This document shows, piece after piece, positions 1 through 64,000 of a stretch of DNA of 64,000 nt. This DNA comes from Vulcanisaeta souniana JCM 11219 (GTDB lineage Archaea > Thermoproteota > Thermoprotei > Thermoproteales > Thermocladiaceae). The stretch lies in contig NZ_AP026830.1 of assembly GCF_026000775.1 (NCBI RefSeq), positions 1,573,056-1,637,055 of the forward strand, written 5' to 3'. Under the pieces are notes generated by a model. The model ran no database searches, had not been told where the DNA came from, and saw only the letters and a list, made by a program, of their open reading frames with translations. Positions within the stretch are counted from its first letter, which is position 1; each line of letters opens with the position of its first letter. Position numbers and translations under genes: made by a program.

Positions 1-35
1 TGATTCTTAAATACAGTTGGTTATAGTTCTATATT

Positions 36-548
36 ATGGTTGGAGGCACGCCAATTAAGGAGGGCGAGATTAGGAATTACCCCCATGAGGAGTGGGTAAA
101 GCCGTTTCAGTACAACGTGACAGCAGGAACAGCCTATTCCAAGTTCCTTGAGGGCTTAAGGAACGGGAGGATCTATGGGACGTACTGCGGTAGGTGTGGT
201 CACGTATTCGTCCCGCCAAAGATGTATTGTCCGTACTGCTTCAAGCCAGTTGATGGTTGGGTTGAGGTTAGGGATGAGGGTACCGTAATTACTGCCGTAG
301 CTAGTTACATAAGTGGTACGAGAGAGCCACTTAAGGAGCCGAGGATTGTGGGCGTCATTAAACTTGATGTACCAGGCAAGGAGTTCAGCGAGCATAGGTT
401 CCCCGGCATAATGCATTACCTATGCGTTGATCCCGAGGATGTTAAGTCAATGAAGGTATTTGGCATGAGGGTTAAGGCTCGGTGGAAACCCGCCAATCAA
501 AGAACGGGGTCTGTACTAGATATTGAGTGCTTCGAGCCCGTGAGGTGA
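36..548 (+). CDS. Zn-ribbon/OB-fold protein, DUF35 family (first of pair)
   Basis: The 170-residue protein has a rubredoxin-like zinc ribbon (C51-x2-C54 and C65-x2-C68) followed by a beta-rich domain that fits the OB fold of the DUF35 family. Family members bind acyl-CoA and act as partners of thiolase or HMG-CoA synthase, for example channelling acetoacetyl-CoA in archaeal mevalonate synthesis. No thiolase is visible because the window starts here; it may lie upstream. A TATA-like element (bases 4-13) sits about 26 bases before ATG 36, so the transcript is probably leaderless. Five bases separate its stop from the next DUF35 gene, so the two are co-transcribed. The family is clear; the exact partner is an inference. 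Confidence 0.8.
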   Translation: MVGGTPIKEGEIRNYPHEEWVKPFQYNVTAGTAYSKFLEGLRNGRIYGTYCGRCGHVFVPPKMYCPYCFKPVDGWVEVRDEGTVITAVASYISGTREPLKEPRIVGVIKLDVPGKEFSEHRFPGIMHYLCVDPEDVKSMKVFGMRVKARWKPANQRTGSVLDIECFEPVR

Positions 549-553
549 GGGGC

Positions 554-1021
554 ATGTCCTTCGAGAAAATCAATGTGAACAGGGATATTAAGCACTGGCT
601 CCACGTAATTGAGCAGGGCTATAGGTATACCGCAGGCCCAATAGGTACTAAGTTCCTTGAGGGCGTTAAAGCTGGTAAATTACTCGCCGGTAAATGCCCT
701 GTGTGTGGTAGGTTGTTAATTCCTCCAAAGGCCTTTTGCCAGTATGATTTTGCTGAGATTAGGGAATTAGTGGAGATAGCGCCCGTGGGTGTTGTCAGGA
801 CTTACACGGTGGTTTATGAGGACTCGTACGGCAACAAACTACCTAAGCCCGTGGTCATGGGCTTCATAGAGTTCCCAGGGGTTACTGGCGGTCTCGTTCA
901 TTATATAATCAATGTTGAACCAAGTAACGTTAGGGTTGGGCTTAAGGTTAGGCCTGTGTTTAAGTCAGTGAATGAGAGGAGGGGCTCCATAACTGATATA
1001 CTTGGTTTTGAACCGGTTTAG
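554..1021 (+). CDS. Zn-ribbon/OB-fold protein, DUF35 family (second of pair)
   Basis: This 155-residue paralogue of the upstream gene starts at ATG 554, five bases after the preceding stop; an in-frame ATG at 527 would overlap the upstream gene by 22 bases and gives a non-homologous extension. The N-terminal helix region and the OB-like second half align with the first protein. The zinc ribbon is incomplete: C48-x2-C51 and C62 are present but the fourth position is Asp65 instead of Cys, so metal binding may be altered. Paired DUF35 proteins commonly form part of thiolase/acyl-CoA complexes; here the pair probably acts together. The partner enzyme would be upstream of the window. Confidence 0.75.
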   Translation: MSFEKINVNRDIKHWLHVIEQGYRYTAGPIGTKFLEGVKAGKLLAGKCPVCGRLLIPPKAFCQYDFAEIRELVEIAPVGVVRTYTVVYEDSYGNKLPKPVVMGFIEFPGVTGGLVHYIINVEPSNVRVGLKVRPVFKSVNERRGSITDILGFEPV

Positions 1022-1046
1022 GTTCCCTGATTGAAATGCCGAAAAT

Positions 1047-1054
1047 CTTAAAAG
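1047..1054 (+). promoter_or_regulatory. TATA box for rpsC
   Basis: The sequence cttaaaag lies about 29 bases before ATG 1080 in the 58-base gap after the DUF35 pair. This spacing is that of an archaeal TATA box feeding a leaderless or very short-leader transcript of the rpsC operon. Confidence 0.55.
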
Positions 1055-1079
1055 GAATTAAAGTTGTTGGTTTTCCTGA

Positions 1080-1766
1080 ATGAGTCAATCGCAAAAGAGG
1101 GTTCCCGTGTATAAGAAGATACTGCAGGATAGAATTAAGGAGTGGATGGTGAAGGAGTTCCTAAACTATAGACTGGCTAAGCAGGGTTATGTTGATTCCG
1201 ATGTACTGAAGACGCCGCTTGGCACGAGAATAATCATTTATGCCGAGAGGCCGAATAGGGTAATTGGCAGGAAGGGAGTCATTGTTAAGGAATTAACGGA
1301 ATTACTCAGTAGGAAACTTGAGGTTGAGAATCCAATAATCGATGTAACACCAATACAGAACCCAGAGCTTAATCCCAAGATCATTGCCAATAGGATTGCC
1401 TGGGCAATGACCAAGGGCGTTAAGTTCAGGAGGGCTGGTATGATCGCCGTGAGGCAGATAATGGATGGTGGCGCAAGGGGTACCGAGATAAAGATTAGTG
1501 GTAAATTAACCAGTGAGAGGTCAAGGTTTGAGAAGTACGTATTTGGTGTGGTCTATAAGAATGGGTATGATGCAAAGAGTAAGGTTCAGAGGTTCGTGGG
1601 GCAGGTCCTCCTAAAGCCGGGTCTTTATGGTATTGAGGTTAGGATAACACCGCCAATCAGGGTTAGTGATGAGTTCCAAATAAAACCGCCAACCAGGGAG
1701 GCAATTGCCGAGACCCAGGCACAACAGGCTGGAGGTGGTGAGGGTGGCGAGCAGGCAGAAACTTAA
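1080..1766 (+). CDS. rpsC: Small ribosomal subunit protein S3 (uS3, archaeal type)
   Basis: The 228-residue protein is the archaeal/eukaryotic form of S3, which lies at the mRNA entry of the 30S subunit. The N-terminal KH type II domain contains the RNA-binding loop VIGRKG at residues 61-66, followed by the C-terminal S3 domain (conserved stretch around 'GVEVRITPP'-like residues near 185-195). The C-terminal tail is Gln/Gly/Glu-rich and variable, as usual in this family. It heads a run of same-strand genes: the next gene, L29, starts inside its last codons, so the two are translationally coupled. The usual upstream partner L22 is not here. Confidence 0.95.
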   Translation: MSQSQKRVPVYKKILQDRIKEWMVKEFLNYRLAKQGYVDSDVLKTPLGTRIIIYAERPNRVIGRKGVIVKELTELLSRKLEVENPIIDVTPIQNPELNPKIIANRIAWAMTKGVKFRRAGMIAVRQIMDGGARGTEIKISGKLTSERSRFEKYVFGVVYKNGYDAKSKVQRFVGQVLLKPGLYGIEVRITPPIRVSDEFQIKPPTREAIAETQAQQAGGGEGGEQAET

Positions 1767-1962
1767 TGCTAAGACTATTAGGGGCATGAAACCTGAGGAT
1801 AGGGCTAAATTACTTAACGACTTGAGGAATGAGTTACTTAGGTTGCAGACGCAGAGGGAGAGAGGCACGTTGGAGAATCCAGGTAGGGTTAGGGCTGTTA
1901 AGAGGGCGATTGCCAGGGTACTAACGATAATGAATGAAGAGATTAGGAAGGCTTCCAAGTAA
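1744..1962 (+). CDS. rpl29: Large ribosomal subunit protein L29 (uL29)
   Basis: This small helical protein (72 residues from GTG 1744) carries the L29 signature of two long helices: an N-terminal 'KTIRGMKPEDRAKLL' segment, then 'RNELLRLQTQRERGTLENP' and a basic C-terminal helix. L29 binds 23S rRNA near the peptide exit tunnel. I chose the GTG at 1744 because a purine-rich ribosome-binding site (ggaggtg, about 1730-1736) lies seven bases before it and the protein then starts like its homologues; it overlaps the 3' end of rpsC by 23 bases in another frame. An earlier TTG/ATG in frame would add a non-conserved extension. Confidence 0.88.
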   Translation: MASRQKLNAKTIRGMKPEDRAKLLNDLRNELLRLQTQRERGTLENPGRVRAVKRAIARVLTIMNEEIRKASK

Positions 1963-1968
1963 TCGTAA

Positions 1969-2223
1969 ATGAGGAAACCCCTTTTATTCAGGTTCATAAC
2001 GGCCACGAGGTGCAGGAATGAATCACTCAATGGTATTGGTGGTATTGTTGTTGAGGAGACTGCGAAGACGATCAAGATATTGACGTTAACAGGCGCCGTC
2101 AAGGTCCTTATTAAGGAGGATTGTTGGTTTTATGTTGATGTTGATAATTGTACGTACTTGGTTAATGGACGTAAGTTAATTAATGAGGATAGGGAAAGGA
2201 AAATTTTTAAGTTTATAGGGTAG
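1969..2223 (+). CDS. rnp1: RNase P protein component 1 (Rpp29/Pop4 homologue)
   Basis: The 84-residue protein resembles the Sm-like beta-barrel core of archaeal Rpp29 (Rnp1), the RNase P subunit that binds the specificity domain of RNase P RNA during tRNA 5' maturation. The recognisable part is the strand 'GIGGIVVEETAKTIKILT' followed by a Lys-rich turn and the terminal 'RKIFKFIG'. The location supports this: in archaeal ribosomal clusters rnp1 follows rpsC and rpmC. It starts at ATG 1969, six bases after L29. Unusually the neighbour that normally follows, rps17, is missing and an ATPase gene comes next. The protein is short for the family, which often has about 95-130 residues. Confidence 0.75.
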   Translation: MRKPLLFRFITATRCRNESLNGIGGIVVEETAKTIKILTLTGAVKVLIKEDCWFYVDVDNCTYLVNGRKLINEDRERKIFKFIG

Positions 2224-2232
2224 TCATGTGCT

Positions 2233-2829
2233 GTGTCAGGGCAGGAATTAACTGAGCGTTTGATTAATGGTATCATTACGCGCCTCGAGAATGAGATTAA
2301 TGAGTGGAGTAATAATGCTAGGCTTAGGGCTGAGGCTGAGTTGCTTGATGGTGCTAAGGCCGTTGTTGATAAATACTCGAGTGTTCTTGAGAATATTGAT
2401 AAGGAACTGAACATGGAGAAGGAATACAAGCTCTATGATGAAATGATGAAGACAAAGAAGGAGAAATTAAGCATAATCGAGGAAGCCTATACGGAGGTCG
2501 TTAGGAGGATTAGGGACAGGATCAGGTCAATGAAGGGCACGGACGATTATAAGAGGTTTCTAAGAAATTCAATTATGTGGGCATCAGCAATAATTGGCTC
2601 TAAGGAATTGATAATAACAACAAGTGAATCGGATAAGAAGATCATAAAGGAATTAATACTAGAGCTTGGTCTTGACGCCACCGTGAACACGACGAAGGAT
2701 GAGTTGCTGGGCGTTATCGCATCATCCTCAGACGGTTCAGTAAAAATCGATGCAACCCTGGATTCCAGGTTAAGGCTCATGGAGCACCAAATAAAGACTC
2801 TACTGGCCCACATAGCATTGTCAGAGTAG
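2233..2829 (+). CDS. atpE: A-type ATP synthase subunit E (peripheral stalk)
   Basis: The protein (198 residues, GTG start at 2233, nine bases after rnp1) begins with a long charged helical coiled-coil of about 100 residues rich in Glu, Lys and Arg, and ends with a mixed alpha/beta domain containing 'ELGLDATVNTTKDELLGVI' and 'KIDATLDSRL..ME', the pattern of the globular end of subunit E. In the rotary A/V-type ATPase, E pairs with H/G to form the peripheral stalk. The length is normal. The catalytic subunit A follows immediately with its own TATA box, which agrees with the assignment. Confidence 0.85.
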   Translation: MSGQELTERLINGIITRLENEINEWSNNARLRAEAELLDGAKAVVDKYSSVLENIDKELNMEKEYKLYDEMMKTKKEKLSIIEEAYTEVVRRIRDRIRSMKGTDDYKRFLRNSIMWASAIIGSKELIITTSESDKKIIKELILELGLDATVNTTKDELLGVIASSSDGSVKIDATLDSRLRLMEHQIKTLLAHIALSE

Positions 2830-2850
2830 GGCGCTCTTGATGTAGAATTA

Positions 2851-2860
2851 ATTTTAAATA
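2851..2860 (+). promoter_or_regulatory. TATA box deciding the atpA start
   Basis: The sequence attttaaata is centred 26 bases before GTG 2881. It overlaps the alternative ATG at 2860, which would leave no room for a transcript start. The box therefore argues for a leaderless mRNA beginning at the GTG. Confidence 0.6.
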
Positions 2861-2880
2861 TGCAGTGGCTAGGGCATTTT

Positions 2881-4692
2881 GTGTCCTCGAGCAAGGGCAG
2901 GATTACGTATATCAGTGGACCTGTTGTTAAGGCGGAACTACCTGGAGCATTGCTTTACGAATTAGTCTTTGTTGGTGAGTTGGGTCTCTTTGGTGAGGTT
3001 GTTAGGATACAGGGTGATACGGCCTTCATACAGGTTTATGAGGAAACAACTGGGTTGAAGCCAGGCGAGCCCGTAGTTAGGACTGGTGAACCATTGAGCG
3101 CCTGGTTAGGTCCGGGGATACTCAATAGGGTCTATGATGGTGTTCAAAGGCCATTACCGCTAATACTCGACTTTACTAAGAAACCATTCGTAGCCAGGGG
3201 AATCAATTACGAAAAAACACCACCATTAGACTTTAAGAAAAAATGGAAGTGGGTGCCTAAGGCTAAGGTTGGTGATGAGGTTGAGATTGGTGATTTACTC
3301 GGTGTTGTTCAGGAAACACCGCTTGTCGAGCACAGAATACTCTACCCACCGATATACAGGATAGGCGGTGTTATTAAGTACATAGCTCCAGAGGGTGAGT
3401 ACACGATTGATGACGTGGTTGCCGAAGTGGAGACTAAGGAGGGTACAGTGAAGGTCAAGATGTGGCATAAGTGGCCGGTGAGAAGACCAAGGCCGTTCAG
3501 GGAGAAGCTTCCTCCAGTTGAGCCATTAATAACGGGTATTAGGACAGTCGATACGTTATTCCCAATAGCCATTGGCGGCGCAGCCGCAATACCTGGTCCA
3601 TTTGGCAGTGGCAAGACGGTTACAATAAGGACCCTAGCTATGTATAGTGAGGCTAAGTTAGTCTTCCCAGTGCTCTGTGGTGAGCGTGGTAATGAGGCTG
3701 CGGATGCACTGCAGGGATTACTTAAACTCGTTGATCCAAATACCGGTAGGCCATTGATGGAGAGGACCACGATTATCGTGAACACATCCAACATGCCCGT
3801 GGCGGCTAGGGAGGCAAGTATCTACATGGGTGTTACAATTGCTGAGTACTTCAGGGATCAGGGTTATGATGCGTTCCTAATGGCTGATTCAACGAGCAGG
3901 TGGGCTGAGGCAATGAGGGAGGTCGCTCTGAGGATAGGCGAGATGCCTAGCGAGGAGGGATTCCCGGCATACTTACCGACTAGGTTGGCTGAATTCTATG
4001 AGAGGTCCGGTAGGGTTGTGACGCTTGGCAGAGGTAATAGGCTTGGTTCGGTCACGATAGCGGCATCGGTCTCACCACCTGGTGGTGACTTCACAGAGCC
4101 TGTGACAAGCCACACGCTTAGGTTCGTAGGGGCCTTCTGGCCATTGGATGCCAAACTCGCCTACTCAAGGCATTACCCAGCCATTAATTGGTTAATGGGC
4201 TTCAGTAGGTATGTGGATACGGTAGCTGAGTGGTACCAGAAGAACGTGTCCCCTGACTGGAGGGAGCTTAGGGATGAGGCCGTTAGGATACTGACTAGGG
4301 AAGCGGAGCTCCAGGAGGTGGTTAGGATACTTGGTACTGAGGCACTTAGTGAGCAGGAGAAGCACTTATTGAATGCTGCCTTCCTGATTAGGGAGGGCAT
4401 TCTGAAGCAGGATGCCTATCATCCAGTGGATGTTAAGTCGTTACCACCTAAGCAATACTGGTTATTGAGGTTGATGATAACGTTCTATAGGAAGGGGCTT
4501 GAGGCAATTAATCGTGGCGTTCCTGCCTCGGTCCTTAGGGAGTTAGATGTTGTTAAGAGGTTGCCAAGACTTAGGATGGAGGTTAAGAATGAGGAGTACA
4601 GGAAGCTTGTTGATTATGAGAAGGAGTTGGTAAATGTAATAGAAAGTACAATCAAACAGTACGAATCACAGAAGGTAACCACCACCGTATAG
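2881..4692 (+). CDS. atpA: A-type ATP synthase catalytic subunit A
   Basis: The 603-residue catalytic subunit of the membrane-bound archaeal rotary ATP synthase has the N-terminal beta-barrel (SSSKGRITYISGP), the long non-homologous insert typical of A subunits (about residues 115-205), the P-loop GPFGSGKT at residues 239-246, the catalytic GERGNEA segment and the substrate-binding motif 'ADSTSRWAEAMRE'. It uses proton or sodium motive force to make ATP. I chose GTG 2881 over ATG 2860 because of TATA position and because homologues start near here. Subunit E precedes it; other subunits (B, D, F, C, I, K) are not in this window, so the operon is split. Confidence 0.95.
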   Translation: MSSSKGRITYISGPVVKAELPGALLYELVFVGELGLFGEVVRIQGDTAFIQVYEETTGLKPGEPVVRTGEPLSAWLGPGILNRVYDGVQRPLPLILDFTKKPFVARGINYEKTPPLDFKKKWKWVPKAKVGDEVEIGDLLGVVQETPLVEHRILYPPIYRIGGVIKYIAPEGEYTIDDVVAEVETKEGTVKVKMWHKWPVRRPRPFREKLPPVEPLITGIRTVDTLFPIAIGGAAAIPGPFGSGKTVTIRTLAMYSEAKLVFPVLCGERGNEAADALQGLLKLVDPNTGRPLMERTTIIVNTSNMPVAAREASIYMGVTIAEYFRDQGYDAFLMADSTSRWAEAMREVALRIGEMPSEEGFPAYLPTRLAEFYERSGRVVTLGRGNRLGSVTIAASVSPPGGDFTEPVTSHTLRFVGAFWPLDAKLAYSRHYPAINWLMGFSRYVDTVAEWYQKNVSPDWRELRDEAVRILTREAELQEVVRILGTEALSEQEKHLLNAAFLIREGILKQDAYHPVDVKSLPPKQYWLLRLMITFYRKGLEAINRGVPASVLRELDVVKRLPRLRMEVKNEEYRKLVDYEKELVNVIESTIKQYESQKVTTTV

Positions 4693-4695
4693 TCA

Positions 4696-5277
4696 TTAAA
4701 TACTAATTACTGTATTTATTAATGACCTTATCAATTGGTAGCTTCTGCTGCCGCACACAACCATTACTGATTTATCGCAAGAAATATTGCCCAGGTTAAG
4801 TAGTTCCCTGGATGCGTCTATTGATAATTCATCCAAGTAATTATTTAGTTTCAGGATTAAGAACCTGTTTTGGGGACATACATATTTAAGGAATAAAATA
4901 GCATCGGAGCCATTCTTTATGGCAATATCCCTAAGCCTAACCACGGAATCCTCATTGATGTCACGCATTATTAATGATGCATAGCACTTCCTGCACTCAC
5001 ACTTGAATAACTGGAAGAAGCCGTTGACTTCCCTAATATCCTCAATACCAAGACCATGGAGCATGTTCCTCAGTAATTCCTCACCCTTTGCTGTTAATTC
5101 AGCGCCACCCCTCATGATCCTGACGGCCCCTTGAACCTTAAGTTCGCTTAAGACACGCCTAATGACACCCTCGCCCATGCCCGAGACACTACTTAATGAG
5201 TATCTGCCCATTCGTCCATACCTCTTAAGTATCAATAATACTGTTAACTCCTCAGCGCTCATTTGCATATACCGCAT
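4696..5277 (-). CDS. Winged-helix transcriptional regulator, DUF4443-like
   Basis: The 193-residue protein starts with a winged helix-turn-helix (about residues 8-70: 'ELTVLLILKRYGRMGRYSLSS', then recognition helix 'GEGVIRRVLSEL' and the wing 'GAVRIMRGGAELTAKGEELL'). The C-terminal half has a CxCxxC cluster (FKCECRKCYASL) and alternating strands, resembling archaeal regulators of the DUF4443 type. It converges on atpA with only three bases between stops and is divergent from cysS. ATG 5277 and an ATG at 5268 are both possible starts. The DNA-binding domain is clear from sequence; the target is unknown, although cysS is the obvious candidate because the two share a promoter region. Confidence 0.55.
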   Translation of the reverse strand: MRYMQMSAEELTVLLILKRYGRMGRYSLSSVSGMGEGVIRRVLSELKVQGAVRIMRGGAELTAKGEELLRNMLHGLGIEDIREVNGFFQLFKCECRKCYASLIMRDINEDSVVRLRDIAIKNGSDAILFLKYVCPQNRFLILKLNNYLDELSIDASRELLNLGNISCDKSVMVVCGSRSYQLIRSLINTVISI

Positions 5278-5368
5278 TTTGAATAAAAATAAATTTTCCT
5301 TATCCGAGTTATACTTATTAATCTTCGCAATAATTGCGTTTGGTGACCATTATCTGCCCAGCAAGGGC

Positions 5369-6838
5369 ATGTACATGAATTCAAGGGATTTGCCAATAAC
5401 TGCCTACAACACGGCATCAAGGACGCTTGAGAAAATAACCCTACTGAGGCCGGGGCTGGTTAGGATTTACGTATGCGGTTTAACACCGTATGATTCAATG
5501 CACGTGGGGCATGCAAGGACCTTTGTATTCTACGACATACTCAGGAGATACCTCGAATACCTAGGTCTTGAGGTTAGGCTTGTTACAAACTTCACGGACA
5601 TTGACGATAAGATAATTAATAAAGCCAAGCAGGAATTCAATGGCGAACTAATAAATAGGTGGTACGAGGTACCCAGTAGGTACATTAGGGAATTCTTTGA
5701 TGCCATGGACAAACTATACGTGAGAAAGGCCTACGCCTACCCTAGGGTTACCGAGAACATAAATGACATGCTAAAGTGGACCCAGGAATTGGTGAGTAAG
5801 GGCTTGGCATACGTGAGTCCCGATGGATCCGTCTACTTCGACATAACCAAGGTGCCCAAGTACGGCGAGTTCTCCGGACAAAATATTAAGGACTTAATCG
5901 CTGGCGCTAGGGTAGAGCCTGAGCCAGGCAAGAGGAACCCGTTGGATTTCGCGCTCTGGAAGTCCTGGAGTGAGGGTGAGCCCTGGTGGAATAGCCCCTG
6001 GAGCCCGGGCAGGCCCGGCTGGCACCTGGAGTGCGTTGTCATGTCCAGCAAGTACCTGGGCATACCCTTCGACATACATGGCGGTGGGCAGGACTTAATA
6101 TTCCCCCACCATGAGAATGAGATAGCCATTGCAAGGGTTTACTACGGCATTGATTACTTTGCAAGGTACTGGATACACGTTGGCCTAGTGACTATTAGGG
6201 GCCAGAAAATGAGTAAGTCCCTTGGTAATATAATACCTATAATGGACGTACTCAAGAGATACGACGGAGAAGTACTAAGACTTTACTACGCAATGAGCCA
6301 ATACAGGAAGCCAATGGACTTCGACCCAGATACCTTGGATCAGGTAAGGAACTCATTAATGGGGGTGTATGCGGCGTATGATATGCTGACGGAGGCCATA
6401 AAGGAAGCACCTGACACAGGCGATAGGGATAATGAATTACTAAGTAGGGTTAATAGCTTCGTAGATTCCTTCGAGGATGCCTTGAACAATGATATAAATA
6501 CCAGCGGCGCCGTCGCCGCATTCATGGACTTCACAAAGTATGTAACATCCACAGTCATGTACAACACCCAGCACTTCTCTAAGAATGCTTTAACAAGTGC
6601 CTTGACGGCATTTAGTGATTTAGCAAATATACTCGGTATACTAAACAGGACTAGGCTACCGCCGTCATTGATTTCGTTAATAGACACATTGATTAGGATT
6701 AGGGCCCAGTTAAGGACTAGAAAAATGTTTGACCTGGCCGATGAGATCAGAAATGAACTTGGGAAACTCGGTATTGTGGTTAGTGATGTTGGGGAGAAGA
6801 CATACTGGTATATTGACAGGGATAGGTTATTCCAATAG
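5369..6838 (+). CDS. cysS: Cysteinyl-tRNA synthetase
   Basis: This class Ia aminoacyl-tRNA synthetase charges tRNA-Cys. The 489-residue protein contains the zinc ligand C36 in 'YVCGLTPYD', the HIGH motif as HVGH (residues 45-48), the later zinc ligands in 'WHLECVV' and 'HHENE', and KMSKS at residues 280-284. The C-terminal helical anticodon-binding region is complete and of normal length. ATG 5369 (or ATG 5375 two codons on) is the first start after a TATA box at about 5309-5317; the reading frame is open further upstream but overlaps the divergent regulator and is not conserved-looking. Confidence 0.95.
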   Translation: MYMNSRDLPITAYNTASRTLEKITLLRPGLVRIYVCGLTPYDSMHVGHARTFVFYDILRRYLEYLGLEVRLVTNFTDIDDKIINKAKQEFNGELINRWYEVPSRYIREFFDAMDKLYVRKAYAYPRVTENINDMLKWTQELVSKGLAYVSPDGSVYFDITKVPKYGEFSGQNIKDLIAGARVEPEPGKRNPLDFALWKSWSEGEPWWNSPWSPGRPGWHLECVVMSSKYLGIPFDIHGGGQDLIFPHHENEIAIARVYYGIDYFARYWIHVGLVTIRGQKMSKSLGNIIPIMDVLKRYDGEVLRLYYAMSQYRKPMDFDPDTLDQVRNSLMGVYAAYDMLTEAIKEAPDTGDRDNELLSRVNSFVDSFEDALNNDINTSGAVAAFMDFTKYVTSTVMYNTQHFSKNALTSALTAFSDLANILGILNRTRLPPSLISLIDTLIRIRAQLRTRKMFDLADEIRNELGKLGIVVSDVGEKTYWYIDRDRLFQ

Positions 6839-6880
6839 GTTAAGTAATGCTTATTATTCTTCAACTCGATATTGAGTTCA

Positions 6881-8728
6881 ATGAGAACGGTATTCCTAAG
6901 CAACGGTGTGCTGGCTATACTGTATGATGAGAATTATTACACAAGGGATATTTACTACCCATTACTTGGTCAACATCATCATCATTCCTTCGGTGGTGTG
7001 TTTAAGGTTGGTATTTGGCATGATGGTAGGTTTACATGGCTTGAGAGCATCGGTAATAAGGAGATTAGGCTAATTGGTTCCAGGGCAGAGCTCAATGCAC
7101 AGTGGGATGGGCTTGACATTCACATGGAGGATACTGTATTAATACCACAACCTGTGCTTGTTAGGCACGTTTCGATTAAGGGACCTGGGTTTATCAGGGC
7201 GATTTTTTACCATGACTTTAAACTGAATGATTACGAGGCTGGGGATACCGCATTTTATGACCCGTCATTGGATGCCGTATTTCATTATAAGGGGACGACC
7301 TGGTTCGGAATAGCATCCACAAACCCCATCTATGAATATACCACCGGTAGGAGAGACCTTAACGCAGTTCTGCCGGATTGTGAGGATGGGATTCTGGGTA
7401 AGAATCCAATAGCCCAGGGCTCTGTGGTCTCTGCAGTATCCATAGCAAGCCCTGAGTTTCACTACTTCATTGCTGCTGGTGATAATTATGAGAGGGTTAT
7501 GAGGTTAATAATTGAGCTTAGGGATAAGAACAATGTAGAGGCACATTTCCGCAGGTCAGTGAATTACTGGAGTAATGTTGCTTCCGAGTATGGCGATGAT
7601 GAATTAGCCTCCCAGAGCATAGTCATAATGCTTGGACATGTTGGCGTTAATGGTTCAATACCGGCTTCGCTGGACACATCAATAATAAAGTTCAACCTGG
7701 ACACATACGGCTACCTATGGCCTAGGGACGCAGCGTTCGCCGCCATTGCACTGGACACGGCTGGCTACTACACGTTCACAAAGAAGTTTTATTCCCTGGC
7801 GTTTAAGCTCTTTGGACGTGAGGGCTTCCTATTCCAGAAGTATAATCCAAGCGGTACCTGGGGCTCGACCTGGCACCCATGGACTGCCAGGAGTAGGAAG
7901 TCGTTGAATATCCAGGAGGATGAGACAGCAACAGTGATATACGCCTTCTGGCATTACTTCCAGAGGACCAGGGATTACGATCTACTTGGGGAGGTTTATG
8001 ACGTAATAACCAGGGCCGCGAACTTCATGGTTAATTTTAGGGATGAGAAATTGAAATTGCCCCTAGAATCCTTTGACCTGTGGGAGGAAAGGCTTGGTGT
8101 GCATACGTATACTATCGCATCAGTATATGCAGGCTTACTCGCCGCGAGTAATCTTGCTAAAATGCTTGGTGAGTACGAAAGCGCCAGTAAGTGGGAGGAG
8201 GCCGCCATGGAGATTCGTGAAGCAATTAGGAATTACCTATTCGATAAGGAGAGAGGCATCTTCTACAGGTCCATTAGGATTGATGACGGTAAGGTGATTA
8301 GTGTTGATAAGACAGTTGATGCAAGCATAATGGGTATATTCCTCTTCAACGTGTTTGATGTTTATGAGCCAATGCTCGAGAGCAGTGTTAAGGTTATTAT
8401 GGATAGGCTTTGGGTTAAGCCCATAGGTGGTATTGCGCGTTATGAGGGTGATTACTACCAAAGAATTCCTGGTGATTACAGCAGTATTCCTGGTAATCCA
8501 TGGATAATAACCACGCTTTGGGTCGCCCAGTACTATATAACTAAGGGTGATTGTTATAGAGCCAAGGAGTTATTGTCATGGGTTAATAAGGTAAAGACGC
8601 CCACAGGTCTTCTTCCAGAGCAGGTTGATCCATTCAGAGGATTACCAGTGTCCGTAACTCCACTTGTCTGGAGCCATGCAGAGTATTTGAGGACTTACAT
8701 GATGAGAAGAAATAAACAGTGCGATTAA
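6881..8728 (+). CDS. GH15 family glucoamylase-like glycoside hydrolase
   Basis: The 615-residue protein has the archaeal/bacterial GH15 layout: an N-terminal beta-sandwich of about 230 residues ('DIYYPLLGQHHHHSFGG' near the start) and an (alpha/alpha)6 barrel with the substrate-binding motif 'GYLWPRDAAFAAIALD'. The first catalytic acid is in DLWEERLG (Glu402 or Glu403) and the second is in 'VWSHAEYLR' near the C terminus. Family members release glucose from alpha-1,4 glucans or act on trehalose. No signal peptide is visible, which suggests intracellular glycogen or maltodextrin breakdown, consistent with the glycolytic genes next door. ATG 6881 fits the TATA at about 6845-6857; a TTG at 6872 is the alternative. 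Substrate specificity is not determined. Confidence 0.87.
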   Translation: MRTVFLSNGVLAILYDENYYTRDIYYPLLGQHHHHSFGGVFKVGIWHDGRFTWLESIGNKEIRLIGSRAELNAQWDGLDIHMEDTVLIPQPVLVRHVSIKGPGFIRAIFYHDFKLNDYEAGDTAFYDPSLDAVFHYKGTTWFGIASTNPIYEYTTGRRDLNAVLPDCEDGILGKNPIAQGSVVSAVSIASPEFHYFIAAGDNYERVMRLIIELRDKNNVEAHFRRSVNYWSNVASEYGDDELASQSIVIMLGHVGVNGSIPASLDTSIIKFNLDTYGYLWPRDAAFAAIALDTAGYYTFTKKFYSLAFKLFGREGFLFQKYNPSGTWGSTWHPWTARSRKSLNIQEDETATVIYAFWHYFQRTRDYDLLGEVYDVITRAANFMVNFRDEKLKLPLESFDLWEERLGVHTYTIASVYAGLLAASNLAKMLGEYESASKWEEAAMEIREAIRNYLFDKERGIFYRSIRIDDGKVISVDKTVDASIMGIFLFNVFDVYEPMLESSVKVIMDRLWVKPIGGIARYEGDYYQRIPGDYSSIPGNPWIITTLWVAQYYITKGDCYRAKELLSWVNKVKTPTGLLPEQVDPFRGLPVSVTPLVWSHAEYLRTYMMRRNKQCD

Positions 8729-9729
8729 GGGCCCCAATGTGTTTCGTACAGTTTCATCCAATAACCATCCACTAGCCTATTCTTGCCTAGGACCTCCGTT
8801 ATCGGCACCCTAATTATATCACCTTCCCTATAGGCAACCATCTTTCCAAAGTCACCACATTCAATGGCATTAAAGACCTCAGTGACGAACCTAATGGCTA
8901 ACACCCTATCGAATGCGGTCGGAGCTACACCCCTAATTATATGACCTGGAACAACGGCTCTAGCCTCAAGACCAGTAACCTTCTCTATGTACTGTGCCAA
9001 TTCATTACCAACGCCGCCAAGTCTCGAGTGCCCAAACTCATCCCTGGGACTACCATATTCCCTAATACCCTCAGAGGCAATGACCAAGGCCCATCCTCTA
9101 TCCCTATAAACCTCCTTAGTCTTATTGGCGACAGCATCCCAATTAACGGGTTTCTCAGGTATGAGGACGAAGTCGGCCATTGTGGCCAATCCAGTGAATA
9201 GGGCAATCCAACCAGCCTCCCTACCCATAACCTCAACAACACCAATCCTCTCATGAGAAATCAACGTGGTCTTAAAGGACTCGGTAACCTTAATGGCCTC
9301 ATTAACGGCCGTGTCAAAGCCAATGGTATAGTCAGTACCATATACATCATTGTCAATAGTCTTTGGAACACCAACGACATTAGCCAAACCCCGGGCCTGT
9401 GTCTGTGCGGCGGCACTCAACGTATCATCACCGCCAATAGCCACAATAACATCTAAACCAAGCTCCTTAAGATTCCTGGCAAAGACCTCAACCCTAGCCT
9501 CATCCTTAAATGGATTCGTCCTCGATGTCCTAATGAAGGTACCGCCTGCGAATGCAAAATCAATTAAGTCCTTAGACGTGACCCTCCTAACCTCCTTATC
9601 CAGTATTCCCCTCCAACCATGGAATATTGCATAAACCTCATGCTTCCTCTCCAATAACTTAGTCAGTGTGTACACGGCTATGTTAAGCCCTGGAGCGTCA
9701 CCACCACCAGTAAGTATGCCAATCCTCAC
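8725..9729 (-). CDS. pfp: PPi-dependent 6-phosphofructokinase
   Basis: The 334-residue phosphofructokinase interconverts fructose 6-phosphate and fructose 1,6-bisphosphate in the cytoplasm. The phosphoryl-donor loop reads GGDDT (residues 99-103) and the active-site loop PKTIDND (122-128). In the PFK family, Asp after GGD and Lys in PKTID mark pyrophosphate users, whereas ATP enzymes have GGDG and PGTID. This matches the reversible PPi-PFK of Thermoproteus tenax. Its start codon overlaps the end of fba by four bases (ATGA), so the two are translationally coupled in one operon. Its 3' end overlaps the convergent GH15 gene by four bases. Confidence 0.92.
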   Translation of the reverse strand: MRIGILTGGGDAPGLNIAVYTLTKLLERKHEVYAIFHGWRGILDKEVRRVTSKDLIDFAFAGGTFIRTSRTNPFKDEARVEVFARNLKELGLDVIVAIGGDDTLSAAAQTQARGLANVVGVPKTIDNDVYGTDYTIGFDTAVNEAIKVTESFKTTLISHERIGVVEVMGREAGWIALFTGLATMADFVLIPEKPVNWDAVANKTKEVYRDRGWALVIASEGIREYGSPRDEFGHSRLGGVGNELAQYIEKVTGLEARAVVPGHIIRGVAPTAFDRVLAIRFVTEVFNAIECGDFGKMVAYREGDIIRVPITEVLGKNRLVDGYWMKLYETHWGP

Positions 9730-10523
9730 TTGGCCTCACCCAAAACCTCAACCACCTTCTTACCACCATAAACCATTTCTGAAAGCACCCTAGCGAACTT
9801 TAGGGCATCCCTTCTCTGCCACACGTTTCTACCAACAGCAATACCAATGGCGCCCGCCTCAAGGACGCCCTCAACCTGCCTTAGGAACTCCTCCTCGGTC
9901 TTCGTCTTTGGACCACCAGACATTAGTACTGGTACCTTACCAGCCACTCTCACGGCCCAGGAGAATGTCTTCGGATCACCAGTATACTTTATCTTCATGG
10001 AATCCGCACCAAGTTCGAGAGCCACCCTAGCCGCATAGGCAACAATCTCCGGCGCAGTTTCATCAGTAACCTTACCGCCCCTTGGATAAGACCAAACAAT
10101 AAGCGGCACGTCGAATTTAACCGCCTCCCTCTTTATCCTGGCGAACTCCTCAAATATCCTCCACTCATAACCACTACCTGGATATATTGTGTAGCCCACG
10201 GCAGAGGCGCCCAGGCTAACCGCCTCCTCAACCGTGCAATTAGCCACTGATATTGGTTCACCATTGTATAGGTTTGTCTTACCATTCAACTTAACAATAA
10301 GTGGCACACTACCATCATAGTACTTCTCCGCAATACCCCTCTGGAAAACGACGCCATCAAAACCAGCCTCACGTGCCAACTTGATTATGTGCTCTGGATC
10401 AGCCGCATCAGGGTTATCCATGAAGTCCGTTGGGCCGTGCTCAATACCGTGGTCATAAGCCAGTATTATTGACCTGCCTCTCCTTGCGAAAATCCTTAGA
10501 AATTTCTCAACTAGTCTGGTCAT
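9726..10523 (-). CDS. fba: Fructose-1,6-bisphosphate aldolase, archaeal class I (FbaB/DhnA type)
   Basis: This 265-residue Schiff-base aldolase cleaves fructose 1,6-bisphosphate to glyceraldehyde 3-phosphate and dihydroxyacetone phosphate. It closely follows the T. tenax sequence as I remember it: 'KFLRIFARRG', the phosphate-side 'YDHGIEHGP' and the catalytic lysine Lys177 in 'SMKIKYTGD', plus the 'LMSGGPKT' and 'GIAVGRN' phosphate loops. ATG 10523 is chosen because the TATA box (10546-10557) lies about 26-29 bases before it; an upstream frame opening to 10679 is not conserved. It forms the fba-pfp operon. Confidence 0.95.
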   Translation of the reverse strand: MTRLVEKFLRIFARRGRSIILAYDHGIEHGPTDFMDNPDAADPEHIIKLAREAGFDGVVFQRGIAEKYYDGSVPLIVKLNGKTNLYNGEPISVANCTVEEAVSLGASAVGYTIYPGSGYEWRIFEEFARIKREAVKFDVPLIVWSYPRGGKVTDETAPEIVAYAARVALELGADSMKIKYTGDPKTFSWAVRVAGKVPVLMSGGPKTKTEEEFLRQVEGVLEAGAIGIAVGRNVWQRRDALKFARVLSEMVYGGKKVVEVLGEAK

Positions 10524-10545
10524 CAATTGTTCTCCGAATAAGCCC

Positions 10546-10557
10546 ATATTTAATATA
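10546..10557 (-). promoter_or_regulatory. TATA box of the fba-pfp operon
   Basis: Read on the minus strand this is tatattaaatat, centred roughly 28 bases before ATG 10523. It lies in the gap between fba and the stop of the creatininase-family gene, so fba-pfp has its own promoter and a leaderless or nearly leaderless start. Confidence 0.6.
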
Positions 10558-10620
10558 TGGATGTTAGAAATGTGTTGCCGGGTATAACTATTATTACTAT
10601 AATGGCTTTCCCAAGTGCTA

Positions 10621-11340
10621 TTACCTTTCATTATCAATTGTAATTCCATAGATGACCTGGATTTGCCTAAGTATGTCATTAATCATGAACTTAAGTATTT
10701 CAGAACCAACCTCAGGTCTTACGAGGTCCCTACTTAATGAACCAATAACACCAGTTCTACTGATATCGATTGTCCTAACAATATTAATATTACCACTAAC
10801 GTCAACATTAATAATCCTGTCCCACCTAACCAAGTTCCTATTTATCGCCGCGATCAAGGATGTTTCAACGGCATCTGCATGCCCAAAGGATGGGAAATAC
10901 CTCGTTATAAAATCAATGGCTCGCTTATTATACACATAGTAATGATAAATCCTTGGATTCTTCCTCAAGTAATTCCATTCCTTAACAACGATATTTAACG
11001 CATCGACATTACCACCATGCCCATTAACAAACACAACGCCAATTGGGTCCCACGCAGAAACGCTCTCAATAAAATCAAGGAGATAGTGAATTAAGTTTTC
11101 AAAACGAATCCACGTGGTGCCCGTAAATCCCATGTGTTCCATCGAGGAACCAACAGCGATCACGGGATAAAGCAACACCCTGCTCGGTGATCTACGTTCG
11201 ACCTCCTCGGCAACGTAGTTTGCAATGATCGAGTCAGTACCCAAGGGCAAATGCGGGCCATGCTGCTCCACAGAACCAATAGGCACAATAATCAATGAAT
11301 CCTTAGGTACATCATCACGAGTTATCTCCAGAATTCTCAC
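10621..11340 (-). CDS. Creatininase-family metal-dependent amidohydrolase
   Basis: The 239-residue protein has the creatininase fold signature: 'PIGSVEQHGPHLPLGTD' at about residues 20-36, supplying metal ligands, and 'VNGHGGN' near residue 107. Family members include creatininase and the archaeal FAPy deformylase ArfB, which acts in riboflavin and F420 synthesis; the ArfB role is plausible for an archaeon but cannot be decided here. The start is GTG 11340, about 26 bases after a TATA element around 11360-11370 (minus strand), giving a leaderless transcript. No metabolic neighbour confirms a substrate. Confidence 0.75.
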   Translation of the reverse strand: MRILEITRDDVPKDSLIIVPIGSVEQHGPHLPLGTDSIIANYVAEEVERRSPSRVLLYPVIAVGSSMEHMGFTGTTWIRFENLIHYLLDFIESVSAWDPIGVVFVNGHGGNVDALNIVVKEWNYLRKNPRIYHYYVYNKRAIDFITRYFPSFGHADAVETSLIAAINRNLVRWDRIINVDVSGNINIVRTIDISRTGVIGSLSRDLVRPEVGSEILKFMINDILRQIQVIYGITIDNER

Positions 11341-11412
11341 ATGATAACATTAACTACGTGTTTATTAAAAACTATGTTTAGGTTGAAACATAACCGTAGA
11401 TAAATATAAACG

Positions 11413-11432
11413 TGAAAATAAAAGAAAGAGTT
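11413..11432 (-). terminator. T-rich terminator after tRNA-Gly
   Basis: On the minus strand, immediately after the encoded CCA of tRNA-Gly, the transcript runs into ctctttcttttattttc. Archaeal RNA polymerase stops at such T-runs, so this is a likely tRNA terminator. Confidence 0.45.
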
Positions 11433-11436
11433 GACT

Positions 11437-11544
11437 TGGTGCGGCCGCCGGGATTCGAACTTACCCCGTACGCCCAATCGGACGCACGGCCGGGTTCTGC
11501 GGCTCGGCAGGCCGCCATCCTAGACCAGGCTAGACTACGGCCGC
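11437..11544 (-). tRNA. tRNA-Gly(GCC) with a 29-base intron in the T-stem
   Basis: The acceptor stem is GCGGCCG paired with CGGCCGC, the anticodon arm GCGGC-CTGCCGA-GCCGC gives anticodon GCC (glycine), and the T-loop is TTCGAAT. The gene encodes discriminator A and CCA. The T-stem can only form (CCGGG with CCCGG) if 29 bases between its fourth and fifth 5' bases are removed, so an intron lies between positions 52 and 53 in standard numbering. Without the intron the tRNA has 79 bases. A TATA-like element at about 11563-11573 (minus) lies 26 bases upstream and overlaps the end of the DUF309 gene. Confidence 0.9.
11461..11489 (-). other. Intron of tRNA-Gly(GCC), non-canonical position 52/53
   Basis: The 29 bases contain a self-pairing helix, CCGTGCG with CGTACGG (one G-U), at the exon-intron border, as expected for the bulge-helix-bulge recognised by archaeal splicing endonuclease. 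Sequence alone fixes the boundaries, because shifting either end by one base breaks the T-stem. Confidence 0.8.
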
Positions 11545-11572
11545 CGCGGTCTGAATCACGCTGTTTTGGGTT

Positions 11573-12160
11573 TTAAGTTTTTTGTATCGATTCCAGGTCC
11601 TCTTTCTCGATCTTAAAGGGCTTCGTTATCAGCAGGGCATTATCTATTTTCCTCAGTAACCTTTCCCTATTTATGTAGGGTATTTCGTTTTTCGCGATCA
11701 GCTCCCTCGCCCTAATCATTAATCTCTTAAACGCCTCTAGGTTGTTTTCCTGGATCTTCACGAAGGCTGCGGCCAATATTATTAATCCCCGTATACCCTC
11801 ATCTCTGTTTCTGCGCCATACATCCTCAAGTACTTCGTGGGCTTCCCAAAATCTTTCAGCGTTGAAGAGCCTCACGAAATGATCATGCGCATCACTTGCG
11901 TTCTTTGTCTCTTCGCCTATGTTTACTAATTCGTTAATGTTGAATCCAAGTGCCTTTATTTTTTCTATTTCTTTATAATCATCAATATACAGATCAATCT
12001 CCACATGCCTACTTGCAACCCTTATGTTTATTATCCTAAGACTTGCAGTTCGCAATTTATCCATTAATGCCTGTCTATCAACTGGTTTAAACCCAGGATT
12101 GCTAGCAATAACCAGGACTCTATGGTCATGAGGTATTTTATCTTTACTACTGTTTCGCAC
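11573..12160 (-). CDS. DUF309 family protein with N-terminal extension
   Basis: The C-terminal half (about residues 90-175) has the DUF309 helical signature 'LFNAERFWEAHEVLEDVWR' and 'GLIILAAAFVKIQENN', a small all-helical domain found in bacteria and archaea with no proven function. The first 80 residues form a separate alpha/beta part with no family I can name. Start is GTG 12160, supported by a TATA element around 12183-12190 (minus) at leaderless spacing. It ends just outside the tRNA-Gly promoter, which its last codons overlap. Functional role unknown. Confidence 0.7.
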   Translation of the reverse strand: MRNSSKDKIPHDHRVLVIASNPGFKPVDRQALMDKLRTASLRIINIRVASRHVEIDLYIDDYKEIEKIKALGFNINELVNIGEETKNASDAHDHFVRLFNAERFWEAHEVLEDVWRRNRDEGIRGLIILAAAFVKIQENNLEAFKRLMIRARELIAKNEIPYINRERLLRKIDNALLITKPFKIEKEDLESIQKT

Positions 12161-12363
12161 GAGCTTAGGGCATTAACCGGGTATTAAAATTCCCTATGCC
12201 CTTTTAGGGTTTGCAATAAGGGGATTCGCCTTTTTCTTGGTTTAATTCTTCTGGCAATACTGCAAAATAGATATTGATATGTTATGGTCCTAGGTACGTC
12301 AAAGGTATTGACTTAATTCCTTAATAATTATGCGGTTCTTAAACTGGGTACGTATCACTAGAT

Positions 12364-12387
12364 TAGTTAGGTCTAAACTAGTTAGGT
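12364..12387 (+). promoter_or_regulatory. Direct repeats upstream of the UxaA operon TATA box
   Basis: The nine-base sequence tagttaggt occurs at 12364-12372 and again at 12379-12387, spaced by 15 bases, directly before the TATA element (attaaaatac, 12393-12402) of the dehydratase operon. The placement fits a regulator binding next to the transcription factor B site. Confidence 0.4.
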
Positions 12388-12421
12388 TCAGCATTAAAAT
12401 ACTCTAGGGCGAATACATGAT

Positions 12422-12745
12422 GTGACTGTTGCAATTACCATGGGGACACCAGCGATAGTACTTAATCCAAGTGATAATGTTGCGATCGCGCTTAGGGATC
12501 TAAAGCAGAACGAAAGCGTTGAGTTAATAATTGGTAATTCCAAATTACCAATTAAACTGCTCAATGATATACCCTTTGGCCATAAGTTTGCCATTAAGGG
12601 CATCCGCATGTGTGATTACGTAATTAAGTATGGCCACGTGATCGGTAGAGCCAAGAGGAATATTGGGATTGGCGAACATGTTCATGTTCATAACGTGGAG
12701 AGCCTAACCGCGGTACACAGTGTATGTAAGGGTGGTAAACCGTGA
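12422..12745 (+). CDS. UxaA-family dehydratase, small subunit (SAF domain)
   Basis: The 107-residue protein is the detached N-terminal SAF domain of the altronate/galactarate dehydratase (UxaA) superfamily: it shows 'DNVAIALRDLKQNE', the 'IPFGHKFAIKGI' strand turn and the metal-site-like 'GIGEHVHVHNVES'. In this superfamily the small and large parts together remove water (or sulfite) from sugar acids. GTG 12422 fits the TATA at 12393-12402; ATG 12440 is the alternative. The next gene's GTG overlaps its stop by four bases, so the subunits are translationally coupled. Substrate may be a pentonate or hexonate given the nearby sugar genes. Confidence 0.8.
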   Translation: MTVAITMGTPAIVLNPSDNVAIALRDLKQNESVELIIGNSKLPIKLLNDIPFGHKFAIKGIRMCDYVIKYGHVIGRAKRNIGIGEHVHVHNVESLTAVHSVCKGGKP

Positions 12746-13911
12746 GTAGGCCCACAATACTTGGTTACGCAAGGCCTGATGGCAAGGTTGGTATTAGGAA
12801 TCACTTGCTCGTGATGTCCACGGTAGTTTGTTCAAGCTTTGTGGCACGTAGGATCGCCGACCAAGTGCAGGGCGCCGTGGCCATTGAAAACCCATTCGGT
12901 TGTGGTCAACTTGAGCCCGACCTTGAGGTTACCAGGAGGACTTTGATTGGTATGGCTAAGAATCCAAACGTCGGTGGCGTGTTGGTTGTTGGTCTTGGTT
13001 GTGAGCAGATTCAGGCTGATGATTTGGTTAAGGAGATTGAGAAGACGGGTAAGCCTGTGGAGAAGGTGGTGGTTCAGGAGGTTGATGGCGGGACACCAGC
13101 GGCTATTGAGAAGGGTGTTACACTGCTTAGGAGGATGGCAGAGGACGTGCTTTCGCAAAAGCCCGAGGAGGTTGACGTATCGAATCTGGTCATGGGGGTT
13201 GAGTGCGGTGGATCAGATGCGACATCAGGACTGGCCTCAAACCCAGTCGTTGGTTATGCATCGGATAAGTTGATCGACTTAGGCGGTACTGTTATACTCT
13301 CTGAAACTCCAGAAATGATTGGTGCTGAGGAGATACTTGCCAGGAGGGCCGTATCCAGGGAGGTAGGTGATAGGATAATTAGGGTTGTTAGGAAGTGGGT
13401 TGATTTAGCGGCGTCCCATGGGGTGGACCTAGTGGGGACACAGCCAGCGCCTGGTAACATTGCCGGCGGTATCTCAACAATTGAGGAGAAGTCCCTTGGC
13501 GCCATCATTAAGGGTGGCTCGAGGGCGATACAGGGCGTTGTTGATTACGCAGAGGAGGTTAAGGGTAAGGGATTGTGGATAATGGACACGCCGGGTTACG
13601 ACATAATGTCAGTGGTCGGTATGGTGGCTGGTGGTGCTACCCTCGTAGTATTCACCACAGGTCGTGGAACACCCACAGGCAACCCAATAGCCCCAGTGAT
13701 TAAGGTCACGGCCAATCCATTCACGGCCAAGAAGATGCGTGAGAACATGGATTTTGACGCGAGTACGGTGACACTGGGTCAAGAGACTATTGAGCAGGCT
13801 GGCGAGAAATTGTTTAAGCTAATAATGGATGTTGCTAGGGGTAAACCAACGAGGGCTGAATTACTCGGTTTTAGGGAATTCGTGATACATAAGATAATTC
13901 CATCATTCTAA
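12742..13911 (+). CDS. UxaA-family sugar-acid dehydratase, large subunit
   Basis: The 389-residue protein is the catalytic C-terminal part of the UxaA superfamily (altronate dehydratase, galactarate dehydratase, sulfolactate sulfo-lyase large subunit). Recognisable segments are 'GYARPDGKVGIRNHLLV' at the N terminus, 'ENPFGCGQLEPD', 'VGLGCEQIQ', 'GVECGGSDATSGLASNP', 'QPAPGNIAGGISTIEEKSLG' and 'VVFTTGRGTPTGNPIAPVIKV'. Conserved cysteines in these segments can coordinate iron. It starts at GTG 12742, overlapping the small subunit stop. Which sugar acid it uses cannot be read from sequence; it could supply the dehydratase step missing from the pentose cluster downstream. Confidence 0.85.
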   Translation: MSRPTILGYARPDGKVGIRNHLLVMSTVVCSSFVARRIADQVQGAVAIENPFGCGQLEPDLEVTRRTLIGMAKNPNVGGVLVVGLGCEQIQADDLVKEIEKTGKPVEKVVVQEVDGGTPAAIEKGVTLLRRMAEDVLSQKPEEVDVSNLVMGVECGGSDATSGLASNPVVGYASDKLIDLGGTVILSETPEMIGAEEILARRAVSREVGDRIIRVVRKWVDLAASHGVDLVGTQPAPGNIAGGISTIEEKSLGAIIKGGSRAIQGVVDYAEEVKGKGLWIMDTPGYDIMSVVGMVAGGATLVVFTTGRGTPTGNPIAPVIKVTANPFTAKKMRENMDFDASTVTLGQETIEQAGEKLFKLIMDVARGKPTRAELLGFREFVIHKIIPSF

Positions 13912-13914
13912 AAA

Positions 13915-14127
13915 TTAAAGCAATAATTGTTCAGTTTCCTTAAGCGTTCCACTGACAACATCAATTTCAAGACCTAATGCCTCCAATGCCGTGACTCCAA
14001 GCACATTTACATCCTCCTCTTCACCGAAAATTACCGTTACGGCGCCCCTCCTACCCATAACCTCAATTATCGCACCACCAACATCCCTCTCAACATAACC
14101 ACCAAAGGCCAAGAACCTCCTCCTCTC
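13915..14127 (-). pseudogene. C-terminal remnant of a retropepsin-like aspartic protease family protein
   Basis: The 70 remaining codons (RRRFLAFGGYVERDVGG onward, then 'TVIFGEEEDVNVLGVTALEALGLEID') match the second half of the small archaeal clan AA aspartic-protease-like proteins, which normally have about 120 residues and a DTG active site in the first half. Here the frame runs straight into the end of an insertion element at 14128 and the DTG half is missing; it is not found on the other side of the element either. So the gene was cut and partly deleted. The family match is from memory of typical sequences and is moderately sure. Confidence 0.6.
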
Positions 14128-14213
14128 ATGCCCCGCTTCCCCGCATCCCAGCGATTCTAATCATCCGTCATTTACCGTCGGGACTGAGCCCCATCCTCGG
14201 GGCTTCATTGGCC
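14128..14213 (-). repeat. Inverted, divergent copy of the TnpB right end
   Basis: Read on the minus strand it ends with GGATGCGGGGAAGCGGGGCAT, as does the true right end at 15711-15731 (one mismatch). Further inward both contain a hairpin flanked by GAAGC and followed by a conserved purine-rich stretch. In hairpin parts the differences are partly compensatory, which suggests conserved RNA structure, like the guide-RNA scaffold of TnpB systems. Confidence 0.6.
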
Positions 14214-14338
14214 GGCGTGGGACGGGGCTCCCTGCCAGTGGGGCTACAGCCCGCACCGGCACTAAGTGGGCTTAAGCTTAGCTGGTTTATAAATTTCCTG
14301 CAGAAAAATTTATAAAATACTGCAGTTAATTCCTGAAG

Positions 14339-14506
14339 ATGTCTGTAGTCCTTTATCTGGAGGGTACCGTTATTGCTGGTGGGAAGGGTGAGGTGAGGAT
14401 TTACGTGAAGAAGAGGTACTGGGATAGGCTAAAGCCGTTCATAGGCAAGGAGGTTAAGCTACTAATGGTGGTTGAGGATGAAGGCTCACAGGACGCTCCT
14501 CATTAG
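14339..14506 (+). CDS. Small transposon-associated protein (DUF2080-like)
   Basis: This 55-residue frame (MSVVLYLEGTVIAGGKGEVR at the start, 'KRYWDRLKPFIGKEVKLLMVV' later) lies just before tnpB and overlaps its first codons. Small AbrB-like or DUF2080-type proteins often precede tnpB in archaeal IS elements; the beta-rich pattern 'GKGEVRIYVKK..W..L..FIGKEVKL' fits that type. A TATA element at 14310-14321 stands 26 bases before ATG 14339, so the gene is still preceded by an intact-looking leaderless promoter. Function would be regulation of the element; this is an inference. Confidence 0.55.
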   Translation: MSVVLYLEGTVIAGGKGEVRIYVKKRYWDRLKPFIGKEVKLLMVVEDEGSQDAPH

Positions 14507-15598
14507 GAGGAGCGTGAAGCGTTGGTAAGGGTTTTTACTAGGGCTGAAGCGTTGGGTAACCTCTGGGCCGGGGCTTTAAGATATATTCACCTGGCTTAGA
14601 TTCCAGATTTGCTAACGAATTCAACTACTTTAGGAATAAAATCAGCTTCAGCGTCAAGCCGCCGAAGAGGTGGCTTGCCAGGGTTCACGCAATTCTCAAC
14701 GTCAAGGTTAGGTTAAACAATGAGCGTGACAATGGCGAGGGAGTCTTTCTCGATCCGCCTAAGGGTATTCTTAAACTGAGGTGGGTTATTAAAAGCAGGG
14801 CCGTTATTGTTAAACTCACGAGGAGTGAGATGAAGTACATTAAGGATAGGCTTAGTGAGGGTGGCAAGCCCAAGCTAGCCAGGGCTTGGATTGACGGCGA
14901 GAACCTCTACGTGGCTGTAGTCTTTGAGCGTGAAGTCGAGCCAATCGAGCCCGGCGGTTACATTCTCGTCATCGATGTGAACTCGTGGAAAAACGGTATC
15001 ACTTACGCTATTATTAATGGGGGTGGTAAACTCAGTGAATTTTCAAAATTAAGGCCAAACCTGAGGTTAATTGAAACTCTCCATAGCGAGGCTGTTAGGC
15101 TTGAGCGAAAGTACGGCGCCTTGAGGGGGCTTGGTCTTCATAAGTCAGTCGAGGGTAAGAGACTGTGGAGGCAGGTTAAGTATGTTAAGCGTAAATTGCA
15201 TGCATACCTGAAGGATTTCGCTCAAAAGATTGCCCATGAGCTAGCCCTGAAGGCCGTTAGGCTCAAAGCCAGGGTAGTCATCGATGACATGCTTGAGGAG
15301 TCCAGGAGGGAGCTGCTTAAGGAGGGTTTGCCCGATGGGTTTAGCCAAGCTATACTTACTTCACCTTAAGAGGTTCGTTAAACTCCTAACCAACCAACTC
15401 GAGTGATACGGGATGCCTTACGAGTTTAAGAGATTACCGTCAACAATATGCCCGGCTTGCGGGCATGAACTAAAGCAACTACCCGGAAGAGTAATGCACT
15501 GCGAATACTGTGAATTCAAAGCTGATAGAGACCTAGTCCCAATACAGTGGGCCCTGAAGAGGATGGTGTCTCTGCATGAGCCGAGAGCCCACTCATGA
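14479..15598 (+). pseudogene. tnpB: tnpB (IS605 OrfB) pseudogene, several frameshifts
   Basis: Pieces of one TnpB lie in successive frames. The N-terminal part starts at ATG 14479 (MKAHRTLLIRRSVKRW) and stops; a second piece ('RVFTRAEALGNLWAGALRYIH') is in another frame; the main body is open from about 14610 to 15369 and includes the RuvC-I motif 'VIDVNSWKNG' and 'VVIDDMLEESRREL'; a last piece (about 15370-15598) after a frameshift and a TGA in place of Trp carries the zinc ribbon CPAC..CEYC and the RuvC-III 'ADRDLV'. One-base deletions near 14600 and 15360 explain the main breaks. The protein is therefore not made intact. Confidence 0.85.
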
Positions 15599-15731
15599 AG
15601 GCAGTAAAACGCAAATCAATAAACCACCCAAAGTAAACTTCAGACTAGTGAAGCTCCGAGAATGAGAGTTAGCCCCAACAGGGGACTGAAGGATGAGTGA
15701 GGTTCAGTAGGATGCGGAGAAGCGGGGCATT
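15599..15731 (+). ncRNA. Candidate TnpB guide RNA scaffold / right end
   Basis: The 133 bases between the tnpB remnant and the element tip contain the complementary blocks gccccaacaggggac and gaagctccgagaatgagag and end in GGATGCGGAGAAGCGGGGCAT. TnpB systems (established knowledge) make their guide RNA from the 3' end of the gene and the right end, with the flanking DNA as guide. If made, the guide here would begin at ttaaacctaccaatcg. With tnpB broken, activity would need a TnpB from elsewhere. Confidence 0.45.
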
Positions 15732-15736
15732 TAAAC

Positions 15737-16627
15737 CTACCAATCGTTGACTCCTGCTAGTTCGTAGTAGAGCTTTAGTAGGGCCTGTGTTCCCTTCTCG
15801 CCAAGTCCCTTGGCTACTAGGGCGTTGTATAGTTGTAGCGTTAATGCGGTGCCTGGCAATGATACATTAAGCCTATTTGCGGTCTCAAGGGCATACCTCA
15901 AGTCCTTCTTCAAGTGCGCAGCCCTGAACCCTGGTTCAAAGTCACCCTTCATCATCTTGGGCATGTAGTACTGGACTGTGAATGAGTTCCCAGCCCCCGT
16001 TGATAATACCGTAAATAACTTCTCCACGTCAATACCAGCCTTCTTAGCCAGCGCCATTGCCTCAGCTACGGCAAGCATATCAATACCAACAACTATCTGA
16101 TTAAGGAGCTTAAGCATCTGCCCATTACCCACATCACCAGCATGAATTATTGTCTTGCCCATGGCTTCCAGTATCGGTTTAACACGCTCAAAGGTTTCGT
16201 ACTTGCCACCAACCATTATAGTCAATGTACCCTGCCTAGCCCCAACATCACCACCAGTCACAGGTGCATCCAGGAACTCAACACCATACTTACCCAACTC
16301 CCTAGCAAAGTACTTGGCATGCTCTGGAGAGTTGGTACTCATGTCAATGACTATAAGCCCTGTATGAGCACCATGAACAACACCGTTAGGGCCTAGTAAA
16401 ACCTCCTCAACATCCGGCGCATCAGTCACCATGTCAATAACAACGTCAGACCTCTCAGCGACCTCCCTGGGACTCTCGGCAACAGGAATACCGAGCTTCA
16501 CAAAGGGCTCAGTCTTAGACCTGGTCCTATTATAGACGATTAGTGGGAAGCCCGCCTTGTATATATTCATAGCCATGGCACTACCCATAATTCCAAGACC
16601 AATAAAACCCACCTTAATCTCCTTCAT
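15737..16627 (-). CDS. NAD(P)-dependent beta-hydroxyacid dehydrogenase (3-hydroxyisobutyrate / tartronate semialdehyde reductase type)
   Basis: The 296-residue protein has the Rossmann motif 'VGFIGLGIMGSAMAMN' at its N terminus, the substrate loop 'DAPVTGGDVGARQGTL', the catalytic lysine segment 'GNGQMLKLLNQ' and the C-terminal 'KKDLRYALETAN' of the 3-hydroxyisobutyrate dehydrogenase / 2-hydroxy-3-oxopropionate reductase family. ATG 16627 is supported by a TATA around 16650-16658 (minus) at leaderless spacing. The neighbours suggest reduction of a C3 semialdehyde or a sugar-acid product, but the substrate is not determined. A second, more divergent member of the superfamily is at 31618-32445. 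Confidence 0.85.
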   Translation of the reverse strand: MKEIKVGFIGLGIMGSAMAMNIYKAGFPLIVYNRTRSKTEPFVKLGIPVAESPREVAERSDVVIDMVTDAPDVEEVLLGPNGVVHGAHTGLIVIDMSTNSPEHAKYFARELGKYGVEFLDAPVTGGDVGARQGTLTIMVGGKYETFERVKPILEAMGKTIIHAGDVGNGQMLKLLNQIVVGIDMLAVAEAMALAKKAGIDVEKLFTVLSTGAGNSFTVQYYMPKMMKGDFEPGFRAAHLKKDLRYALETANRLNVSLPGTALTLQLYNALVAKGLGEKGTQALLKLYYELAGVNDW

Positions 16628-16731
16628 ATAAAAGCAATCTATCATTAATCTATTAAAACATTTACCTAACATTTACGAATGCGCGTCTTGAGGGTAAAGA
16701 ATTAAAAGAATACTAAATAGCTGTAAATATA

Positions 16732-17139
16732 ATGGTTGGGGAGGAGTTGTTGAGAGTTGTGGATGTTTGGAAGTCCTATGGTACCGTCGTTGCGTTGAGA
16801 GGAGTTAATATGGTTGTTAGGAGAGGTGAGGTTGTTGCCTTACTTGGTGATAATGGTGCTGGTAAATCAACGCTTATCAAGATAATATCGGGTTACCTAA
16901 GGCCTGATAGGGGTCAGTTAATCTTTGAGGGTAAGCCCGTTAGGTTTAAGTCTCCGCTTGACGCTAAGGCCCTTGGTATTGAGGTTGTTCATCAGGACCT
17001 AGCCGTAATACTTGACCTGCCGGTTTATAGGAATATTTTCCTGACACATGAGGTAACTAATAAGCTTGGATTCCTCAAGGATGACATAATGAAGGAGGAG
17101 GCAAAGAAAGCTCTCGACGCAATAGGAATAACAATGCCG
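16732..17139 (+). repeat. Inverted repeat, copy 1 (408 bases, 5' part of ABC ATPase)
   Basis: This block begins exactly at the ATG and ends inside codon 136 (ATGCCG). By eye it is identical to the reverse complement of 18356-18763, and the similarity drops abruptly at both ends. A recent gene-conversion or inverted-duplication event is the simplest explanation. Confidence 0.85.
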
Positions 17140-17514
17140 GATGTTGATGTTAAGGTGGAGTCCCTGTCTGGTGGTTTAAGGCAGGCTGTTGCTGTTGCTA
17201 GGGCAACGTACTTCGCCAAAAAACTACTACTAATGGACGAACCAACGGCCAATTTAAACTTAGTGGAGGCGTTAGAGGTCATAGACTATATTAGGAAATT
17301 CGTAAAGGAGAGAAATGCCGGTGTTATTTTTGTAACGCATAACATGATCCATGCGTTTGCAGCTGCTGATAGAATATACTTCATAGATAAAGGTAGGATA
17401 CTTTTTGAGAGACGTAAGGATGAATTATCTTCTCCTGATGATCTTGAAATGCTGATTGAAAAAATAGTAGAGGAAAGAGAGAAAGAAGAAAGGTATGAAT
17501 ATCAAAAGGCATGA
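16732..17514 (+). CDS. Sugar ABC transporter ATP-binding protein, altered copy
   Basis: The 260-residue single-domain ATPase has Walker A GDNGAGKST, Q-loop 'EVVHQDLAV', Walker B 'LLLMDEPTA' and the switch histidine 'FVTHN'. The ABC signature reads LSGGLRQA instead of LSGGQRQA. Its first 136 codons (16732-17139) look identical at the DNA level to the first 136 codons of the opposite-strand ATPase at 18002-18763, whereas the rest has diverged strongly in sequence. ATG 16732 fits a TATA at 16703-16710. It stands alone with no permease on its strand. It could be a spare ATPase for the adjacent permease or a decaying duplicate. Confidence 0.8.
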   Translation: MVGEELLRVVDVWKSYGTVVALRGVNMVVRRGEVVALLGDNGAGKSTLIKIISGYLRPDRGQLIFEGKPVRFKSPLDAKALGIEVVHQDLAVILDLPVYRNIFLTHEVTNKLGFLKDDIMKEEAKKALDAIGITMPDVDVKVESLSGGLRQAVAVARATYFAKKLLLMDEPTANLNLVEALEVIDYIRKFVKERNAGVIFVTHNMIHAFAAADRIYFIDKGRILFERRKDELSSPDDLEMLIEKIVEEREKEERYEYQKA

Positions 17515-18001
17515 TTAAAATTATAATTAAACTTAAATTATGTAATTATTTTTATAATTCGGTTTTATGTTTATTACTAAAAGACTTCTAGGTTCATGAT
17601 CGTGCGGATATTTGTAAGATTAGCATGCTTAAGTATGTGATCCTTGTGATAAGCTCGTATGTAGACAGCGGAACCAAGGACTTCACAGCATACTTCTTCA
17701 CCAAAGACACCAATGAGGCAAAGCCCTGCCGTATAAGCCAAGGTCTTGATAATAATGTTGAGTATTGTCTTATAAGGTAAGAAGATACTCAAAAGCAATA
17801 TTTACATGCCTATTTATTTATGAATTAACTGATGTAGAAAGATTCTTCAAGAGGCATATAGTAGGGGATTTTTTAATTATTCAAGAAGTACTAAACTTAA
17901 ATGAATTAGCCAGATATTATTAGCAAGGCGGCAGTGAGCGTGCACATCGGGAACGCCCTAAGAAAACTTGTTGATTTTTACATTAATAATAATGAGAAAT
18001 A
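17515..18001. other. Non-coding spacer with possible degraded coding pieces
   Basis: The 487 bases between the two ABC ATPase genes hold no intact gene. Plus-strand fragments in shifting frames read like a broken protein, for example 'VERFFKRHIVGDFLIIQEVL' (about 17836-17895) and 'AAVSVHIGNALRKLVDFYIN' (about 17928-17990), which vaguely resembles the N-terminal DNA-binding part of archaeal tyrosine recombinases. I cannot identify it with confidence. The first 60 bases after the ATPase stop are very A+T rich. Confidence 0.35.
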
Positions 18002-18763
18002 TTATCTTTTCCTTCCTCTTAATTCTATTATACGATTAGTGATTATATCTGTAAGTTCCTTAGGTGATGTCTCTTCCTTATACTTCTCAAACACTATCTT
18101 ACCTTGCTCCATGTAATAAATCCTATCCGCAGCCTCGTATGCCTGGAATATGTTTGGCGTGACGAATATTACGCCTAGATTAAGTTCCTTAGCATACTTC
18201 TTCGCTATATTGATAACCTTCTTACTCTCAACTACACCTAGGCCAGCGGTTGGTTCGTCCATTAGTAGTAGTTTTTTGGCGAAGTACGTTGCCCTAGCAA
18301 CAGCAGTAGCTTGTCGTTGCCCTCCAGATAAAGCCTCCGCCTTAGTATCTACCGGCGGCATTGTTATTCCTATTGCGTCGAGAGCTTTCTTTGCCTCCTC
18401 CTTCATTATGTCATCCTTGAGGAATCCAAGCTTATTAGTTACCTCATGTGTCAGGAAAATATTCCTATAAACCGGCAGGTCAAGTATTACGGCTAGGTCC
18501 TGATGAACAACCTCAATACCAAGGGCCTTAGCGTCAAGCGGAGACTTAAACCTAACGGGCTTACCCTCAAAGATTAACTGACCCCTATCAGGCCTTAGGT
18601 AACCCGATATTATCTTGATAAGCGTTGATTTACCAGCACCATTATCACCAAGTAAGGCAACAACCTCACCTCTCCTAACAACCATATTAACTCCTCTCAA
18701 CGCAACGACGGTACCATAGGACTTCCAAACATCCACAACTCTCAACAACTCCTCCCCAACCAT
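18002..18763 (-). CDS. Sugar ABC transporter ATP-binding protein (ribose/CUT2 type)
   Basis: The 253-residue ATPase energises sugar import. It has Walker A GDNGAGKST, a canonical signature LSGGQRQA, Walker B 'LLLMDEPTAGLGV' and the C-terminal switch region 'VIFVTPNIFQAYEAADRIYYM', where Pro replaces the usual His in the H-loop (VTHN in the other copy). It starts at ATG 18763, one base after the permease stop (TAA-T-ATG), so it is translated with the permease and binding protein as one operon. Bacterial ribose-type ATPases are double; archaeal ones, as here, are single-domain. The 5' 408 bases are repeated in inverted orientation at 16732-17139. Confidence 0.88.
   Translation of the reverse strand: MVGEELLRVVDVWKSYGTVVALRGVNMVVRRGEVVALLGDNGAGKSTLIKIISGYLRPDRGQLIFEGKPVRFKSPLDAKALGIEVVHQDLAVILDLPVYRNIFLTHEVTNKLGFLKDDIMKEEAKKALDAIGITMPPVDTKAEALSGGQRQATAVARATYFAKKLLLMDEPTAGLGVVESKKVINIAKKYAKELNLGVIFVTPNIFQAYEAADRIYYMEQGKIVFEKYKEETSPKELTDIITNRIIELRGRKR
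18356..18763 (-). repeat. Inverted repeat, copy 2 (408 bases, 5' part of ABC ATPase)
   Basis: This is the reverse-complement partner of 16732-17139. Sequence upstream of the ATG differs between copies (permease end here, a free-standing promoter there), so the shared block is limited to coding sequence. Confidence 0.85.
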
Positions 18764-18764
18764 A

Positions 18765-19949
18765 TTAACCCCTTGGGTTATTATTGGTATCAGTATCTTT
18801 ATTAGCATTTATGTCGTTATTTACGTCTTTCGAACCACCGTCTTGCGTCAATGTACCTTCATTTGTTCCCTTTTTCTCCGTTGCTTCGGTCTCCTCTTCT
18901 CTCATTCTTAGGCTACTTGCTCTTCTAAAGTATCGTATAATGTCATCCTTTTTACCCGTAAACACCATTAATATCAGTATTGCCGCACCTATTATTGCAT
19001 CATAGGCGTATGCGTTTACTCCAAGTACTGTGAAGCCATCAAGTAATTGGGCAATGACAAAGGCGCCTAGGAAAGATCCTATGAGTGTACCCTTGCCACC
19101 TGTTAGCATTGTGCCGCCTATTACTGCGGCTGCTATTGACTCTAGGGTAAGGTCAGTTGTGAAATTCGTTGCACTTACCTCCCTAACCCTTGAACCATCT
19201 ATGACACCTAAAATACCACCAGCCAGTCCCGTTAGGATATATGCAATGATTATAATTTTATCTGCGGGTACGCCACTTTCCCTAGCCCATGTCTGATTAC
19301 TACCGGTAGCCGTTACATAAACCCCAAACCTTGTCCTATAGAATAGGATCATGTATAGTACGGCGATTACGAGGGTCCAGACAAAGGTCATGGGTATTAC
19401 GCCACTTATAACGCCACTAAAATACGGTGCCTTATCAGCGCCTGGGAATGTTTCAGGCCAGCCGCCCCAACCTATTAGTGCAAGGCCGTCGGTTAGGAAG
19501 AGCATGCCCACGGTGGCCAATAGAAAGTTAACATTACCCTTAGTTATTAGTATTCCATTTACAAAGCCTATGAATGCTGCCAATAGCCATGCAATGATGG
19601 TTGCCACTATTAATGCAGGCGTGTATGGTATACCGGCGCCCATAAAGTACTGCCAGAGAGACCAGTCGATTAAGGGCACTAGGTTTGCTATACCTGTTGG
19701 TGATAGATCGATCATACCCAGCATCATTATTATTGCCTGGGGTACCGTTAAGATACCGAGATCCGCAGCGTATGTGAGCAGCGTGTATGTATTTGCAGGG
19801 CTAAGGTATCTGGGGGTTACTGAGTAAAAATAAAGAAATAGTGCTATATTCAGTATTACCATAATTATTTCGTAGCGCCCTATATACTTTCTCAAAAATC
19901 CTGCACTAGAAGATCTTGCTCCTTTAGATTCTACTTTCGTACTTGCCAT
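18765..19949 (-). CDS. Sugar ABC transporter permease (ribose/CUT2, BPD_transp_2 type)
   Basis: The 394-residue membrane protein has about nine hydrophobic segments between residues 30 and 345 and the hallmark motifs of RbsC-type permeases: 'AIIMMLGMIDLSPTGIANL', 'GFVNGILITKGNVNFLLATVG', 'TATGSNQTWARESGVPADK' (the ATPase-contact loop) and 'AAAVIGGTMLTGGKGTLIGS'. The last 50 residues form a hydrophilic Asn/Asp/Lys-rich cytoplasmic tail that is unusual. It lies between the binding protein and the ATPase genes in a three-gene operon. The sugar is probably a pentose or related aldose given the downstream catabolic genes. Confidence 0.9.
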   Translation of the reverse strand: MASTKVESKGARSSSAGFLRKYIGRYEIIMVILNIALFLYFYSVTPRYLSPANTYTLLTYAADLGILTVPQAIIMMLGMIDLSPTGIANLVPLIDWSLWQYFMGAGIPYTPALIVATIIAWLLAAFIGFVNGILITKGNVNFLLATVGMLFLTDGLALIGWGGWPETFPGADKAPYFSGVISGVIPMTFVWTLVIAVLYMILFYRTRFGVYVTATGSNQTWARESGVPADKIIIIAYILTGLAGGILGVIDGSRVREVSATNFTTDLTLESIAAAVIGGTMLTGGKGTLIGSFLGAFVIAQLLDGFTVLGVNAYAYDAIIGAAILILMVFTGKKDDIIRYFRRASSLRMREEETEATEKKGTNEGTLTQDGGSKDVNNDINANKDTDTNNNPRG

Positions 19950-20002
19950 CAGAAGAAAGAAAAATGAGCATTTTTAAGAATTACTCACATTAGGCTTCAT
20001 GA

Positions 20003-21226
20003 TTAAGAAGACGTGGAGTTAGTTAACTGCGGGTACATTCCTGTCGTCCATACTGGCTCTGAGGTTGTTGATCCCTCAAACCTTGATGTGTATGTATATG
20101 GTGTTACATTTTGCTTGGTAACGAACTTAATACCTGTATTTGAGAAGTAAACAACCTCTAAACCATTAGTCAATAGATATAGGTAAAGGTACAGGGCAGG
20201 TAGGAATCCCTGTAAGTATGGCTGCTGATCAATTGTGAAGTCCAAGTAACCATCCACTATATTACTTACAGTACCTGGTAATAGGTCATAGCCCCCTGCC
20301 AGTATCTTTCCACCATTCGTTAATGACGGTATACCATGCTCTCTTAATACGTTGCCAATAGATAACGTGCTTCCAGCATCAACTGCTATCATTGCAGCAA
20401 CATCAGGGTGCCCATCGAAATACGCCTCTACCGCGGACTGCTCCTGTGATACTAATGCGCCAGTTGCCACAACGTCAACAGTGGAATACCCATTTGCCTG
20501 TAATACGGATAGTATTCCATCAATCCTAGGTTGGATATTGGCTGTACCTGGGGTTGCTATGAATAGGGCGACACGTTGGTTAGGCTTTATATTTGGCAAT
20601 ATCCATTTATTCGCTATTAATTCACCTGAAGAGTATAGGTCCTGACCCACATAACCTAGGTATGGTGGGTTGTGGTACTGGGCATAGTGAGGATCATCGT
20701 TGGGTATATATGCATTATACGCATATACTGGTATACCCTTACTTAGTGCCTCCTGTATTGGGGCATCGAAGGAGTTTGGTGCGATTACGGTGGTTGCTAT
20801 TCCATCGGCGCCTGATGATATTGCAGAGTATATGGCGTTGACCATGTCGGTGACCACTGAGTTTTCGCTTCCGGTCCATACATACTTGCAATTACCGATC
20901 ATATTACATGCGTCTTGTATGCCGTAAATTGTTGGTGTGAAGAATGGGTTTGTCGTTACGTGGTTAACAAACCATAACGAGAGTTCAGGGTGTTCAACGT
21001 CCAGTCCATATATGTAGCCCTTTGGTGGTGGTGTGTAGCCGGTTGATTTTGGCGGCGCTGTTGCATAACCTGTTCCAAAACCAGCACCAAAGGCTGCTAC
21101 TAAACCGGCGATTATTCCGGCCTTTGCCATTGTGGAGAGTGCTTTTCTTCTGGTTACCGGGTTTCTTACGAACGTATTTATTACTGCTTTGGCTAATTCT
21201 TCATTTTCTTCTTCTCGTGTTTTCAT
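20003..21226 (-). CDS. Sugar-binding lipoprotein-like periplasmic protein (RbsB type)
   Basis: The 407-residue protein is a type I periplasmic-binding-protein (Peripla_BP_4 / ribose-binding) with a leading 'RNPVTRRKALSTMAKAGIIAGL' segment: the basic stretch followed by a hydrophobic helix fits a Tat-like or membrane-anchoring signal, then a Pro/Gly/Thr linker. The binding domain shows 'AISSGADGIATTVIAPNSFD', 'GYVGQDLYSSGELIANKWILP' and 'VAAMIAVDAGSTLSIGNVL' and 'VDGYLDFTIDQQPYLQGF'. It would capture sugar outside the cell for the permease and ATPase encoded downstream. ATG 21226 follows a TATA element near 21240-21250 (minus). Confidence 0.87.
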   Translation of the reverse strand: MKTREEENEELAKAVINTFVRNPVTRRKALSTMAKAGIIAGLVAAFGAGFGTGYATAPPKSTGYTPPPKGYIYGLDVEHPELSLWFVNHVTTNPFFTPTIYGIQDACNMIGNCKYVWTGSENSVVTDMVNAIYSAISSGADGIATTVIAPNSFDAPIQEALSKGIPVYAYNAYIPNDDPHYAQYHNPPYLGYVGQDLYSSGELIANKWILPNIKPNQRVALFIATPGTANIQPRIDGILSVLQANGYSTVDVVATGALVSQEQSAVEAYFDGHPDVAAMIAVDAGSTLSIGNVLREHGIPSLTNGGKILAGGYDLLPGTVSNIVDGYLDFTIDQQPYLQGFLPALYLYLYLLTNGLEVVYFSNTGIKFVTKQNVTPYTYTSRFEGSTTSEPVWTTGMYPQLTNSTSS

Positions 21227-21452
21227 ACAAGAATCATTATAAATATATTATTTTTAAAGTTTACCCTTGGTTTGTTACAGCCATTTTTAATATTATTGAA
21301 TATAATCATATGCGTATAACTAGATCATGGCATTTACGTTTTACATATTATATATTTAGAATATTTAGAAATAAGGTAATCCAAGGCCATAGGCATGGTG
21401 ATTATGATAATCCTTAAAAGCATCCTATATTTTATAATGATTGGCATAGGTT

Positions 21453-22811
21453 ATGGGTAATATACATATACCTGTTGGGTTTGTGGTTTCTCCGTATGGT
21501 GCGATAGGCGAAGCTCCGTATTCCCTGGAGTGGTTTAACGGAATTAAGCAGAAGGTTATGCAGAAGTTGAAGGAGTTGTATCCGCATATTGACTTTAGTT
21601 ATTATGATATTTCAACGATGGATGACGTACATAACTTTTTAGCTAAGGAATCCAATGCCCCAGGCTTCATACTTTTTGTGCTGCAGTCATTGCCTGGTAC
21701 TCTTAGGACTCTCATCTATAGTGGTAAGCCTACGGTTATAATCGCAGAAACCTATGGGGGTTCTGGTGAGTACCTATTTGAGTACTCAAGGGCTAGGGAG
21801 CAGGGGTTTCCTGTAATTGGTGTATCGACAGATGATGTAACGAATGAATCTGTACTAAGGAAGGTTAAGCTTATTGAGGTCATCGCTAGGATGCGCGGTG
21901 CAAGGATCGTGTTTATAGTTGGGCCTGACGTCAAGCAGTATATAGAGGGTGAATATCCATTGAGCGCGGATATTTTTTCAACATTTAGGTCAATTGCGTC
22001 AATAACGGGGGTTATACCTGTGGTTATGGATGTTGTTGAATTTAGGGAGAAGTACTATGATAGGGTCAGCATGAATGATGCCGAGAAGATAGCTGAGGTT
22101 TGGATTAAGAATGCTGAGTCCGTCCAGGAGCCTCTTCGGGATGAAATCGTTAAATCCGCCAAACTATACATAGCACTGAAAAATTTGGTGCGCGATTTAG
22201 ATGCGGTGGCTGTTGCTGTTGACTGCATTGTACTTTATGGTAGTAGGGCGAGGGTTAGGTACCTTGACGCCTGGCCTTGTCTAGCCTATATGCAGTTGTG
22301 GTATGATAATATTATCCCTGTATGCGAGGGAGATCCCTACTCCGCCGTAGTCCTGTTAATGGGTAAATACTTGGCTAATCTTCATGGCTTTCTTAATGAC
22401 CCTGGTATAAACGAAGCAAGGGATGAAATGGTGTACTATCACTGTTACGCACCTACGAATCCACACGGGAACCCCAAGCAAGAGGTACCATATATAATAA
22501 CAACCGCTCATTTAGGTGCGAAACACGCGTCAATACACGTTAGGTTACCTATAAATGAGAAAATTACAGCAGTGGGTTTTGACCCAGAGGAGAGGCTTCT
22601 CACCGTGCATGGTGGTAAGGCCGTACGTACAGAATTATCGCCTTATGCATGCGCCACAAAATTGGTTGCCTCAGCAAATACTAAGGAAATAGCTAGGAAT
22701 TTTAGATGGAGACTTGGATGGCATAGGGTGGTCTTTTATGGTGATCATACCGAGGAATTTAGAGAATTAGCTACATTAATGGGATTAAGGGTAATCGATG
22801 AGGATAAGTAA
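21453..22811 (+). CDS. Sugar isomerase-like protein (L-fucose/L-arabinose isomerase superfamily)
   Basis: The 452-residue protein shows the overall layout of archaeal and bacterial FucI/AraA-like proteins (COG2407): an N-terminal alpha/beta region with 'YDISTMDDVHNFLAKE', a middle region and a C-terminal part with 'CEGDPYSAVVLLMGKYLANLHGF' and 'HCYAPTNPHGNP', the latter resembling the metal-binding 'HC' loop. It is divergently placed from the sugar transporter, so it shares the promoter region with it. Function could be aldose/ketose isomerisation of the imported sugar. It could instead be a non-catalytic relative; the metal ligands cannot be verified by eye. Confidence 0.6.
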   Translation: MGNIHIPVGFVVSPYGAIGEAPYSLEWFNGIKQKVMQKLKELYPHIDFSYYDISTMDDVHNFLAKESNAPGFILFVLQSLPGTLRTLIYSGKPTVIIAETYGGSGEYLFEYSRAREQGFPVIGVSTDDVTNESVLRKVKLIEVIARMRGARIVFIVGPDVKQYIEGEYPLSADIFSTFRSIASITGVIPVVMDVVEFREKYYDRVSMNDAEKIAEVWIKNAESVQEPLRDEIVKSAKLYIALKNLVRDLDAVAVAVDCIVLYGSRARVRYLDAWPCLAYMQLWYDNIIPVCEGDPYSAVVLLMGKYLANLHGFLNDPGINEARDEMVYYHCYAPTNPHGNPKQEVPYIITTAHLGAKHASIHVRLPINEKITAVGFDPEERLLTVHGGKAVRTELSPYACATKLVASANTKEIARNFRWRLGWHRVVFYGDHTEEFRELATLMGLRVIDEDK

Positions 22812-22869
22812 ATATCAATGCTCTTATCCTTAGATAAAGTTTAAAAATAATATTATTTACAGGTTCAAC

Positions 22870-23970
22870 GTGAGGGCGGTAATAGTACATCCTCCCAAGC
22901 CTGGGGTAGAATTCTCAGATTTAAAGGAGCCAATTCGACATGGTAAGGGTTCCGTGAAGGTAAGATTACTTGAAAACGGAATATGTGGATCAGACAGGGA
23001 AATTGTTAGGGGTAGATTGGCCACATCTAGACCGCCACCCGGCAAGGACTGGTTAGTTCTTGGCCATGAGGCTATTGGTATAGTTGAGGAGTCTAGTGAT
23101 CCAAGGTTTAAACCAGGTGAATTAGTTATGCCAGTAAATAGAAGGAGTTATGAAGGGCACTGCCTTAATTGCCTCGTTGGGAGGCCTGATTTCTGTGAGG
23201 CTGAGGAGTATGTGGAGGCCGGTATGGTGGGTATGGATGGTTTCATGGTGGAGTATTACTATGATGACCCTAAGTACTTAGTCAAGGTACCAAGCGAGAT
23301 CAAGGATATTGCAATTCTTGCTCAACCCCTGTCTGATCTTGAAAAATCCATTGAGGAGATACTGGCTATACAAAGGAGATTTATATGGACCTGTGATGAT
23401 GGCACGTACAACTGCAGAAGGGCGATAGTATTTGGATCAGGCGCCACTGGAACGTTATTTGCACTGTTATTAAAAACATATGGATTCGAGGTATATATTG
23501 CAAATAGGAGGGATCCCCTTGAGGGTGAGGCGAAGATTGCGGATGAAGCTGGTTTGGTTTATTATAATTATACAAAGGAGAGCCTTGATAAACTTAAGAA
23601 ATTAGGTTTTGACCTAGTTATAGATACAACGGGAGCGTCAGCATCATTGATTAGGCATGAGATAGAGATTCTTAAGCCCAATGGCGTGCTTGGTTTATTT
23701 GGTTTTCCATCAGAGGGTGAGGCTGTTATACCATATGATGTTTTTCAAAGGTTCATATATAAGGCTAATGTGGTTGTTGGTATTATTAACGGCCAAAAAC
23801 CCCACTTCCAGTTGGCGCTTTCGCACTTAGCGCAATGGAAGTCCGTATGGCCTGGAGTTACAAAGAGACTAATTACTAAGGTGATTTCAATAAACGATGA
23901 GAAGGAGGTAATCAAGGCGCTCAATGCGAAGGAACCTGGTGAGATAAAGGTAAAGATCAAGTGGGATTGA
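22870..23970 (+). CDS. gdh: Glucose/galactose/pentose 1-dehydrogenase (zinc MDR family)
   Basis: This 366-residue medium-chain alcohol dehydrogenase oxidises aldoses to lactones with NAD(P). Catalytic zinc ligands are C39 (NGICGSDREIV), H66 and E67 (GHEAIG); the second zinc lobe has 'HCLNCLVGRPDFCEA'. The nucleotide site is 'IVFGSGATGTLFALLLKTYG'. The segments 'DDPKYLVKVP', 'WTCDDGTYNCR' and 'GLFGFPSEGE' closely match the Sulfolobus glucose dehydrogenase, which also uses D-xylose, L-arabinose and galactose. GTG 22870 is used. It begins the run of catabolic genes continuing with a lactonase. Confidence 0.92.
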   Translation: MRAVIVHPPKPGVEFSDLKEPIRHGKGSVKVRLLENGICGSDREIVRGRLATSRPPPGKDWLVLGHEAIGIVEESSDPRFKPGELVMPVNRRSYEGHCLNCLVGRPDFCEAEEYVEAGMVGMDGFMVEYYYDDPKYLVKVPSEIKDIAILAQPLSDLEKSIEEILAIQRRFIWTCDDGTYNCRRAIVFGSGATGTLFALLLKTYGFEVYIANRRDPLEGEAKIADEAGLVYYNYTKESLDKLKKLGFDLVIDTTGASASLIRHEIEILKPNGVLGLFGFPSEGEAVIPYDVFQRFIYKANVVVGIINGQKPHFQLALSHLAQWKSVWPGVTKRLITKVISINDEKEVIKALNAKEPGEIKVKIKWD

Positions 23971-24063
23971 TTCTTTAATTGTTTAATGATTCTATAATTA
24001 TAATTATTTAAAATACAACTGAGTTAATATTTTTATATTATTTATTTATCAAGATTAACCAAT

Positions 24064-24939
24064 ATGAAAGCCCAAGCGATATATAATGTACCACGGAGTA
24101 TTTTGGGCGAGGGACCGGTTTGGGATGATAGATTGAATGCACTTTATTGGGTGGATATTATAGGTGGTAAGGTGCATGGACTTAAGGATAATAGGGTGGA
24201 TACCGTTTTCCAAATTAACGATTTCGTTACATGCGTCGCCCTTACTAGCAATCCCAATTATTTACTGGTTACCCTAAAGGATAGGGTTGTTCTTGTAGAT
24301 GTAAATGCAAGATCCATTGTTAAAACCTTAGCTAAGGTTGATGAGCCGTCCACCAATAGACTTAACGATTGTAAGGTTGATGCAGCCGGTAGACTTTGGT
24401 TTGGCAGTATGGATATGAATGAGAGGGAACCAAGTGGTTCGCTTTATGTACTTGATCCAAGTGGTACAGTTAGGAAGGTATTGTCTGGAGTTACGATATC
24501 TAATGGCATTGTTTGGTCCCTGGATAATAAATTTATGTACTATATAGATAGCCCAACCAGGAAGATCATGGTATTCAGATTCGATTTAGATAAGGGAGAA
24601 TTAATGAATAAGGCCATGGATATTGACCTATCAAGGCATGAGGGCATACCTGATGGTATGACAATAGATTCCGAGGGTTACCTGTGGGTTGCCATGTATG
24701 GTGGTGGTAGGGTATTAAGAATTGACCCAGGGAAAAGGGTGGTAATTGATGAAGTTGATGTACCAGTTTCATATACAACTTCGTGTACGTTCGGTGGGGA
24801 TGGTCTAATGAGTTTATATATAACCACGGCTAGGAATTACCCACGTGAGGTGGAGAGGGAGGGTGATGATGGGAAAGTATTTATTGCGAATACTGAGATA
24901 CGTGGATATACGGCGAATAAATACCTTGTAAATTTATAG
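24064..24939 (+). CDS. SMP-30/gluconolactonase family lactonase
   Basis: The 291-residue six-bladed propeller has the calcium/metal site residues of the family: Glu in 'ILGEGPVWDD', Asn in 'PSTNRLNDCKVDAAGRLWFGS', Asn in 'TISNGIVWSLDN' and Asp in 'GIPDGMTIDSEG'. It hydrolyses aldonolactones produced by the preceding dehydrogenase. It begins at ATG 24064 after an A+T-rich stretch with a TATA-like element around 24029-24038. It stands 93 bases after gdh and 95 before the aldehyde dehydrogenase, all in one direction. Length is normal. Confidence 0.88.
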   Translation: MKAQAIYNVPRSILGEGPVWDDRLNALYWVDIIGGKVHGLKDNRVDTVFQINDFVTCVALTSNPNYLLVTLKDRVVLVDVNARSIVKTLAKVDEPSTNRLNDCKVDAAGRLWFGSMDMNEREPSGSLYVLDPSGTVRKVLSGVTISNGIVWSLDNKFMYYIDSPTRKIMVFRFDLDKGELMNKAMDIDLSRHEGIPDGMTIDSEGYLWVAMYGGGRVLRIDPGKRVVIDEVDVPVSYTTSCTFGGDGLMSLYITTARNYPREVEREGDDGKVFIANTEIRGYTANKYLVNL

Positions 24940-25034
24940 CAATAAAACCGAATTCTAAATATATGGGTCTCAATATTTTAAAGGACTTACCCATAGGTAA
25001 AATATAAATATCACTTATATTTTGTACCCTTCGT

Positions 25035-26504
25035 ATGCACGAAAACGAATTGATTAAGGGCGTCTGGATCAAAACATACACCATACCTAAGGATAGGGAT
25101 TACTACGATATTAGGAATCCTGCAGATACTAGGCAATTGATTGCTAGGTTTCCAAGGCTTAAACGCGAGGATGTTAAGTCAGCCATAGATGTTGCTAAGG
25201 AGGCTTTTGCCAAGTGGAGTACCACATTGCCTGTTGAGAGAGCCAACATATTGTATAAGACGGCCTTTATAATTGAGTCCAGGGCTAATGATATGGCTAG
25301 GCTGTTAACTCTTGAAGAGGGTAAGACTCTTGCTGATAGTATGTTTGAGGTTGTGAGGACGGTAAACCTACTTAGGTTTTACGCGGGGTTGATAGTTAAG
25401 GACTTGGGTAAGGTAATACCATCTCAGGATAAGAATACATTGATAATGACCATGAGGGAACCCCTGGGTGTTGTAGGTGTCATTACCCCGTGGAACTTCC
25501 CGCTATCATTACCAGCATGGAAGATCATACCAGCTATAGCCACTGGGAATACCGTAGTTTGGAAACCAGCCAGTATAACTCCAACAATAGCCCATGAACT
25601 CGTTAAGGCATTCTATGACGCCGGCCTACCCGAGGGCGTACTCAATTTTGTGACCGGGTCAGGTGGTGAGGTCGGTGATGAGTTGGTCATGAATAAAGAT
25701 ATTGATGCAATAACTTTCACGGGCTCTCTGCAGGTGGGTAAGGAAGTTAATGAGAAGATTGGTAAGCAGAACCGCTTCGTCAGAGTGCAACTGGAGCTTG
25801 GTGGTAAGAATGCGACGGTTCTTACGAAGAATGGTGATATTAATTTAGCCATAGAACAAGTGGTTAGGTCAGCCTTTGGTCTAACTGGGCAAGCATGTAC
25901 AGCAACATCCAGGTTCTTAATACCTGAGGACATGCATGACGAGGTACTTAATAAATTGATTGAGAGGACTAAGAGAATAGTTGTTGGTAATGGACTTAAG
26001 CAAGGTGTTGATATGGGTCCGCTTGCAAGTAGGGAGCAGTTTGAGAAGGTCCTTGGGTATATCGAGCTCGGCAAGCAGGAGGGCGCTAGGTTGGTCTATG
26101 GTGGTTCCGTCATCAAGGGTAGTGAGGAGTTTGACCATGGTTATTTCGTGCAACCAACAATATTTGACGGCGTTACAAAGGACATGAGGATAGCCCGTGA
26201 GGAAATATTTGGGCCCGTCCTAGCAGTAATGACGTATAGAACGTTAGATGAGGCCATAGATATAGTGAACTCAGTGGAATATGGTTTAATAACTGGAATA
26301 GTAACCAGGGATCTTAACGAGGCTATGAGATTCAGTCAGGGTGTAAAGGTCGGCGTAGTAAAGATCAATAAACCAACAATAGGACTAGAGCCCTGGGTAC
26401 CATATGGTGGCGTTAAGGCGTCGGGTAATGATATTTATAAGGAGATGGGTGAGGAGGCAATTCAATTCTTCACTAGAATAAAGGCAGTGTATATGGGTTG
26501 GTGA
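25035..26504 (+). CDS. Aldehyde dehydrogenase, probable 2,5-dioxopentanoate dehydrogenase
   Basis: The 489-residue NAD(P)-dependent aldehyde dehydrogenase has 'TPWNFPLSLPAWKI' and 'WKPASITP' for cofactor binding, the general base Glu254 in 'LELGGKN' and the nucleophile Cys288 in 'GQACTATSRF'. Its close linkage to the FAH-family dehydratase (overlapping stop region) and to sugar dehydrogenase and lactonase points to oxidation of 2,5-dioxopentanoate (alpha-ketoglutarate semialdehyde) to 2-oxoglutarate, the last step of oxidative pentose degradation in archaea. ATG 25035 follows a TATA near 24997-25012. Family membership is certain; the substrate is inferred from context. Confidence 0.88.
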   Translation: MHENELIKGVWIKTYTIPKDRDYYDIRNPADTRQLIARFPRLKREDVKSAIDVAKEAFAKWSTTLPVERANILYKTAFIIESRANDMARLLTLEEGKTLADSMFEVVRTVNLLRFYAGLIVKDLGKVIPSQDKNTLIMTMREPLGVVGVITPWNFPLSLPAWKIIPAIATGNTVVWKPASITPTIAHELVKAFYDAGLPEGVLNFVTGSGGEVGDELVMNKDIDAITFTGSLQVGKEVNEKIGKQNRFVRVQLELGGKNATVLTKNGDINLAIEQVVRSAFGLTGQACTATSRFLIPEDMHDEVLNKLIERTKRIVVGNGLKQGVDMGPLASREQFEKVLGYIELGKQEGARLVYGGSVIKGSEEFDHGYFVQPTIFDGVTKDMRIAREEIFGPVLAVMTYRTLDEAIDIVNSVEYGLITGIVTRDLNEAMRFSQGVKVGVVKINKPTIGLEPWVPYGGVKASGNDIYKEMGEEAIQFFTRIKAVYMGW

Positions 26505-26509
26505 TTGCC

Positions 26510-27385
26510 ATGAAGCTCTTCAGATTAACTAATAATGGTTGGGTTGGAAATTTCGCGATAATTAATAACAAGGTCTACGTATTACTAAGTGACCCAGTTA
26601 CTGCCTTGAAACTTTACTCAGAGGGTAAGGAGGTGCCACTTGGTCCCGAGGTTAATGTAAACGTCGATGAGTTACTAAACAGGGACTACACATATAGGGG
26701 CCTTAGGTTTACGAGACCCTATGATCCAATCGAGGTTTGGGGCAGCGGGATTGTTTACGAGGTTGCTAGGTCCAGGTATACAGAGGAGGACGTGGCAATG
26801 ATAAAGGGTAAGACAATATATGAATTGGTATATGACGCTGAAAGACCGGAGATCTTCTTCAAGGGCACCGCAAACAGATGCGTTGGTCATGGGGAACCAA
26901 TAGCAGTTAGAAGTGACTCGGAATGGACGTTACCCGAGCCTGAGCTTGGTGTTGTAATCGACTCCAGAGGTAAAATACTGGCTTACACGGTTAGTGATGA
27001 TGTTTCTGCAAGGGACTTAGAAGCCCAGAACCCACTTTACTTGCCGCAGTCAAAGATTTACAATAATTCCTGCGCCATGGGGCCTTTCCTAGTGACACCT
27101 GACGAAGTTGGTAACCCCTACGACTTAACTATCAGCATGAGAATAATTAGGGGTAGCGCAGTGGTGTTCGAGGGTAGTATAAGCACTTCTAAAATGAGGA
27201 GGAGGGTTGAGGATCAAATAAAGTACTTGATTAGGGATAATGCGGTTCCTGATGGAACGTTACTATCAACTGGTACGGCAGTAATACCACCGAGACCCAT
27301 TACACTAATGCACGGTGATGTTGTTGAAATATCAATAACAAGGCTTGGAACACAGAGAACGCCAGTGATAAAGCTGGGCAAATAA
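26510..27385 (+). CDS. kdaD: 2-keto-3-deoxy-arabinonate/xylonate dehydratase (FAH family)
   Basis: This 291-residue fumarylacetoacetate-hydrolase-fold enzyme has the metal site segments 'FFKGTANRCVGHGEPIAV', 'EPELGVVIDSRGK', 'SDDVSARDLEAQN', 'CAMGPFLVTPDEVG' and a Lys-rich turn. It resembles the Sulfolobus 2-dehydro-3-deoxy-D-arabinonate dehydratase KdaD, which produces 2,5-dioxopentanoate for the aldehyde dehydrogenase encoded immediately upstream. I chose ATG 26510, six bases after a GGTGA ribosome-binding site and eight after the upstream stop; GTG and TTG further upstream are less likely. Assignment to pentose rather than hexose acids rests on family resemblance and gene pairing. Confidence 0.83.
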   Translation: MKLFRLTNNGWVGNFAIINNKVYVLLSDPVTALKLYSEGKEVPLGPEVNVNVDELLNRDYTYRGLRFTRPYDPIEVWGSGIVYEVARSRYTEEDVAMIKGKTIYELVYDAERPEIFFKGTANRCVGHGEPIAVRSDSEWTLPEPELGVVIDSRGKILAYTVSDDVSARDLEAQNPLYLPQSKIYNNSCAMGPFLVTPDEVGNPYDLTISMRIIRGSAVVFEGSISTSKMRRRVEDQIKYLIRDNAVPDGTLLSTGTAVIPPRPITLMHGDVVEISITRLGTQRTPVIKLGK

Positions 27386-27417
27386 AAATAAAAAGTCAGG
27401 ATCATTAACTTTCTTAA

Positions 27418-27473
27418 ATGGAGATATCCAAGGAACTTATTAAAGCTGCTGAGGAGAGAGGTATTGATCTGAC
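27418..27473 (+). pseudogene. Gene start cut off by an insertion element
   Basis: From ATG 27418 the frame reads MEISKELIKAAEERGIDL and then enters the right end of the insertion element. A TATA-like element at about 27380-27394 precedes it at leaderless spacing. The 18 residues resemble the start of PaREP1-type helical proteins common in Thermoproteales, but this is too short for a safe call. The rest of the gene is not recognisable beyond the element (after 28245). Confidence 0.45.
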
Positions 27474-28245
27474 CTCCTCCCCGCCCTTTAGGGCGGGGGT
27501 TCCCCGAGGTCTCAGGGGTTACACCCCTTTATGGGTGCTACTCCGTTATGGAGGACTAGGAAAGACAATGGTTTTTTGACCGTTAACACTACTTTACCGA
27601 TGGCCTTCTTAAGGATGTTCAAGGCACCGTTTAAGTCACTGTGCAATCTGTGACCAAACGGACAGCCTACTACTCCTCTAGGGTGTCTCTTCACCTCCAC
27701 GTTGTGATAGGGGCAAGTCCTTGAGGTATTGTATTCAACAACCTCAAACACCTTCATACCGTATTCCTGAGCCTTCAGCTCGATGGCTTCCATTAGTTTA
27801 CGATAAGACCATAAATTCACCGTTAACTTGCTACCCTTATCCTGTACAATGCCGAACGGATAACCCAAGTAGATTGTTGACACGCCAAGCTCATGCAGCG
27901 TCTTAACAAGATGGGATGCTAGGTTTCTGTACAAGTGCAGTAACCTCCTATACAGCTTCCTGAACAGCCTCCTCCTCTCATAATTAACCTCATTCCACAG
28001 CCTGGCACACGCGTCAGCAAACCTCCTAAGCTTCCTCTCCTGGAAGCCATTAGGCAGGAGGCGGACCACGTTAGCCCTTCTATTTGAGTATTCGACTTCA
28101 TAGACACCCTCCCCTGGCATTGCGAGGGAAGTCGGCCCCCGCTCCCCATCCTCAAGGAGTTGACCAAGGGAGGGAGCCACAAAAGGACGCGTCGTAGAAG
28201 CTTAAAAAACTTCCACCCCCGCCATAAATGGCGAGGCTTGTCCTC
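27474..28245 (-). mobile_element. Deleted (non-autonomous) TnpB element
   Basis: Right end: 8-bp hairpin CCCCGCCC-TTTA-GGGCGGGG at 27479-27498, next to the 3' end of the minus-strand tnpB remnant. Left end: hairpin CGCCAT-AA-ATGGCG at 28220-28233. Subterminal hairpins of this type are typical of the IS200/IS605 superfamily. Total size about 0.77 kb, roughly half a full tnpB-only element. Exact tips are uncertain by several bases. Element interrupts the gene start at 27418. Confidence 0.7.
27512..28180 (-). pseudogene. tnpB: tnpB with large internal deletion
   Basis: The frame (222 residues from GTG 28180) fuses an N-terminal TnpB region ('EVEYSNRRANVVRLLPNGFQERKLRRFADACARLWNEVNYERR') to its C-terminal region ('LASHLVKTLHELGVSTIYLGYPFG' and 'VVEYNTSRTCPYHNVEVK', then 'SDLNGALNILKKA'). 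The zinc ribbon is of the variant CPYH..CPFGH type and the RuvC-III Asp (SDLNGALNI) is kept, but RuvC-I and much of the middle, around 200 residues, is gone. Because the deletion is in frame, a small protein could be made, but it cannot be a nuclease on its own. The promoter side overlaps the left end of the element. Confidence 0.8.
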
Positions 28246-28561
28246 TATTTTATCACCTTAAATAATCAATTGTTCCATCATCCAAAGAATAACATACCTA
28301 ATCATGATTAAGGATCCCACTAATTTGGAAATAGAGCTCAATGCTTGTTCATTGGTCTCGCCGTCACCAGCCGTAGCTTATTGTTATTGCTCCCAACGTT
28401 AATATTAGGTACCACATGTCCATGGGGTTGATTTGAGCCAGTCTAGGCCGGTTGGTGATTATCGGTATTTTTCGTTACATAACGCCTGTCTCGTGCTTTC
28501 AAGGGCTCCAGGGCTCCTTGGATTGTTAAGTCCACTTGGCCGAGCCTTTTATTGTGATGCA
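28246..28561. other. Intergenic stretch without a recognisable gene
   Basis: These 316 bases separate the deleted TnpB element from the convergent end of the AAA ATPase gene. I see no tRNA, repeat or intact frame. A short plus-strand piece after 28307 reads 'IKDPTNLEIELNA' and might be a scrap of the gene interrupted at 27474, but this is weak. Confidence 0.4.
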
Positions 28562-31210
28562 TTACGTGGGTAGTCCAATCCTTATTAGGAAGTCCTGGTA
28601 TTGATTAAGCACCTCTTTACTTAGTGATGGGCGGACCTTGCCGAGGGCATACTCAAAGTCCTCCCTGGTGATTCTAATGTTTGTATCACCACTCAATACC
28701 CTATCCAGAGCCCTCATCTTAGCCTCCCTGACCAACGCAGCCAAATCAGCGCCACTGTATCCCTCAGTTACCTCAGCGACCCAGTTAATGGCCTCCTCCT
28801 CGACCTCAGCGTTCTTAACATGGATCCTAATAATCTCGTGCCTGGCATCCCTATTGGGCGGTGGTATGTAGATCACCTTATCAAATCTACCTGGCCTAAG
28901 CAACGCTGGATCAACGAACCAGGGCCTGTTAGTGGCGGCGATGACGATGACATTGTTCAATCCCCTTATACCATCCATTTCAGTTAGCAATTGTGAAATA
29001 ACCCCGGACCAGACGCCACCTATTGGTGAGTCCCTTGGTGGTGCCACCGAGTCGATTTCATCAATGAAGATTATGGCAGGCGCATTATCGCGCGCCATAT
29101 TGAAGACATCCTTCACAACAGCGGCAGCCCTCTCCGGCCCAACCCTGGCCAATTCAGCCCCATTAAGCTCTATGAAGTTCGCCTTAAGCATGTTAGCCGT
29201 TGCCTTGGCAACTAGTGTCTTGCCAACACCGGGAGGACCAAAGAGTAGGATGCCGTGTATCGGTTCAATACCCAACTTCTCAAGTATGTCCCTCCTCTGC
29301 ATTGTGGCGATTACGTACTTATTGATGGTCTCCTTAACCTCCTCGAGATCACCAACATCATCCCAAGTGGTCTCTGGAATACCAACCTGGGCTTTCCCAT
29401 AGGTCCTCAACCTACTGTACTGCAATCTAAATGCATCGTACTTCTCAAGTAAATCATAGGTTAGACTGGGCTTATACCTATTGATTAATTCCTCCAATTT
29501 ATCCTGTGTTATGGGTCTTTGTTCCTTAATTGATTCAAGGACTGCGGTCCTCACTATGTTCATGATATCGGCACCAGTAAACCTATCGGTCATTTTAGCC
29601 AGCTTTGCATAATCAATATTCCCCTGGATGGGCTTATCCCTGAGTAATGACTCAAACAACCTAGCCCTGACTTCCTCGTTTGGCGGTGGTATGTAGATCA
29701 CCTTATCAAATCTACCTGGCCTAAGCAACGCTGGATCAAGAAGGTCGGGCTGGTTAGTTGTTCCGATTATCAGGATATTCTCATTCTTCTTGACTATTCC
29801 ATCCATCTCACTAAGTAGTATGTTGAGTAGTCTTGGTGTTACGTCATCGCTAACGTACTTACTCCTTGCTTTGCCGATTGCGTCGAATTCATCGATTATT
29901 ATAACAGAGGGTGCATAGTTCCTGGCTACCTTGAAGAGCTCTGCAAGCCTATTCTCGCTCTCACCATAGTACTTACTGAGTAACTCACCTAGGTTCATGA
30001 TTATCGCAGTCCAACCCAACCTACCCGCTATTGCCCTAGCTAACATTGTCTTGCCAACACCGGGAGGACCAAAGAGTAGAACACCGTGAATTGGCATCAA
30101 ACCGTACCTCTGGGACAATTTACTATCCCTAAGTGGCGTTATGACGGCAGATTCTACCTCGTTCTTAACATCGTCAAGCCCAATCACATTGTCCCACTCA
30201 TTGGCTAAAGCCTTGAGTTCATCCTTGTTAAGGATTAATTGATAACCACGTTCAAGGGCAACCACGGACTGCTTCTCCTCTTCTTCAAACTTAATCTCAA
30301 CAAGCCTGAGGTGCATTACCGCAGGAAGAATGGCTACACTTATTATCAGGGCAGGTAATAAACCCTGCATTAGGGTATTGACATCAATACCCTGGTAAAG
30401 ACCGAAGTATGGGTTCATGTAGAACAATAAGTATGTCATTAAGGCGTAGGCGACTATCGTGCCAATGGTAGGCGCGAAAAACCTGACCGCCCTATTATCA
30501 TGGGCTCTCAACCTGCTGGATATTACATATGCCGTGTATGCCGCCAATGCCATCACAGGCGGTAATACATAGGTACTCGTCCAAGTAAACACCCTACCAA
30601 TGGCCTGGTTCAATCCATAAAAGCCAACGTCCATTCTGCTCAGGGCATTCATTATTGCATTGGTGGTGAGGTATTGTAACGGCGTTAGTTGCGAACCTAC
30701 ATACCCAAACCAGGGGATCACGGTATTGCCGGCGTTCAATAGTAGCAGTGTTGGTATATAAAGGACGAGAAATGTTATTAGTGATTTAAGTGGCGTGACT
30801 TTCCTGGTGACGCCAATGGTGAGACTTGGTGAGGTTAATATCAATGGTACAGAAAGCACATAGAGTGGGTTGGGCATTATTGAGAATTCCCAGGCTAGCA
30901 TGCCGACGCCAACGCCAAGCCAGTCAAAAACCCTAATTAACACAATCAGTATTAGTATGAGAAGTAATGCTCCTAATGCCGCGTACTCATAGGCATAAAG
31001 TAGGGCGGGTATTAGGAGTATTATCATTATTGCAAAACCAAGCTTAACATGCCCAGAATATGCAAGGGCTGCTGTAACGACTACTATTAGTATAGCGATT
31101 GGTATTGGATAAAACGGAAAATCAATTATGAAGGCTAATGATGAGATCGCCAAGTAAAGAAATGCCGTGAATAACCTTGACATTGAACGCAGTGTCCTAT
31201 TACTAACCAC
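28562..31210 (-). CDS. Membrane-anchored tandem AAA ATPase (Cdc48/FtsH-like hybrid layout)
   Basis: The 882-residue protein starts with about nine or ten membrane helices (residues roughly 10-310), then two AAA modules. D1 (about 335-560) has Walker A GPPGVGKT, Walker B 'VIIIDEFDAIG' and 'LRPGRFD'; D2 (about 620-870) has GPPGVGKT, 'IIFIDEIDSVAP' and 'LRPGRFDKVIYIPPPN'. The AAA parts are Cdc48/p97-like, but the substrate-binding N domain of Cdc48 is replaced by the membrane domain. There is no protease domain, so unlike FtsH it would unfold or extract substrates without cutting them. GTG 31210 fits a TATA at about 31233-31242 (minus). A role in membrane protein extraction is inference. Confidence 0.88.
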   Translation of the reverse strand: MVSNRTLRSMSRLFTAFLYLAISSLAFIIDFPFYPIPIAILIVVVTAALAYSGHVKLGFAIMIILLIPALLYAYEYAALGALLLILILIVLIRVFDWLGVGVGMLAWEFSIMPNPLYVLSVPLILTSPSLTIGVTRKVTPLKSLITFLVLYIPTLLLLNAGNTVIPWFGYVGSQLTPLQYLTTNAIMNALSRMDVGFYGLNQAIGRVFTWTSTYVLPPVMALAAYTAYVISSRLRAHDNRAVRFFAPTIGTIVAYALMTYLLFYMNPYFGLYQGIDVNTLMQGLLPALIISVAILPAVMHLRLVEIKFEEEEKQSVVALERGYQLILNKDELKALANEWDNVIGLDDVKNEVESAVITPLRDSKLSQRYGLMPIHGVLLFGPPGVGKTMLARAIAGRLGWTAIIMNLGELLSKYYGESENRLAELFKVARNYAPSVIIIDEFDAIGKARSKYVSDDVTPRLLNILLSEMDGIVKKNENILIIGTTNQPDLLDPALLRPGRFDKVIYIPPPNEEVRARLFESLLRDKPIQGNIDYAKLAKMTDRFTGADIMNIVRTAVLESIKEQRPITQDKLEELINRYKPSLTYDLLEKYDAFRLQYSRLRTYGKAQVGIPETTWDDVGDLEEVKETINKYVIATMQRRDILEKLGIEPIHGILLFGPPGVGKTLVAKATANMLKANFIELNGAELARVGPERAAAVVKDVFNMARDNAPAIIFIDEIDSVAPPRDSPIGGVWSGVISQLLTEMDGIRGLNNVIVIAATNRPWFVDPALLRPGRFDKVIYIPPPNRDARHEIIRIHVKNAEVEEEAINWVAEVTEGYSGADLAALVREAKMRALDRVLSGDTNIRITREDFEYALGKVRPSLSKEVLNQYQDFLIRIGLPT

Positions 31211-31261
31211 ATCACCTGAGAAGTAAAAGTCCTTTAAAAAGAATCGGCTATTTACAGGTAA

Positions 31262-31585
31262 TTACTTCGATTCCTCAGCCTTTTCCTGAGCCTTTTTCTC
31301 AGCTTCCTCCGGAGTGTTCAGAGTAACCCTAACAGTGCCGTCACTGTACTTAGTGACCTTGACCTCAACTCTCCTTGGTGGCTTTTCAATACTACCTGAC
31401 CAAACATACTCATTGATACTATTGTCTATCTTAACGTTCTCTGGTTCGACTTTCATGTGCCTAGCCACGAAACTCCTAATTAACTTAATAGCGTATGGGG
31501 ATCTCCTGGTTCTCGAAGCCTCCCTGGTCCTCCTTAGATTAATTACGTAAATCCTCTCAACCTCAACCTTGGCGTCTTCGCTCAT
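31262..31585 (-). CDS. rpl31e: Large ribosomal subunit protein L31e (eL31)
   Basis: The 107-residue protein has the eL31 pattern: '[35 protein letters not shown]', then a stretch '[26 protein letters not shown]' and a charged Ala/Glu/Lys-rich tail. L31e lies at the polypeptide exit of archaeal and eukaryotic 50S subunits. I start at ATG 31585; a GTG directly before it (31588) is possible because the TATA near 31602-31613 (minus) allows either. In many archaea it is grouped with L39e and eIF6; those are not adjacent here. The neighbour downstream is the AAA ATPase with its own promoter. Confidence 0.92.
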
Positions 31586-31617
31586 CACGCACGATTAATC
31601 AGTGGAATTAATAAGCA

Positions 31618-32445
31618 TTATTTTTCCTTTACACGGCCAATAAGCTCAAGCAAGCCAGCCCTAACATAGTCCTCATTGCTAAAGCCCATGGCGGCTAATA
31701 ACTCATAGAGGGACTTAACGGCTGATGAAACAACGAGGGGAGTTTTCGTATCACCCGCCGACTTAACGGCATAGTGCATATCCTTAGCAGCCAAGGCTAA
31801 TGTGAATGAAGGAGGCGACTTAGGCTTGAGCATCCTATCCATGTACCTCTCGGCCACGCCCTTAAACGCAGTCTTCATCAGTAAATCCTTAAGGGCTTCA
31901 TCATTAACGCCGAAGGTTCTGCCTAAAGCTACATACTCGCCGAGTAGCGCCATGGAACCTATTAGGAAGGCGTTGTAGGCCAGTTTAAGTGCCATTGCTG
32001 ATTCAACCGTTGGTAACCTAATCACAACGCCTAACCTATCAAAAACCTCCCTGGCCCTCTGATAGGCATTTTCCGGGCCACCGACTAGGTATATGGCTGT
32101 GCCGCCTTCGATGTCCGCAGGCCCACCAACGACAGGCGCAGCTAATAGGCCAATCCCCATGCCGGTAAACCTAATATTAAACGCAGTAACAGCATTAATA
32201 CTGTAGGTTCCTGACAGTACTATTAACTCGCCACCAACGCCTCTGACGGTACTCAATGCCTCATCGTCAGAAACGAAGATAAATGTAAGCCCCCTGGCCT
32301 GGGATACATCATCTATTGGCTTAGCCGGTAACCCCCTGAGTCTATCCTTAGTCCTATTCCAGGCATACACATTAAATCCCTGACTAACCAATCTCCTAAC
32401 AAGCGCACCGCCCATTCTCCCAGTTCCGATTACTGTAACATCCAT
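31618..32445 (-). CDS. NAD(P)-binding 6-phosphogluconate / hydroxyacid dehydrogenase-like protein
   Basis: The 275-residue protein begins with a Rossmann motif 'VTVIGTGRMGGALVRRLVSQG' and 'YAWNRTKDR' (Arg suggests NADP preference), then shows the conserved lobe 'LLAAPVVGGPADIEGGTAIYLVGG' and the catalytic-helix region 'AMALKLAYNAFLIG'. These place it in the beta-hydroxyacid dehydrogenase superfamily, more divergent than the copy at 15737-16627. The Lys-Asn catalytic pair is present as K-x3-N (KLAYN). Substrate unknown. The gene runs in the same direction as L31e, 32 bases before it, and 53 bases after the THUMP-domain gene. Confidence 0.75.
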   Translation of the reverse strand: MDVTVIGTGRMGGALVRRLVSQGFNVYAWNRTKDRLRGLPAKPIDDVSQARGLTFIFVSDDEALSTVRGVGGELIVLSGTYSINAVTAFNIRFTGMGIGLLAAPVVGGPADIEGGTAIYLVGGPENAYQRAREVFDRLGVVIRLPTVESAMALKLAYNAFLIGSMALLGEYVALGRTFGVNDEALKDLLMKTAFKGVAERYMDRMLKPKSPPSFTLALAAKDMHYAVKSAGDTKTPLVVSSAVKSLYELLAAMGFSNEDYVRAGLLELIGRVKEK

Positions 32446-32498
32446 ACAAAACTCAATTAGTCATGCTAAATTAAAGAATTGCGGTTATTGATAATGAC

Positions 32499-33050
32499 TT
32501 ACTCACCACTTTGTTGGGAGCCGACACTAACCCTCATTAACGAGAAAACATCATCCTCCCTAATCACGCTTATGCCAGTCCTTGAGGGGAAAACCTCAAC
32601 CTGGATAACCTTATCGGGGCCCTCAAGCTTAACCTTATTACTTATCTTTGACGCTATTGAGTCAATTATATCCATCCTATCAAGATCAACACCCCTCTTC
32701 CTAACCTCAACCTTATAAGTCTCATTAGCGCTGAGATATCTACCAGCTAATTCTACGGCGGCCTTGGATATCTCATCGATCTTCGTACTTACGGTCCTCA
32801 TCACAGGCACGACCTTAAGTACGAAACGCGGTACATAATGACCGCCCGTAACAAGATCCTTCAGTCTCCTTGTGAACTCCACGGGGTCTCCATCAACATA
32901 ACCAGTTATTAATCCATCAAAACCCGTAAAGGATGTTTGGGCAATCCTCATACCGACCAAGTCACCTATGTACTTAAGTTCATCGGCGCACCTACCCTCC
33001 AGTCTCCTTCCTGTGGATACCACTAAATTGAAATCCACGAACAACCCCAA
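32499..33050 (-). CDS. THUMP-domain RNA-binding protein
   Basis: The 183-residue protein matches a stand-alone THUMP module as in Tan1-like proteins: 'FNLVVSTGRRLEGRCADELKYIGDLVG', then 'VVPVMRTVSTKIDEISKAAVELAGRYLSANETYKVEVRKRG' and 'IIDSIASKISNKVKLEGPDKVIQVEVF'. THUMP domains bind the tRNA elbow or acceptor stem and present tRNA to modifying enzymes, such as the cytidine acetyltransferase in eukaryotes. The first possible start is TTG 33050, about 25 bases after a TATA at 33069-33079 (minus); GTG 33038 is an alternative. No partner enzyme is adjacent. Confidence 0.7.
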   Translation of the reverse strand: MGLFVDFNLVVSTGRRLEGRCADELKYIGDLVGMRIAQTSFTGFDGLITGYVDGDPVEFTRRLKDLVTGGHYVPRFVLKVVPVMRTVSTKIDEISKAAVELAGRYLSANETYKVEVRKRGVDLDRMDIIDSIASKISNKVKLEGPDKVIQVEVFPSRTGISVIREDDVFSLMRVSVGSQQSGE

Positions 33051-33193
33051 CCTTTATCTTAACTCAACCTTTTATAAACCACACCCAACCATGAAATTAA
33101 CTTCTGCACCGCGTCATAGCACATGGCTTAAATACACCAATTTAAGGTAGGTAATACTTTTTAAGATTGCTTTTAAGTCACCATTGACCAGGT

Positions 33194-33286
33194 ATGAACA
33201 ACCTAGTTATGGAAGAGGAGGAATGGGAAGAGGAGGAGGAAGAGGAATGGGAGGAATTTGAAGAGGAATGGGAAGAAGAACTATGA
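33194..33286 (+). CDS. 30-residue Glu/Trp-rich acidic micropeptide
   Basis: The frame runs ATG 33194 to TGA 33286 and encodes MNNLVMEEEEWEEE and so on, ending EEEWEEEL. About twenty of the 30 residues are Glu, with three Trp and one Phe spaced every seven or eight residues, so a helix would show one aromatic stripe. TATA-like elements (ctttttaag near 33157, gcttttaag near 33170) precede it. It sits alone between the divergent THUMP gene and the convergent nicotinate phosphoribosyltransferase gene. Repeats of gaagaggaatgg may instead reflect a simple-sequence expansion. Whether it is translated is not known. Confidence 0.45.
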   Translation: MNNLVMEEEEWEEEEEEEWEEFEEEWEEEL

Positions 33287-33376
33287 AAAACTTACATTTT
33301 ACACTCAAAATAGAAATCTCGTATTTCTTAGGTTAATCAAGGGAAGCATTAAGGTATAAGGTAATGAAGCGACGTA

Positions 33377-34582
33377 TCATATTTCAGCATACCTTAGCTG
33401 ATCAAGCACGTAGTTCCTAATCTCATGATCACTGGGCAATGCTTCAATGGGCTTCCCATTATCAACAAATTTCCTAAGCAATGGCACGGGTCTGGAACCA
33501 TCCGGACAGGTCGCCGGCTCTGAATCCCACGGAATAACCTGGTCATTTAGGGTTCCTCTACACCTATAGACCTGCTTAAAGCCCGGCAACTTACCACGCT
33601 TCGTTATTGGCACCCAACGCCCGCTCTTCTCATCATAAGCCTCCACAATATCCATACTAACGTCAACGCTCGGTGGAAAGGCTATTGATGTGCCAACACC
33701 AAACATGTCCGCAATACCCCTAAGCCTAACGACCTCTTCCTCATCAACACCACCACTCACTACAATCTTCACATTCCTATAACCAGCAAGGTCAAGGGTC
33801 CACCTAACCTCACGAACAATGGCCTCCATATTACCACGCCTACTACTCGGGGTATCCAACCTAACACCATAGAGCCTGTTACCGAGTAGTTTAGCCGCTA
33901 TCATGGACTCCTCACGCTCATCAAGGAACGTATCGGCCAGTACAATCCTTGGCACATCATTGGGCATTACCTTATCAAACCAGACCCAGGCAAGCGTGTG
34001 GTCACCGGTTGCGTGCCTAAACACAATCATTAATGCGTGGGGCATTGTACCGCTGGGCTTCACACCCAATAATTTCGCGCCCACAACGCCGGCAACACCG
34101 TCACAACCACCTATGTAGGATGCCCTATCAACCATTGGCTGTATTGCAGGATGAACAACCCTAGCCCCAAAGAATAGGCATGCCCTATCACCAGCAAGCT
34201 TCTTGATCCTAGCCGCCTTAGTGGCTACCGAGGAATAATGCCTAAGTATGCCTAGGAATGCGGTTTCATAAACCGCAAAATCCATGTAATTACCCTCCAC
34301 CACCATCAATGGTTCATTAGCCCTAAAGAGCGTACCCTCTGGCATCGCGTAGATGGTTATTGGCAACTCCTTGGCCACCGTAAGATTAACAACCTCCTTC
34401 AAACCAGCAAACACAGCCCACCCGTAATTCCTTGGTAAGTTAACAACGTGAAACTCAGCCCTAACCCTAACCCTATCCAGTCCCGCGGCCTTGAGGACAT
34501 CAACAGTCCTCATGAAATAGATATCCGTGGTTTCGCCATTGAGGATCTCCTCATCCTTAGCAACATAGAATAACCTATCCAT
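33377..34582 (-). CDS. pncB: Nicotinate phosphoribosyltransferase
   Basis: The 401-residue enzyme of the NAD salvage pathway makes nicotinate mononucleotide from nicotinate and PRPP. It shows the family segments '[15 protein letters not shown]', '[16 protein letters not shown]', '[26 protein letters not shown]', '[11 protein letters not shown]', '[13 protein letters not shown]' and '[13 protein letters not shown]', followed by '[10 protein letters not shown]'. A C-terminal stretch with Cys pairs (YRC..., ATC) may bind metal. ATG 34582 is chosen over an upstream opening at 34657 because a TATA at about 34607-34616 (minus) gives leaderless spacing. Length is normal for the short archaeal form. 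Confidence 0.93.
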
Positions 34583-34640
34583 TACCTGGCTTGAGGAAAT
34601 AACATAGTTATAAGTTATACACTGCAAGAAATGCCACCAA

Positions 34641-35165
34641 CTACGTAAGCCCACCAATATACCTACTAATCAAGGTGTTAATGAATTCATCGATTGTATT
34701 GAAGATCCCCGTGTACGATCGATGAATACCAACACCAATAGCCGCATCCATAATGCGATCATTAAGTACCCTAATTACGTCACTAATGATACGATCCACG
34801 CAATCATCAACGCCCATGATAATGATCGACACCTGATCATGCCCAACTGGATTAAGAAGCGACAAACCGCGTCTCAACTGGGTTGTGCCAGCCATATATG
34901 TCAAAGCACCCAGGCCAACGTCCCTAAACCTGGATACACCCATCAAGTGCTCCCTAAGACTTAGGTATGCAGGGTACATCATCTGCCAGGGATTTAGAAT
35001 CATCCTCGCAGGTACGATGGTTATTAGGGAATCCCTGCATCCGCTAATTATTGACTTAACCCTACTGAGCAATTCATCATTCATGGGCCTACTCAATACA
35101 AGCGTTGCAAGCCAGATCCTTAATTCACCAACATCACTGGCAAGCCTAATTACCTGGCTCCTCAT
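34641..35165 (-). CDS. KEOPS subunit Cgi121-like protein
   Basis: The 174-residue protein resembles archaeal Cgi121, which binds the Bud32 kinase and recruits tRNA in the KEOPS complex for t6A37 formation. The supportive region is the helical '[26 protein letters not shown]' followed by '[16 protein letters not shown]', equivalent to the 'LLYLSGTRQI..A' plus strand segment of the family. The N-terminal third is divergent. It begins three bases after the stop of the MoaD-like gene (TAATAATG), so the two are co-transcribed. The match is partial and from memory, so I call it likely rather than sure. Confidence 0.6.
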
Positions 35166-35167
35166 TA

Positions 35168-35449
35168 TTAACCACCGTGGATGTAAGCAAGGATCAAAAC
35201 CTCATCATTATCCCTAACCGGCGTGTCAAGACCCTTGAGAAGCCTTATATCGACGTCATTAACAGCAATGTATATGTCGGGCATCAAGTCGTTCCTTGAA
35301 GGATCAAAGACCCTCCTAAACAGTTTCTCATTCACGGTCTTAAGTCCATTAATCACCCCTCTCACACTGTCAACATTGGTAAGCTCAATGTACTCCCTCC
35401 CAACAGCCAATGCCTTCAATACACCGACTAACCTAACCCTAACAACCAC
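35168..35449 (-). CDS. MoaD/ThiS-like ubiquitin-fold protein
   Basis: The 93-residue protein has a beta-grasp pattern and ends in Gly-Gly (DEVLILAYIHGG), the hallmark of MoaD, ThiS and archaeal SAMP proteins, whose C terminus is adenylated for sulfur transfer to molybdopterin or tRNA, or for protein conjugation. GTG 35449 is chosen because the TATA at 35470-35478 lies 25 bases before it; the in-frame TTG at 35491 would sit upstream of that TATA. It is co-transcribed with the Cgi121-like gene and divergent from the alkyltransferase gene. Confidence 0.8.
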   Translation of the reverse strand: MVVRVRLVGVLKALAVGREYIELTNVDSVRGVINGLKTVNEKLFRRVFDPSRNDLMPDIYIAVNDVDIRLLKGLDTPVRDNDEVLILAYIHGG

Positions 35450-35469
35450 ATTGAATTTTTGGGCGAGGG

Positions 35470-35478
35470 TTTTTAAGG
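35470..35478. promoter_or_regulatory. Single TATA box between divergent genes
   Basis: The element tttttaagg / ccttaaaaa is centred about 26 bases from ATG 35502 on the plus strand and about 26 from GTG 35449 on the minus strand. No other TATA-like element fits both starts equally well, so one box may serve both genes. Confidence 0.45.
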
Positions 35479-35501
35479 TGCTACTTATCAATTAAAATGA
35501 A

Positions 35502-36053
35502 ATGCGTTGCGTAACATTATCAATAGTGGGAATCGGTATATTGGAAATTTGTATTTATAGTGATAAGATTCGGGAAATAAGGGTCAGGGTCGGTATTGAT
35601 GGCATTAAGAACAATAATGAGGAACCCATTATAAAATTAATACTCGATTACATAACGGGGATCGCGAAGCCTCAAGACATAATAGGGCACATAGAACTAA
35701 GCCCAGGTCTGCTTGGCCTTGCCCAAGTCGCCATGCTCTCGATCCCACGGGGAACGGTAGCAACCTACGCCCAAATAGCGCGCCTACTAAACACCAGCCC
35801 CAGGGCGGCCGGCAGGTTAGCAAGCGCAAATAAACTACCAGTTATAGTTCCATGCCACAGAGTCATAAAGAGTGATGGTTCACTCGGCGGCTACTCAGTT
35901 AGTGACACCTATGTTAAGTCCAGGTTATTAATGATGGAGGGCGTATCAATAAGCAACGGTAAAGTACCCAAGCAATACATGGTCAGCAGCACCGTGCTAG
36001 TGAAGAACTTCAGGGAACTCCTTAACCATGTATCGCAGGGTATGGTCATTTAA
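35502..36053 (+). CDS. ogt: Methylated-DNA--protein-cysteine methyltransferase
   Basis: The 183-residue suicide repair protein transfers alkyl groups from O6-alkylguanine to its own cysteine. The active site VPCHRVI contains Cys118, preceded by the helix-turn-helix 'VATYAQIARLLNTSPRAAGRLASAN' with the arginine finger. The N-terminal domain is short and divergent, as in other crenarchaeal versions. It starts at ATG 35502 under a TATA centred at 35474. Its last eight bases overlap the convergent SAM hydrolase gene. Family assignment is sure. Confidence 0.93.
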   Translation: MRCVTLSIVGIGILEICIYSDKIREIRVRVGIDGIKNNNEEPIIKLILDYITGIAKPQDIIGHIELSPGLLGLAQVAMLSIPRGTVATYAQIARLLNTSPRAAGRLASANKLPVIVPCHRVIKSDGSLGGYSVSDTYVKSRLLMMEGVSISNGKVPKQYMVSSTVLVKNFRELLNHVSQGMVI

Positions 36054-36852
36054 TAACGGATAATGTAACTTCATCGCCCTCCTTCACATCATACCTAGAG
36101 GCAAAGCTACCTCTATTAATTGAAAGCTCTAGGAAGCCCTCACTATTAATAAGCGCCAGTGCCTCACCCTCGCCTGCATAACCATAGCTCCTCAGGAACC
36201 TAACCCTAAGATCAACGTTTCTCCTTGGAATATTGATCCGCAGTTCATCACCATAATCAAGCCCAAGGACCTCAAGGTCATTAGCCCTAATTCCCGTGTA
36301 GGCATTACCGAAATGATCAATGTAGATAATCACGGAACTAGCGACACCCCTAGACACACTACCGCCAATACCTGGCAATACCACGGGGTCAGTAACCCTA
36401 GGACCGAGTAATGACGGGTCAAGCCCAAGGCTTAGGTACGCAGCCACTGGGGCGAATATATCGCGTCCATGGAACGTACTCGTAACAACGGGTCTCATGA
36501 AGTCTCCGCTCTCTATGGACCTTACCTCAACGACACCATCATCACCGGCAGCCATCATTAGGACACCGTTATCGGGACCTACAAAGTAGTAATTCCTGGA
36601 CCTAATTACCAATGCCCTTCTCGAGGTACCCACACCCGGGTCAACAACCACAACATGAATAGTGCCCCTAGGGAAGTACTTGTAGGAGGCCCATAGGGTA
36701 AATGCTGCCTTACGTACATTGAATTGAGGTATGGCATGGGTTATATCCACAATCATGGCCTCAGGATTAAGACTAAGTATCACACCTTTCATGGATGGCA
36801 CGAAGTAGGAATCGTAACCAAAATCCGTAAGCAGTGTTATTACGGGTCTCAT
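36046..36852 (-). CDS. S-adenosyl-L-methionine hydrolase (adenosine-forming), DUF62 family
   Basis: The 268-residue enzyme belongs to the SAM hydroxide adenosyltransferase family, which splits S-adenosylmethionine into adenosine and methionine using water. Characteristic segments are 'TLLTDFGYDSYFVPSMKGV' (residues 7-25), 'VHVVVVDPGVGTSRR'-like strand, 'FVGPDNGVL', 'STFHGRDIFAPVAAYL' and 'IIYIDHFGNAYTGI', which form the adenosine and methionine pockets. It may keep SAM levels low or recycle it at high temperature. ATG 36852 gives the full family N terminus. Convergent with ogt, overlapping by eight bases. Confidence 0.9.
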   Translation of the reverse strand: MRPVITLLTDFGYDSYFVPSMKGVILSLNPEAMIVDITHAIPQFNVRKAAFTLWASYKYFPRGTIHVVVVDPGVGTSRRALVIRSRNYYFVGPDNGVLMMAAGDDGVVEVRSIESGDFMRPVVTSTFHGRDIFAPVAAYLSLGLDPSLLGPRVTDPVVLPGIGGSVSRGVASSVIIYIDHFGNAYTGIRANDLEVLGLDYGDELRINIPRRNVDLRVRFLRSYGYAGEGEALALINSEGFLELSINRGSFASRYDVKEGDEVTLSVIK

Positions 36853-36885
36853 TTAAAGAAACCATAGATCCACGTATTTAAGTAT

Positions 36886-37905
36886 TTACCATAGGAAGAA
36901 ATCCATGGTCAGTTGCCCCGAGTCTGGCAATGGCCTCGCCATAATACCCAACTCACCCCTTAGATACTTGGCAAACCTGGCAGCATTACCGTATACAGTA
37001 TATACAAACCTAGCCCCACTGCTTAGCACGAAATCCACCAACCCAGGGAAATCCGAGTGGCTGCTTAACGGTAGGGCATCAATACCGAGGGACCTAAGCC
37101 CAAGGGCCCTGGAGCTTCTGGCGTACATACCACTGAGGGCCACAGCCCTCAACACGCCGTACCTAGCCCTCAATGCCCTAACAACCTGGACCATATTTCC
37201 CTGATTACCTGTAATAAGTACGGAACCAGCAGGAGGAAAACCACTAAGTACCCTGCCATGCCTTATACCAAGGGCATTATTAATAGCCTTAATACTAGGC
37301 TCCACATAAAGTTGGTAATCCCTAAGCAAGGCAGTGAGTTCTTGACCACGACCAAGCGGCTGACCCATAAGGAGCACAATGCCGTTCCTCGTACCATCCT
37401 CAACAACGGCCCTCAATTCATCATAAACCTCAGGCCTACTTGGAAATACGTAGTCCGGGTCGCCATACGTGGCCTCCATTATAAGGACATCAACATCGAG
37501 GCCCCTGGCTCCATCAAGCAATACAGAGGGTTCCACGTTAAAATCCCCAGTGACCCCAACCCTAAGATCACCAAAATCAAGCACATAGGACAAACTACCA
37601 ATGACATGACCGGCATTAAAGGACTCAATAAAGATATCATTAACAAGTATCCTGGAACCTGGGGAAACCACCAAGTGCCTTGGGTACACGCCATCACGCG
37701 CCCTAATAATCGCAGCAGTCTCGCTACTCATGACCAATGGTGAAATACTGCGAATAGCACCTGGACTAACATGGTCTTTATGTCCATGCGTCACCAAAAC
37801 GGCATCAAAGGAACCGGAGGGTTTCCTCAATGGATCCACAATAATCCTTTTACCTCTATACTCAATGATGATCCCACGATCATAATACGCCCTAAACCCA
37901 CGCAT
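36886..37905 (-). CDS. Metallo-beta-lactamase fold exonuclease-like protein (CPSF/RNA-specificity type)
   Basis: The 339-residue protein has the metal-binding motif THGHKDH at residues 39-45, 'NAGHVIGSLSYVLDFG', 'GVTGDFNVE', 'MEATYGDPDY' and, near the C terminus, 'ALPLSSHSDFPGLVDFVL', the extra histidine motif of the beta-CASP/RNA-processing MBL group. Members process or degrade RNA or DNA ends; smaller bacterial relatives are found beside ATP-dependent DNA ligases. No ligase is adjacent here. It runs in the same direction as the SAM hydrolase gene, 33 bases upstream of it. Nuclease activity is expected from the motifs, the substrate is unknown. Confidence 0.85.
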   Translation of the reverse strand: MRGFRAYYDRGIIIEYRGKRIIVDPLRKPSGSFDAVLVTHGHKDHVSPGAIRSISPLVMSSETAAIIRARDGVYPRHLVVSPGSRILVNDIFIESFNAGHVIGSLSYVLDFGDLRVGVTGDFNVEPSVLLDGARGLDVDVLIMEATYGDPDYVFPSRPEVYDELRAVVEDGTRNGIVLLMGQPLGRGQELTALLRDYQLYVEPSIKAINNALGIRHGRVLSGFPPAGSVLITGNQGNMVQVVRALRARYGVLRAVALSGMYARSSRALGLRSLGIDALPLSSHSDFPGLVDFVLSSGARFVYTVYGNAARFAKYLRGELGIMARPLPDSGQLTMDFFLW

Positions 37906-38180
37906 ACCAACGAATAGGCATTACCAATCATAATTTAAAAACACTTGCCCAATTTTAGAAACTCTTTCTACACAGGAATAACAATTAAACTCAACAATTA
38001 AAACTAACCCTAGAACGCCATAATTACAATAAAACAAAGGCGCAGTCAATTACCAGAGACAGGTAAAGGTACGTCTAAGGTATTTAACCGCACCATTTAA
38101 TTAACCCAGCAAACCGCGATTAATACCACACAGGCATAGAAGCAATATCTTTATAATCTAAAGACTGCTATCTATAATGT

Positions 38181-38366
38181 ATGGTCGAGGGGATCAAGAA
38201 GAAGATACTTGATTACCTTACAGGCAACAGGGGCAGGGAATTCACGGCAGAAGAAATAGCAAGAGCTGTGGGTGAGGAAAGGGTCAATGTAATTAAGGCG
38301 CAATTAACGAGGTTAATAAAGGACGGAAAGGTAGTAAAGACAAACGGAAAATACAAAGCCACATAA
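38181..38366 (+). CDS. Small winged-helix DNA-binding protein
   Basis: The 61-residue protein consists of one helix-turn-helix with a short wing: 'IKKKILDYLTGNRGREFTAEEIARAVGEERVNVIKAQLTRLIKDGKVVKTNGKYKAT' contains helix 1, helix 2 ('TAEEIARAVG'), recognition helix ('RVNVIKAQLTRLIKDG') and a basic wing. Stand-alone proteins of this type act as transcription regulators or chromatin proteins in crenarchaea. A strong TATA (ctttataatc, around 38150-38159) lies 26 bases before ATG 38181, so it is leaderless and probably well expressed. The target genes are unknown. Confidence 0.75.
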   Translation: MVEGIKKKILDYLTGNRGREFTAEEIARAVGEERVNVIKAQLTRLIKDGKVVKTNGKYKAT

Positions 38367-38527
38367 ATACATAAAGAGGTAAGAAAACTAAAAATTAGCC
38401 TTAATTGATCCGGCGGCCATACTCATCAACATGCACAAACTTCACTGCTAATTAAGGACAATAACGAAAATAACTTAATTACTCGAATCCCCGTCCTCGC
38501 TTTTGGGTTTCTTACTTCGTTGTTGCT

Positions 38528-39014
38528 TTAGCTTATGCATGTTTGTGTTGTTTGGTTTGTTGGTATGTATGTTGTTGCCGTGCATGTCACCGTCTTCGTA
38601 CCGAGAGACGTCTGTATTGTTGCCTGCCAAGTGACCACGTAACTAGTTGGTGGCGAGAGACCCATTTGGGCGGCTTGGGCCAGTGATATACTGCCTATGT
38701 ATGCCGTGACATTGACCGAGTGAGGCATTAACTCAACCGGTAGGTACTCTGGTTGTAGGCTCAGCGTGACACCATTATCATACGACACGGTGATGCTTGA
38801 TGAAATAATGCTTATTGCATACGGGTTTGGATTCTCAAGCCACATGTTGAAGTAAATAACAACACTAACCAAGCGAACTCTGACTTGAAACACCCCAATT
38901 AGCCGAAACAAGCTTGGGAGGCTTAAAGGTCATGTAGGGGTAGAGAAAAACGAGAATCAAGGCAATAACAACAACGGCAACAGCCAAAACCAAAATTAAA
39001 CCACGAAAACGCAT
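38528..39014 (-). pseudogene. Frameshifted membrane-anchored LEA14-like protein
   Basis: The 5' half (ATG 39014, 'MRFRGLILVLAVAVVVIALI', then 'KPPKLVSANWG') gives a single N-terminal membrane helix. The 3' half, in another frame, continues as 'VFQVRVRLVSVVIYFNMWLENPNPYAISI' and a beta-sandwich like the LEA14 / WHy domain ('ENPNPY' is typical). The switch is at about 38885-38895, where one base is gained or lost. A TATA around 39037-39046 (minus) fits ATG 39014. Either the gene is broken, or the reading frame is corrected by slippage, or the sequence has an error. The domain match is an inference from pattern. Confidence 0.65.
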
Positions 39015-39066
39015 ACAAAGGTAAAGCCTAGGGCCTAAATTTAAGTATTCACAGTGCTGCCATTGC

Positions 39067-40206
39067 TTACGTAATTGCACTATTTATAGCGTTCACGAGC
39101 TTACTAACGCCCTTCCCTCCCGGTCTTACATCTTCAATAACCTCAACTCCATTATTACTTAACTTCACTTTCACGTTATTCGGCACAGCATGGCGAGTGA
39201 TGAGCATTACCTTCCCCGGCCTAAACTGCCTGACGTACGGTATAACCTGCCCATCAATATCTCTCTCCCAAACCTCATAAGGCAACGCCTTACACTCAAT
39301 CAATAAGTCAATCCCACTACCCGACTTAACTAAGTCATTAACACCGTCAAACCTACCCCTGACAACAACAATATCAGGTCTAACGGCCCTTCTACCTGGT
39401 GGTCTAACAAACCTTAACTTACCGTTTTCAAGAACAATGTTAGCATCCAGAAACACATGAATAGCCGGGTCTACTTGGAATTCAAGCCACATTGTGAAAT
39501 CGCCATGTGGCGTATTGAGTATTGTGAAGCTGGTTCCACCACCCTGCTCAAACCAAACAGTCACTGGCCTGCTAATGAACGGTTCATTCGCTTCCCAACT
39601 CCTCCTTATCAAACTCCTTGTACTCAATGTCTCGGCGACCTTTGTGGCAATCCAATTCTCGTAGATTAGGGACATCGTTGTTTTAATCCCCCTAATCCTA
39701 CCTGCATCACTCGGTATGCTTAATTCAGTGAAGTAGTAAATCCTCGGAATATTGAAAAATTCACTAAGTCTAGAGGCATGACCCATGAACCTCAACTCAC
39801 CACCAATCAACCCCCAATAACTCCTGGCCTCATTAGCCATCATCACGAACTCACTAAATAACTCATTCAATAGACCCCTCAACTCAGGATTTTTTATTCT
39901 GAAATTAACATCACTTAACCAATCATTTACCGCATCCTCGATAGCCCTACTCTCACACTTTGTATAGTCCACCGTATTTACGTAATTACCAGGTGAGCAC
40001 CTAGTGACACCGCCATAGCCGCTCCTACTGAAGTGGAATATGAATATCCAGGACGGGACATTGCTCGGTATTTCATATACGTGCTCATCACCATCATGCT
40101 TAACGAGCTTGCCGACCTCGGAAACGTGAACAAGTTCATTACCAATGAGGACGTAGGCATACTCAGAACCACGGGTACCGCCTCTCCTCAATTCACTAAT
40201 AAGCAT
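39067..40206 (-). CDS. Putative PD-(D/E)XK nuclease-like protein
   Basis: The 379-residue protein has no family I can name. The C-terminal third holds 'RRAVRPDIVVVRGRFDG' followed by 'GIDLLIECKALPYEVWERD' : Asp in RPDI, and Glu and Lys in IECK, spaced like the PD-(D/E)XK nuclease core, followed by a strand 'GKVMLITRH'. The N-terminal part is mostly helical ('LLNELFSEFVMMANEARSYWG') with 'SLIYENWIATKVAETLSTRSL', a feature also seen in McrC-like and other restriction-related proteins. ATG 40206 fits a TATA near 40230-40241 (minus). A DNA-defence role is a hypothesis. Confidence 0.6.
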   Translation of the reverse strand: MLISELRRGGTRGSEYAYVLIGNELVHVSEVGKLVKHDGDEHVYEIPSNVPSWIFIFHFSRSGYGGVTRCSPGNYVNTVDYTKCESRAIEDAVNDWLSDVNFRIKNPELRGLLNELFSEFVMMANEARSYWGLIGGELRFMGHASRLSEFFNIPRIYYFTELSIPSDAGRIRGIKTTMSLIYENWIATKVAETLSTRSLIRRSWEANEPFISRPVTVWFEQGGGTSFTILNTPHGDFTMWLEFQVDPAIHVFLDANIVLENGKLRFVRPPGRRAVRPDIVVVRGRFDGVNDLVKSGSGIDLLIECKALPYEVWERDIDGQVIPYVRQFRPGKVMLITRHAVPNNVKVKLSNNGVEVIEDVRPGGKGVSKLVNAINSAIT

Positions 40207-40248
40207 AAACCATCCACAGGAAACTAGCAAGCAGGTGCAATTAAGCAT

Positions 40249-40624
40249 TCTGCACTTCGACTAAAGTGTGTACGACCCAACATATTTAGTACTTCTTATC
40301 GTAGATCTTTACCTAATAGGTCATAATTAATGGGATAATGGTTGCCCTAATCAGCGTTATCGTGATTATTTCCGATATCGTTAATGTTTCGTACGCATAG
40401 TCATAACTTATTGGTAAATATGTCACTATTGGTTGCGGCATTCATGTTCAAGGTTTTAGATAAACATGATCCATCATTCGATTAACTACCTAAAATCAAC
40501 AGAGGAGGCAGGGCGCGGGGTCTCGCGCAGAACTTGAACTTCATTTTTAATTCGATAAGTAGTCCTGCATTGCTGAAGCGGGATATTACCATGAAGGTAA
40601 GCTATGGGGTTAGTCTTTTGTGGT
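40249..40624. other. Stretch between nuclease-like gene and small membrane genes
   Basis: This 376-base gap is A+T-rich and holds no convincing large gene. Its only frame with a plausible promoter is the 42-residue one at 40313-40441. A short G-rich piece (gaggaggcagggcgcggggtctcgcg, about 40503-40527) can form a small hairpin (cgcg flanks) and may be the end of a transcript. No repeats or tRNA seen. Confidence 0.4.
40313..40441 (-). CDS. Possible 42-residue peptide
   Basis: The minus-strand frame from ATG 40441 to TAG 40313 encodes 'MPQPIVTYLPISYDYAYETL' and ends in a Thr/Ile-rich hydrophobic stretch that could be a membrane segment ('EIITITLIRATIIPLIM'). A TATA-like gtttatctaa (40455-40466 on minus) is close upstream, but rather near. 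No homologue is known to me. It is listed because the neighbouring small membrane genes suggest that short frames here can be real. Confidence 0.25.
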   Translation of the reverse strand: MPQPIVTYLPISYDYAYETLTISEIITITLIRATIIPLIMTY

Positions 40625-40774
40625 TTACGGCAGTCCAACCTCATTCATTACATCATTTAATTCCTTGAGTTGTTTCCTGACACTAACTGTTGCATGTATT
40701 ACGTAGACCAGTGAGTATATGACTAATGATGCCAATACGCAAAGAAGCGCTATGTATGCAATGTACATGATCAT
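40625..40774 (-). CDS. Small single-helix membrane protein (49 residues)
   Basis: The frame starts at ATG 40774, overlapping the stop of the upstream gene by four bases (ATGA), and ends at TAA 40625. It encodes one membrane helix ('MYIAYIALLCVLASLVIYSL') followed by a charged amphipathic tail ('HATVSVRKQLKELNDVMNEV') likely to be a short coiled coil. The overlap strongly suggests translation coupled to the gene before it, so the two form a bicistronic unit of small membrane proteins. No family is recognised. Confidence 0.5.
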   Translation of the reverse strand: MIMYIAYIALLCVLASLVIYSLVYVIHATVSVRKQLKELNDVMNEVGLP

Positions 40775-41049
40775 GCGAATTTCGCAAATGGCGGTACATA
40801 CATCGTGATAGCAGGGGTAAATAGCACCACAATTATTAATATAGCTACTACGGCTATCGAAATTAACCTAAGCCTCCTCAGGGCATTGCCAACCATCGTG
40901 TGGGCATCAATTATTAAGTCAAGGAAGCGCGGCAGTAGGCTTATGAGTACTCCATAACGGTAAAACACCGTTCCCCTTACCACGCTTAATGGGTATTGAA
41001 CCTCCACGTTTTCGCGTGCCTGTGATAATAGGTTTAGTACTTGATTCAT
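40771..41049 (-). CDS. Small membrane protein, C-terminal hairpin
   Basis: From ATG 41049 it encodes 92 residues: a soluble helical part 'NQVLNLLSQARENVEV', 'RGTVFYRYGVLISLLPRFLDLIIDAHTMVG', then one membrane helix 'RLISIAVVAILIIVVLFTPA' and a short tail. The frame is open upstream to 41127 through TTG codons. A TATA candidate near 41095-41105 (minus) supports the ATG at 41049. It is coupled by overlap to the 49-residue gene that follows. Unknown function; both may form a membrane complex. Confidence 0.45.
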   Translation of the reverse strand: MNQVLNLLSQARENVEVQYPLSVVRGTVFYRYGVLISLLPRFLDLIIDAHTMVGNALRRLRLISIAVVAILIIVVLFTPAITMYVPPFAKFA

Positions 41050-41218
41050 CTCCGTCCTTATCAACTGTATCAACTGTGGGTTATTGCTTACAATTAAGTA
41101 AATAAGTCTTAACTTATACAACCTCAATTATTTCACAAACACAACATACATAATGCATGCCTGAAGTACCAATTCCTTAGCTCCTTGTGTCTCGAGGATT
41201 AAAATACGTGTTTTCTGA

Positions 41219-41401
41219 TTAATACCCCCGGAGCAAGTCCTCAGTCACACGCCTCTTACCGCTCCTGATCATACTGATGAGGTTAAGCGTGACGCCCAAG
41301 TCACGGGCCTTAACACCCTTCTGCTCCATAACATAATTAATAATCCTAACCCTAACATCATTAGAAATCCCACTAAGTTCATAAAGCTGGCAATCAACCA
41401 T
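41219..41401 (-). CDS. Small HTH protein (60 residues)
   Basis: The protein reads as a compact Xre-like helix-turn-helix: 'SNDVRVRIINYVMEQKGVKARDLGVTLNLISMIRSGKRRVTEDLLRGY'; helices 2 and 3 ('KARDLGV', 'LNLISMIRSGKR') match the pattern of a repressor-type DNA-binding domain. ATG 41401 is preceded by a TATA (around 41431-41441 on minus) with a nine-base leader. Similar short HTH proteins, and similar N termini of archaeal integrases, are known, so it could be a stand-alone regulator or the remaining start of a larger protein. Confidence 0.55.
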   Translation of the reverse strand: MVDCQLYELSGISNDVRVRIINYVMEQKGVKARDLGVTLNLISMIRSGKRRVTEDLLRGY

Positions 41402-41511
41402 TGATTTGCCGGTAATTACTTGGCAAGCACGTATTTAAGCCTTCCGAGAATGACTGACACGGAGCACGGGAATGGCTCGGTCACGTGATGATTAGGGGTT
41501 GAACAGGGGAC

Positions 41512-41588
<77 letters not shown>

Positions 41589-41701
41589 GTGCTCTACTTT
41601 TTGCTTTGTGTTTTTAAGGTTTTTCAGTGGGTGTCTTCGTGATTTAAATTACTCTGTGTTATGGTGTAGTTCTTAAATGGCCTTTTTGATTCAGTGTATT
41701 G

Positions 41702-42766
41702 ATGAGGATCTTGTTGGTAATGGTGTTACTAATTGCCTTGGTATTGCCCGTGATGACCTATGCCCAGGGTTGGTATTTACCCATTAACTCAAGTCAGGTA
41801 TCCGTAGTGGTGTCACCAGTAAACTCTACGTATATCCTTAACGTGATTAGTGGAGCGAGGTGTTGCGTATATGTTGAGGCTTATGAATTGACTTATCAAC
41901 CCCTGGTTAATGATTTGGTGAATTTGTCTCAAAGGGGTATTGAGGTTTATGTGGTCCTGTCGGGTAGTGCCTATGGCGGTATTCCCGAGGCGGAGTACTC
42001 AGCTGTTAATGAGTTGGTTAGTTCGGGTGCTCATGTTTCGTTTAATTATGACTATGATTATGTCCATAGTAAGGTCTTCGTTATTGATAATGAAACCGTG
42101 ATAATAGGTTCAATAAACCCGACTTACTACGGTTTCGAGAACGACCTGGGTATTGACCTTGTGATTAGGAACTCAAGTGTTGCCCAGGTCTTTGCCGAGG
42201 TAATACTCACTGATTACCGTAATGGGTCAATTACGTGGATTAACTACCCAGGTGTCGTAGTATCGCCAATAAACTCCATGGAGTACCTAGAGGACCTACT
42301 TAACCAGCCAGGGACGCTCTATATGGCCTTTGAGGAACTCTACCCATCCTCAGGAATGTATGACCTAATCGCTATGCATGGCGATAGGATAGTACTCGTG
42401 GGGCAGTACAGTGAGAATGAGGAGGCGGTCAATGAGTTGGGCGCCGTGATGGTTAATAACCTAACGGCCAAGGCAATGGTGGTGGGGAATTATGTATACG
42501 TGGGTAGTGTAAACCTTGATTATACATCACTACACAGTAATAGGGAGCTCGGTATAATAATTGAGAATCCGCAGGTGGCCCAGGAAGTAATTACCGTAAT
42601 ACAGCAGTGGTACGGCGAGAGCAAGTTACAGAATCAACAGGTAATACACCAAACCAACTATTCATCAGCGCAAGCTCTATTACTATTAATACTACTGGTG
42701 CTGATCATATACATGCTGAGATATTCACGAAGGCCAAAAAGACGAAAAGGAATGCCCAGACTTTAA
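41702..42766 (+). CDS. Secreted, membrane-anchored phospholipase D-like protein
   Basis: The 354-residue protein has an N-terminal signal sequence ('RILLVMVLLIALVLPVMTYA'), an extracellular body and a C-terminal membrane helix ('ALLLLILLVLIIYMLRY') followed by a basic tail. The body has two PLD halves: the first has HSKVFVID..IIGSINPT (HxK motif); the second reads 'LTAKAMVVGNYVYVGSVNLDYTSLHSNRELG', where the His of HxK is replaced by Thr. PLD-fold enzymes cut phosphodiester bonds in lipids or nucleic acids and normally need two HKD halves. ATG 41702 fits a TATA at about 41671-41680. It could be a surface nuclease that dimerises or is inactive. Confidence 0.75.
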   Translation: MRILLVMVLLIALVLPVMTYAQGWYLPINSSQVSVVVSPVNSTYILNVISGARCCVYVEAYELTYQPLVNDLVNLSQRGIEVYVVLSGSAYGGIPEAEYSAVNELVSSGAHVSFNYDYDYVHSKVFVIDNETVIIGSINPTYYGFENDLGIDLVIRNSSVAQVFAEVILTDYRNGSITWINYPGVVVSPINSMEYLEDLLNQPGTLYMAFEELYPSSGMYDLIAMHGDRIVLVGQYSENEEAVNELGAVMVNNLTAKAMVVGNYVYVGSVNLDYTSLHSNRELGIIIENPQVAQEVITVIQQWYGESKLQNQQVIHQTNYSSAQALLLLILLVLIIYMLRYSRRPKRRKGMPRL

Positions 42767-42875
42767 CCAATAAGGTAGTAATAAGCTCATCCATAGGCCT
42801 AAACCATGGAGGCGCCGGTATAGAAAATGACCGTAGAAAAATACTTTTAAACCAGTGAATGAAACACAATGAGTC

Positions 42876-42974
42876 GCGGGGGTAGCTCAGCCTGGTTGGA
42901 GCGCCCTGGGGCGGAAGCCCCGCGTAAGGCTCATAACCGGGAGGTCCCGGGTTCAAATCCCGGCCCCCGCACCA
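42876..42974 (+). tRNA. tRNA-Met(CAT) with a 21-base intron in the anticodon stem
   Basis: Acceptor GCGGGGG/CCCCCGC, D-stem GCTC/GAGC, T-arm CCCGG-GTTCAAATC-style with TTCAAAT loop, encoded A and CCA. The anticodon loop is CTCATAA (CAT). Its stem CCCGG/CCGGG forms only if 21 bases after CCC are removed, so the intron lies between positions 29 and 30. The stem is not the GGG/CCC run of an initiator, so this is elongator Met or a CAT tRNA-Ile (lysidine/agmatidine type). TATA-like cttttaaa at 42844-42851. Confidence 0.88.
42907..42927 (+). other. Intron of tRNA-Met(CAT), position 29/30
   Basis: The 21 bases (tggggcggaagccccgcgtaa minus last base shown in parts: tggggcggaa / gccccgcgtaa) pair internally, GGGGC with GCCCC, to form the core of a bulge-helix-bulge. 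Removing them restores the five-base-pair anticodon stem. Boundaries are fixed because a shift by one base would break pairing. Confidence 0.78.
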
Positions 42975-43503
42975 AGAACTATGTTCAATCAATTCCCCAA
43001 TCCTACATACTCCCCACAAGTGAGTGCTTCAATCAATTCTAGGCAAATTAGCACGTTTAAGCCCGGCATGCTGGCTTTACTGTTGAGTTTCCGGTTGTTC
43101 GTATAAGGGCTTGGCGATGTTGTTGTGGTTGTTCTTTATTCTACGGTTCCCTATGCATTACCGGTTTGTAATGTAACGAATAGGCTGAGGAGGTTCAGTT
43201 TGATGGCTAGGATAGCCTAATTGGCTTCCGGTCACTGGGCCTGAATGCCGCGTACTTACTGCTGAGCAGCTCTACGAGGAAACCAGGTACATAATAGAGG
43301 CGCTTATTATTTACGCAGTAAATCAACCCGTTATAGTTAATCCGTTTATAAACATGGGCGAAATAATGTCAAAAATAAACGGTGCGGCATCAATATATGA
43401 AGTGGCACGTTGGAGCTAAGGGGCGATGAAAAATATGATGAGAAACTTATGGATACATAGTCGTTATTTTAACTGGGTTATTTTTATGATGGCTGTTCGT
43501 TTA
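42975..43503. other. Stretch with a gene remnant downstream of tRNA-Met
   Basis: No intact gene. A fragment at 43261-43419 (plus) reads 'AEQLYEETRYIIEALIIYAV', 'NQPVIVNPFINMGEIMSKIN', 'GAASIYEVARWS' and stops, looking like the end of a lost helical protein. Bases before it contain stops in all frames. tRNA 3' sides are common integration sites in archaea, so the fragment may be a leftover of an integrated element. I do not recognise its family. Confidence 0.4.
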
Positions 43504-44301
43504 CTACATTGTTTTTGTTATTGTTTGTATTACTTCCTTTGTTTGTTCTATGCCCTTCTGTAGTCCCTGCCATGATTCAGCTGGCACTCTTATCTTTATG
43601 TCCCTCCATTTACTTAGTACTTCATCAACGTACTCCTCAGCCCTCCTCAAACAGTCTGGGCATAGGTAGTACTTACCGACTGGTATTACCTCAACGACCT
43701 CCCTATTTCTGTGATTATTCGTGTGGCATTCAAGTTCTATCCTCCTGACGCCATCCTCGAGCTCCTTAATGATGTTTAACTCACTTAATTTTGAGTGCAT
43801 GGTCTCCACAAAGTCGCTGATATACCTTAACTCCGAGTAGTCCTCGGATATAAAGACATTTGCTATGTTGGCAATGCTCCTAATATTATCCTCAATGAAC
43901 CAATCAACCACGCTTAGGAGGAAGGCAGCATTTAGTAAGCCGTCCAGCCTATTTATTAATTCTTCATTGATCTTAACTCTTGCGGCCACACTGCCGTCAG
44001 GATTCAGGAACTCAATATATGGTTCCTTACCGGCCACAACCCTGTATTCACTCCAATCACCACTCCTGCCACTCAGGGAATCCTCAATGCCCGACCACCA
44101 AACCCTGTATTCACGGGTACCAACCTTAAATGAAACAATAAAACCATCAGTAAACATGGGCCTCGCCAGAACATCGGTATTGCCAACAACGTAATTCCTC
44201 GGGATCTTAACTGTAAGTCTGTTCCTAAGTGAGTCCCTAAGCACCCTTAGTTCTTTAATTGTTCTAATGACGTCCCCAAGACCAACCTCGATATAACTCA
44301 T
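43504..44301 (-). CDS. Hypothetical protein with a C-terminal zinc-finger-like motif
   Basis: This 265-residue protein of unknown family starts at ATG 44301, with a TATA (gatttaaatgc, 44326-44336 on minus) at leaderless spacing. It has an N-terminal helical region, a beta-rich middle ('DGFIVSFKVGTREYRVWWSG' and 'EPYIEFLNPDGSVAARVKI') and a C-terminal part with 'ELECHTNNHRNREVVEVIPVG' followed by 'YYLCPDCLRRAEEYVDEVLSKW', in which C, H, C and C could bind one zinc. I cannot assign a function. It is the last gene before a 338-base gap. Confidence 0.55.
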   Translation of the reverse strand: MSYIEVGLGDVIRTIKELRVLRDSLRNRLTVKIPRNYVVGNTDVLARPMFTDGFIVSFKVGTREYRVWWSGIEDSLSGRSGDWSEYRVVAGKEPYIEFLNPDGSVAARVKINEELINRLDGLLNAAFLLSVVDWFIEDNIRSIANIANVFISEDYSELRYISDFVETMHSKLSELNIIKELEDGVRRIELECHTNNHRNREVVEVIPVGKYYLCPDCLRRAEEYVDEVLSKWRDIKIRVPAESWQGLQKGIEQTKEVIQTITKTM

Positions 44302-44328
44302 ACGGTGGTTATTGCGCAGAGGGTGCAT

Positions 44329-44667
44329 TTAAATCTTTTTAGTATGTTTTGGATAAAGACTTTATAGGTCTCTATATAATGTTATATTTATTCCCTTGTA
44401 GAAAGTAAAATTGTGCAGTGATAGAGAATAGATGATATTCATCATCAATGGGATAAAGGGAAAAGAAAAAGGTGGTTTCAGGTTTTAACCCACGATAGTG
44501 GGCCTACCTGCTTTTGCTATAGGTATATGTTTTTGCTATTATTTAAAAGTTTCTCTGGTGTTTTTCTTGGCTTATTCTTATGCTTAATATGGTTTCATCG
44601 TTTGTTATATATCAAATATTCACCGCGGCGCACCATTAAATAGGGGGTCTGCACCGTAACTACTATT
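44329..44667. other. A+T-rich intergenic region with a small hairpin
   Basis: These 339 bases hold no credible gene. Around 44486-44506 is the short palindrome CCCACGATAGTGGG, which could be a small hairpin; it is followed by pyrimidine-rich text but no clear terminator. The TATA of the gene at 44668 (cattaaatag, about 44632-44641) lies at the end. Confidence 0.4.
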
Positions 44668-45165
44668 ATGGGTATGGAGGCATGTATTAAGAACGGACTT
44701 AGGTGCTCGAGGTACCTAGGCCTATTTGATTGCCTTGTTGTTCATTTTTGGTTTCATGAGTATGAATTGACCGCCGAGTTTATAGTCAATAACAATGGTT
44801 CGCTTGATTCCATAATTATCGAAGGCCCGGTGTTTTATAAACCAGGGGAACCCATGCAAATTAGGGTTGAGGTTTACACCAGGCATTCCGTTATGCGTAG
44901 GCATCTTACTCGTGGCCCTGAAAATGAGGATTATCTCCTTATTCATGCCGTATGTGGGGACTTCAATGAGGAGTTAACTGTGCATTATGGTAATGGGGAC
45001 TTCGTCACGAATCCATGTAAGTACGCACGTGAAGTGGGGAGCATAATTTCACAACCCAGTGATGACATGACATTAAGGCTTGTTGTGGGGATCATGGAAA
45101 GACTGGGGATCACTATTTCCATAGATGAATTAATTAATTCAGAGAATTGCGGGAAAAAGTATTGA
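44668..45165 (+). CDS. Hypothetical protein, Cys-containing, 165 residues
   Basis: The protein starts at ATG 44668 with a TATA about 26-30 bases upstream. It is soluble, with no membrane helix, and has a beta-strand-rich N-terminal half ('YELTAEFIVNNNGSLDSIIIEGPVFY', 'GEPMQIRVEVYTRHSVMRRH') and a helical end ('TLRLVVGIMERLGITISIDELI'). Six Cys residues occur (two early, one before the middle, two at about residues 98 and 115, one near the C terminus) but without a clear motif. I know no family. It lies convergent to the aminotransferase, 17 bases apart. Confidence 0.5.
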   Translation: MGMEACIKNGLRCSRYLGLFDCLVVHFWFHEYELTAEFIVNNNGSLDSIIIEGPVFYKPGEPMQIRVEVYTRHSVMRRHLTRGPENEDYLLIHAVCGDFNEELTVHYGNGDFVTNPCKYAREVGSIISQPSDDMTLRLVVGIMERLGITISIDELINSENCGKKY

Positions 45166-45182
45166 ATTGCAATGGGTGTGTT

Positions 45183-46397
45183 TTATTTCTCTACGGCTTT
45201 TCTCAATCTGTCAATTCCCTCCTTAATCAATTCCTCATCTAATGCAAAGCTTAATCTCACGTAGTCTCTACCCATGTTAGTCTCTGAGAATGCTGTTCCC
45301 GGTAGTACGACGACGCCGTAATTCTCCAAAAGCCAATCGGCAAATTGATCAACATTCATGCCCAACCCATCAAGGATCTTCCTAACCCTTGGGTACATAT
45401 AGAAGGCGCCAGTGCTCCTCCAGACATCAATACCTGGTATTTTCCTCAACTCCTCATACATCACGTCCCTCCTTCTCCTGAATAACTCAATCATCGCCCT
45501 AGAGCTCCTCCAAGATGCCTCACTCCTCAGAGCCTCAACACCAGCCCTCTGGGCGATACTCGGTGGGCAACTATACGTGTTAGCTGCCAACTTCCTTATT
45601 GGGTCAATAACCTCCCTACTCGCCACCAGGTAACCAAGTCTCCAGCCAGTCATTGAAAACGTCTTACTAAAGCCGTTAGTATACAATACGTAGTTCCTCC
45701 ATTCAGGCTCAAGTTCTAGGATACCCCTGAAGGTACTTGATTCATACACGAAGTTGTCATATATCTCATCAACAACAACCAGTAATTTATAGTCCTTGGC
45801 TATCTCGAGGAGTTTCGTCACCTCCTCAGGCCTGAAAACGGCGCCCGTTGGGTTATGCGGATTGTTTATCACAATGGCCTTGGTCCTTGGGGTTATTGAA
45901 TTCTCTATGGCCTCCAGGTCCAGCCTAAACCCGTCCTCTGGATCAAACTTCATGGCTACATAAATGGGCTTACCGCCAAAGAGCTTCGTGAGCTCCGGGT
46001 AGGCTGGGTATGTGGGGTCTGGTATTATTACCTCGTCACCTGGCCTTACGTAGGCTGCTATGGCTAGGAAAATGGCCGTCTTTGTACCCGTGGTCACGAT
46101 GACCTCATCAGGCCTAACACCCGCGTGGTACCTATAGTTAAGGTAGTCGGCAATGGCCTCCCTAAGCTCTTTAATTCCCTCAGTCTCTGTATACCCAGTG
46201 AATTTCTCATCAAGGGCCCTCTTGGCCGCATTTATTATGTTGTCAAAGGTTGGTAGGTCGGGTTGGCCGATACCGAACGAAATGATCTTAATGCCCTTCC
46301 TCTCAGTTATCTCACGCGCCTTGGCGAGGTACGTGAAGGCCTTTTCACCCTGCAGTTCCTTAACGGTGCCCTTGAGGTAGTCATTTATTGGATTCAT
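45183..46397 (-). CDS. Pyridoxal-phosphate aminotransferase, class I (aspartate-type)
   Basis: The 404-residue cytosolic enzyme transfers amino groups between amino and keto acids using PLP. Visible features: 'SFGIGQPDLPTF', 'GYTETEGIKELREAIADYL', 'TTGTKTAIFLAIAAYVRPGDEV', 'NNPHNPTGAVF', 'VVVDEIYDNFVYE', the PLP lysine in 'NGFSKTFSMTGWRLGYLVA' and Arg in 'VRLSFALDEE' for the substrate carboxylate. This is the crenarchaeal aspartate/aromatic aminotransferase group; exact substrate preference is not readable. ATG 46397 gives the normal N terminus. Confidence 0.92.
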   Translation of the reverse strand: MNPINDYLKGTVKELQGEKAFTYLAKAREITERKGIKIISFGIGQPDLPTFDNIINAAKRALDEKFTGYTETEGIKELREAIADYLNYRYHAGVRPDEVIVTTGTKTAIFLAIAAYVRPGDEVIIPDPTYPAYPELTKLFGGKPIYVAMKFDPEDGFRLDLEAIENSITPRTKAIVINNPHNPTGAVFRPEEVTKLLEIAKDYKLLVVVDEIYDNFVYESSTFRGILELEPEWRNYVLYTNGFSKTFSMTGWRLGYLVASREVIDPIRKLAANTYSCPPSIAQRAGVEALRSEASWRSSRAMIELFRRRRDVMYEELRKIPGIDVWRSTGAFYMYPRVRKILDGLGMNVDQFADWLLENYGVVVLPGTAFSETNMGRDYVRLSFALDEELIKEGIDRLRKAVEK

Positions 46398-46523
46398 TAA
46401 TTACGTAATATAATTCCTCTTAATAACTATTTTTCAGCAAGTAATCTACGTCGCACTAATTATCACTATATAACTTGTGGATTTTAAAAATCAAGAACAA
46501 GAACAAAGTTCAAAACCATTCAA

Positions 46524-46892
46524 TCACTCCAAGGGCCTCAATGTCATGTCATCTTCATAGGAAATCACGCATATAAACTCCGCCTCATCATTACCAATAT
46601 TCTCAATTGCGTGGGGTTCGTATGGCCCCGTAAAGAAGAAATCACCGGAACTAAATTCATAAACTCCCCCATTGGTCCTAACCCTGAGTCTGCCTCTTAA
46701 TATGACGACTGCCTCCGTATACTTATGATTATGGAGCGGCATGGTCCCTCCAGGCTTAACGACAAACCTCCTAACTGCGTATTTGGATCCATGGTCCTTA
46801 GTTATTAACCATTGAACATAGAAGCCCTTCGTTCCTCTAAGTAATTTTGAAACGTCCTCAAGGGGCACATTATTGATATTACCCGTAATCAC
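46524..46892 (-). CDS. Small cupin-domain protein
   Basis: The 122-residue protein is a single cupin barrel with the metal motif 'GGTMPLHNHKYTEAVVILRGRLRV' (two His and Glu) and 'SGDFFFTGPYEPHAIENIGNDEAEF' (third His). Such proteins bind a metal and a small molecule; many are sugar or amino-acid-related enzymes or sensors. It is followed downstream, in the same direction, by the aminotransferase after 127 bases. The exact role is not determined. Confidence 0.8.
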   Translation of the reverse strand: MITGNINNVPLEDVSKLLRGTKGFYVQWLITKDHGSKYAVRRFVVKPGGTMPLHNHKYTEAVVILRGRLRVRTNGGVYEFSSGDFFFTGPYEPHAIENIGNDEAEFICVISYEDDMTLRPLE

Positions 46893-47122
46893 GGGGTAGA
46901 TTTGCGGTAGATTAAATAAGTAGTACTGTTACATTGGTACTCGTCGAGTATATGCATAATACCTACTGTATTCTTGAATATCATTTATATTCATATGACC
47001 ATTGGATTTTTCGTTCATACTTTTACGGTTAATCTCATTTATATTAAATCTTGTTCTAATCATACGTGTGCCATATAATGATGTTCTTTAAAAACCCTTC
47101 TATGGAAGAAAAACCCAACGGT

Positions 47123-48478
47123 TCATTCTCGCTTTATAAATCTAAACCTTTCATAAATGAGAACCGTTTTACCACCATCCATGAAGAACTCGGCGGGTAT
47201 CCTGGCGCCATTCATTAATGTATAGAACCTGGCATAATCCCTCCTCATCTCCTCAGGTACGAATATTGTCGTCTCCTCCGTGTACTTCGTCACGCTCCTC
47301 ATTATTAGGTAGTTTCCCTGTCTCCGTACTGAAACCCTAACGGTACCGCCATAGGCCTCATAAATGCCCTCAAGTTCCCTAGTAATACTCTCCATCATAA
47401 AAGGCCTTAACTCACTTGGTTCATGACCGAGTAATTTACCTAGTACGTAAATCCCCATCATTGATAGGGAGTAGCCCTGGGCGTTAGCCATTATGATGAC
47501 CCCGACACCATCACTTGGTATGTATGCAATATCCGCAGTATAAACACCAACATTACCACTATGCTCAACCAACTTCCTTCCATAGAAGCCCTGGCTCACT
47601 ATTAACCCATAGCCGTACTTCTCATCACCGATTATTTTCCAAGGCACATCGATGTAACCCCCCTCAGCCTCCTCAATTGACTCCCTACTCAGTACCTTAA
47701 CACCATTGAGTTCACCCCTATTAATGAGCATTAATACATACCTACTCATATCAATGACGCTGCTCAATATTCCACCGTCAGACGTTATACCAAAGGGGAA
47801 CCCACTGGGTATGTGCCTACCCTCCCTATCAATTATGTACCCAGTCGCAACCTCGGGGTCCCTGAGAACCTCCTCGGCAGTAAAGTAAGTCCTACCCATA
47901 CCAAGTGGCCTTAGTATTCTTTCCCTAACGAAGTCCTCATACAACATGCCACTAACCTTCTTAATAATTAAGCCTAATATTACGTACCCCTCATTAAGGT
48001 AAAAGTACCTCTCGCCGGGCTTAGCCACAGCCCAATCGGCGGCGCTCCTCATGAAAGTCAGTACATCTTCGGGTGTGGCCAGTGGTAACCATTTGCTCTC
48101 GAGCCCAAGGACACTGTTTATGTAGGCTTCGGCATAGCCAAGTGCCGGCAAACCACTGCTGTGTGTTAGTAGGTGGTGTATGGTTACGACGCCCGTCGGG
48201 TTTAATTTAATTGGTACGTACTTGTCGACTGGGTCCTGAAGGTCCAGTTTTCCTTCCTCGACAAGTTTAAGTATTGCTAATGCCGTGAAGGACTTCGTTA
48301 TTGAGCCAATTCCGTAGATAGTACGCGGGGTTGCTGGTAATCCCCTTTCAATGTTCCTGAAGCCGAAGCCCCTGGCATAACTTAATTCATTTCCACTGAT
48401 AATACCTATGCTAAGCCCGGGTATTCCCGTCTCCCTCATCCTACTCAGTACGTATTCTTCGATTTCTCCGTAATCCAT
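47123..48478 (-). CDS. Beta-lactamase class C-like serine hydrolase
   Basis: The 451-residue protein belongs to the penicillin-binding/esterase family S12: the nucleophile motif is SITK (Ser59-Lys62) in 'GIGSITKSFTAL', the second motif is YLN (Tyr160-Asn162) in 'YFYLNEGYVILG', and the third is HSGN ('LVEHSGNVGVY'). Archaea lack peptidoglycan, so the substrate is more likely an ester, D-peptide or small amide. A C-terminal beta-rich domain of about 100 residues follows, as in other archaeal members. No signal peptide is seen. Follows the MBL hydrolase gene, 17 bases after it. Confidence 0.88.
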   Translation of the reverse strand: MDYGEIEEYVLSRMRETGIPGLSIGIISGNELSYARGFGFRNIERGLPATPRTIYGIGSITKSFTALAILKLVEEGKLDLQDPVDKYVPIKLNPTGVVTIHHLLTHSSGLPALGYAEAYINSVLGLESKWLPLATPEDVLTFMRSAADWAVAKPGERYFYLNEGYVILGLIIKKVSGMLYEDFVRERILRPLGMGRTYFTAEEVLRDPEVATGYIIDREGRHIPSGFPFGITSDGGILSSVIDMSRYVLMLINRGELNGVKVLSRESIEEAEGGYIDVPWKIIGDEKYGYGLIVSQGFYGRKLVEHSGNVGVYTADIAYIPSDGVGVIIMANAQGYSLSMMGIYVLGKLLGHEPSELRPFMMESITRELEGIYEAYGGTVRVSVRRQGNYLIMRSVTKYTEETTIFVPEEMRRDYARFYTLMNGARIPAEFFMDGGKTVLIYERFRFIKRE

Positions 48479-48495
48479 TAATTAAAGGTGCTTAT

Positions 48496-49527
48496 TCAAG
48501 GACTTATTAAATCACTGGGTATTAGTGCCTGTGGGTTGCATATTACGTCTTTTACAATCTCGTACTTATTGTCATTACCCGCCTTAATTATCCCCAGGTA
48601 ATCTAGGTACTTAACGAGGGCCGCTGTCTCGGTTAGTGCCATGTACCTGTTCATAGGGTCAAGGCCCAGGTAATCCCTATTATCCATCCACCTAAGTGCC
48701 CTAGCCACCTCAAAGATCGTGAGCGCCCCATTCCTTAATATGTTCAATACCTCGCATAGTCTCGAAAATCTATGATCCATGAGTTCATTTATTCTCCCGT
48801 TTACATTGCATATATCGCCCTCATGACCTGGGTACAGGCAATTCGGTCTCATGCTGCGTATCTTAGCCAACGACTTAAAGTAATCAAGGAGTGGGTTTCC
48901 TGGATTTATTGGTGTTAAGCCGACGTGTGTCGTTATTGTCGGTAGTACCAGGTCACCTGTAAATGCTACATTGTGTTCATTAAGTATTATTGAAATGTGG
49001 CCAGGTGAATGCCCAGGCGTTAGTATTACGTGAATGTTATCAATCCTTTCCTCGTCTCCATTAATGATCACATCAGGATTCACTGTACTGAACCTCCTTC
49101 TTCTGGATATCCCATTAATGACAGACCTGAGTAATTCCATATCCGTGTCTGGGACTCCGTAATAAACCAGCAACTCCTCATAATCTCTCATGAAAAAGTC
49201 CCTATTGTTCATCTTCATGACTTGCTCATAATCCCTCCTGTGCATGGCAACGCTTAGCCCAAGGTTATTATGCAATTCGTTGGCTAGGCCTATATGGTCC
49301 ACGTGCATATGGGTTATGAACAACATACCCAACCTGCAATTAGGTATCTCCCTCAACCTATTGACCAGGGGCTCCAGCAAATCATTGCTTGGGTACCCGG
49401 CATCTATCATTATGCACTCATTATCTACCCTAATCACGTATGAGAATACATAACCAGGATCCATGGGCATTGGTATCCTCAATTGATACACCAACCCATT
49501 AAGCTTCTCATTAATCCCTATAATCAT
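48496..49527 (-). CDS. MBL-fold hydrolase with C-terminal winged helix
   Basis: This 343-residue metallohydrolase carries the zinc motif THMHVDH (residues 72-78), Asp and His later in 'LTPGHSPGHISIIL' and 'VAFTGDLVLPTITTHVG' and 'CLYPGHEGDI'. Its last 90 residues form a helical winged-helix part ('LCEVLNILRNGALTIFEVARAL'), as in the LACTB2/glyoxalase-II-like group of MBL proteins. It likely hydrolyses thioesters, lactones or RNA; I cannot decide. It is co-directional with the serine hydrolase, 17 bases apart, so they may work together. Confidence 0.85.
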   Translation of the reverse strand: MIIGINEKLNGLVYQLRIPMPMDPGYVFSYVIRVDNECIMIDAGYPSNDLLEPLVNRLREIPNCRLGMLFITHMHVDHIGLANELHNNLGLSVAMHRRDYEQVMKMNNRDFFMRDYEELLVYYGVPDTDMELLRSVINGISRRRRFSTVNPDVIINGDEERIDNIHVILTPGHSPGHISIILNEHNVAFTGDLVLPTITTHVGLTPINPGNPLLDYFKSLAKIRSMRPNCLYPGHEGDICNVNGRINELMDHRFSRLCEVLNILRNGALTIFEVARALRWMDNRDYLGLDPMNRYMALTETAALVKYLDYLGIIKAGNDNKYEIVKDVICNPQALIPSDLISP

Positions 49528-49736
49528 ACAAAGGAGGTATTACGGCAAAGGATTTTAAGTTATTGGGTTACATGTTCATGGGCAATAGCAATCTAACCAA
49601 GCCCAGTGGTAATATGAAGCGATGAAACAGGGAAAAACCTACACTTTTTGCCCACCGGTCCAGTTTGTGTGCGCCGTACTACCGTAATTTTTTGCCATAT
49701 AGCATTTACTTCACCCAATTTGCTCTTCTTTGTCTA

Positions 49737-51080
49737 ATGGCATCAATAATGGAGAAACTCGGTATAGAGCACATACCGGACTCCATGAGGCATGGCAGCA
49801 CGGCTTACCAATTCACACTGTGGTTCGCGGGTAACCTAACCGTGGCTGACTACGCCCTTGGCCCAATACTATATGCGCTAGGCCTGCCAATACCCTGGTT
49901 AATACTGGCCCTGGTCCTTGGTAATATAATCGGCGGTTTACTGGTCGGTTTACTGGCGGCCATGGGACCCGCCTATGGTTATCCACAGATAATGATCTCT
50001 AGGGCAGCCTACGGTAGGGTCGGCAACCTACCCTTCGCAGTGGCCAATTGGGTCAGTACACTTGGCTGGTTCTCGGTTAATGCGATAATCGGCGGTTACA
50101 TAATCAATTACGTGGATCCACGAATACCACTATATGCCGCGATCCTCATAACCGTAGCCACCCAATTCATAATAGCGCTATTTGGTTACGACATAATACA
50201 CAGATCCGAGTACGTGTTATCCATAATACTAGGCGTAATGTTCGCGGTCTCCCTAGCCCTCGCATTAACCAAGCCGCACCTACTAACAACCTACGCCAGG
50301 ACTGCGTCCTTCAACCCATTTAACTTCGCAATAGCCTTGGCCACGGTGTTCAGCTACATAATGTCCTGGGGCCCGTACGCCAGCGACTACTCGCGCTACC
50401 TGCCCGAGAACACCAGTAGGTCGAAGATAATAGTCTACGCGGCCCTGGGCGGCGTATTGGCAAGCCTATGGAGTGAGGTCGTAGGCTTCGCGGTCAGCGT
50501 GGCGACAGGGAATACCAGCGGTTTACCAACCGTGCTTGTCCAGTTCATGGGCAATTACGGGGTTGCCTACGCCATAATAGCCGTGATAGCCCTATTCCTA
50601 GGCGCACTGGCGGCTAACGTACTCAACATATACACCAACTCCCTATCAGCCCTGGCAATATACAACAGGGCGAAGAGGTGGCAGGCCCTAGCGGCCGGCG
50701 TGCTCGTTGGTGCCGTGATGGCCATGCTCGGTGGATTAAACTTCGTGGGTTACTACGAGGGTTTCCTACTATTCCTAGACTACTGGATAACGCCTTGGAT
50801 TGGTATACTACTGGTGATGTTCTATGTAAATAAAGCCAGGGACTGGAGGTTGGTGGAGAATGGACCAAGGGTTGTATGGAGGGCATTGCTGGCTTACGTA
50901 ATTGGTCTATTGCTCTCCGTACCATTCATGAACCTGAACGCAGCAACAAGTGGTTTAATACCATATGTAGGCCCGATTGCCAATACCCTTGGTGGCGCTG
51001 ACATTAGTTACTTCGTGTCATTTATTGCCGCGTCAATAATATACCTAGTTCTCATGGGTGGGAATAAAGGTCATCAATGA
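49737..51080 (+). CDS. NCS1-family cytosine/purine permease
   Basis: The 447-residue membrane transporter has 12 hydrophobic segments and the NCS1 features 'QFTLWFAGNLTVADYALGPI', 'GPAYGYPQIMISRAAYGRVGN', 'PFAVANWVSTLGWFSVNAIIGG' and 'SWGPYASDYSRYLP', which form the nucleobase and sodium sites. It brings in cytosine, uracil, purines or related compounds with Na+ or H+. ATG 49737 is chosen because the TATA-like catttactt (about 49702-49711) lies 26-30 bases before; the frame from 49665 adds a non-homologous extension. Substrate unknown. Confidence 0.88.
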   Translation: MASIMEKLGIEHIPDSMRHGSTAYQFTLWFAGNLTVADYALGPILYALGLPIPWLILALVLGNIIGGLLVGLLAAMGPAYGYPQIMISRAAYGRVGNLPFAVANWVSTLGWFSVNAIIGGYIINYVDPRIPLYAAILITVATQFIIALFGYDIIHRSEYVLSIILGVMFAVSLALALTKPHLLTTYARTASFNPFNFAIALATVFSYIMSWGPYASDYSRYLPENTSRSKIIVYAALGGVLASLWSEVVGFAVSVATGNTSGLPTVLVQFMGNYGVAYAIIAVIALFLGALAANVLNIYTNSLSALAIYNRAKRWQALAAGVLVGAVMAMLGGLNFVGYYEGFLLFLDYWITPWIGILLVMFYVNKARDWRLVENGPRVVWRALLAYVIGLLLSVPFMNLNAATSGLIPYVGPIANTLGGADISYFVSFIAASIIYLVLMGGNKGHQ

Positions 51081-51122
51081 GGCACGCATGCTTTAATTAT
51101 TAAAAATAAAGTACTAAATTAG

Positions 51123-52544
51123 CTAGCAGTATGGGCACGCCGTCACCTTAATCTTCCTTATCCTGGGGTTTATGGCGTATGAAACAGCCACCGTGAGGAC
51201 TATGGATGCTACTAATATGGCTAGATACCAAGTACTGGTTATTGAGTAGTAGAAGGTTATCGCGAGTATCGCTATTCCAATGCCTATGGCTACCCTGCCA
51301 CCCCAAGTGGTTAGTCTCAGGGCCCCCGCAGCCACGAGTATCAGGCTTAGTACGTAGTATAGGGAGTCTATGGCGTAGGCGTCCTCCATGGCATTGTAGG
51401 TTAGTTCCAGGGGCTTGACGTAGCCACTGACGTACGCCGCCATATAGGCAAGCACTATTGTTAATATTGCCACGGCTGTACCCATGTAAAGAGCCTTATG
51501 TGGGCTCTTATACCTTGGGTGCGTTTCGGCTAGCCACGTGGGTAGTAACCCGTCCCTCGCCATTCCATAGAGCATTCTAGCCGTAGCATTTAGTGTGGCT
51601 AGGTAGCACCCGAACACGCTAATCATGACACTTACTGCGAACAGCACAAGGCCCGGGGTGCCCAGGTAATGCCCTATTAGGGTGTAGACAGGGTTCGGGC
51701 CCATGCCCTCAGCCATACTCACAAAGTTACCAATGGCGCTTTGCGTGTAGCCTATGTTGAGTAGTATTGCGTATGTGACCAGTATGTATAGTATCCCCAT
51801 GAATACCGTAGCCCAAAGCGTACTCGTCGGCACGCTCTTCCTTGGGTCCCTAACCTCCTCGGATATCTGCGTACTAACCTCAAAACCCATGAAGTAGGTT
51901 ATTGCGAATATCAGGCCGCCGGATAAGGCAGCCATTACGCCAGTGGGCGTTGTCGCGAAGGTCCCCTGCACCGTGAATGGGATTAGGGATAACCTATTGG
52001 CGTTTGCTGCGAACGAGAGTATTACGAATACCAATAGCACGGCTATCTCAATGCTTGTTAGCGTCATCTCGGTCCTAACACTGGGCCTTATTCCGAGAAT
52101 GGCAGGTACTAGGGCAAGGACTATGGGTATTGGCAGTAGGATCAGGGGGTTTATCACGTGGCCCGTTACTGCGTATATGCCCTCCGTACCGAGGTATGCG
52201 AAGGCTATGGCAACCGAACCCACGCCAACAATGCTATAGAATACGGTGTATACTATACCATTTACAAAACCTGTTCTTGCATTTATTGTATTAGTCACGT
52301 AGGCATAGAAGCTGGCTGCATGTGGGTACCTACGGGCAAGCACGAATATTGAATAAACAACCGCCAGTACACCAAGCAGTGTGAGCAGCATGGCCAATGG
52401 CGCCGCTGCGTATGCACTACCCATTATCAGGGCCGCACCACCAGCTATGCTGTAGGCCGGAGCTTGCCCAGCCAGTGAGTTATACAGAGAACCAAGGAAC
52501 CCAGCGGCATTCCTCCTCAACTCCCTACTCTCCTGCCTTGCCAT
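51123..52544 (-). CDS. APC-family amino acid permease with C-terminal CPYC
   Basis: The 473-residue transporter has 12 membrane helices and the APC-fold signature near the N terminus ('NAAGFLGSLYNSLAGQAPAYSIAGG') and in helix 6 ('ALSGGLIFAITYFMGFEVSTQISEEVRDPRKSVP'), which binds the substrate amino group. The protein ends with 'ITKV..ACPYC'-type text, i.e. a Cys-Pro-Tyr-Cys pair exactly at the C terminus on the cytoplasmic side, unusual for this family. It is convergent to the NCS1 permease, 42 bases away. Substrate is probably an amino acid or amine. Confidence 0.86.
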   Translation of the reverse strand: MARQESRELRRNAAGFLGSLYNSLAGQAPAYSIAGGAALIMGSAYAAAPLAMLLTLLGVLAVVYSIFVLARRYPHAASFYAYVTNTINARTGFVNGIVYTVFYSIVGVGSVAIAFAYLGTEGIYAVTGHVINPLILLPIPIVLALVPAILGIRPSVRTEMTLTSIEIAVLLVFVILSFAANANRLSLIPFTVQGTFATTPTGVMAALSGGLIFAITYFMGFEVSTQISEEVRDPRKSVPTSTLWATVFMGILYILVTYAILLNIGYTQSAIGNFVSMAEGMGPNPVYTLIGHYLGTPGLVLFAVSVMISVFGCYLATLNATARMLYGMARDGLLPTWLAETHPRYKSPHKALYMGTAVAILTIVLAYMAAYVSGYVKPLELTYNAMEDAYAIDSLYYVLSLILVAAGALRLTTWGGRVAIGIGIAILAITFYYSITSTWYLAILVASIVLTVAVSYAINPRIRKIKVTACPYC

Positions 52545-52707
52545 CGCTAAGTATGGAAGTACGACCCTCTTTTATACTTAGTTAAACGTTTAATAACAAC
52601 CACACACCAATCAAAAAACCAAATAGGATTGAGGCTAGGCTGTTTCGGAATAAATGGCACATTTAAATACTTTTAAACTCTTCTGATTACTTGACGAGTG
52701 GGGAAAC

Positions 52708-54033
52708 GTGGAGAAGCTGTATAAACTTAGTGGGTTCGCTAAGTTGAAGAAGTTGTCAAAGACCCTTAAGAGAACAGTAGTGTTAGAGGGATGGACTAAC
52801 AGGACTGGTAGACAAGCTCTCGGAGAAATTACTGAAGCATATAGAAGTATGCTACAGGAAATGCTTGACTACGCCGTGGAGAATGGGGCCTCACAATCAA
52901 CACTGCACAGAGTCTTCTACCACAGGTTTCGTGAACAATACCCATGGCTACCCACTAGGGTCATCAAGAGTTGCTATAGGGATGCTGTTAGGAGGGCTAG
53001 GTCGTTCAGGAGGTTGAGGAGGAAGGGGTTGGCTAAAACAGATAAGCCGAGTGTTAGGAGTGTGACGATTACGTACTCTGACTCGCAGGACTGGAGATTA
53101 GTGAATGGGACTATTGAGTTGAGGACGCATAGGGGTTGGGTTAAGATTCACCTGAGGTACCATAGGCAGTTAATTAGGTGCCTCTACGGTGGCTGGAGAC
53201 TCTCCAGTGAATTAAAACTAAGGTTAGCCGGTAAGAGGGTTATCATTTACCTAACCTTCACTAGGGATTTCACTGTTTCCTACGATCCTGGAAATGTTGT
53301 TGCTGTGGATATCAATGAGGATAACGTGACAGTCGCCCTATTCAAGGAGGGTAGGCTAGTTGACGTGTATAGGATCGAGACTAACCTTGGGAGGATCGTG
53401 ATAGCCTACGCCGAGAGGAGAAGAAGGATAACCAGGGGAAAGTCCACTAAGGTTAGGGAGGTTGTGAAGGCCCTCAGGAAACTCAGGGAAGAGGAGAGGA
53501 AGAACGACATAGTCTATAAGACCGCCAGGATAATTGAGGAGATTGCGAAGGAGAATAACGCGGTCGTAGTTGTGGGCAACGTCCGCAGGGGCAAGAGGAA
53601 GCTTGTTGATAGAGCCGAAAAGAGCACTATAAGACACAGAATCCACCAGTGGGGTGTGGCTACCTTAGTGAGGGTGCTTAGTGAGAAGCCAATACACGTT
53701 GTTGAGGTTTCTGAGGCATACACATCAACTATAGACCCATTTACAGGTAAACCCATCCTTAATTACACTCCCTCGATGATCCGCATTGCGGTGAGGGGGA
53801 GTAGGAAGGTGAGGGTTATCAAGGTGAGGCTTAGGCTGGCTAGGGTTGGCAATGGGTTAATCCTCGATAGGGACGTGGTTGGAGCAATAAACATTGGGCT
53901 AAGGTACCTAACCTCAGGTGGGAGCCCAATGGCGTTGGGCTCGACAGGGCCCCATGAGGTGCGGGTGAAGCTAATGAACCCGCACAGAGGGCCAACCCCA
54001 CTCACGGTACTAAAACTAACGAAAAGTAACTAA
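52708..54033 (+). CDS. tnpB: TnpB-like protein lacking the zinc ribbon and RuvC-II acid
   Basis: The 441-residue protein has the TnpB fold in order: helical N-terminal domain, RuvC-I 'VAVDINEDNV' with Asp201, a bridge region, 'NAVVVVGNVRRGKRKLV' where RuvC-II should have Glu or Asp but reads GNV (290-292), then 'VSEAYTSTIDPFTGKPI' where the zinc-ribbon cysteines should follow, and RuvC-III 'LDRDVVGAINIG' with Asp389. It ends with 'GSTGPHEVRVKLMNPHRGPTPL', the usual C terminus of archaeal IS605 OrfB proteins. TATA-like atttaaatac (52662-52671) and a GTG start at 52708. Full-length, possibly nuclease-dead; tnpA is absent. Confidence 0.85.
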   Translation: MEKLYKLSGFAKLKKLSKTLKRTVVLEGWTNRTGRQALGEITEAYRSMLQEMLDYAVENGASQSTLHRVFYHRFREQYPWLPTRVIKSCYRDAVRRARSFRRLRRKGLAKTDKPSVRSVTITYSDSQDWRLVNGTIELRTHRGWVKIHLRYHRQLIRCLYGGWRLSSELKLRLAGKRVIIYLTFTRDFTVSYDPGNVVAVDINEDNVTVALFKEGRLVDVYRIETNLGRIVIAYAERRRRITRGKSTKVREVVKALRKLREEERKNDIVYKTARIIEEIAKENNAVVVVGNVRRGKRKLVDRAEKSTIRHRIHQWGVATLVRVLSEKPIHVVEVSEAYTSTIDPFTGKPILNYTPSMIRIAVRGSRKVRVIKVRLRLARVGNGLILDRDVVGAINIGLRYLTSGGSPMALGSTGPHEVRVKLMNPHRGPTPLTVLKLTKSN

Positions 54034-54523
54034 AAACACCGTGAGTAGGGAAACGCTTAAGGATTACGCAATTATTGATTAGCATCAATAATCCGGCTAA
54101 GGAGACTGATGCCAAGGCCATTATTACTATTGACGAGACTCAGGAATCGAGGAGAGCCAATTGGCTTAGGATTTATGGGTTAATGGCGTACGCCTACGGT
54201 AACCCTAGGCATAAACCTCGTGATCACCGGCCCGCAGTTCAGCCCTCCGCATGATTTGCCCGGGCTTCATGAACCAGGGACACCACTCTTCGACAGGCCA
54301 ATGTTTGCCCTGTTTAAGAGTCGGCTTGGGGGTTTGTTGAGGGCGGGTTATGTAAGCGAACACACTGAGTATTGCGTCTCCCCTTGTGGAAATGAGTATT
54401 ATTGAGGGGAGTAATGATGAGCAATGCGATGAACTACTCAGTAAACGCCGCTGTAGCACGAACACTTTAATAGTGGTGGGAATAACAACTTAAAGAGGGC
54501 TGGACTTAGCCTGGTACTGAAGC
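54034..54523. pseudogene. Degraded coding remnants after the TnpB-like gene
   Basis: No intact gene in these 490 bases. Plus-strand pieces in different frames read 'INNPAKETDAKAIITIDETQ' followed by 'RIYGLMAYAYGNPRHKP' (about 54082-54222) and 'VTLGINLVITGPQFSPPHDL' followed by 'FDRPMFALFKSRLGGLLRAG' and 'HTEYCVSPCGNEYY' (about 54199-54405). They look like the middle and end of one or two decayed proteins cut next to the TnpB element. I do not recognise the family. Confidence 0.45.
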
Positions 54524-55657
54524 ATGAGAATCAGGGACATTTACCTAATAGGGATTGCCTCCGCCTCTTTTTTCATGAGCTACTTCTCAAGGCTTGCCTG
54601 GAGCATAGTCTCGACATACTCAACATTAAGGCCAACAATCATTGAGGATAGTGTGGTCTTCTCACTATTCTTCGTTGGTTATGTTGCTGTTCAGGTACCT
54701 GCCGGCCTAATCTCCGATAGAGTTAACCCGAAGTACATCGTCATGGTGTCACTGATCGGCTTGGCAGTGTCATCAGCGGTATCCGGCATTGCCGATGCCA
54801 TGTGGATTGAGTATGTGGCCAGCCTATTCATGGGCCTGAGCGCCGGGTGGATCTACCCAGCCACAGTGAAGTTACTGACGATAAACTTCGGAGGGCCCGA
54901 GTTACCCATAGCCATGGGTTACTACAGCATTGCCTGGCCGTTATCCATAGTGCTTGCCGGTGCCGTCTTGCCGGAGGTTTGCGTGGCCCTTGGTTGGAGG
55001 TGGAGTTATTACCTTATCGCCCTTGCCTCGGTGATCATAGCCCTACTGTACATGCCCATTGGTGCTGAGTATCATGGTAATAATGCGCATGGCTCATTAA
55101 ACCTCAGGTTGTTGAGGAACAGGGACGTTATTGTGGTTAGCCTTTCTGGTTTTCTGTTCTTTATGTCGTACTGGGCAATAACACTATACGCCTACAAGTA
55201 CTTCCTATCAATAGGGCTTAGTGATTATGTCGCTGGCCTCGCATACTCGCTGCTCGCATTGCTGGGTGTTCCCTCAACACTCATTGCGGGTTACATAATA
55301 AGGAGGCTGGGTGTTAAGGGTACATTATGGATATTTGAGGCGATCTACGGTGTATTGACCATGATGCTCGCCGTGGTGACCAGGGAAATACCACTAATGA
55401 TTTTAGCCTCCTTAATGGGGTTCATTAGGTTTGTGATCACGCCGGCCAATTCAACGGCTGTGTCCAGGATAGGCAGGGAAATGGCTGGTAGCGTGACCGG
55501 CCTCGCAAACCTCTTTTGGCAGTTGAGCGGTACCGTTGCACCTGCTGCGGCATCATTAATACTGACTAGGATGAATTATCAAGCCCTATGGATCATCATG
55601 GGCATCATAATAATGCTATCAGCAGTAATGTACCAACTAATGCTAAAGGTAAGGTAA
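54524..55657 (+). CDS. MFS transporter
   Basis: The 377-residue protein has 12 hydrophobic segments with a central cytoplasmic loop. Major-facilitator hallmarks include 'VAVQVPAGLISDRVNPKYIVMVSLIGLAVS' (motif A between helices 2 and 3), 'ASLFMGLSAGWIYPATVKLL' and the second-half equivalent 'TLIAGYIIRRLGVKGTLWI'. Such proteins move sugars, organic acids, drugs or nitrate by proton coupling; the sequence does not tell which. The start is ATG 54524, in a region rich in remnants, and a TATA-like taaagagg upstream is weak. It is short for the superfamily (usual 390-450) but complete in helices. Confidence 0.82.
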   Translation: MRIRDIYLIGIASASFFMSYFSRLAWSIVSTYSTLRPTIIEDSVVFSLFFVGYVAVQVPAGLISDRVNPKYIVMVSLIGLAVSSAVSGIADAMWIEYVASLFMGLSAGWIYPATVKLLTINFGGPELPIAMGYYSIAWPLSIVLAGAVLPEVCVALGWRWSYYLIALASVIIALLYMPIGAEYHGNNAHGSLNLRLLRNRDVIVVSLSGFLFFMSYWAITLYAYKYFLSIGLSDYVAGLAYSLLALLGVPSTLIAGYIIRRLGVKGTLWIFEAIYGVLTMMLAVVTREIPLMILASLMGFIRFVITPANSTAVSRIGREMAGSVTGLANLFWQLSGTVAPAAASLILTRMNYQALWIIMGIIIMLSAVMYQLMLKVR

Positions 55658-55838
55658 CCATTTCCTAATATAGGCGGACGCCCAGCAGGCTCGTCGGTAT
55701 TATTGCCCAACCCTCATGAACACTATTATCAATATACCGATTACAATCCTCATCAATGACCAGGGTAAGTTATTGGAAACCACCAATTACTTAAAAGCCA
55801 AAGCAAGCTTTGGGAGAATCAAGAACGAAAAAGAAGGA

Positions 55839-56498
55839 TTAGGAGGACTTTAGGACATGTGGTGTTGTTTTGGCCGTATTTAATTCATTTATTAACTTGA
55901 TTAGGGACTGAACTGGAGCACTACTACCCGTATCCACTTGACCCAGGTTTAGAGCCCTGGCCAATACGTTATATATTACCCACTGCCTTGGTAGTGACCT
56001 TGCGGTTGGTTCACTGCCCTTGCGCCTAATCAGTGTCCCTAGGTCTGCGATTATGAACACATTCCTGCAATGCCTAAGCGCCAAGGCCAGTGTCGCCCTT
56101 CCCCACAGCGTCCTGAGGAAACCTGGCTCAGTGGTTACACAGACCCAAACCAGGAAGTCCAGGAGCCCCCTCTCACCAATCACAGTCTCATAAATGCCGG
56201 GCATTATGAAATTGAAGAACCAATTGGGTAATACTGATATGAATTCCAGGAACCACCAAAGAGGCCTTAGGCTTCTCGGTATTGAAATACCGTAATAAGG
56301 ATTATCAAAACCCCTCATACTCGGGAATAATGCCAGGAACCTGGCCAGCAGCGATGCCGCCATGTGCGAGCCCCTGACCCAGGAAATCCTAACATAACCA
56401 CCCCTCGCCAGGTATTGAGCAAGCAATCGAGCCAGCGTACTCTTACCAGACCCATCGGGTCCGAATAGGCATATCCTATCATGACGCATTGGCATCAT
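55839..56498 (-). CDS. P-loop kinase-like protein (thymidylate-kinase-like)
   Basis: The 219-residue protein starts with a P-loop GPDGSGKST followed by 'LARLLAQYLARGGYVRISWVRGSH', a layout seen in thymidylate-kinase-like and glycosyl-chain-linked kinases found near polysaccharide genes. The lid/Arg motif ('RRKGSEPTARSLPRQW') and an aromatic-rich middle ('RPLWWFLEFISVLPNWFFNFI') indicate a hydrophobic substrate or membrane contact. It is placed upstream of a glycosyltransferase gene (56732-57658), which hints at a lipid-linked sugar or envelope role. Substrate unknown. Confidence 0.65.
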   Translation of the reverse strand: MMPMRHDRICLFGPDGSGKSTLARLLAQYLARGGYVRISWVRGSHMAASLLARFLALFPSMRGFDNPYYGISIPRSLRPLWWFLEFISVLPNWFFNFIMPGIYETVIGERGLLDFLVWVCVTTEPGFLRTLWGRATLALALRHCRNVFIIADLGTLIRRKGSEPTARSLPRQWVIYNVLARALNLGQVDTGSSAPVQSLIKLINELNTAKTTPHVLKSS

Positions 56499-56731
56499 TT
56501 TAGGTTCTACGAAGCTATATAATTATTTCCGCAATACTGACGACCAACGTTATTGAGTACGGGTAATTATGGACGTATAAATAACGCCAAGCGGTATCCC
56601 CTCCTCAATGACCTCCTAACACCCCAATGGGCATACTGACGGTATTACTAAGCCACGCATCTACGTAAACTAACATTAACCCAACCCCAATGGATAAGCC
56701 CTACTGCGTGGTTTGTGGATGGTGATGAGCG

Positions 56732-57658
56732 TTAATCCCTGCGTAGCGACTCAATGGCCTTCCTCAGCCTAAACTCCATCCTCTTCATATATATCGCCAT
56801 GGCCGCCATACCAAGGAATTGTAGACCTATGAGGGTGAGCATTATGGCTATCAAGCCCTTCAGGTAATACTTAATGCCGTAAAACAAGTACCAATAACCA
56901 ACATAGGCACCGAGAATGAGCCCCGGTATAAGCAGTACTGCGCCCAGTAGGAATAGGATCAGCATTGGGTTGTACCTCGTGGTTAGCCTCACCATATCAC
57001 TGAATATCCTCAGCCCATCCTTCACACCAAGCTTCTTCTCACCAACCCTAGGCCTATACTCAATGGGTATCTCCCTGATAACCCTGCCCGTACTAACCAT
57101 GTGAGCCGCTATATGAGCCTCAATACTGAAGCCACCGACCTCAGCAACCGCATCCCTAAGGGACCCAACCCTGACTATGTACATGCCGCTCAATACATCG
57201 TGAAGCCTCGTGTCAAACAATAAATTGAAACCCCAGGTAAGCAACCTATTACCAAACCTATAAATAAGACCCTGACTACCGGGTAACGGCATCCTGACAC
57301 CGATCACCTCATCAGCCCCACTCCTAGTTATCTCCTCAACCATTTCCAAAACATACTTAGCAGGATATGAGTAGTCACCATCCATGACAAGCATGTACGG
57401 CGTATTAACGTACTTAAGCGCCGTCCAAATGGCCGCAGCCTTACCCCTACCCTCCTGCTGAACAACCCTAACACCATACCCCAGGGCCACATCCACAGTA
57501 CCATCCCTACTACCACCATCAACAACGAGGACACCATCCCTGGGAACACCGACCCCAATGAGCTCATCAAGAACAAGCCCAATACCCCTAACCTCATCCC
57601 GCGTGGGTATTACCACAGTGACCAGATCCAACAACCCATCATTAGTAGCCTCAACCAT
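56732..57658 (-). CDS. Glycosyltransferase family 2, dolichol-phosphate sugar synthase type
   Basis: The 308-residue enzyme has the GT2 fold: 'VTVVIPTRDEVRGIGLVLDEL', 'VVDGGSRDGTVDVAL', 'GKAAAIWTALKYV', the DxD-like 'MLVMDGDYSYPAKYVLEM' and 'HDVLSGMYIVRV'. Two membrane helices at about 230-290 ('LILFLLGAVLLIPGLILGAYV' and 'GLIAIMLTLIGLQFLGMAAM') anchor it. It probably transfers a hexose to dolichol phosphate or to glycan for archaeal N-glycosylation. Read on the minus strand it precedes the kinase-like gene, with a gap of 233 bases. ATG 57658. Confidence 0.88.
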   Translation of the reverse strand: MVEATNDGLLDLVTVVIPTRDEVRGIGLVLDELIGVGVPRDGVLVVDGGSRDGTVDVALGYGVRVVQQEGRGKAAAIWTALKYVNTPYMLVMDGDYSYPAKYVLEMVEEITRSGADEVIGVRMPLPGSQGLIYRFGNRLLTWGFNLLFDTRLHDVLSGMYIVRVGSLRDAVAEVGGFSIEAHIAAHMVSTGRVIREIPIEYRPRVGEKKLGVKDGLRIFSDMVRLTTRYNPMLILFLLGAVLLIPGLILGAYVGYWYLFYGIKYYLKGLIAIMLTLIGLQFLGMAAMAIYMKRMEFRLRKAIESLRRD

Positions 57659-57998
57659 ACCACAGTATTAACCCATAACTAAGAAACAATCACAATTAAG
57701 CATTACTGTTACAAATAAAACCCAGCACAACCCACTTAGTTAATCCCAAGCCTAAACGCCCATTAACCACATTAAGGTATTGAAAAGACACACCCTAATC
57801 CACCACGTACTGGTAAATGACAGCAACGCAAACACCACCAAAACAAGACTAAGAACACCGGGGGACTAAAACGTGAAACTAAGTATTTAGAAGCAACAAT
57901 AAGCCTAATTACCCAACCCGAAAAAGGCCCCTAAGCCCATCACTTACTGCACCTGATAATACCAAAGGCTAAAAAGAAGGGAGGGCGGGAGCTACATC
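57659..57998. other. G-poor intergenic region
   Basis: These 340 bases contain few G on the plus strand and are rich in A and C, with no frame, tRNA or repeat that I can identify. They separate the glycosyltransferase promoter side from the broken ATPase at 57999. A strand bias like this without coding may mark a replication or transcription-related region, but it is only an observation. Confidence 0.4.
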
Positions 57999-59012
57999 GT
58001 GAGGAGGGTTAGGCCAAGCTTCGCCGACTTAACGATTGAATTCACGGATAGGGACCTCGCCCTCAAACTCATTGAGGAATGGGCCGAGAAAAGCACCTTC
58101 CCAGTCCAAGTCATCTATGGGCCGGAGGGCTGCGGTAAGACCGCCTGGCTCCTATAATCCATCGAATTGCTTAAAGACCACGGTTTTGAGGTTATTTACG
58201 TTAACCCAATCAATAGGCTTACTTTTGCTGAGGTAAGCATTGATAGGCTTAGGGAGGAGTTCTTCAGGTTGATTAAGGAGGCTATTGCACAGAGTGCGTT
58301 GGCTAGAGTCGCATGGATAGCGTACAATGTAGCCTACGAACTAATCAAGGCGACTAGGGGCAAGATAGCCGTGATCGTCGATGATGCCTTCCAGGTGATT
58401 GGCGTTAAGGAGTCCGCATTATACGTGAAGGCACTGCTCAACCTAATCGAGTATCCCCCGGAGCATTATGAGAGGATAGTAACGATAGCCGCAACCAGTG
58501 AGGGTGTGAGTCTGAGGGAGATTGGTAGGCATAGGTGGACCTGGTCAACACCCATGTGGAACATGGCGAGGGAAGGCTTTAGGCAGTTGTATGATCAAAT
58601 ACCCGGCGAGAAGCCACCATTCGAGGAGGTTTGGCGAATAACCGGAGGAAATCCGGCAATGCTGGAGGGCCTCTATAGGATGGGTTGGAGCGCGGAGAGG
58701 GTGCTGAGGGAAATCATCGCCAGGAAAAACCTCCACACATTCACGTCGTCGCTGGGCCCAGGCGATAGGGAGGTGTTGGTTAGGGCTTTGGAGGATCCGG
58801 ACGCACTCATGAGCAGGGAGGGGATACCACTGATGAATAGGCTAATCGAGCTAAACCTCATAATCAACGTACCACCGTGGAGAGATGAATACCTGTGGGT
58901 AGACCAACCACCGCCGGAGAAGGATGAGGAACTGGGCATTGGTAAGTACGTAGCCTGGCAATCACCACTGCATAGGGAGGCGGTTAGGAGAGCGTTGGGA
59001 ATGCCTGGGTAA
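57999..59012 (+). pseudogene. AAA ATPase (archaeal MoxR/SSO1545-like) with one in-frame stop
   Basis: From GTG 57999 a single frame of 338 codons is interrupted only by TAA at 58155-58157 (codon 53). The P-loop before it reads 'YGPEGCGKTAWLL', after it come 'LKDHGFEVIYVNPI', Walker B 'IAVIVDDAFQVIG', sensor 'IVTIAATSEG' and the C-terminal 'RITGGNPAMLEGLYRMGW', typical of archaeal ATPases of the ATPase_2 (SSO1545) type. CAA to TAA would explain the stop. Otherwise the gene looks fresh, so loss is recent or there is a sequencing or read-through explanation. A re-start at ATG 58167 would lack the P-loop. Confidence 0.8.
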
Positions 59013-59093
59013 TGGTTAATCGTTGTCAACGACCACACCGCAATACACACTCAATATAAGTATTTAGGGAGGAAGTACGGTAGTAAATCGTGG

Positions 59094-59487
59094 ATGCCGA
59101 AGTCCCTTGAGAGGTTCCCGCCCAAGCTGACTACCGAGGATTACATAGGTGCCAGGCTTTTAGAGACCTTAATCGAGGCTGAGCCGGCCCTGAAGCTCCT
59201 TAGCGAGGGCTTGGTTAGGAATGCCACGGGTAGGGCGTTCCAGGCTTGGAGTGCGTTTTTGGCCGCCTAGGTGGACTGCCACATTACTCTTTAGTGCTGT
59301 TGACTCAATAAGCGATAGGCTCGGTAGGGAGGAGGTTAGGCTTTGGTGAAGGGCGGCCTGGTTCCTGCACGTGGAGGGATTTCACGAAGCCAGACTGAAG
59401 CCAAGCCAGGTGGCGAGGGATTTAAAGCACGTGGAAGCCCTCGTAAGGCTGGCCCAGGAACACGCACAAAGCAAACACAACAAATAA
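59094..59487 (+). pseudogene. PaREP1-like protein remnant (HEPN-type), broken
   Basis: The first part (ATG 59094 to TAG 59268) reads 'MPKSLERFPPKLTTEDYIGA', 'RLLETLIEAEPALKLLSEGL', 'NATGRAFQAWSAFLAA', and a later part in another frame (about 59280-59487) reads 'AVDSISDRLGREEVRLW', stop, 'AWFLHVEGFHEARL', 'KPSQVARDLKHVEALVRLAQ'. Together they match the helical PaREP1 family (Pyrobaculum repeat proteins) in order, with at least one frameshift and two stops. PaREP1/HEPN proteins often sit with nucleotidyltransferases or ATPases in mobile regions; this one follows the ATPase pseudogene. Confidence 0.65.
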
Positions 59488-59965
59488 CCCACAAAAACCA
59501 TGAATAGTCCCAGACCTCAGGCTTGTTACCTTAACAGGCCGAGCCATTAATGGGCTTAACTCGCCTGTCCACGCCGTAGCCTCTCTAGTCGGTGGCTTGG
59601 GACGGTGGGGTCGGGAATGCACTAAATGTGCCTAAGAGGGGCTTTTAGTAATTAACCGCCTCAGGGAAAAGCTGGCGTCACCGCTAAGTCAATGCAGGGT
59701 AATACGTGGGATAGAGGATCGCCCTAAACTGGGAATTACCATCACGTTTGCACGCTTATACCTAGAATACTTAGCCATATTAACTACACTAGTTATGCAG
59801 CCAGATGCATCAATAAATGTAAAGATTTATCGTCAGGGCATCTAAATAATTTGTAAAAGTATTTCTTGTTATTCATCTTAGGTGACTCATCGTGCTCGGT
59901 GCTCTAAGTACGTACGTCAGCTACGAAATCCACCTAATTAAGCCCCACAGGCAGGACCCCGTGAC
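59488..59965. other. Spacer with a possible structured element
   Basis: No gene is visible in these 478 bases. Between about 59517 and 59625 a G+C-richer part contains ttaacaggccgagccatta and cttaactcgcctgtccacg which partly complement each other, and a run gtcggtggcttgggacggtgg. Its pattern reminds me of the structured right ends of TnpB elements, but I cannot show it. The last 200 bases are A+T-rich and lead to the operon at 59966. Confidence 0.3.
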
Positions 59966-60568
59966 ATGACCAACGTATTCGACATAGTGTGTATTTCGGA
60001 ATCGATCAAATCATTAATTAATGAGGCAGCGGCTTTTCGAGGGTTAGTGGATTATGAGTATAGCGCCGGGCTGAGCAATAAAGCTAGGCATGATCAGTTG
60101 TTGGCCTTGTCAAATTTGTATATTGATATTGTACAAATTTATGTACGGAATAAGGAACCGCTTAAGCTTGGGCTCATCAGGAATGGTAGCCACTACATTG
60201 CTAAGCCGTTAAGGGGTGACGATGTAGTGTACTCGTTCTTAGAAATATTACGTAATAGGCGCGTCATGGTGGTAATCGTTGACTTGAGTAATGAGCTTCT
60301 CGATATGTTCATAGCCAGGGTCACGGCGTACCGATGGTGGCCCGCAATCTACATACCAAAGCGGTTAAGCAGACTCGCAGAGAATTACTGGGTCCTCAAT
60401 GAGCCGTTGATGGTCTTCCTGGGCACGCCAAATAAGAGGTGCATGGATGAGGTGATTACGTATGAGAAGGCCATTGAGCTTGAGTGGAGAATGGTCATGT
60501 ACAACGTGACTGGCCGCAACGAATTCCCAAGATTCGACATCACGCATGTGATACCTGGTGACCCGTGA
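59966..60568 (+). CDS. Hypothetical protein, first gene of the replication-like operon
   Basis: This 200-residue protein from ATG 59966 belongs to no family I know. It is soluble, with helical parts and the strand pair 'RRVMVVIVDLSNELLDMFIARVTAYRWWPAIYIPKRL' in the middle, and ends 'FPRFDITHVIPGDP'. The stop (TGA 60566-60568) overlaps the next gene's ATG (TGATG), so translation is coupled. No clear TATA-ATG spacing is seen; A+T-rich text lies about 80-130 bases upstream. Because the following genes encode a helicase-like ATPase and a primase-like protein, a role in replication initiation or origin binding is possible. Confidence 0.5.
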   Translation: MTNVFDIVCISESIKSLINEAAAFRGLVDYEYSAGLSNKARHDQLLALSNLYIDIVQIYVRNKEPLKLGLIRNGSHYIAKPLRGDDVVYSFLEILRNRRVMVVIVDLSNELLDMFIARVTAYRWWPAIYIPKRLSRLAENYWVLNEPLMVFLGTPNKRCMDEVITYEKAIELEWRMVMYNVTGRNEFPRFDITHVIPGDP

Positions 60569-61023
60569 TGCAGCCCCATGTCCGCGGGTTCGATGATGAG
60601 CTGTGCATAGTCTTTGGGGACTGTGGGAGGAGTGGGTGGAGCCTCTACAATGAGTTATTGAATGAGTATGAGAGCCGAGCACCCATTATACTGGGGGTTG
60701 ATAGTTATGCCACGATAACCCACGTCTGGCTGCTGGTTAGGTCGGTCAGTGGTTTCGGATTGAGCCTTGTCTTTGTCTCTGACTATGACGTGAGGCGAAG
60801 CCCTGAGAAGTACATACACAGGGCATTACATGACTTCGCCCTGGCCCACTGCTCCCTGGCAATCCTGGGGCAGCCGCATTGCGGGGTGTTTCTGGACTTC
60901 TTTGATAGTGACGATATGAGGAGGCTGTACGAGGATGTTGGTGATTACGTGTTCAAGTACCTGATGCGTCACATTAGGGAAGCACTCGTGCAGTACCTCG
61001 GCTCGGGGATTGGGAGGGGGTGA
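60568..61023 (+). CDS. Hypothetical protein, second gene of the replication-like operon
   Basis: The 151-residue protein begins at ATG 60568 inside the stop of the first gene and ends inside the start of the third. It shows 'FDDELCIVFGDCGRSGWSLYNELLNE', hydrophobic strands 'APIILGVDSYATITHVWLLVR' and 'GLSLVFVSDYDVRRSP', and a helical tail 'YEDVGDYVFKYLMRHIREAL'. An alpha/beta fold is likely. No family is recognised. Gene order and overlaps imply that it is produced with the ATPase in fixed ratio, so it could be a partner or loader. Confidence 0.5.
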   Translation: MQPHVRGFDDELCIVFGDCGRSGWSLYNELLNEYESRAPIILGVDSYATITHVWLLVRSVSGFGLSLVFVSDYDVRRSPEKYIHRALHDFALAHCSLAILGQPHCGVFLDFFDSDDMRRLYEDVGDYVFKYLMRHIREALVQYLGSGIGRG

Positions 61024-61025
61024 GC

Positions 61026-63575
61026 ATGTCATCGCTGGCCACTGGCAATGAGGGGAGGAATATTGAGGAGGCCGCTGGTAGTGCCGAGGAGGCCTTCAAT
61101 GCCCTGTGGCCTAACACCCTGAGTGAGGAGGAGCAGAGGTTCATTGTGGCGCTCGTGGATGAGTACATGAGTAGGCGCGGTGTTAATGATGCCGTGAGGG
61201 GTTACGTAATAGGCGAGTTCATTAACGCCTACGTGCTCCTGAGGACTCTCGACGCTAAGCGGGCGCCCGGCGTCAAGTTCTCGGTTTTCGTTGAGGTTGC
61301 CAGGGCGATGAATGCGCTGTGGAGCTTCGTTGATAGGCAGGGGCATGAGTCCTACGCCGTAGTGAGGGGTGAGGATGACGTGCTGTACCTGGTCGAGTTT
61401 AGGGAGAGGACGTTCACTATCGAGGGTATCGTCAACCCAGTTACAGAGGACTGCGCAGTCAGTGGTGTCTCGAAGAGGGGGAAGAGGTATTACACGAGGC
61501 TTCGCTGCCTCGTTGTTGACGCGGTCTATAGGCTGAATAACCTGGTCGACGTAATGCGCGTTAATGATACGGTGCTCCACGCCAACTTCTACGTTGCCAG
61601 GGTTAGGAATGGGGTTAATACCGAGGTCTACGTATTCGACCACTCAAGCACTGCATTCACCGAGGGCCTGCTAAGCATTGGCGTTGCCGCTAGGCGCGAC
61701 GTCATTGATAAGCTACGCACGGCGCTGGCGGCGAGGAGCAGCGCGGTGTTTCACTTCACGACGGGCTTCATATACGACCCTGCGAGGAACGCGATATACT
61801 GGGAGCCGGGCTACGCGGGTATTGAGGTTAGGCAGGCGGGTAGGGACGAGGTCGTCACCGAGCTTATGAGGTTCAGGGGGGTACTCGACACCGTAAAGGG
61901 CGGCTTCCGTGACCCGGCAACGCCGATGCAGGTAATCGGCCTTTACTACGCGTACTCGTTTTACCAGGCGTATAGGTACTTGCTCGGGAATGCCGACACC
62001 CCGGTACCGCTCATCTTTGGGTACCCGAACCTGAATAAGACGACGGTACTAAATGCGTTGAGGAGGACGCTAAACATTGGGGATGCACCAATCACCCTCT
62101 CCACGGAGGGCGCCGCCATCACTCTATCGCCCCAGCGTCTTATCGCAGCCATGACCGAGACCACGCTACCGCTGATCCTCGATGACGTAACGATTAACGA
62201 CAGGGTGGTCGAATTAATACTGCAGCTGGGCGCGGCGGGTGGTGACTCGGTTTCTCTACCGCGCGCTAGGCAGTACGGGCCTGGCCTTAGGGAGAGGCTC
62301 CCCATCGTGAGGATGGGCTTCTTCATATTGAATGCGGACTCCGTGAATGATGTTTATGGGGGCGTGATTGACGTGCTCAGGGAGAGGGGCAGGGGGAGGG
62401 TAGGTAAGGCGGTCCTCATGGCGATTCTGGAGAGGAGGTTGCTCCCACTTGACTTTAATAGGGCGGGGTCCACAAGCATTGAGCTGAGGAGGTCCCTCCA
62501 GAGCGTGGAGTTGCCCAACATGTTGCTGGTCCTAAACCACGTGGTCGCTAACTACCCGGGCGTGTTGATTAGGTTGATGAGGCAGGAGGTGGATGAGGTT
62601 AAGGACAAGTACCTCAACTTCCTGTGGTTCACCTACCTATTCTGGAGGTTCATTCATGGGGAGTTCGGTGTGGACCTTAGCGACCTTGTCGACGCAATGA
62701 GGAGGTTGGCTGAGGAGCGTGAGGAGGCCGGTAGGTATAGGGTGATTGTTATGGGGGAGGAGATTGAGGAGGGCATAAGGAGGGAGGATGCGGAGAGGGT
62801 TAGGGCCACATTCGAGACCTGGATCGAAGACTTAAACATACAGGCTGAGACGGCTAGCGAGAGGCTCACGGCGCTGGTCAGGAATGCCGATAGGGCGAGG
62901 GTTGTATTCGCCCAGCCAAGGTGGAGTAATGAGTCCATTGAGAATGCGAGTCGCATTGTGAATTTGATTTGTGAGAATGAGGATGCGATGAGCGCGGACG
63001 GCACGATTGACCCCAATAATTGTAATAGGAGGAGCACAATATTCGATGATGAATTCATTAAGGTCGTGAATGAACTGCTCAGGCAGAATAAGACCGTCGT
63101 TTACTTGCTCGACCATGCATTCGCAAGTAGGAGCAACAGGAACGGCATTGGTGTACCAAGGACACTAATGGGTAGGCAAAGAACGCGGGTGGGTAATGAC
63201 CACGGCTTCAGACTCACACTTGATGAGTTACTTTCAATCCTATTTAACATTGACGTAGAACATGAACAAGGTTCGGAAAACCCCGGGGATAAATTGAATA
63301 CCGCAAACACCTACACACCTACCAGTACAGGGGCTATAGAGGGGAGTAGTTCTTCCGGGGGTGAAGAGGGGGTAAGACTTTCAATTCCCAATGAGCAGAC
63401 GAATAAGGTAGAGACTACCAATATAGGCGCGGGGCAGGTAGGTGAAGTAGGTACAGCGGTATCTAGTTCTACCCCGGGGTCTTCTGAAAAGGTTTCAGAT
63501 AAAATAGGGGTTGAAGGTAGTGGCGAGAAACTGAGAGTGAAGGTGAGGTGGGGTGATATCAAGGGCAGGCTCTAG
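61026..63575 (+). CDS. Large ATPase, candidate SF3-like/D5-type replicative helicase
   Basis: The 849-residue protein (ATG 61026; GTG 61020 also possible) has a 300-residue N-terminal part of unknown type, then 'PVPLIFGYPNLNKTTVLNALRR', where residues 332-340 GYPNLNKTT occupy the P-loop but with Asn for the second Gly; Walker B 'LPLILDDVTIND' (about 381-392) and a sensor-like 'RMGFFILNADSVNDVYG'. The layout resembles phage/plasmid D5 or DUF927-type helicases. A helical region follows, and the last ~100 residues are Ser/Gly/Thr-rich and probably disordered. It is followed four bases later by a primase-like gene. Function is inferred; G+C is visibly higher than in the flanking genome. Confidence 0.65.
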   Translation: MSSLATGNEGRNIEEAAGSAEEAFNALWPNTLSEEEQRFIVALVDEYMSRRGVNDAVRGYVIGEFINAYVLLRTLDAKRAPGVKFSVFVEVARAMNALWSFVDRQGHESYAVVRGEDDVLYLVEFRERTFTIEGIVNPVTEDCAVSGVSKRGKRYYTRLRCLVVDAVYRLNNLVDVMRVNDTVLHANFYVARVRNGVNTEVYVFDHSSTAFTEGLLSIGVAARRDVIDKLRTALAARSSAVFHFTTGFIYDPARNAIYWEPGYAGIEVRQAGRDEVVTELMRFRGVLDTVKGGFRDPATPMQVIGLYYAYSFYQAYRYLLGNADTPVPLIFGYPNLNKTTVLNALRRTLNIGDAPITLSTEGAAITLSPQRLIAAMTETTLPLILDDVTINDRVVELILQLGAAGGDSVSLPRARQYGPGLRERLPIVRMGFFILNADSVNDVYGGVIDVLRERGRGRVGKAVLMAILERRLLPLDFNRAGSTSIELRRSLQSVELPNMLLVLNHVVANYPGVLIRLMRQEVDEVKDKYLNFLWFTYLFWRFIHGEFGVDLSDLVDAMRRLAEEREEAGRYRVIVMGEEIEEGIRREDAERVRATFETWIEDLNIQAETASERLTALVRNADRARVVFAQPRWSNESIENASRIVNLICENEDAMSADGTIDPNNCNRRSTIFDDEFIKVVNELLRQNKTVVYLLDHAFASRSNRNGIGVPRTLMGRQRTRVGNDHGFRLTLDELLSILFNIDVEHEQGSENPGDKLNTANTYTPTSTGAIEGSSSSGGEEGVRLSIPNEQTNKVETTNIGAGQVGEVGTAVSSSTPGSSEKVSDKIGVEGSGEKLRVKVRWGDIKGRL

Positions 63576-63579
63576 GGGA

Positions 63580-64000
63580 GTGAATATTGACGTGGCCAGG
63601 GAGTTCCTGGACTCACTGACCTGGGGCTTTAGGCGCTATAACTACTGGGCCGGCAATACGTGGTTGACTGGTAAATTGCCAGTGAGTAAGGATGATGCGC
63701 TCAAGCTAATCGGGAGTGGCGACATAATCGGTGTTTGGCAGTGCTACTCCTTCAATGTTGATGAGGACTGCGTGTTTAGGGACGCCGTGGTGTTCGAGGT
63801 AGACATTTACGAGTGCGAGGACGTGGACGACAAGCTTGAGTGTGTCGTTGAGTGGGCCAGGTCAAGGGCCAGCGAGCTTAGGCCAATACTCAATTTAATG
63901 CCGGTTATTTGGTGGAATGGGAATAAGTCCCTCTATTTCATTAACTACCTCCTTGAGCCTGTTGTTGCCGAGGCACGGTTAAGGAAGGCTTGGGAGAGGA
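63580..64000 (+). CDS. Primase-like protein (AEP superfamily), truncated by window end
   Basis: From GTG 63580, four bases after the ATPase stop and with an AGGGGAG ribosome-binding site just before it, 140 codons are visible. The segment 'FRDAVVFEVDIYECEDVDD' (Glu73-x-Asp75) and 'VIWWNGNKSLYFINYLLEP' resemble the catalytic E/DxD strand and the 'nGnrslHf' turn of archaeo-eukaryotic primases such as PriS or plasmid primase-polymerases. The second catalytic Asp and zinc site would lie beyond the window. Context with a helicase-like ATPase supports a plasmid- or virus-type replication module. The call is tentative. Confidence 0.5.
   Translation, partial: MNIDVAREFLDSLTWGFRRYNYWAGNTWLTGKLPVSKDDALKLIGSGDIIGVWQCYSFNVDEDCVFRDAVVFEVDIYECEDVDDKLECVVEWARSRASELRPILNLMPVIWWNGNKSLYFINYLLEPVVAEARLRKAWER

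What the first reader, a model, noticed from the sequence alone, without database searches (positions are those of the whole stretch)
14128..15731. TnpB element whose two tips are inverted copies of one structured sequence
Left (minus strand) and right tips share 20 of 21 terminal bases, and similarity continues for about 85 bases including hairpins with compensatory-looking changes. IS605-type TnpB elements should not have inverted ends. This suggests a solo right-end/guide-RNA scaffold (its tnpB gone) joined head-on to a second element, or a new mode in which both ends carry guide scaffolds facing outward.
Basis: partly seen in the sequence, partly recalled or inferred. Interest (0 to 1): 0.7.

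Follow-up and report, generated by a model that had tools for sequence, protein, structure and literature searches.

The report
TnpB element with backward-facing guide RNA
A worn-out mobile element in a heat-loving archaeon carries, at its left tip, what looks like a guide-RNA gene pointing away from its TnpB gene, an unusual layout shared by its relatives, while the mirror copy at its right tip is probably a leftover of a second insertion.

Summary
The inverted tips are real. Left 14128-14263 (minus strand) and right about 15640-15731 (plus strand) share 20 of 21 terminal bases. A covariance model built without the right tip finds it at E about 2e-9. They are not a matched pair. The left tip is the regular, sharply bounded end of a tnpB element family in Vulcanisaeta, Caldivirga and relatives. 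The right copy occurs only in the window (1 of 18 tnpB-bearing copies) and is decayed. It probably is the stump of a second, inverted insertion; about 150 bp of a host gene is missing between the two.

The left tip is the interesting part. It is a structured RNA of about 135 nt with a covarying stem and an archaeal-type promoter, directed outward into random flanking DNA. Its P2 loop pairs with its own 3' end. A second TnpB group (4 loci) has the same layout with a different loop/3'-end pair that has changed on both sides. In a third group the corresponding RNA lies downstream of tnpB, the usual place. I read the tip as the element's guide (omega) RNA, placed upstream and transcribed divergently from tnpB. 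No RNA data exist here, so function is inferred. New variant of a known kind.

The parts
14128..14263 (-). Left tip: structured RNA of about 135 nt, read as the guide (omega) RNA scaffold, facing outward; its 3' end abuts the flank at 14127/14128
   Evidence: Covariance model 122 bits; P2 covariation; P2 loop/3'-end complementarity
14108..14127 (-). Flank that would serve as guide (inferred); inside the remnant of a host gene
   Evidence: Sharp boundary and no consensus in the flanks of 21 tips; guide role inferred
14286..14293 (-). TATA-like box for the outward RNA, about 25 nt before the P1 stem
   Evidence: such a box at this distance in 20 of 27 tips against 4 expected
14309..14318 (+). 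TATA-like box for the small ORF and tnpB (divergent promoter)
   Evidence: Sequence reading; similar two-box layout in other copies
14339..14506 (+). Small ORF of 55 aa just before tnpB; no Pfam or NCBIfam match
14478..15556 (+). tnpB of family X, broken by frameshifts (pieces 14478-14519, 14507-14569, 14566-15351, 15332-15556)
   Evidence: tblastn with intact relatives, E 2e-127; TNB domain
15595..15638 (+). Stretch resembling the omega-RNA region downstream of another TnpB type of the same genome (82% over 44 nt to L017)
15640..15731 (+). Right tip: decayed inverted copy of the left-tip type, read as the stump of a second insertion
13915..14127 (-). 3' remnant of a host gene (reads as an aspartic-protease-like protein) cut by the left tip; about 150 bp including its start is absent between the two tips
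   Evidence: Intact or near-intact gene in relatives, gap 147-163 bp in 5 relatives analysed of 6

Best explanation
The window holds one decayed copy of a Thermoproteales tnpB element family. Its left tip is a separate guide-RNA gene: its own BRE/TATA promoter fires outward, makes a scaffold of about 135 nt (P1 hairpin, P2 hairpin whose loop pairs with the 3' end, P3), and reads on into the flanking DNA, which supplies the guide. The tnpB gene fires the other way from its own promoter. TnpB would bind this RNA and cut, or mark, the matching empty site, as other TnpBs do. The layout thus differs from the usual one, in which the omega RNA overlaps the 3' end of tnpB on the same strand. The right tip is not part of the design. 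It is the remaining tip of a second, inverted, older insertion, left after a deletion that removed the rest of that element, the right end of the first one and about 150 bp of host DNA. Shown: tips, family, layout, boundary, promoter-motif enrichment, P2 covariation, TnpB fold. Inferred: transcription, guide use, nuclease activity, and the two-insertion history.
For: Left tip: 34 model hits in 15 of 45 genomes of the order. tnpB-X lies inward and divergent in 18 of 32 tip loci examined and in canonical order in none; the other 14 had no tnpB in the DNA at hand, several on short contigs. Boundary exact and flanks without consensus in the 21 of 33 tips with a clear GCCCCG start. TATA-like box at the right distance in 20 of 27 tips, about 4 expected. 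P2 stem keeps pairing through two-sided changes. P2 loop matches the tip's own 3' end, mean run 5.9 bp in 28 tips, against about 2.3 bp when loops and tails are swapped with the second group. That group (L027, L219, L220, L221) shows the same layout with CTGACGGC/GCCGTCAG, and in L220 CTGGCGG/CCGCCAG, a change on both sides. In group G (G028) an RNA with the same loop/3'-end pairing lies downstream of tnpB. TnpB and Cas12f are the best structural matches. Right tip: 42.8 against 122 bits, unique among 18 copies.
Against: No transcript or protein-RNA data. The covariance model of X does not find the tips of the second group even without filters, so that homology rests on layout, a shared string (ACTGA.CA.TGATGCC) and the pairing topology. 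RuvC-II has D instead of the usual E in all members examined, so cutting is uncertain. The TATA pattern was chosen after looking at the sequences. The G028 loop and tail patterns were chosen for G- and C-rich strings, so that group's pairing is biased upward. L067 and L135 also have a canonical-looking RNA region 3' of tnpB, which could be the real omega RNA. No TAM could be established. In the unrooted tree X and the second group are separate, so either two inversions happened or the divergent layout is old.
Confidence: 0.68

Rival explanations
1. The left tip is only a transposition end: a DNA structure recognised by a transposase in trans, with the hairpins acting as single-stranded DNA. 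The guide RNA is the usual one 3' of tnpB.
For: It is the exact element border in the copies with a clear start. Deletion derivatives keep the tip and the tnpB 3' end (L065, L070, L133, L134), as if both ends matter for movement. Canonical-looking 3' RNA regions exist in L067, L135, L062.
Against: An outward promoter-like box at a fixed distance is not expected. No target motif in the flank, unlike Y1 left ends (the Y1 rule is from PMC8612924). The second group ends about 27 nt after the last conserved tnpB codons, leaving no room for a 3' omega RNA, and its outward RNA ends in a hairpin + GAGCCGTCAG, close to the 3' ends of canonical omega RNAs in the same genome (GAGGAGGTCAG).
Confidence: 0.2
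2. The two tips are a true inverted-end element (a new mode with two matching outward scaffolds), and the other copies have lost the right tip.
For: The last 21 bases are much more alike (95%) than the rest (about 70%), as if kept for function.
Against: 0 of 17 other tnpB-bearing copies have it. The terminus is conserved among all left tips anyway, so two independent tips would match there too. The right tip is far more decayed than the left. Just before it lies a piece that looks like another TnpB type's RNA.
Confidence: 0.07
3. The right tip arose from the same element by an aberrant single event, such as copying of its own left end, and not from a second insertion.
For: Only one tnpB body is present. 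The 150 bp host loss could come from one event.
Against: The right tip is no closer to its own left tip than to tips of other genomes (72% against 73% to L068).
Confidence: 0.12

Closest known systems
IS200/IS605 TnpB with reRNA/omega RNA (ISDra2; PMC8612924, passages read)
   Same: TnpB fold; structured RNA at the element border; flank would be the guide
   Different: There the RNA matches the 3' end of tnpB and the right end, on the tnpB strand; here it lies upstream, on the other strand, with its own promoter-like sequence
IS607 TnpB with RAGATH-18 RNA (PMC11061315, passages read)
   Same: A conserved noncoding RNA paired with a TnpB of similar length
   Different: That RNA lies just downstream of tnpB; no Rfam family matches the tip
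IscB/OMEGA with upstream omega RNA and stand-alone omega RNAs (recalled, not read here)
   Same: RNA upstream of the nuclease gene; solo guide loci, compare solo tips L131, L147
   Different: IscB RNA is on the gene's strand with the guide at its 5' end; here the guide would be at the 3' end, on the other strand

Membership tests
TnpB (IS200/IS605, IS607) RNA-guided nucleases | TnpB/Cas12f-like fold with RuvC and zinc ribbon | tested here: met
   Foldseek best matches TnpB and Cas12f, E 1.9e-10; TNB domain above cut-off in 3 of 3 intact proteins scanned
TnpB (IS200/IS605, IS607) RNA-guided nucleases | Score above NCBI's curated TnpB cut-off | tested here: not met
   guided_TnpB 31-44 bits, cut-off 100, 3 proteins
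TnpB (IS200/IS605, IS607) RNA-guided nucleases | RuvC D-E-D catalytic residues | tested here: not met
   D at the RuvC-II position in 8 of 8; same in the two other groups
TnpB (IS200/IS605, IS607) RNA-guided nucleases | Omega RNA overlapping or following the 3' end of tnpB, same strand | tested here: inconclusive
   Tip RNA is upstream and divergent in 18 of 18 X copies with tnpB; L067, L135 also carry a 3' region of canonical look
TnpB (IS200/IS605, IS607) RNA-guided nucleases | TAM next to the end opposite the guide | tested here: inconclusive
   No motif beside the tip; the other end too variable to call
TnpB (IS200/IS605, IS607) RNA-guided nucleases | RNA-guided DNA cleavage | not testable with these tools
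   Needs the bench
Transposon with terminal inverted repeats | Matching inverted ends in independent copies | tested here: not met
   1 of 18 copies, the window itself

The most novel reading that the evidence does not exclude
A TnpB lineage whose guide RNA is an independent, promoter-driven gene that points away from tnpB. Solo tips act as trans guides for TnpBs elsewhere in the genome, and copies such as L067 and L135 carry two different outward scaffolds, so that one TnpB could read both flanks and guard both junctions.
Probability: 0.18. Interest if true: 0.82.

Novelty: new variant of a known kind. Interest (0 to 1): 0.6.

Why it matters
[quoted passage not shown] A lineage with the guide gene upstream, on the other strand and under its own promoter would show that the two can be uncoupled. 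It would help explain solo guide loci and give a natural model for the step towards CRISPR-like systems with separate guide genes. It also warns that omega-RNA searches that look only downstream of tnpB will miss such guides.

Tried and rejected
Rfam gave no family for the tip, even at loose thresholds. A search of phage records gave nothing. Reading the left tip as a solo piece was rejected once other copies showed it. Reading the right half of L062 as the family's own right end is unsure, because its flank matches another TnpB type. I first took the D at RuvC-II as special to X; it is shared by the two other groups. A search for a pairing partner of GAGGTCAG within 260 nt upstream in canonical copies found none in 4 of 4. 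L219 gives the cleanest insertion (host frame intact in G021), but its exact right border stays ambiguous by about 15 bp; flanks of L219 hit different contigs in G015. Empty-site searches with L059 and L060 gave no clean empty site; with L063 and L065 host DNA was missing or replaced between the flanks (about 80 bp in L065). R1 with filters off did not find the second group's tips.

Full report
What was checked. The same test in 16 other copies gives only chance-like scores, 71-112 against 213. A covariance model of 14 left-type tips, built without the right tip, finds the left tip at 122.4 bits and the right at 42.8 bits, E 2.1e-9, in the window. The right tip has broken P3 pairs and no alignable P2, so it is a homologue but a decayed one.

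Where it lies. The window is part of a closed 2.43 Mb genome. Relatives found with names are Vulcanisaeta sp. JCM 16159, Caldivirga sp. MU80, a Thermoproteaceae MAG and an Acidilobaceae MAG; the genome's own name was not given. The left tip interrupts a gene that reads as aspartic-protease-like (my reading; Pfam gave nothing convincing). In relatives the host DNA is present; in the 5 analysed of 6 the DNA absent from the window is 147-163 bp, the 5' part of that gene. Two further relatives show only about 65 and 195 bp between the flanking genes, apparently without that gene.

The family. A DNA search of 61 genomes showed many copies beginning at the same base as the left tip. I fetched them and searched the order with the model: 34 hits in 15 of 45 genomes. 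In 32 tip loci examined, tnpB-X lies inward of the tip and divergent in 18, and in canonical order in none; 14 had no tnpB in the DNA at hand, some of them on very short contigs. Only the window copy, 1 of 18 with tnpB, has an inverted copy of its tip further in. So the left tip is the family's end, and the right tip is an oddity of this locus.

What the left tip is. Read on the minus strand it is a structured RNA. P2 keeps pairing with changes on both sides (CCC/GGG, GGG/CCC, GCC/GGC, CCG/CGG). The P1 region folds better than shuffles by more than one standard deviation in 17 of 27 tips, mean z -1.75. A TATA-like box stands 20-48 nt upstream of the model start in 20 of 27 tips, 4.0 expected from shuffles; these are the 27 best of 34 rows, and the pattern was chosen after inspection. 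The 3' end meets the flank exactly, and the flanks of 21 tips show no motif; 12 further tips without a clean GCCCCG start were left out of that count. The P2 loop is complementary to the 3' end (GCCCCG/CGGGGC), with GTCCCG/CGGGAC in L139 and GGCCCC/GGGGCC in L073; mean run 5.9 bp over 28 tips, 6 of 34 rows left out for short loops; some low-scoring tips have lost the pairing.

Comparison groups. A second TnpB group, about 28-35% identical to X, with members in the window's own genome (L027, L221), Caldivirga (L219) and G005 (L220), has the same order: outward RNA, small ORF, tnpB. Its loop/3'-end pair is CTGACGGC/GCCGTCAG, in L220 CTGGCGG/CCGCCAG. Loops of one group do not match tails of the other (about 2.3 bp). 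Its RNA ends in a hairpin followed by GAGCCGTCAG, close to the canonical 3' ends GAGGAGGTCAG or GAAGAGGTCAG of omega RNAs downstream of other TnpBs of this genome. A third group, mostly genome G028 with 41 matches, has an RNA with the same loop/3'-end pairing downstream of tnpB (12 of 15 loci matched my patterns, which were chosen for G- and C-rich strings). The three groups are each one branch of an unrooted protein tree, so the direction of change cannot be told.

The protein. An AlphaFold2 model of L169 (mean pLDDT 75) matches TnpB and Cas12f structures best, though NCBI's TnpB model scores only 31-44 bits against a cut-off of 100. RuvC-II carries D in place of E in all members examined of all three groups. 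Whether it cuts is open.

Right ends. X elements vary at the right. tnpB similarity stops near window 15559 in most copies. L067 and L135, with L065, share a region ending CACCTAGGGACAAACGG. L061, L062, L134 and the window show pieces of other TnpB types there. In L065 about 80 bp of host DNA is absent at the site, in L063 several hundred bp are replaced. In the second group, L219 sits in an ABC-transporter ATPase gene (my reading) that is intact in Caldivirga sp. MU80 (G021) with little or no loss. The missing host DNA in the window is thus not unusual for X, but the inverted second tip is.

History of the locus. The simplest account is two insertions in opposite directions about 150 bp apart, followed by a deletion that joined the body of the first to the tip of the second. 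The unequal decay of the tips (122 against 43 bits) and the fact that the right tip is as close to tips elsewhere as to its partner (73% against 72%) support it. It is an inference.

Literature. Seven searches of the held library listed no paper that, by title and start of abstract, describes an omega RNA upstream of and divergent from tnpB. Passages of PMC8612924, PMC11061315 and PMC12558985 were read; the first two place the RNA at or after the 3' end of tnpB. Subscription papers and preprints are largely missing from that library, so novelty in print is not proven.

Noticed in passing
L059:2632-2687: A second, partial tip in the same orientation just outside the left tip of this copy (24 bits), pointing to nested insertions.
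   Followed up: no
L131, L146, L147, L148, L136, L138: Tips without tnpB in the DNA at hand, several with the outward promoter-like box kept: possible stand-alone guide genes or relics.
   Followed up: partly
L136 (G023:C52): This tip also sits in a gene that reads as aspartic-protease-like, at another position; the family may favour such genes or it is chance.
   Followed up: no
G028 (L205-L218): 41 matches of related TnpBs in one 1.8 Mb genome, with a conserved region downstream that has a TATA-like CTTTTAA before the RNA.
   Followed up: partly
Right ends of L061, L062, L134, window 15595-15638: X elements are repeatedly joined on the right to pieces of other TnpB types in the same orientation.
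   Followed up: partly
window 42876-42971 and 11440-11544: tRNA matches of 96 and 105 nt, longer than usual, probably with introns.
   Followed up: no

Follow-up and report, generated by a model that had tools for sequence, protein, structure and literature searches.

Five adjoining genes, encoding two small proteins (orf1 and orf2), a large ATPase, a primase and a family B DNA polymerase (PolB), were found at and past the right end of the analysed stretch of the Vulcanisaeta souniana chromosome. They probably form one operon whose products would replicate, in the Thermoproteales, a family of plasmids or viruses that integrate at tRNA genes; the copy described here is most readily understood as a module that has been stranded, its genes still intact. 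A homologous copy in the same genome, located in an element that is bounded by tRNA-Gly and encodes an integrase, was the reason for assigning the module to the replication of integrating elements. Throughout this report, the window is the whole 64,000-bp stretch that was analysed (G000:C1:1573056-1637055 of a closed genome of 2,432,148 bp), and gene positions are in window numbering unless marked as genome positions.

Organization of the module

The five consecutive ORFs are intact, are encoded on the same strand and have overlapping or abutting ends (Table 1). An earlier note on this DNA had reported four tightly overlapping genes, including an 849-residue ATPase, and both frames and junctions were found as stated; PolB, lying past the window end, was out of view of that note. 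The stop of orf1 overlaps the start of orf2 (TGATG), orf2 and the ATPase overlap at GTGAGCATG, the ATPase starting either at GTG 61020 or at ATG 61026, a four-base gap (GGGA) separates the ATPase from the GTG start of the primase at 63580, and primase and PolB overlap at CCATGAGG. Such an arrangement is more than chance, since it combines five intact, overlapping or abutting ORFs of the same strand, recognizable domains in two of their products and purifying selection on PolB. The higher G+C content that had been ascribed to the module was observed for orf2 (0.54), the ATPase (0.55) and the primase (0.52), the 1-kb windows of the whole stretch averaging 0.459 +/- 0.039, but not for orf1, whose value of 0.46 is not raised over this background. 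The element-specific spacer upstream of orf1 would hold the promoter of the operon and possibly a putative origin; no direct or inverted repeats of at least 10 bp were found inside it.

Table 1. Features of the module and of its borders (window numbering unless marked genome)
Feature	Position	Strand	Description
Upstream spacer	59505..59965		Element-specific; from the end of host-repeat homology to orf1
Inverted 12-bp repeat TTGTTACCTTAA	59523..59534		Inverted copy at 66903-66914, 130 bp past the PolB stop
orf1	59966..60568	+	200 aa; possibly a tandem AbrB-like DNA-binding protein
orf2	60568..61023	+	151 aa; start ATG 60568; without relative
Large ATPase	61026..63575	+	849 aa counted from ATG; putative divergent SF3-like helicase
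PriS-PriL-type primase (candidate)	63580..64000 in the window, running on to 64572	+	330 aa in the chromosome
Family B DNA polymerase (PolB)	64569-66773 (genome 1637624-1639828)	+	734 aa; fifth gene, wholly past the window end

Assignment of the encoded proteins

PolB was the most readily assigned of the five products. Exonuclease motifs Exo I-III and polymerase motifs A, B and C are all intact (LDVEV, YNGWNFD, YLSLDV, YDFSAMYPS, KILVNSAYG and YGDTDS), and the Pfam DNA_pol_B match (E 2.9e-6) is above the cutoff. When compared by motif only, its ExoII motif YNGWN bears the GWN signature, which is characteristic of the PolII-like clade (PMC7544198). When PolBs of the order were placed in a tree, that of the module grouped with those of other elements and with short PolBs of the Pyrobaculum/Thermoproteus type, apart from the cellular PolBs, with a support of 1.00. 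The two genomic copies of PolB differ with a dN of 0.10 and a dS of 0.60 (dN/dS ~0.17), which indicates that the polymerase is under purifying selection. Genomes of the Pyrobaculum/Thermoproteus type also contain element-type PolBs near a macro-domain gene (L037 9956-12184, L039 8683-10335, L040 9087-10823). Most of these are 554-598 aa long and have lost the exonuclease motifs while keeping YGDTDS; such exonuclease-less forms with YGDTDS are unlike PolB2 as given in PMC7544198.

The primase-like nature claimed for the last protein of the window was borne out by its C-terminal third, which corresponds to the PriL Fe-S domain in both Pfam (PF04104, E about 1.6e-9 to 1.7e-9, above the gathering cutoff) and NCBIfam (1.7e-15). 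Alignment of the Fe-S cysteines with two element relatives showed three of them to be invariant in all three proteins and the fourth to lie within a few columns. In the N-terminal part, motif I reads E-V-D and a motif-II histidine is not obvious; primase activity is uncertain because E-x-D replaces D-x-D and because such a histidine is not evident. Primase motifs are recognizable in the N-terminus of a relative from locus L057 (LigD_Prim-Pol 4.8e-4, DNA_primase_S 0.02), and the family profile could be weakly aligned (E 0.05), over motifs II-III, with PDB 7nqf, which we take to be a CRISPR-associated primase-polymerase. The protein stops straight after the Fe-S domain, and no PriCT-1 linker or C-terminal winged helix was found in it. 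Judged from these sequence features, it would be a compact one-chain fusion, in which a clear PriL Fe-S domain follows an N-terminus that can tentatively be called PriS-like (AEP-like).

The ATPase displays Walker A (GYPNLNKTT) and Walker B (LPLILDD) motifs, and it matched nothing in the family libraries or among the PDB sequences; its AlphaFold model (pLDDT 33) was uninformative. It could be aligned with a helicase-like family of neighbouring elements (L098-L101 and L038) over Walker A, Walker B, A(R/S)(Q/R)YGxG and motif C, and the spacing from the P-loop to the FxxPxW motif is about equal in the ATPase and in L038. The hhalign score against this SF3-like family was 45.8, compared with at most 26.2 among 60 shuffled sequences and 17.1 for the reversed one. 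The SF3-type helicase put forward by the earlier note is therefore upheld as far as this similarity exceeds all shuffled controls, but not with respect to the canonical Walker A GxxxxGK[ST], in which Asn replaces the Gly before Lys, whereas the relatives have GK. Two of these relatives are fusions, L099 with a Pfam Prim-Pol domain (5.3e-8) and L038 with a primase-polymerase domain visible by motif only. No Pfam or PHROG helicase assignment was found for L098-L101 and, because the family matches no PDB sequence, its SF3 label rests on motifs and on the primase fusion. The alignments suggest that the ATPase and the SF3-like helicases of neighbouring elements are related but have diverged very far; the helicase activity of the ATPase is putative. 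Members of this family in Vulcanisaeta-type genomes were located at L098 7177-9429 (~1.245 Mb of the genome studied here), L099 7355-9832, L100 1152-2897 and L101 8407-10503, one of them having its primase-polymerase domain at the N-terminus.

Both small proteins had been described as orphans; orf2 remains one, but orf1 has relatives in two further elements of this genome. Over 74 aa, orf1 is 38% identical (E 6.6e-11) to a 121-aa protein of an element-like region (L098:12396-12761), and its tail shares 43% identity (37 aa) with the ORF that immediately precedes the ATPase of a second element, element B (see below), both proteins ending with IPGDP. An AbrB/MazE-type DNA binder (L098:10345-10662, PF04014 7.6e-6) is among the genes upstream of related helicases, and orf1 is possibly a tandem version of such a protein; its AlphaFold model (pLDDT 40) was uninformative. 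For orf2, no family was obtained at a meaningful score in Pfam, PHROGs or NCBIfam, and no homologue was present in any of the loci fetched for comparison.

Related elements and distribution

A second copy of primase and PolB (copy B, the window copy being copy A) is located at 2089-2092 kb of the same genome. It belongs to element B (genome 2085608-2101169, 15.6 kb), which has a 24-bp repeat of the tRNA-Gly 3' end at its two borders and whose tyrosine integrase gene (PF00589 5.2e-11; PHROG integrase 8e-35) starts next to the intact tRNA-Gly. Element B encodes a 322-aa protein and, by inspection, several membrane- or secretion-like proteins, and it repeats the order orf1-tail ORF, ATPase, primase and PolB. 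Its primase gene is split by a frame disruption, the N-terminus of its PolB is damaged, and no similarity could be detected between its ATPase and the window ATPase at the same position.

In two Thermoproteaceae relatives (G033 and G040), related genes occur in segments of 10.8 kb and 9.7 kb, between 61-bp tRNA-Ser and 45-bp tRNA-Gln repeats, respectively, and both elements carry HTH-tyrosine integrases. A tRNA gene, a direct att repeat and an integrase were all present for copy B and for loci L038 and L057. Since copy B and the Thermoproteaceae relatives lie between tRNA repeats beside an integrase, the module was interpreted as the replication module of a tRNA-integrating element family. The integrase family itself was found in 16 of the 25 genomes of the host family. 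In the 10.8-kb tRNA-Ser element, the PolB (L038 5769-8000) has its N-terminus in another frame, owing to a frameshift or an assembly error.

Conservation of the four window genes at the same place in all relatives, which according to the earlier note would speak against a mobile origin, was not observed: none of the 44 other genomes of the order that were searched contains the module as a unit, the ATPase was found in one genome out of 45, and PolB at more than 80% identity in this genome only. The genome-contig scan returned a single match, the Thermoproteaceae contig of G033. Searches of IMG/VR viral contigs with PolB, primase, ATPase and a PolB alignment yielded no relative, and INPHARED phages and PLSDB plasmids yielded only distant PolBs (Leptospira phage, Pol II-like genes) and nothing for the primase; the SF3-like relative had no match among phages. 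No convincing CRISPR-spacer-like match to the module DNA was detected in the 45 genomes, and no recognizable module gene was found among the ORFs of the 16.9-kb second replicon of G031 (L104).

Divergence between copies A and B is uneven. Over PolB residues 294-734, dS is 0.2-0.6, whereas it is near saturation (about 1.4 or more) for the primase and for PolB before residue 294. The abrupt fall at residue ~294 (genome 1637624-1639828 versus 2090582-2092442) suggests recombination between mobile elements. In this module family, PolB thus appears to have recombined between copies and the helicase at the same position to have been replaced, which bears on the swapping of primases, helicases and polymerases between archaeal mobile elements.

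Borders and genomic context of the window copy

Up to about 59505, the left flank consists of repeated host DNA, for which matches of 90-94% exist elsewhere in the same genome and in that of a congener. Host-repeat homology stops at 59489-59504 on the left and restarts near 67091 on the right, which leaves ~7.6 kb of element DNA. The genes past PolB, mostly on the opposite strand, have by inspection the appearance of host cell-surface glycan genes. An integrase and an att site at a tRNA, for which the earlier note recommended searching the DNA past the window, were not found for this copy: neither ~35 kb of DNA on the right nor ~17 kb on the left was found to contain a tRNA, the module has no adjoining integrase, and its edges lack direct repeats of at least 10 bp. 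The proposal of an integrated plasmid or virus of the Thermoproteales was accordingly substantiated by the homologous modules of tRNA-bounded, integrase-encoding elements, but not by an integrase, tRNA or att site of its own, and it is by indirect evidence that the window copy itself is assigned to the integrated elements.

A relic of the same integrase family (41139-41344, minus strand; residues 1-38 at 89%, 388-407 at 70%, middle deleted) adjoins tRNA-Lys (41512-41588). Its position just past the tRNA-Lys 3' end is the trace of an earlier integration stretching leftward. This tRNA and relic, ~18 kb to the left, were considered as the att site of the module and rejected, as the corresponding element would run to their left and not towards the module. 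A 441-aa ORF at 52708-54033 has, by inspection only, the look of an IS200/IS605-type TnpB.

Interpretation and alternatives

As a replication module, the five genes would be co-transcribed. The product of orf1, perhaps assisted by that of orf2, would bind the origin or regulate the operon, the SF3-like ATPase would unwind origin and fork, the one-chain primase would make primers, and these would be extended by the element's own exonuclease-proficient PolB. The element would thereby replicate without the primase, the MCM or the polymerases of its host. The window copy would have lost its integrase and att sites, or would never have brought them.

The missing integrase and att sites would also suit a dead or dying fossil, left over from an ancient integration, with frames that are open but unused. 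Copy B of the same genome is already broken. The carbamoyltransferase gene that flanks the window copy has, in congener G017, the decayed tail of a PolB (residues 672-732) ~90 bp away from it; the insertion is therefore old, or else the site is one that is targeted repeatedly, and the locus may have held this element for long. However, all five ORFs are intact, including frames of 849 and 734 aa, and the PolB copies differ mostly at synonymous sites and have recombined over residues 294-734; a fossil was consequently judged rather unlikely. At the other extreme, the module might be a ~7-kb replicon with a near-complete private replisome (an origin binder, an SF3-like helicase with a degenerate P-loop, a one-chain PriS-PriL primase with altered motifs, and PolB) and a previously undescribed initiation by orf1 and orf2, which would still be able to replicate and to be moved in trans by related integrases. 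We consider this doubtful, and less likely still than a fossil; the new initiation machinery proposed by the earlier note is conjectural.

Recruitment of the module from a mobile element as a host operon for DNA repair or defence appears very unlikely. Most of the Pyrobaculum-type genomes searched contain related exonuclease-less PolBs (554-598 aa), beside the macro-domain gene where inspected, which suggests that such PolBs can be domesticated, but the module occurs in one genome only, its primase-helicase-polymerase set fits replication, and none of the adjoining genes was seen to be a known partner in defence or repair. Hardly any weight was given to a compact transposon-like element moved by an unrecognized protein, which would be analogous to casposons, known self-synthesizing transposons that encode PolB (PMC4046053). 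The 12-bp inverted repeat of Table 1 is close to both edges, its left copy being near the end of host homology, yet ~2% of shuffled flank pairs contain one as long, before correction for flank choice, no target-site duplication was seen at it, and none of the five proteins matched a Cas1 or transposase domain.

Comparison with known replication systems

The preferred reading, a stranded replication module of a tRNA-integrating family, leads to comparisons with several described systems. PolpTN2 of the Thermococcus plasmid pTN2 similarly combines PriS-like and PriL-like Fe-S domains in one chain, in a small archaeal mobile element with an adjoining helicase gene (PMC3973330, PMC5862659). PolpTN2 exceeds 900 aa, however, while the 330 aa of the present protein leave no room for PriCT-1 and C-terminal winged-helix domains; the partner helicase is SF1 in pTN2 and SF3-like here, and PolB is encoded next door here, whereas pTN2 is thought to use the PolB of its host. 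On these grounds, the window primase would not be a member of the PolpTN2-like family. Primase and SF3-type helicase also make up the replication core of integrating archaeal elements in pRN1-type fusions and thaumarchaeal AEP-SF3 proteins (PMC6563490). Those are fusions, as in relatives L099 and L038, whereas the window element has separate helicase and primase genes, a PriL domain in the primase, and PolB in addition. Integrated archaeal elements with a PolB of their own include casposons, ICE NitEve-E6 and the cryptic element ThaMY3-E2 (PMC6563490); the present PolB differs from theirs in belonging to a Thermoproteales clade with the PolII-like ExoII signature YNGWN and, unlike in casposons, no Cas1 is present. 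The window module may be filed as a variant among the known replication modules of archaeal integrated elements. Its compact PriS-PriL primase, SF3-like ATPase and dedicated PolB would give a small, thermostable and testable model replisome.

The one-chain primase of Nanoarchaeum equitans is of similarly small size. Primases with PriS and PriL in one chain have been described from Nanoarchaeum, pTN2-like plasmids and a Bacillus provirus (PMC3973330). The Nanoarchaeum enzyme resembles the one studied here in its arrangement, but it is the cellular replicative primase of a symbiont, whereas the present primase comes from a mobile element.
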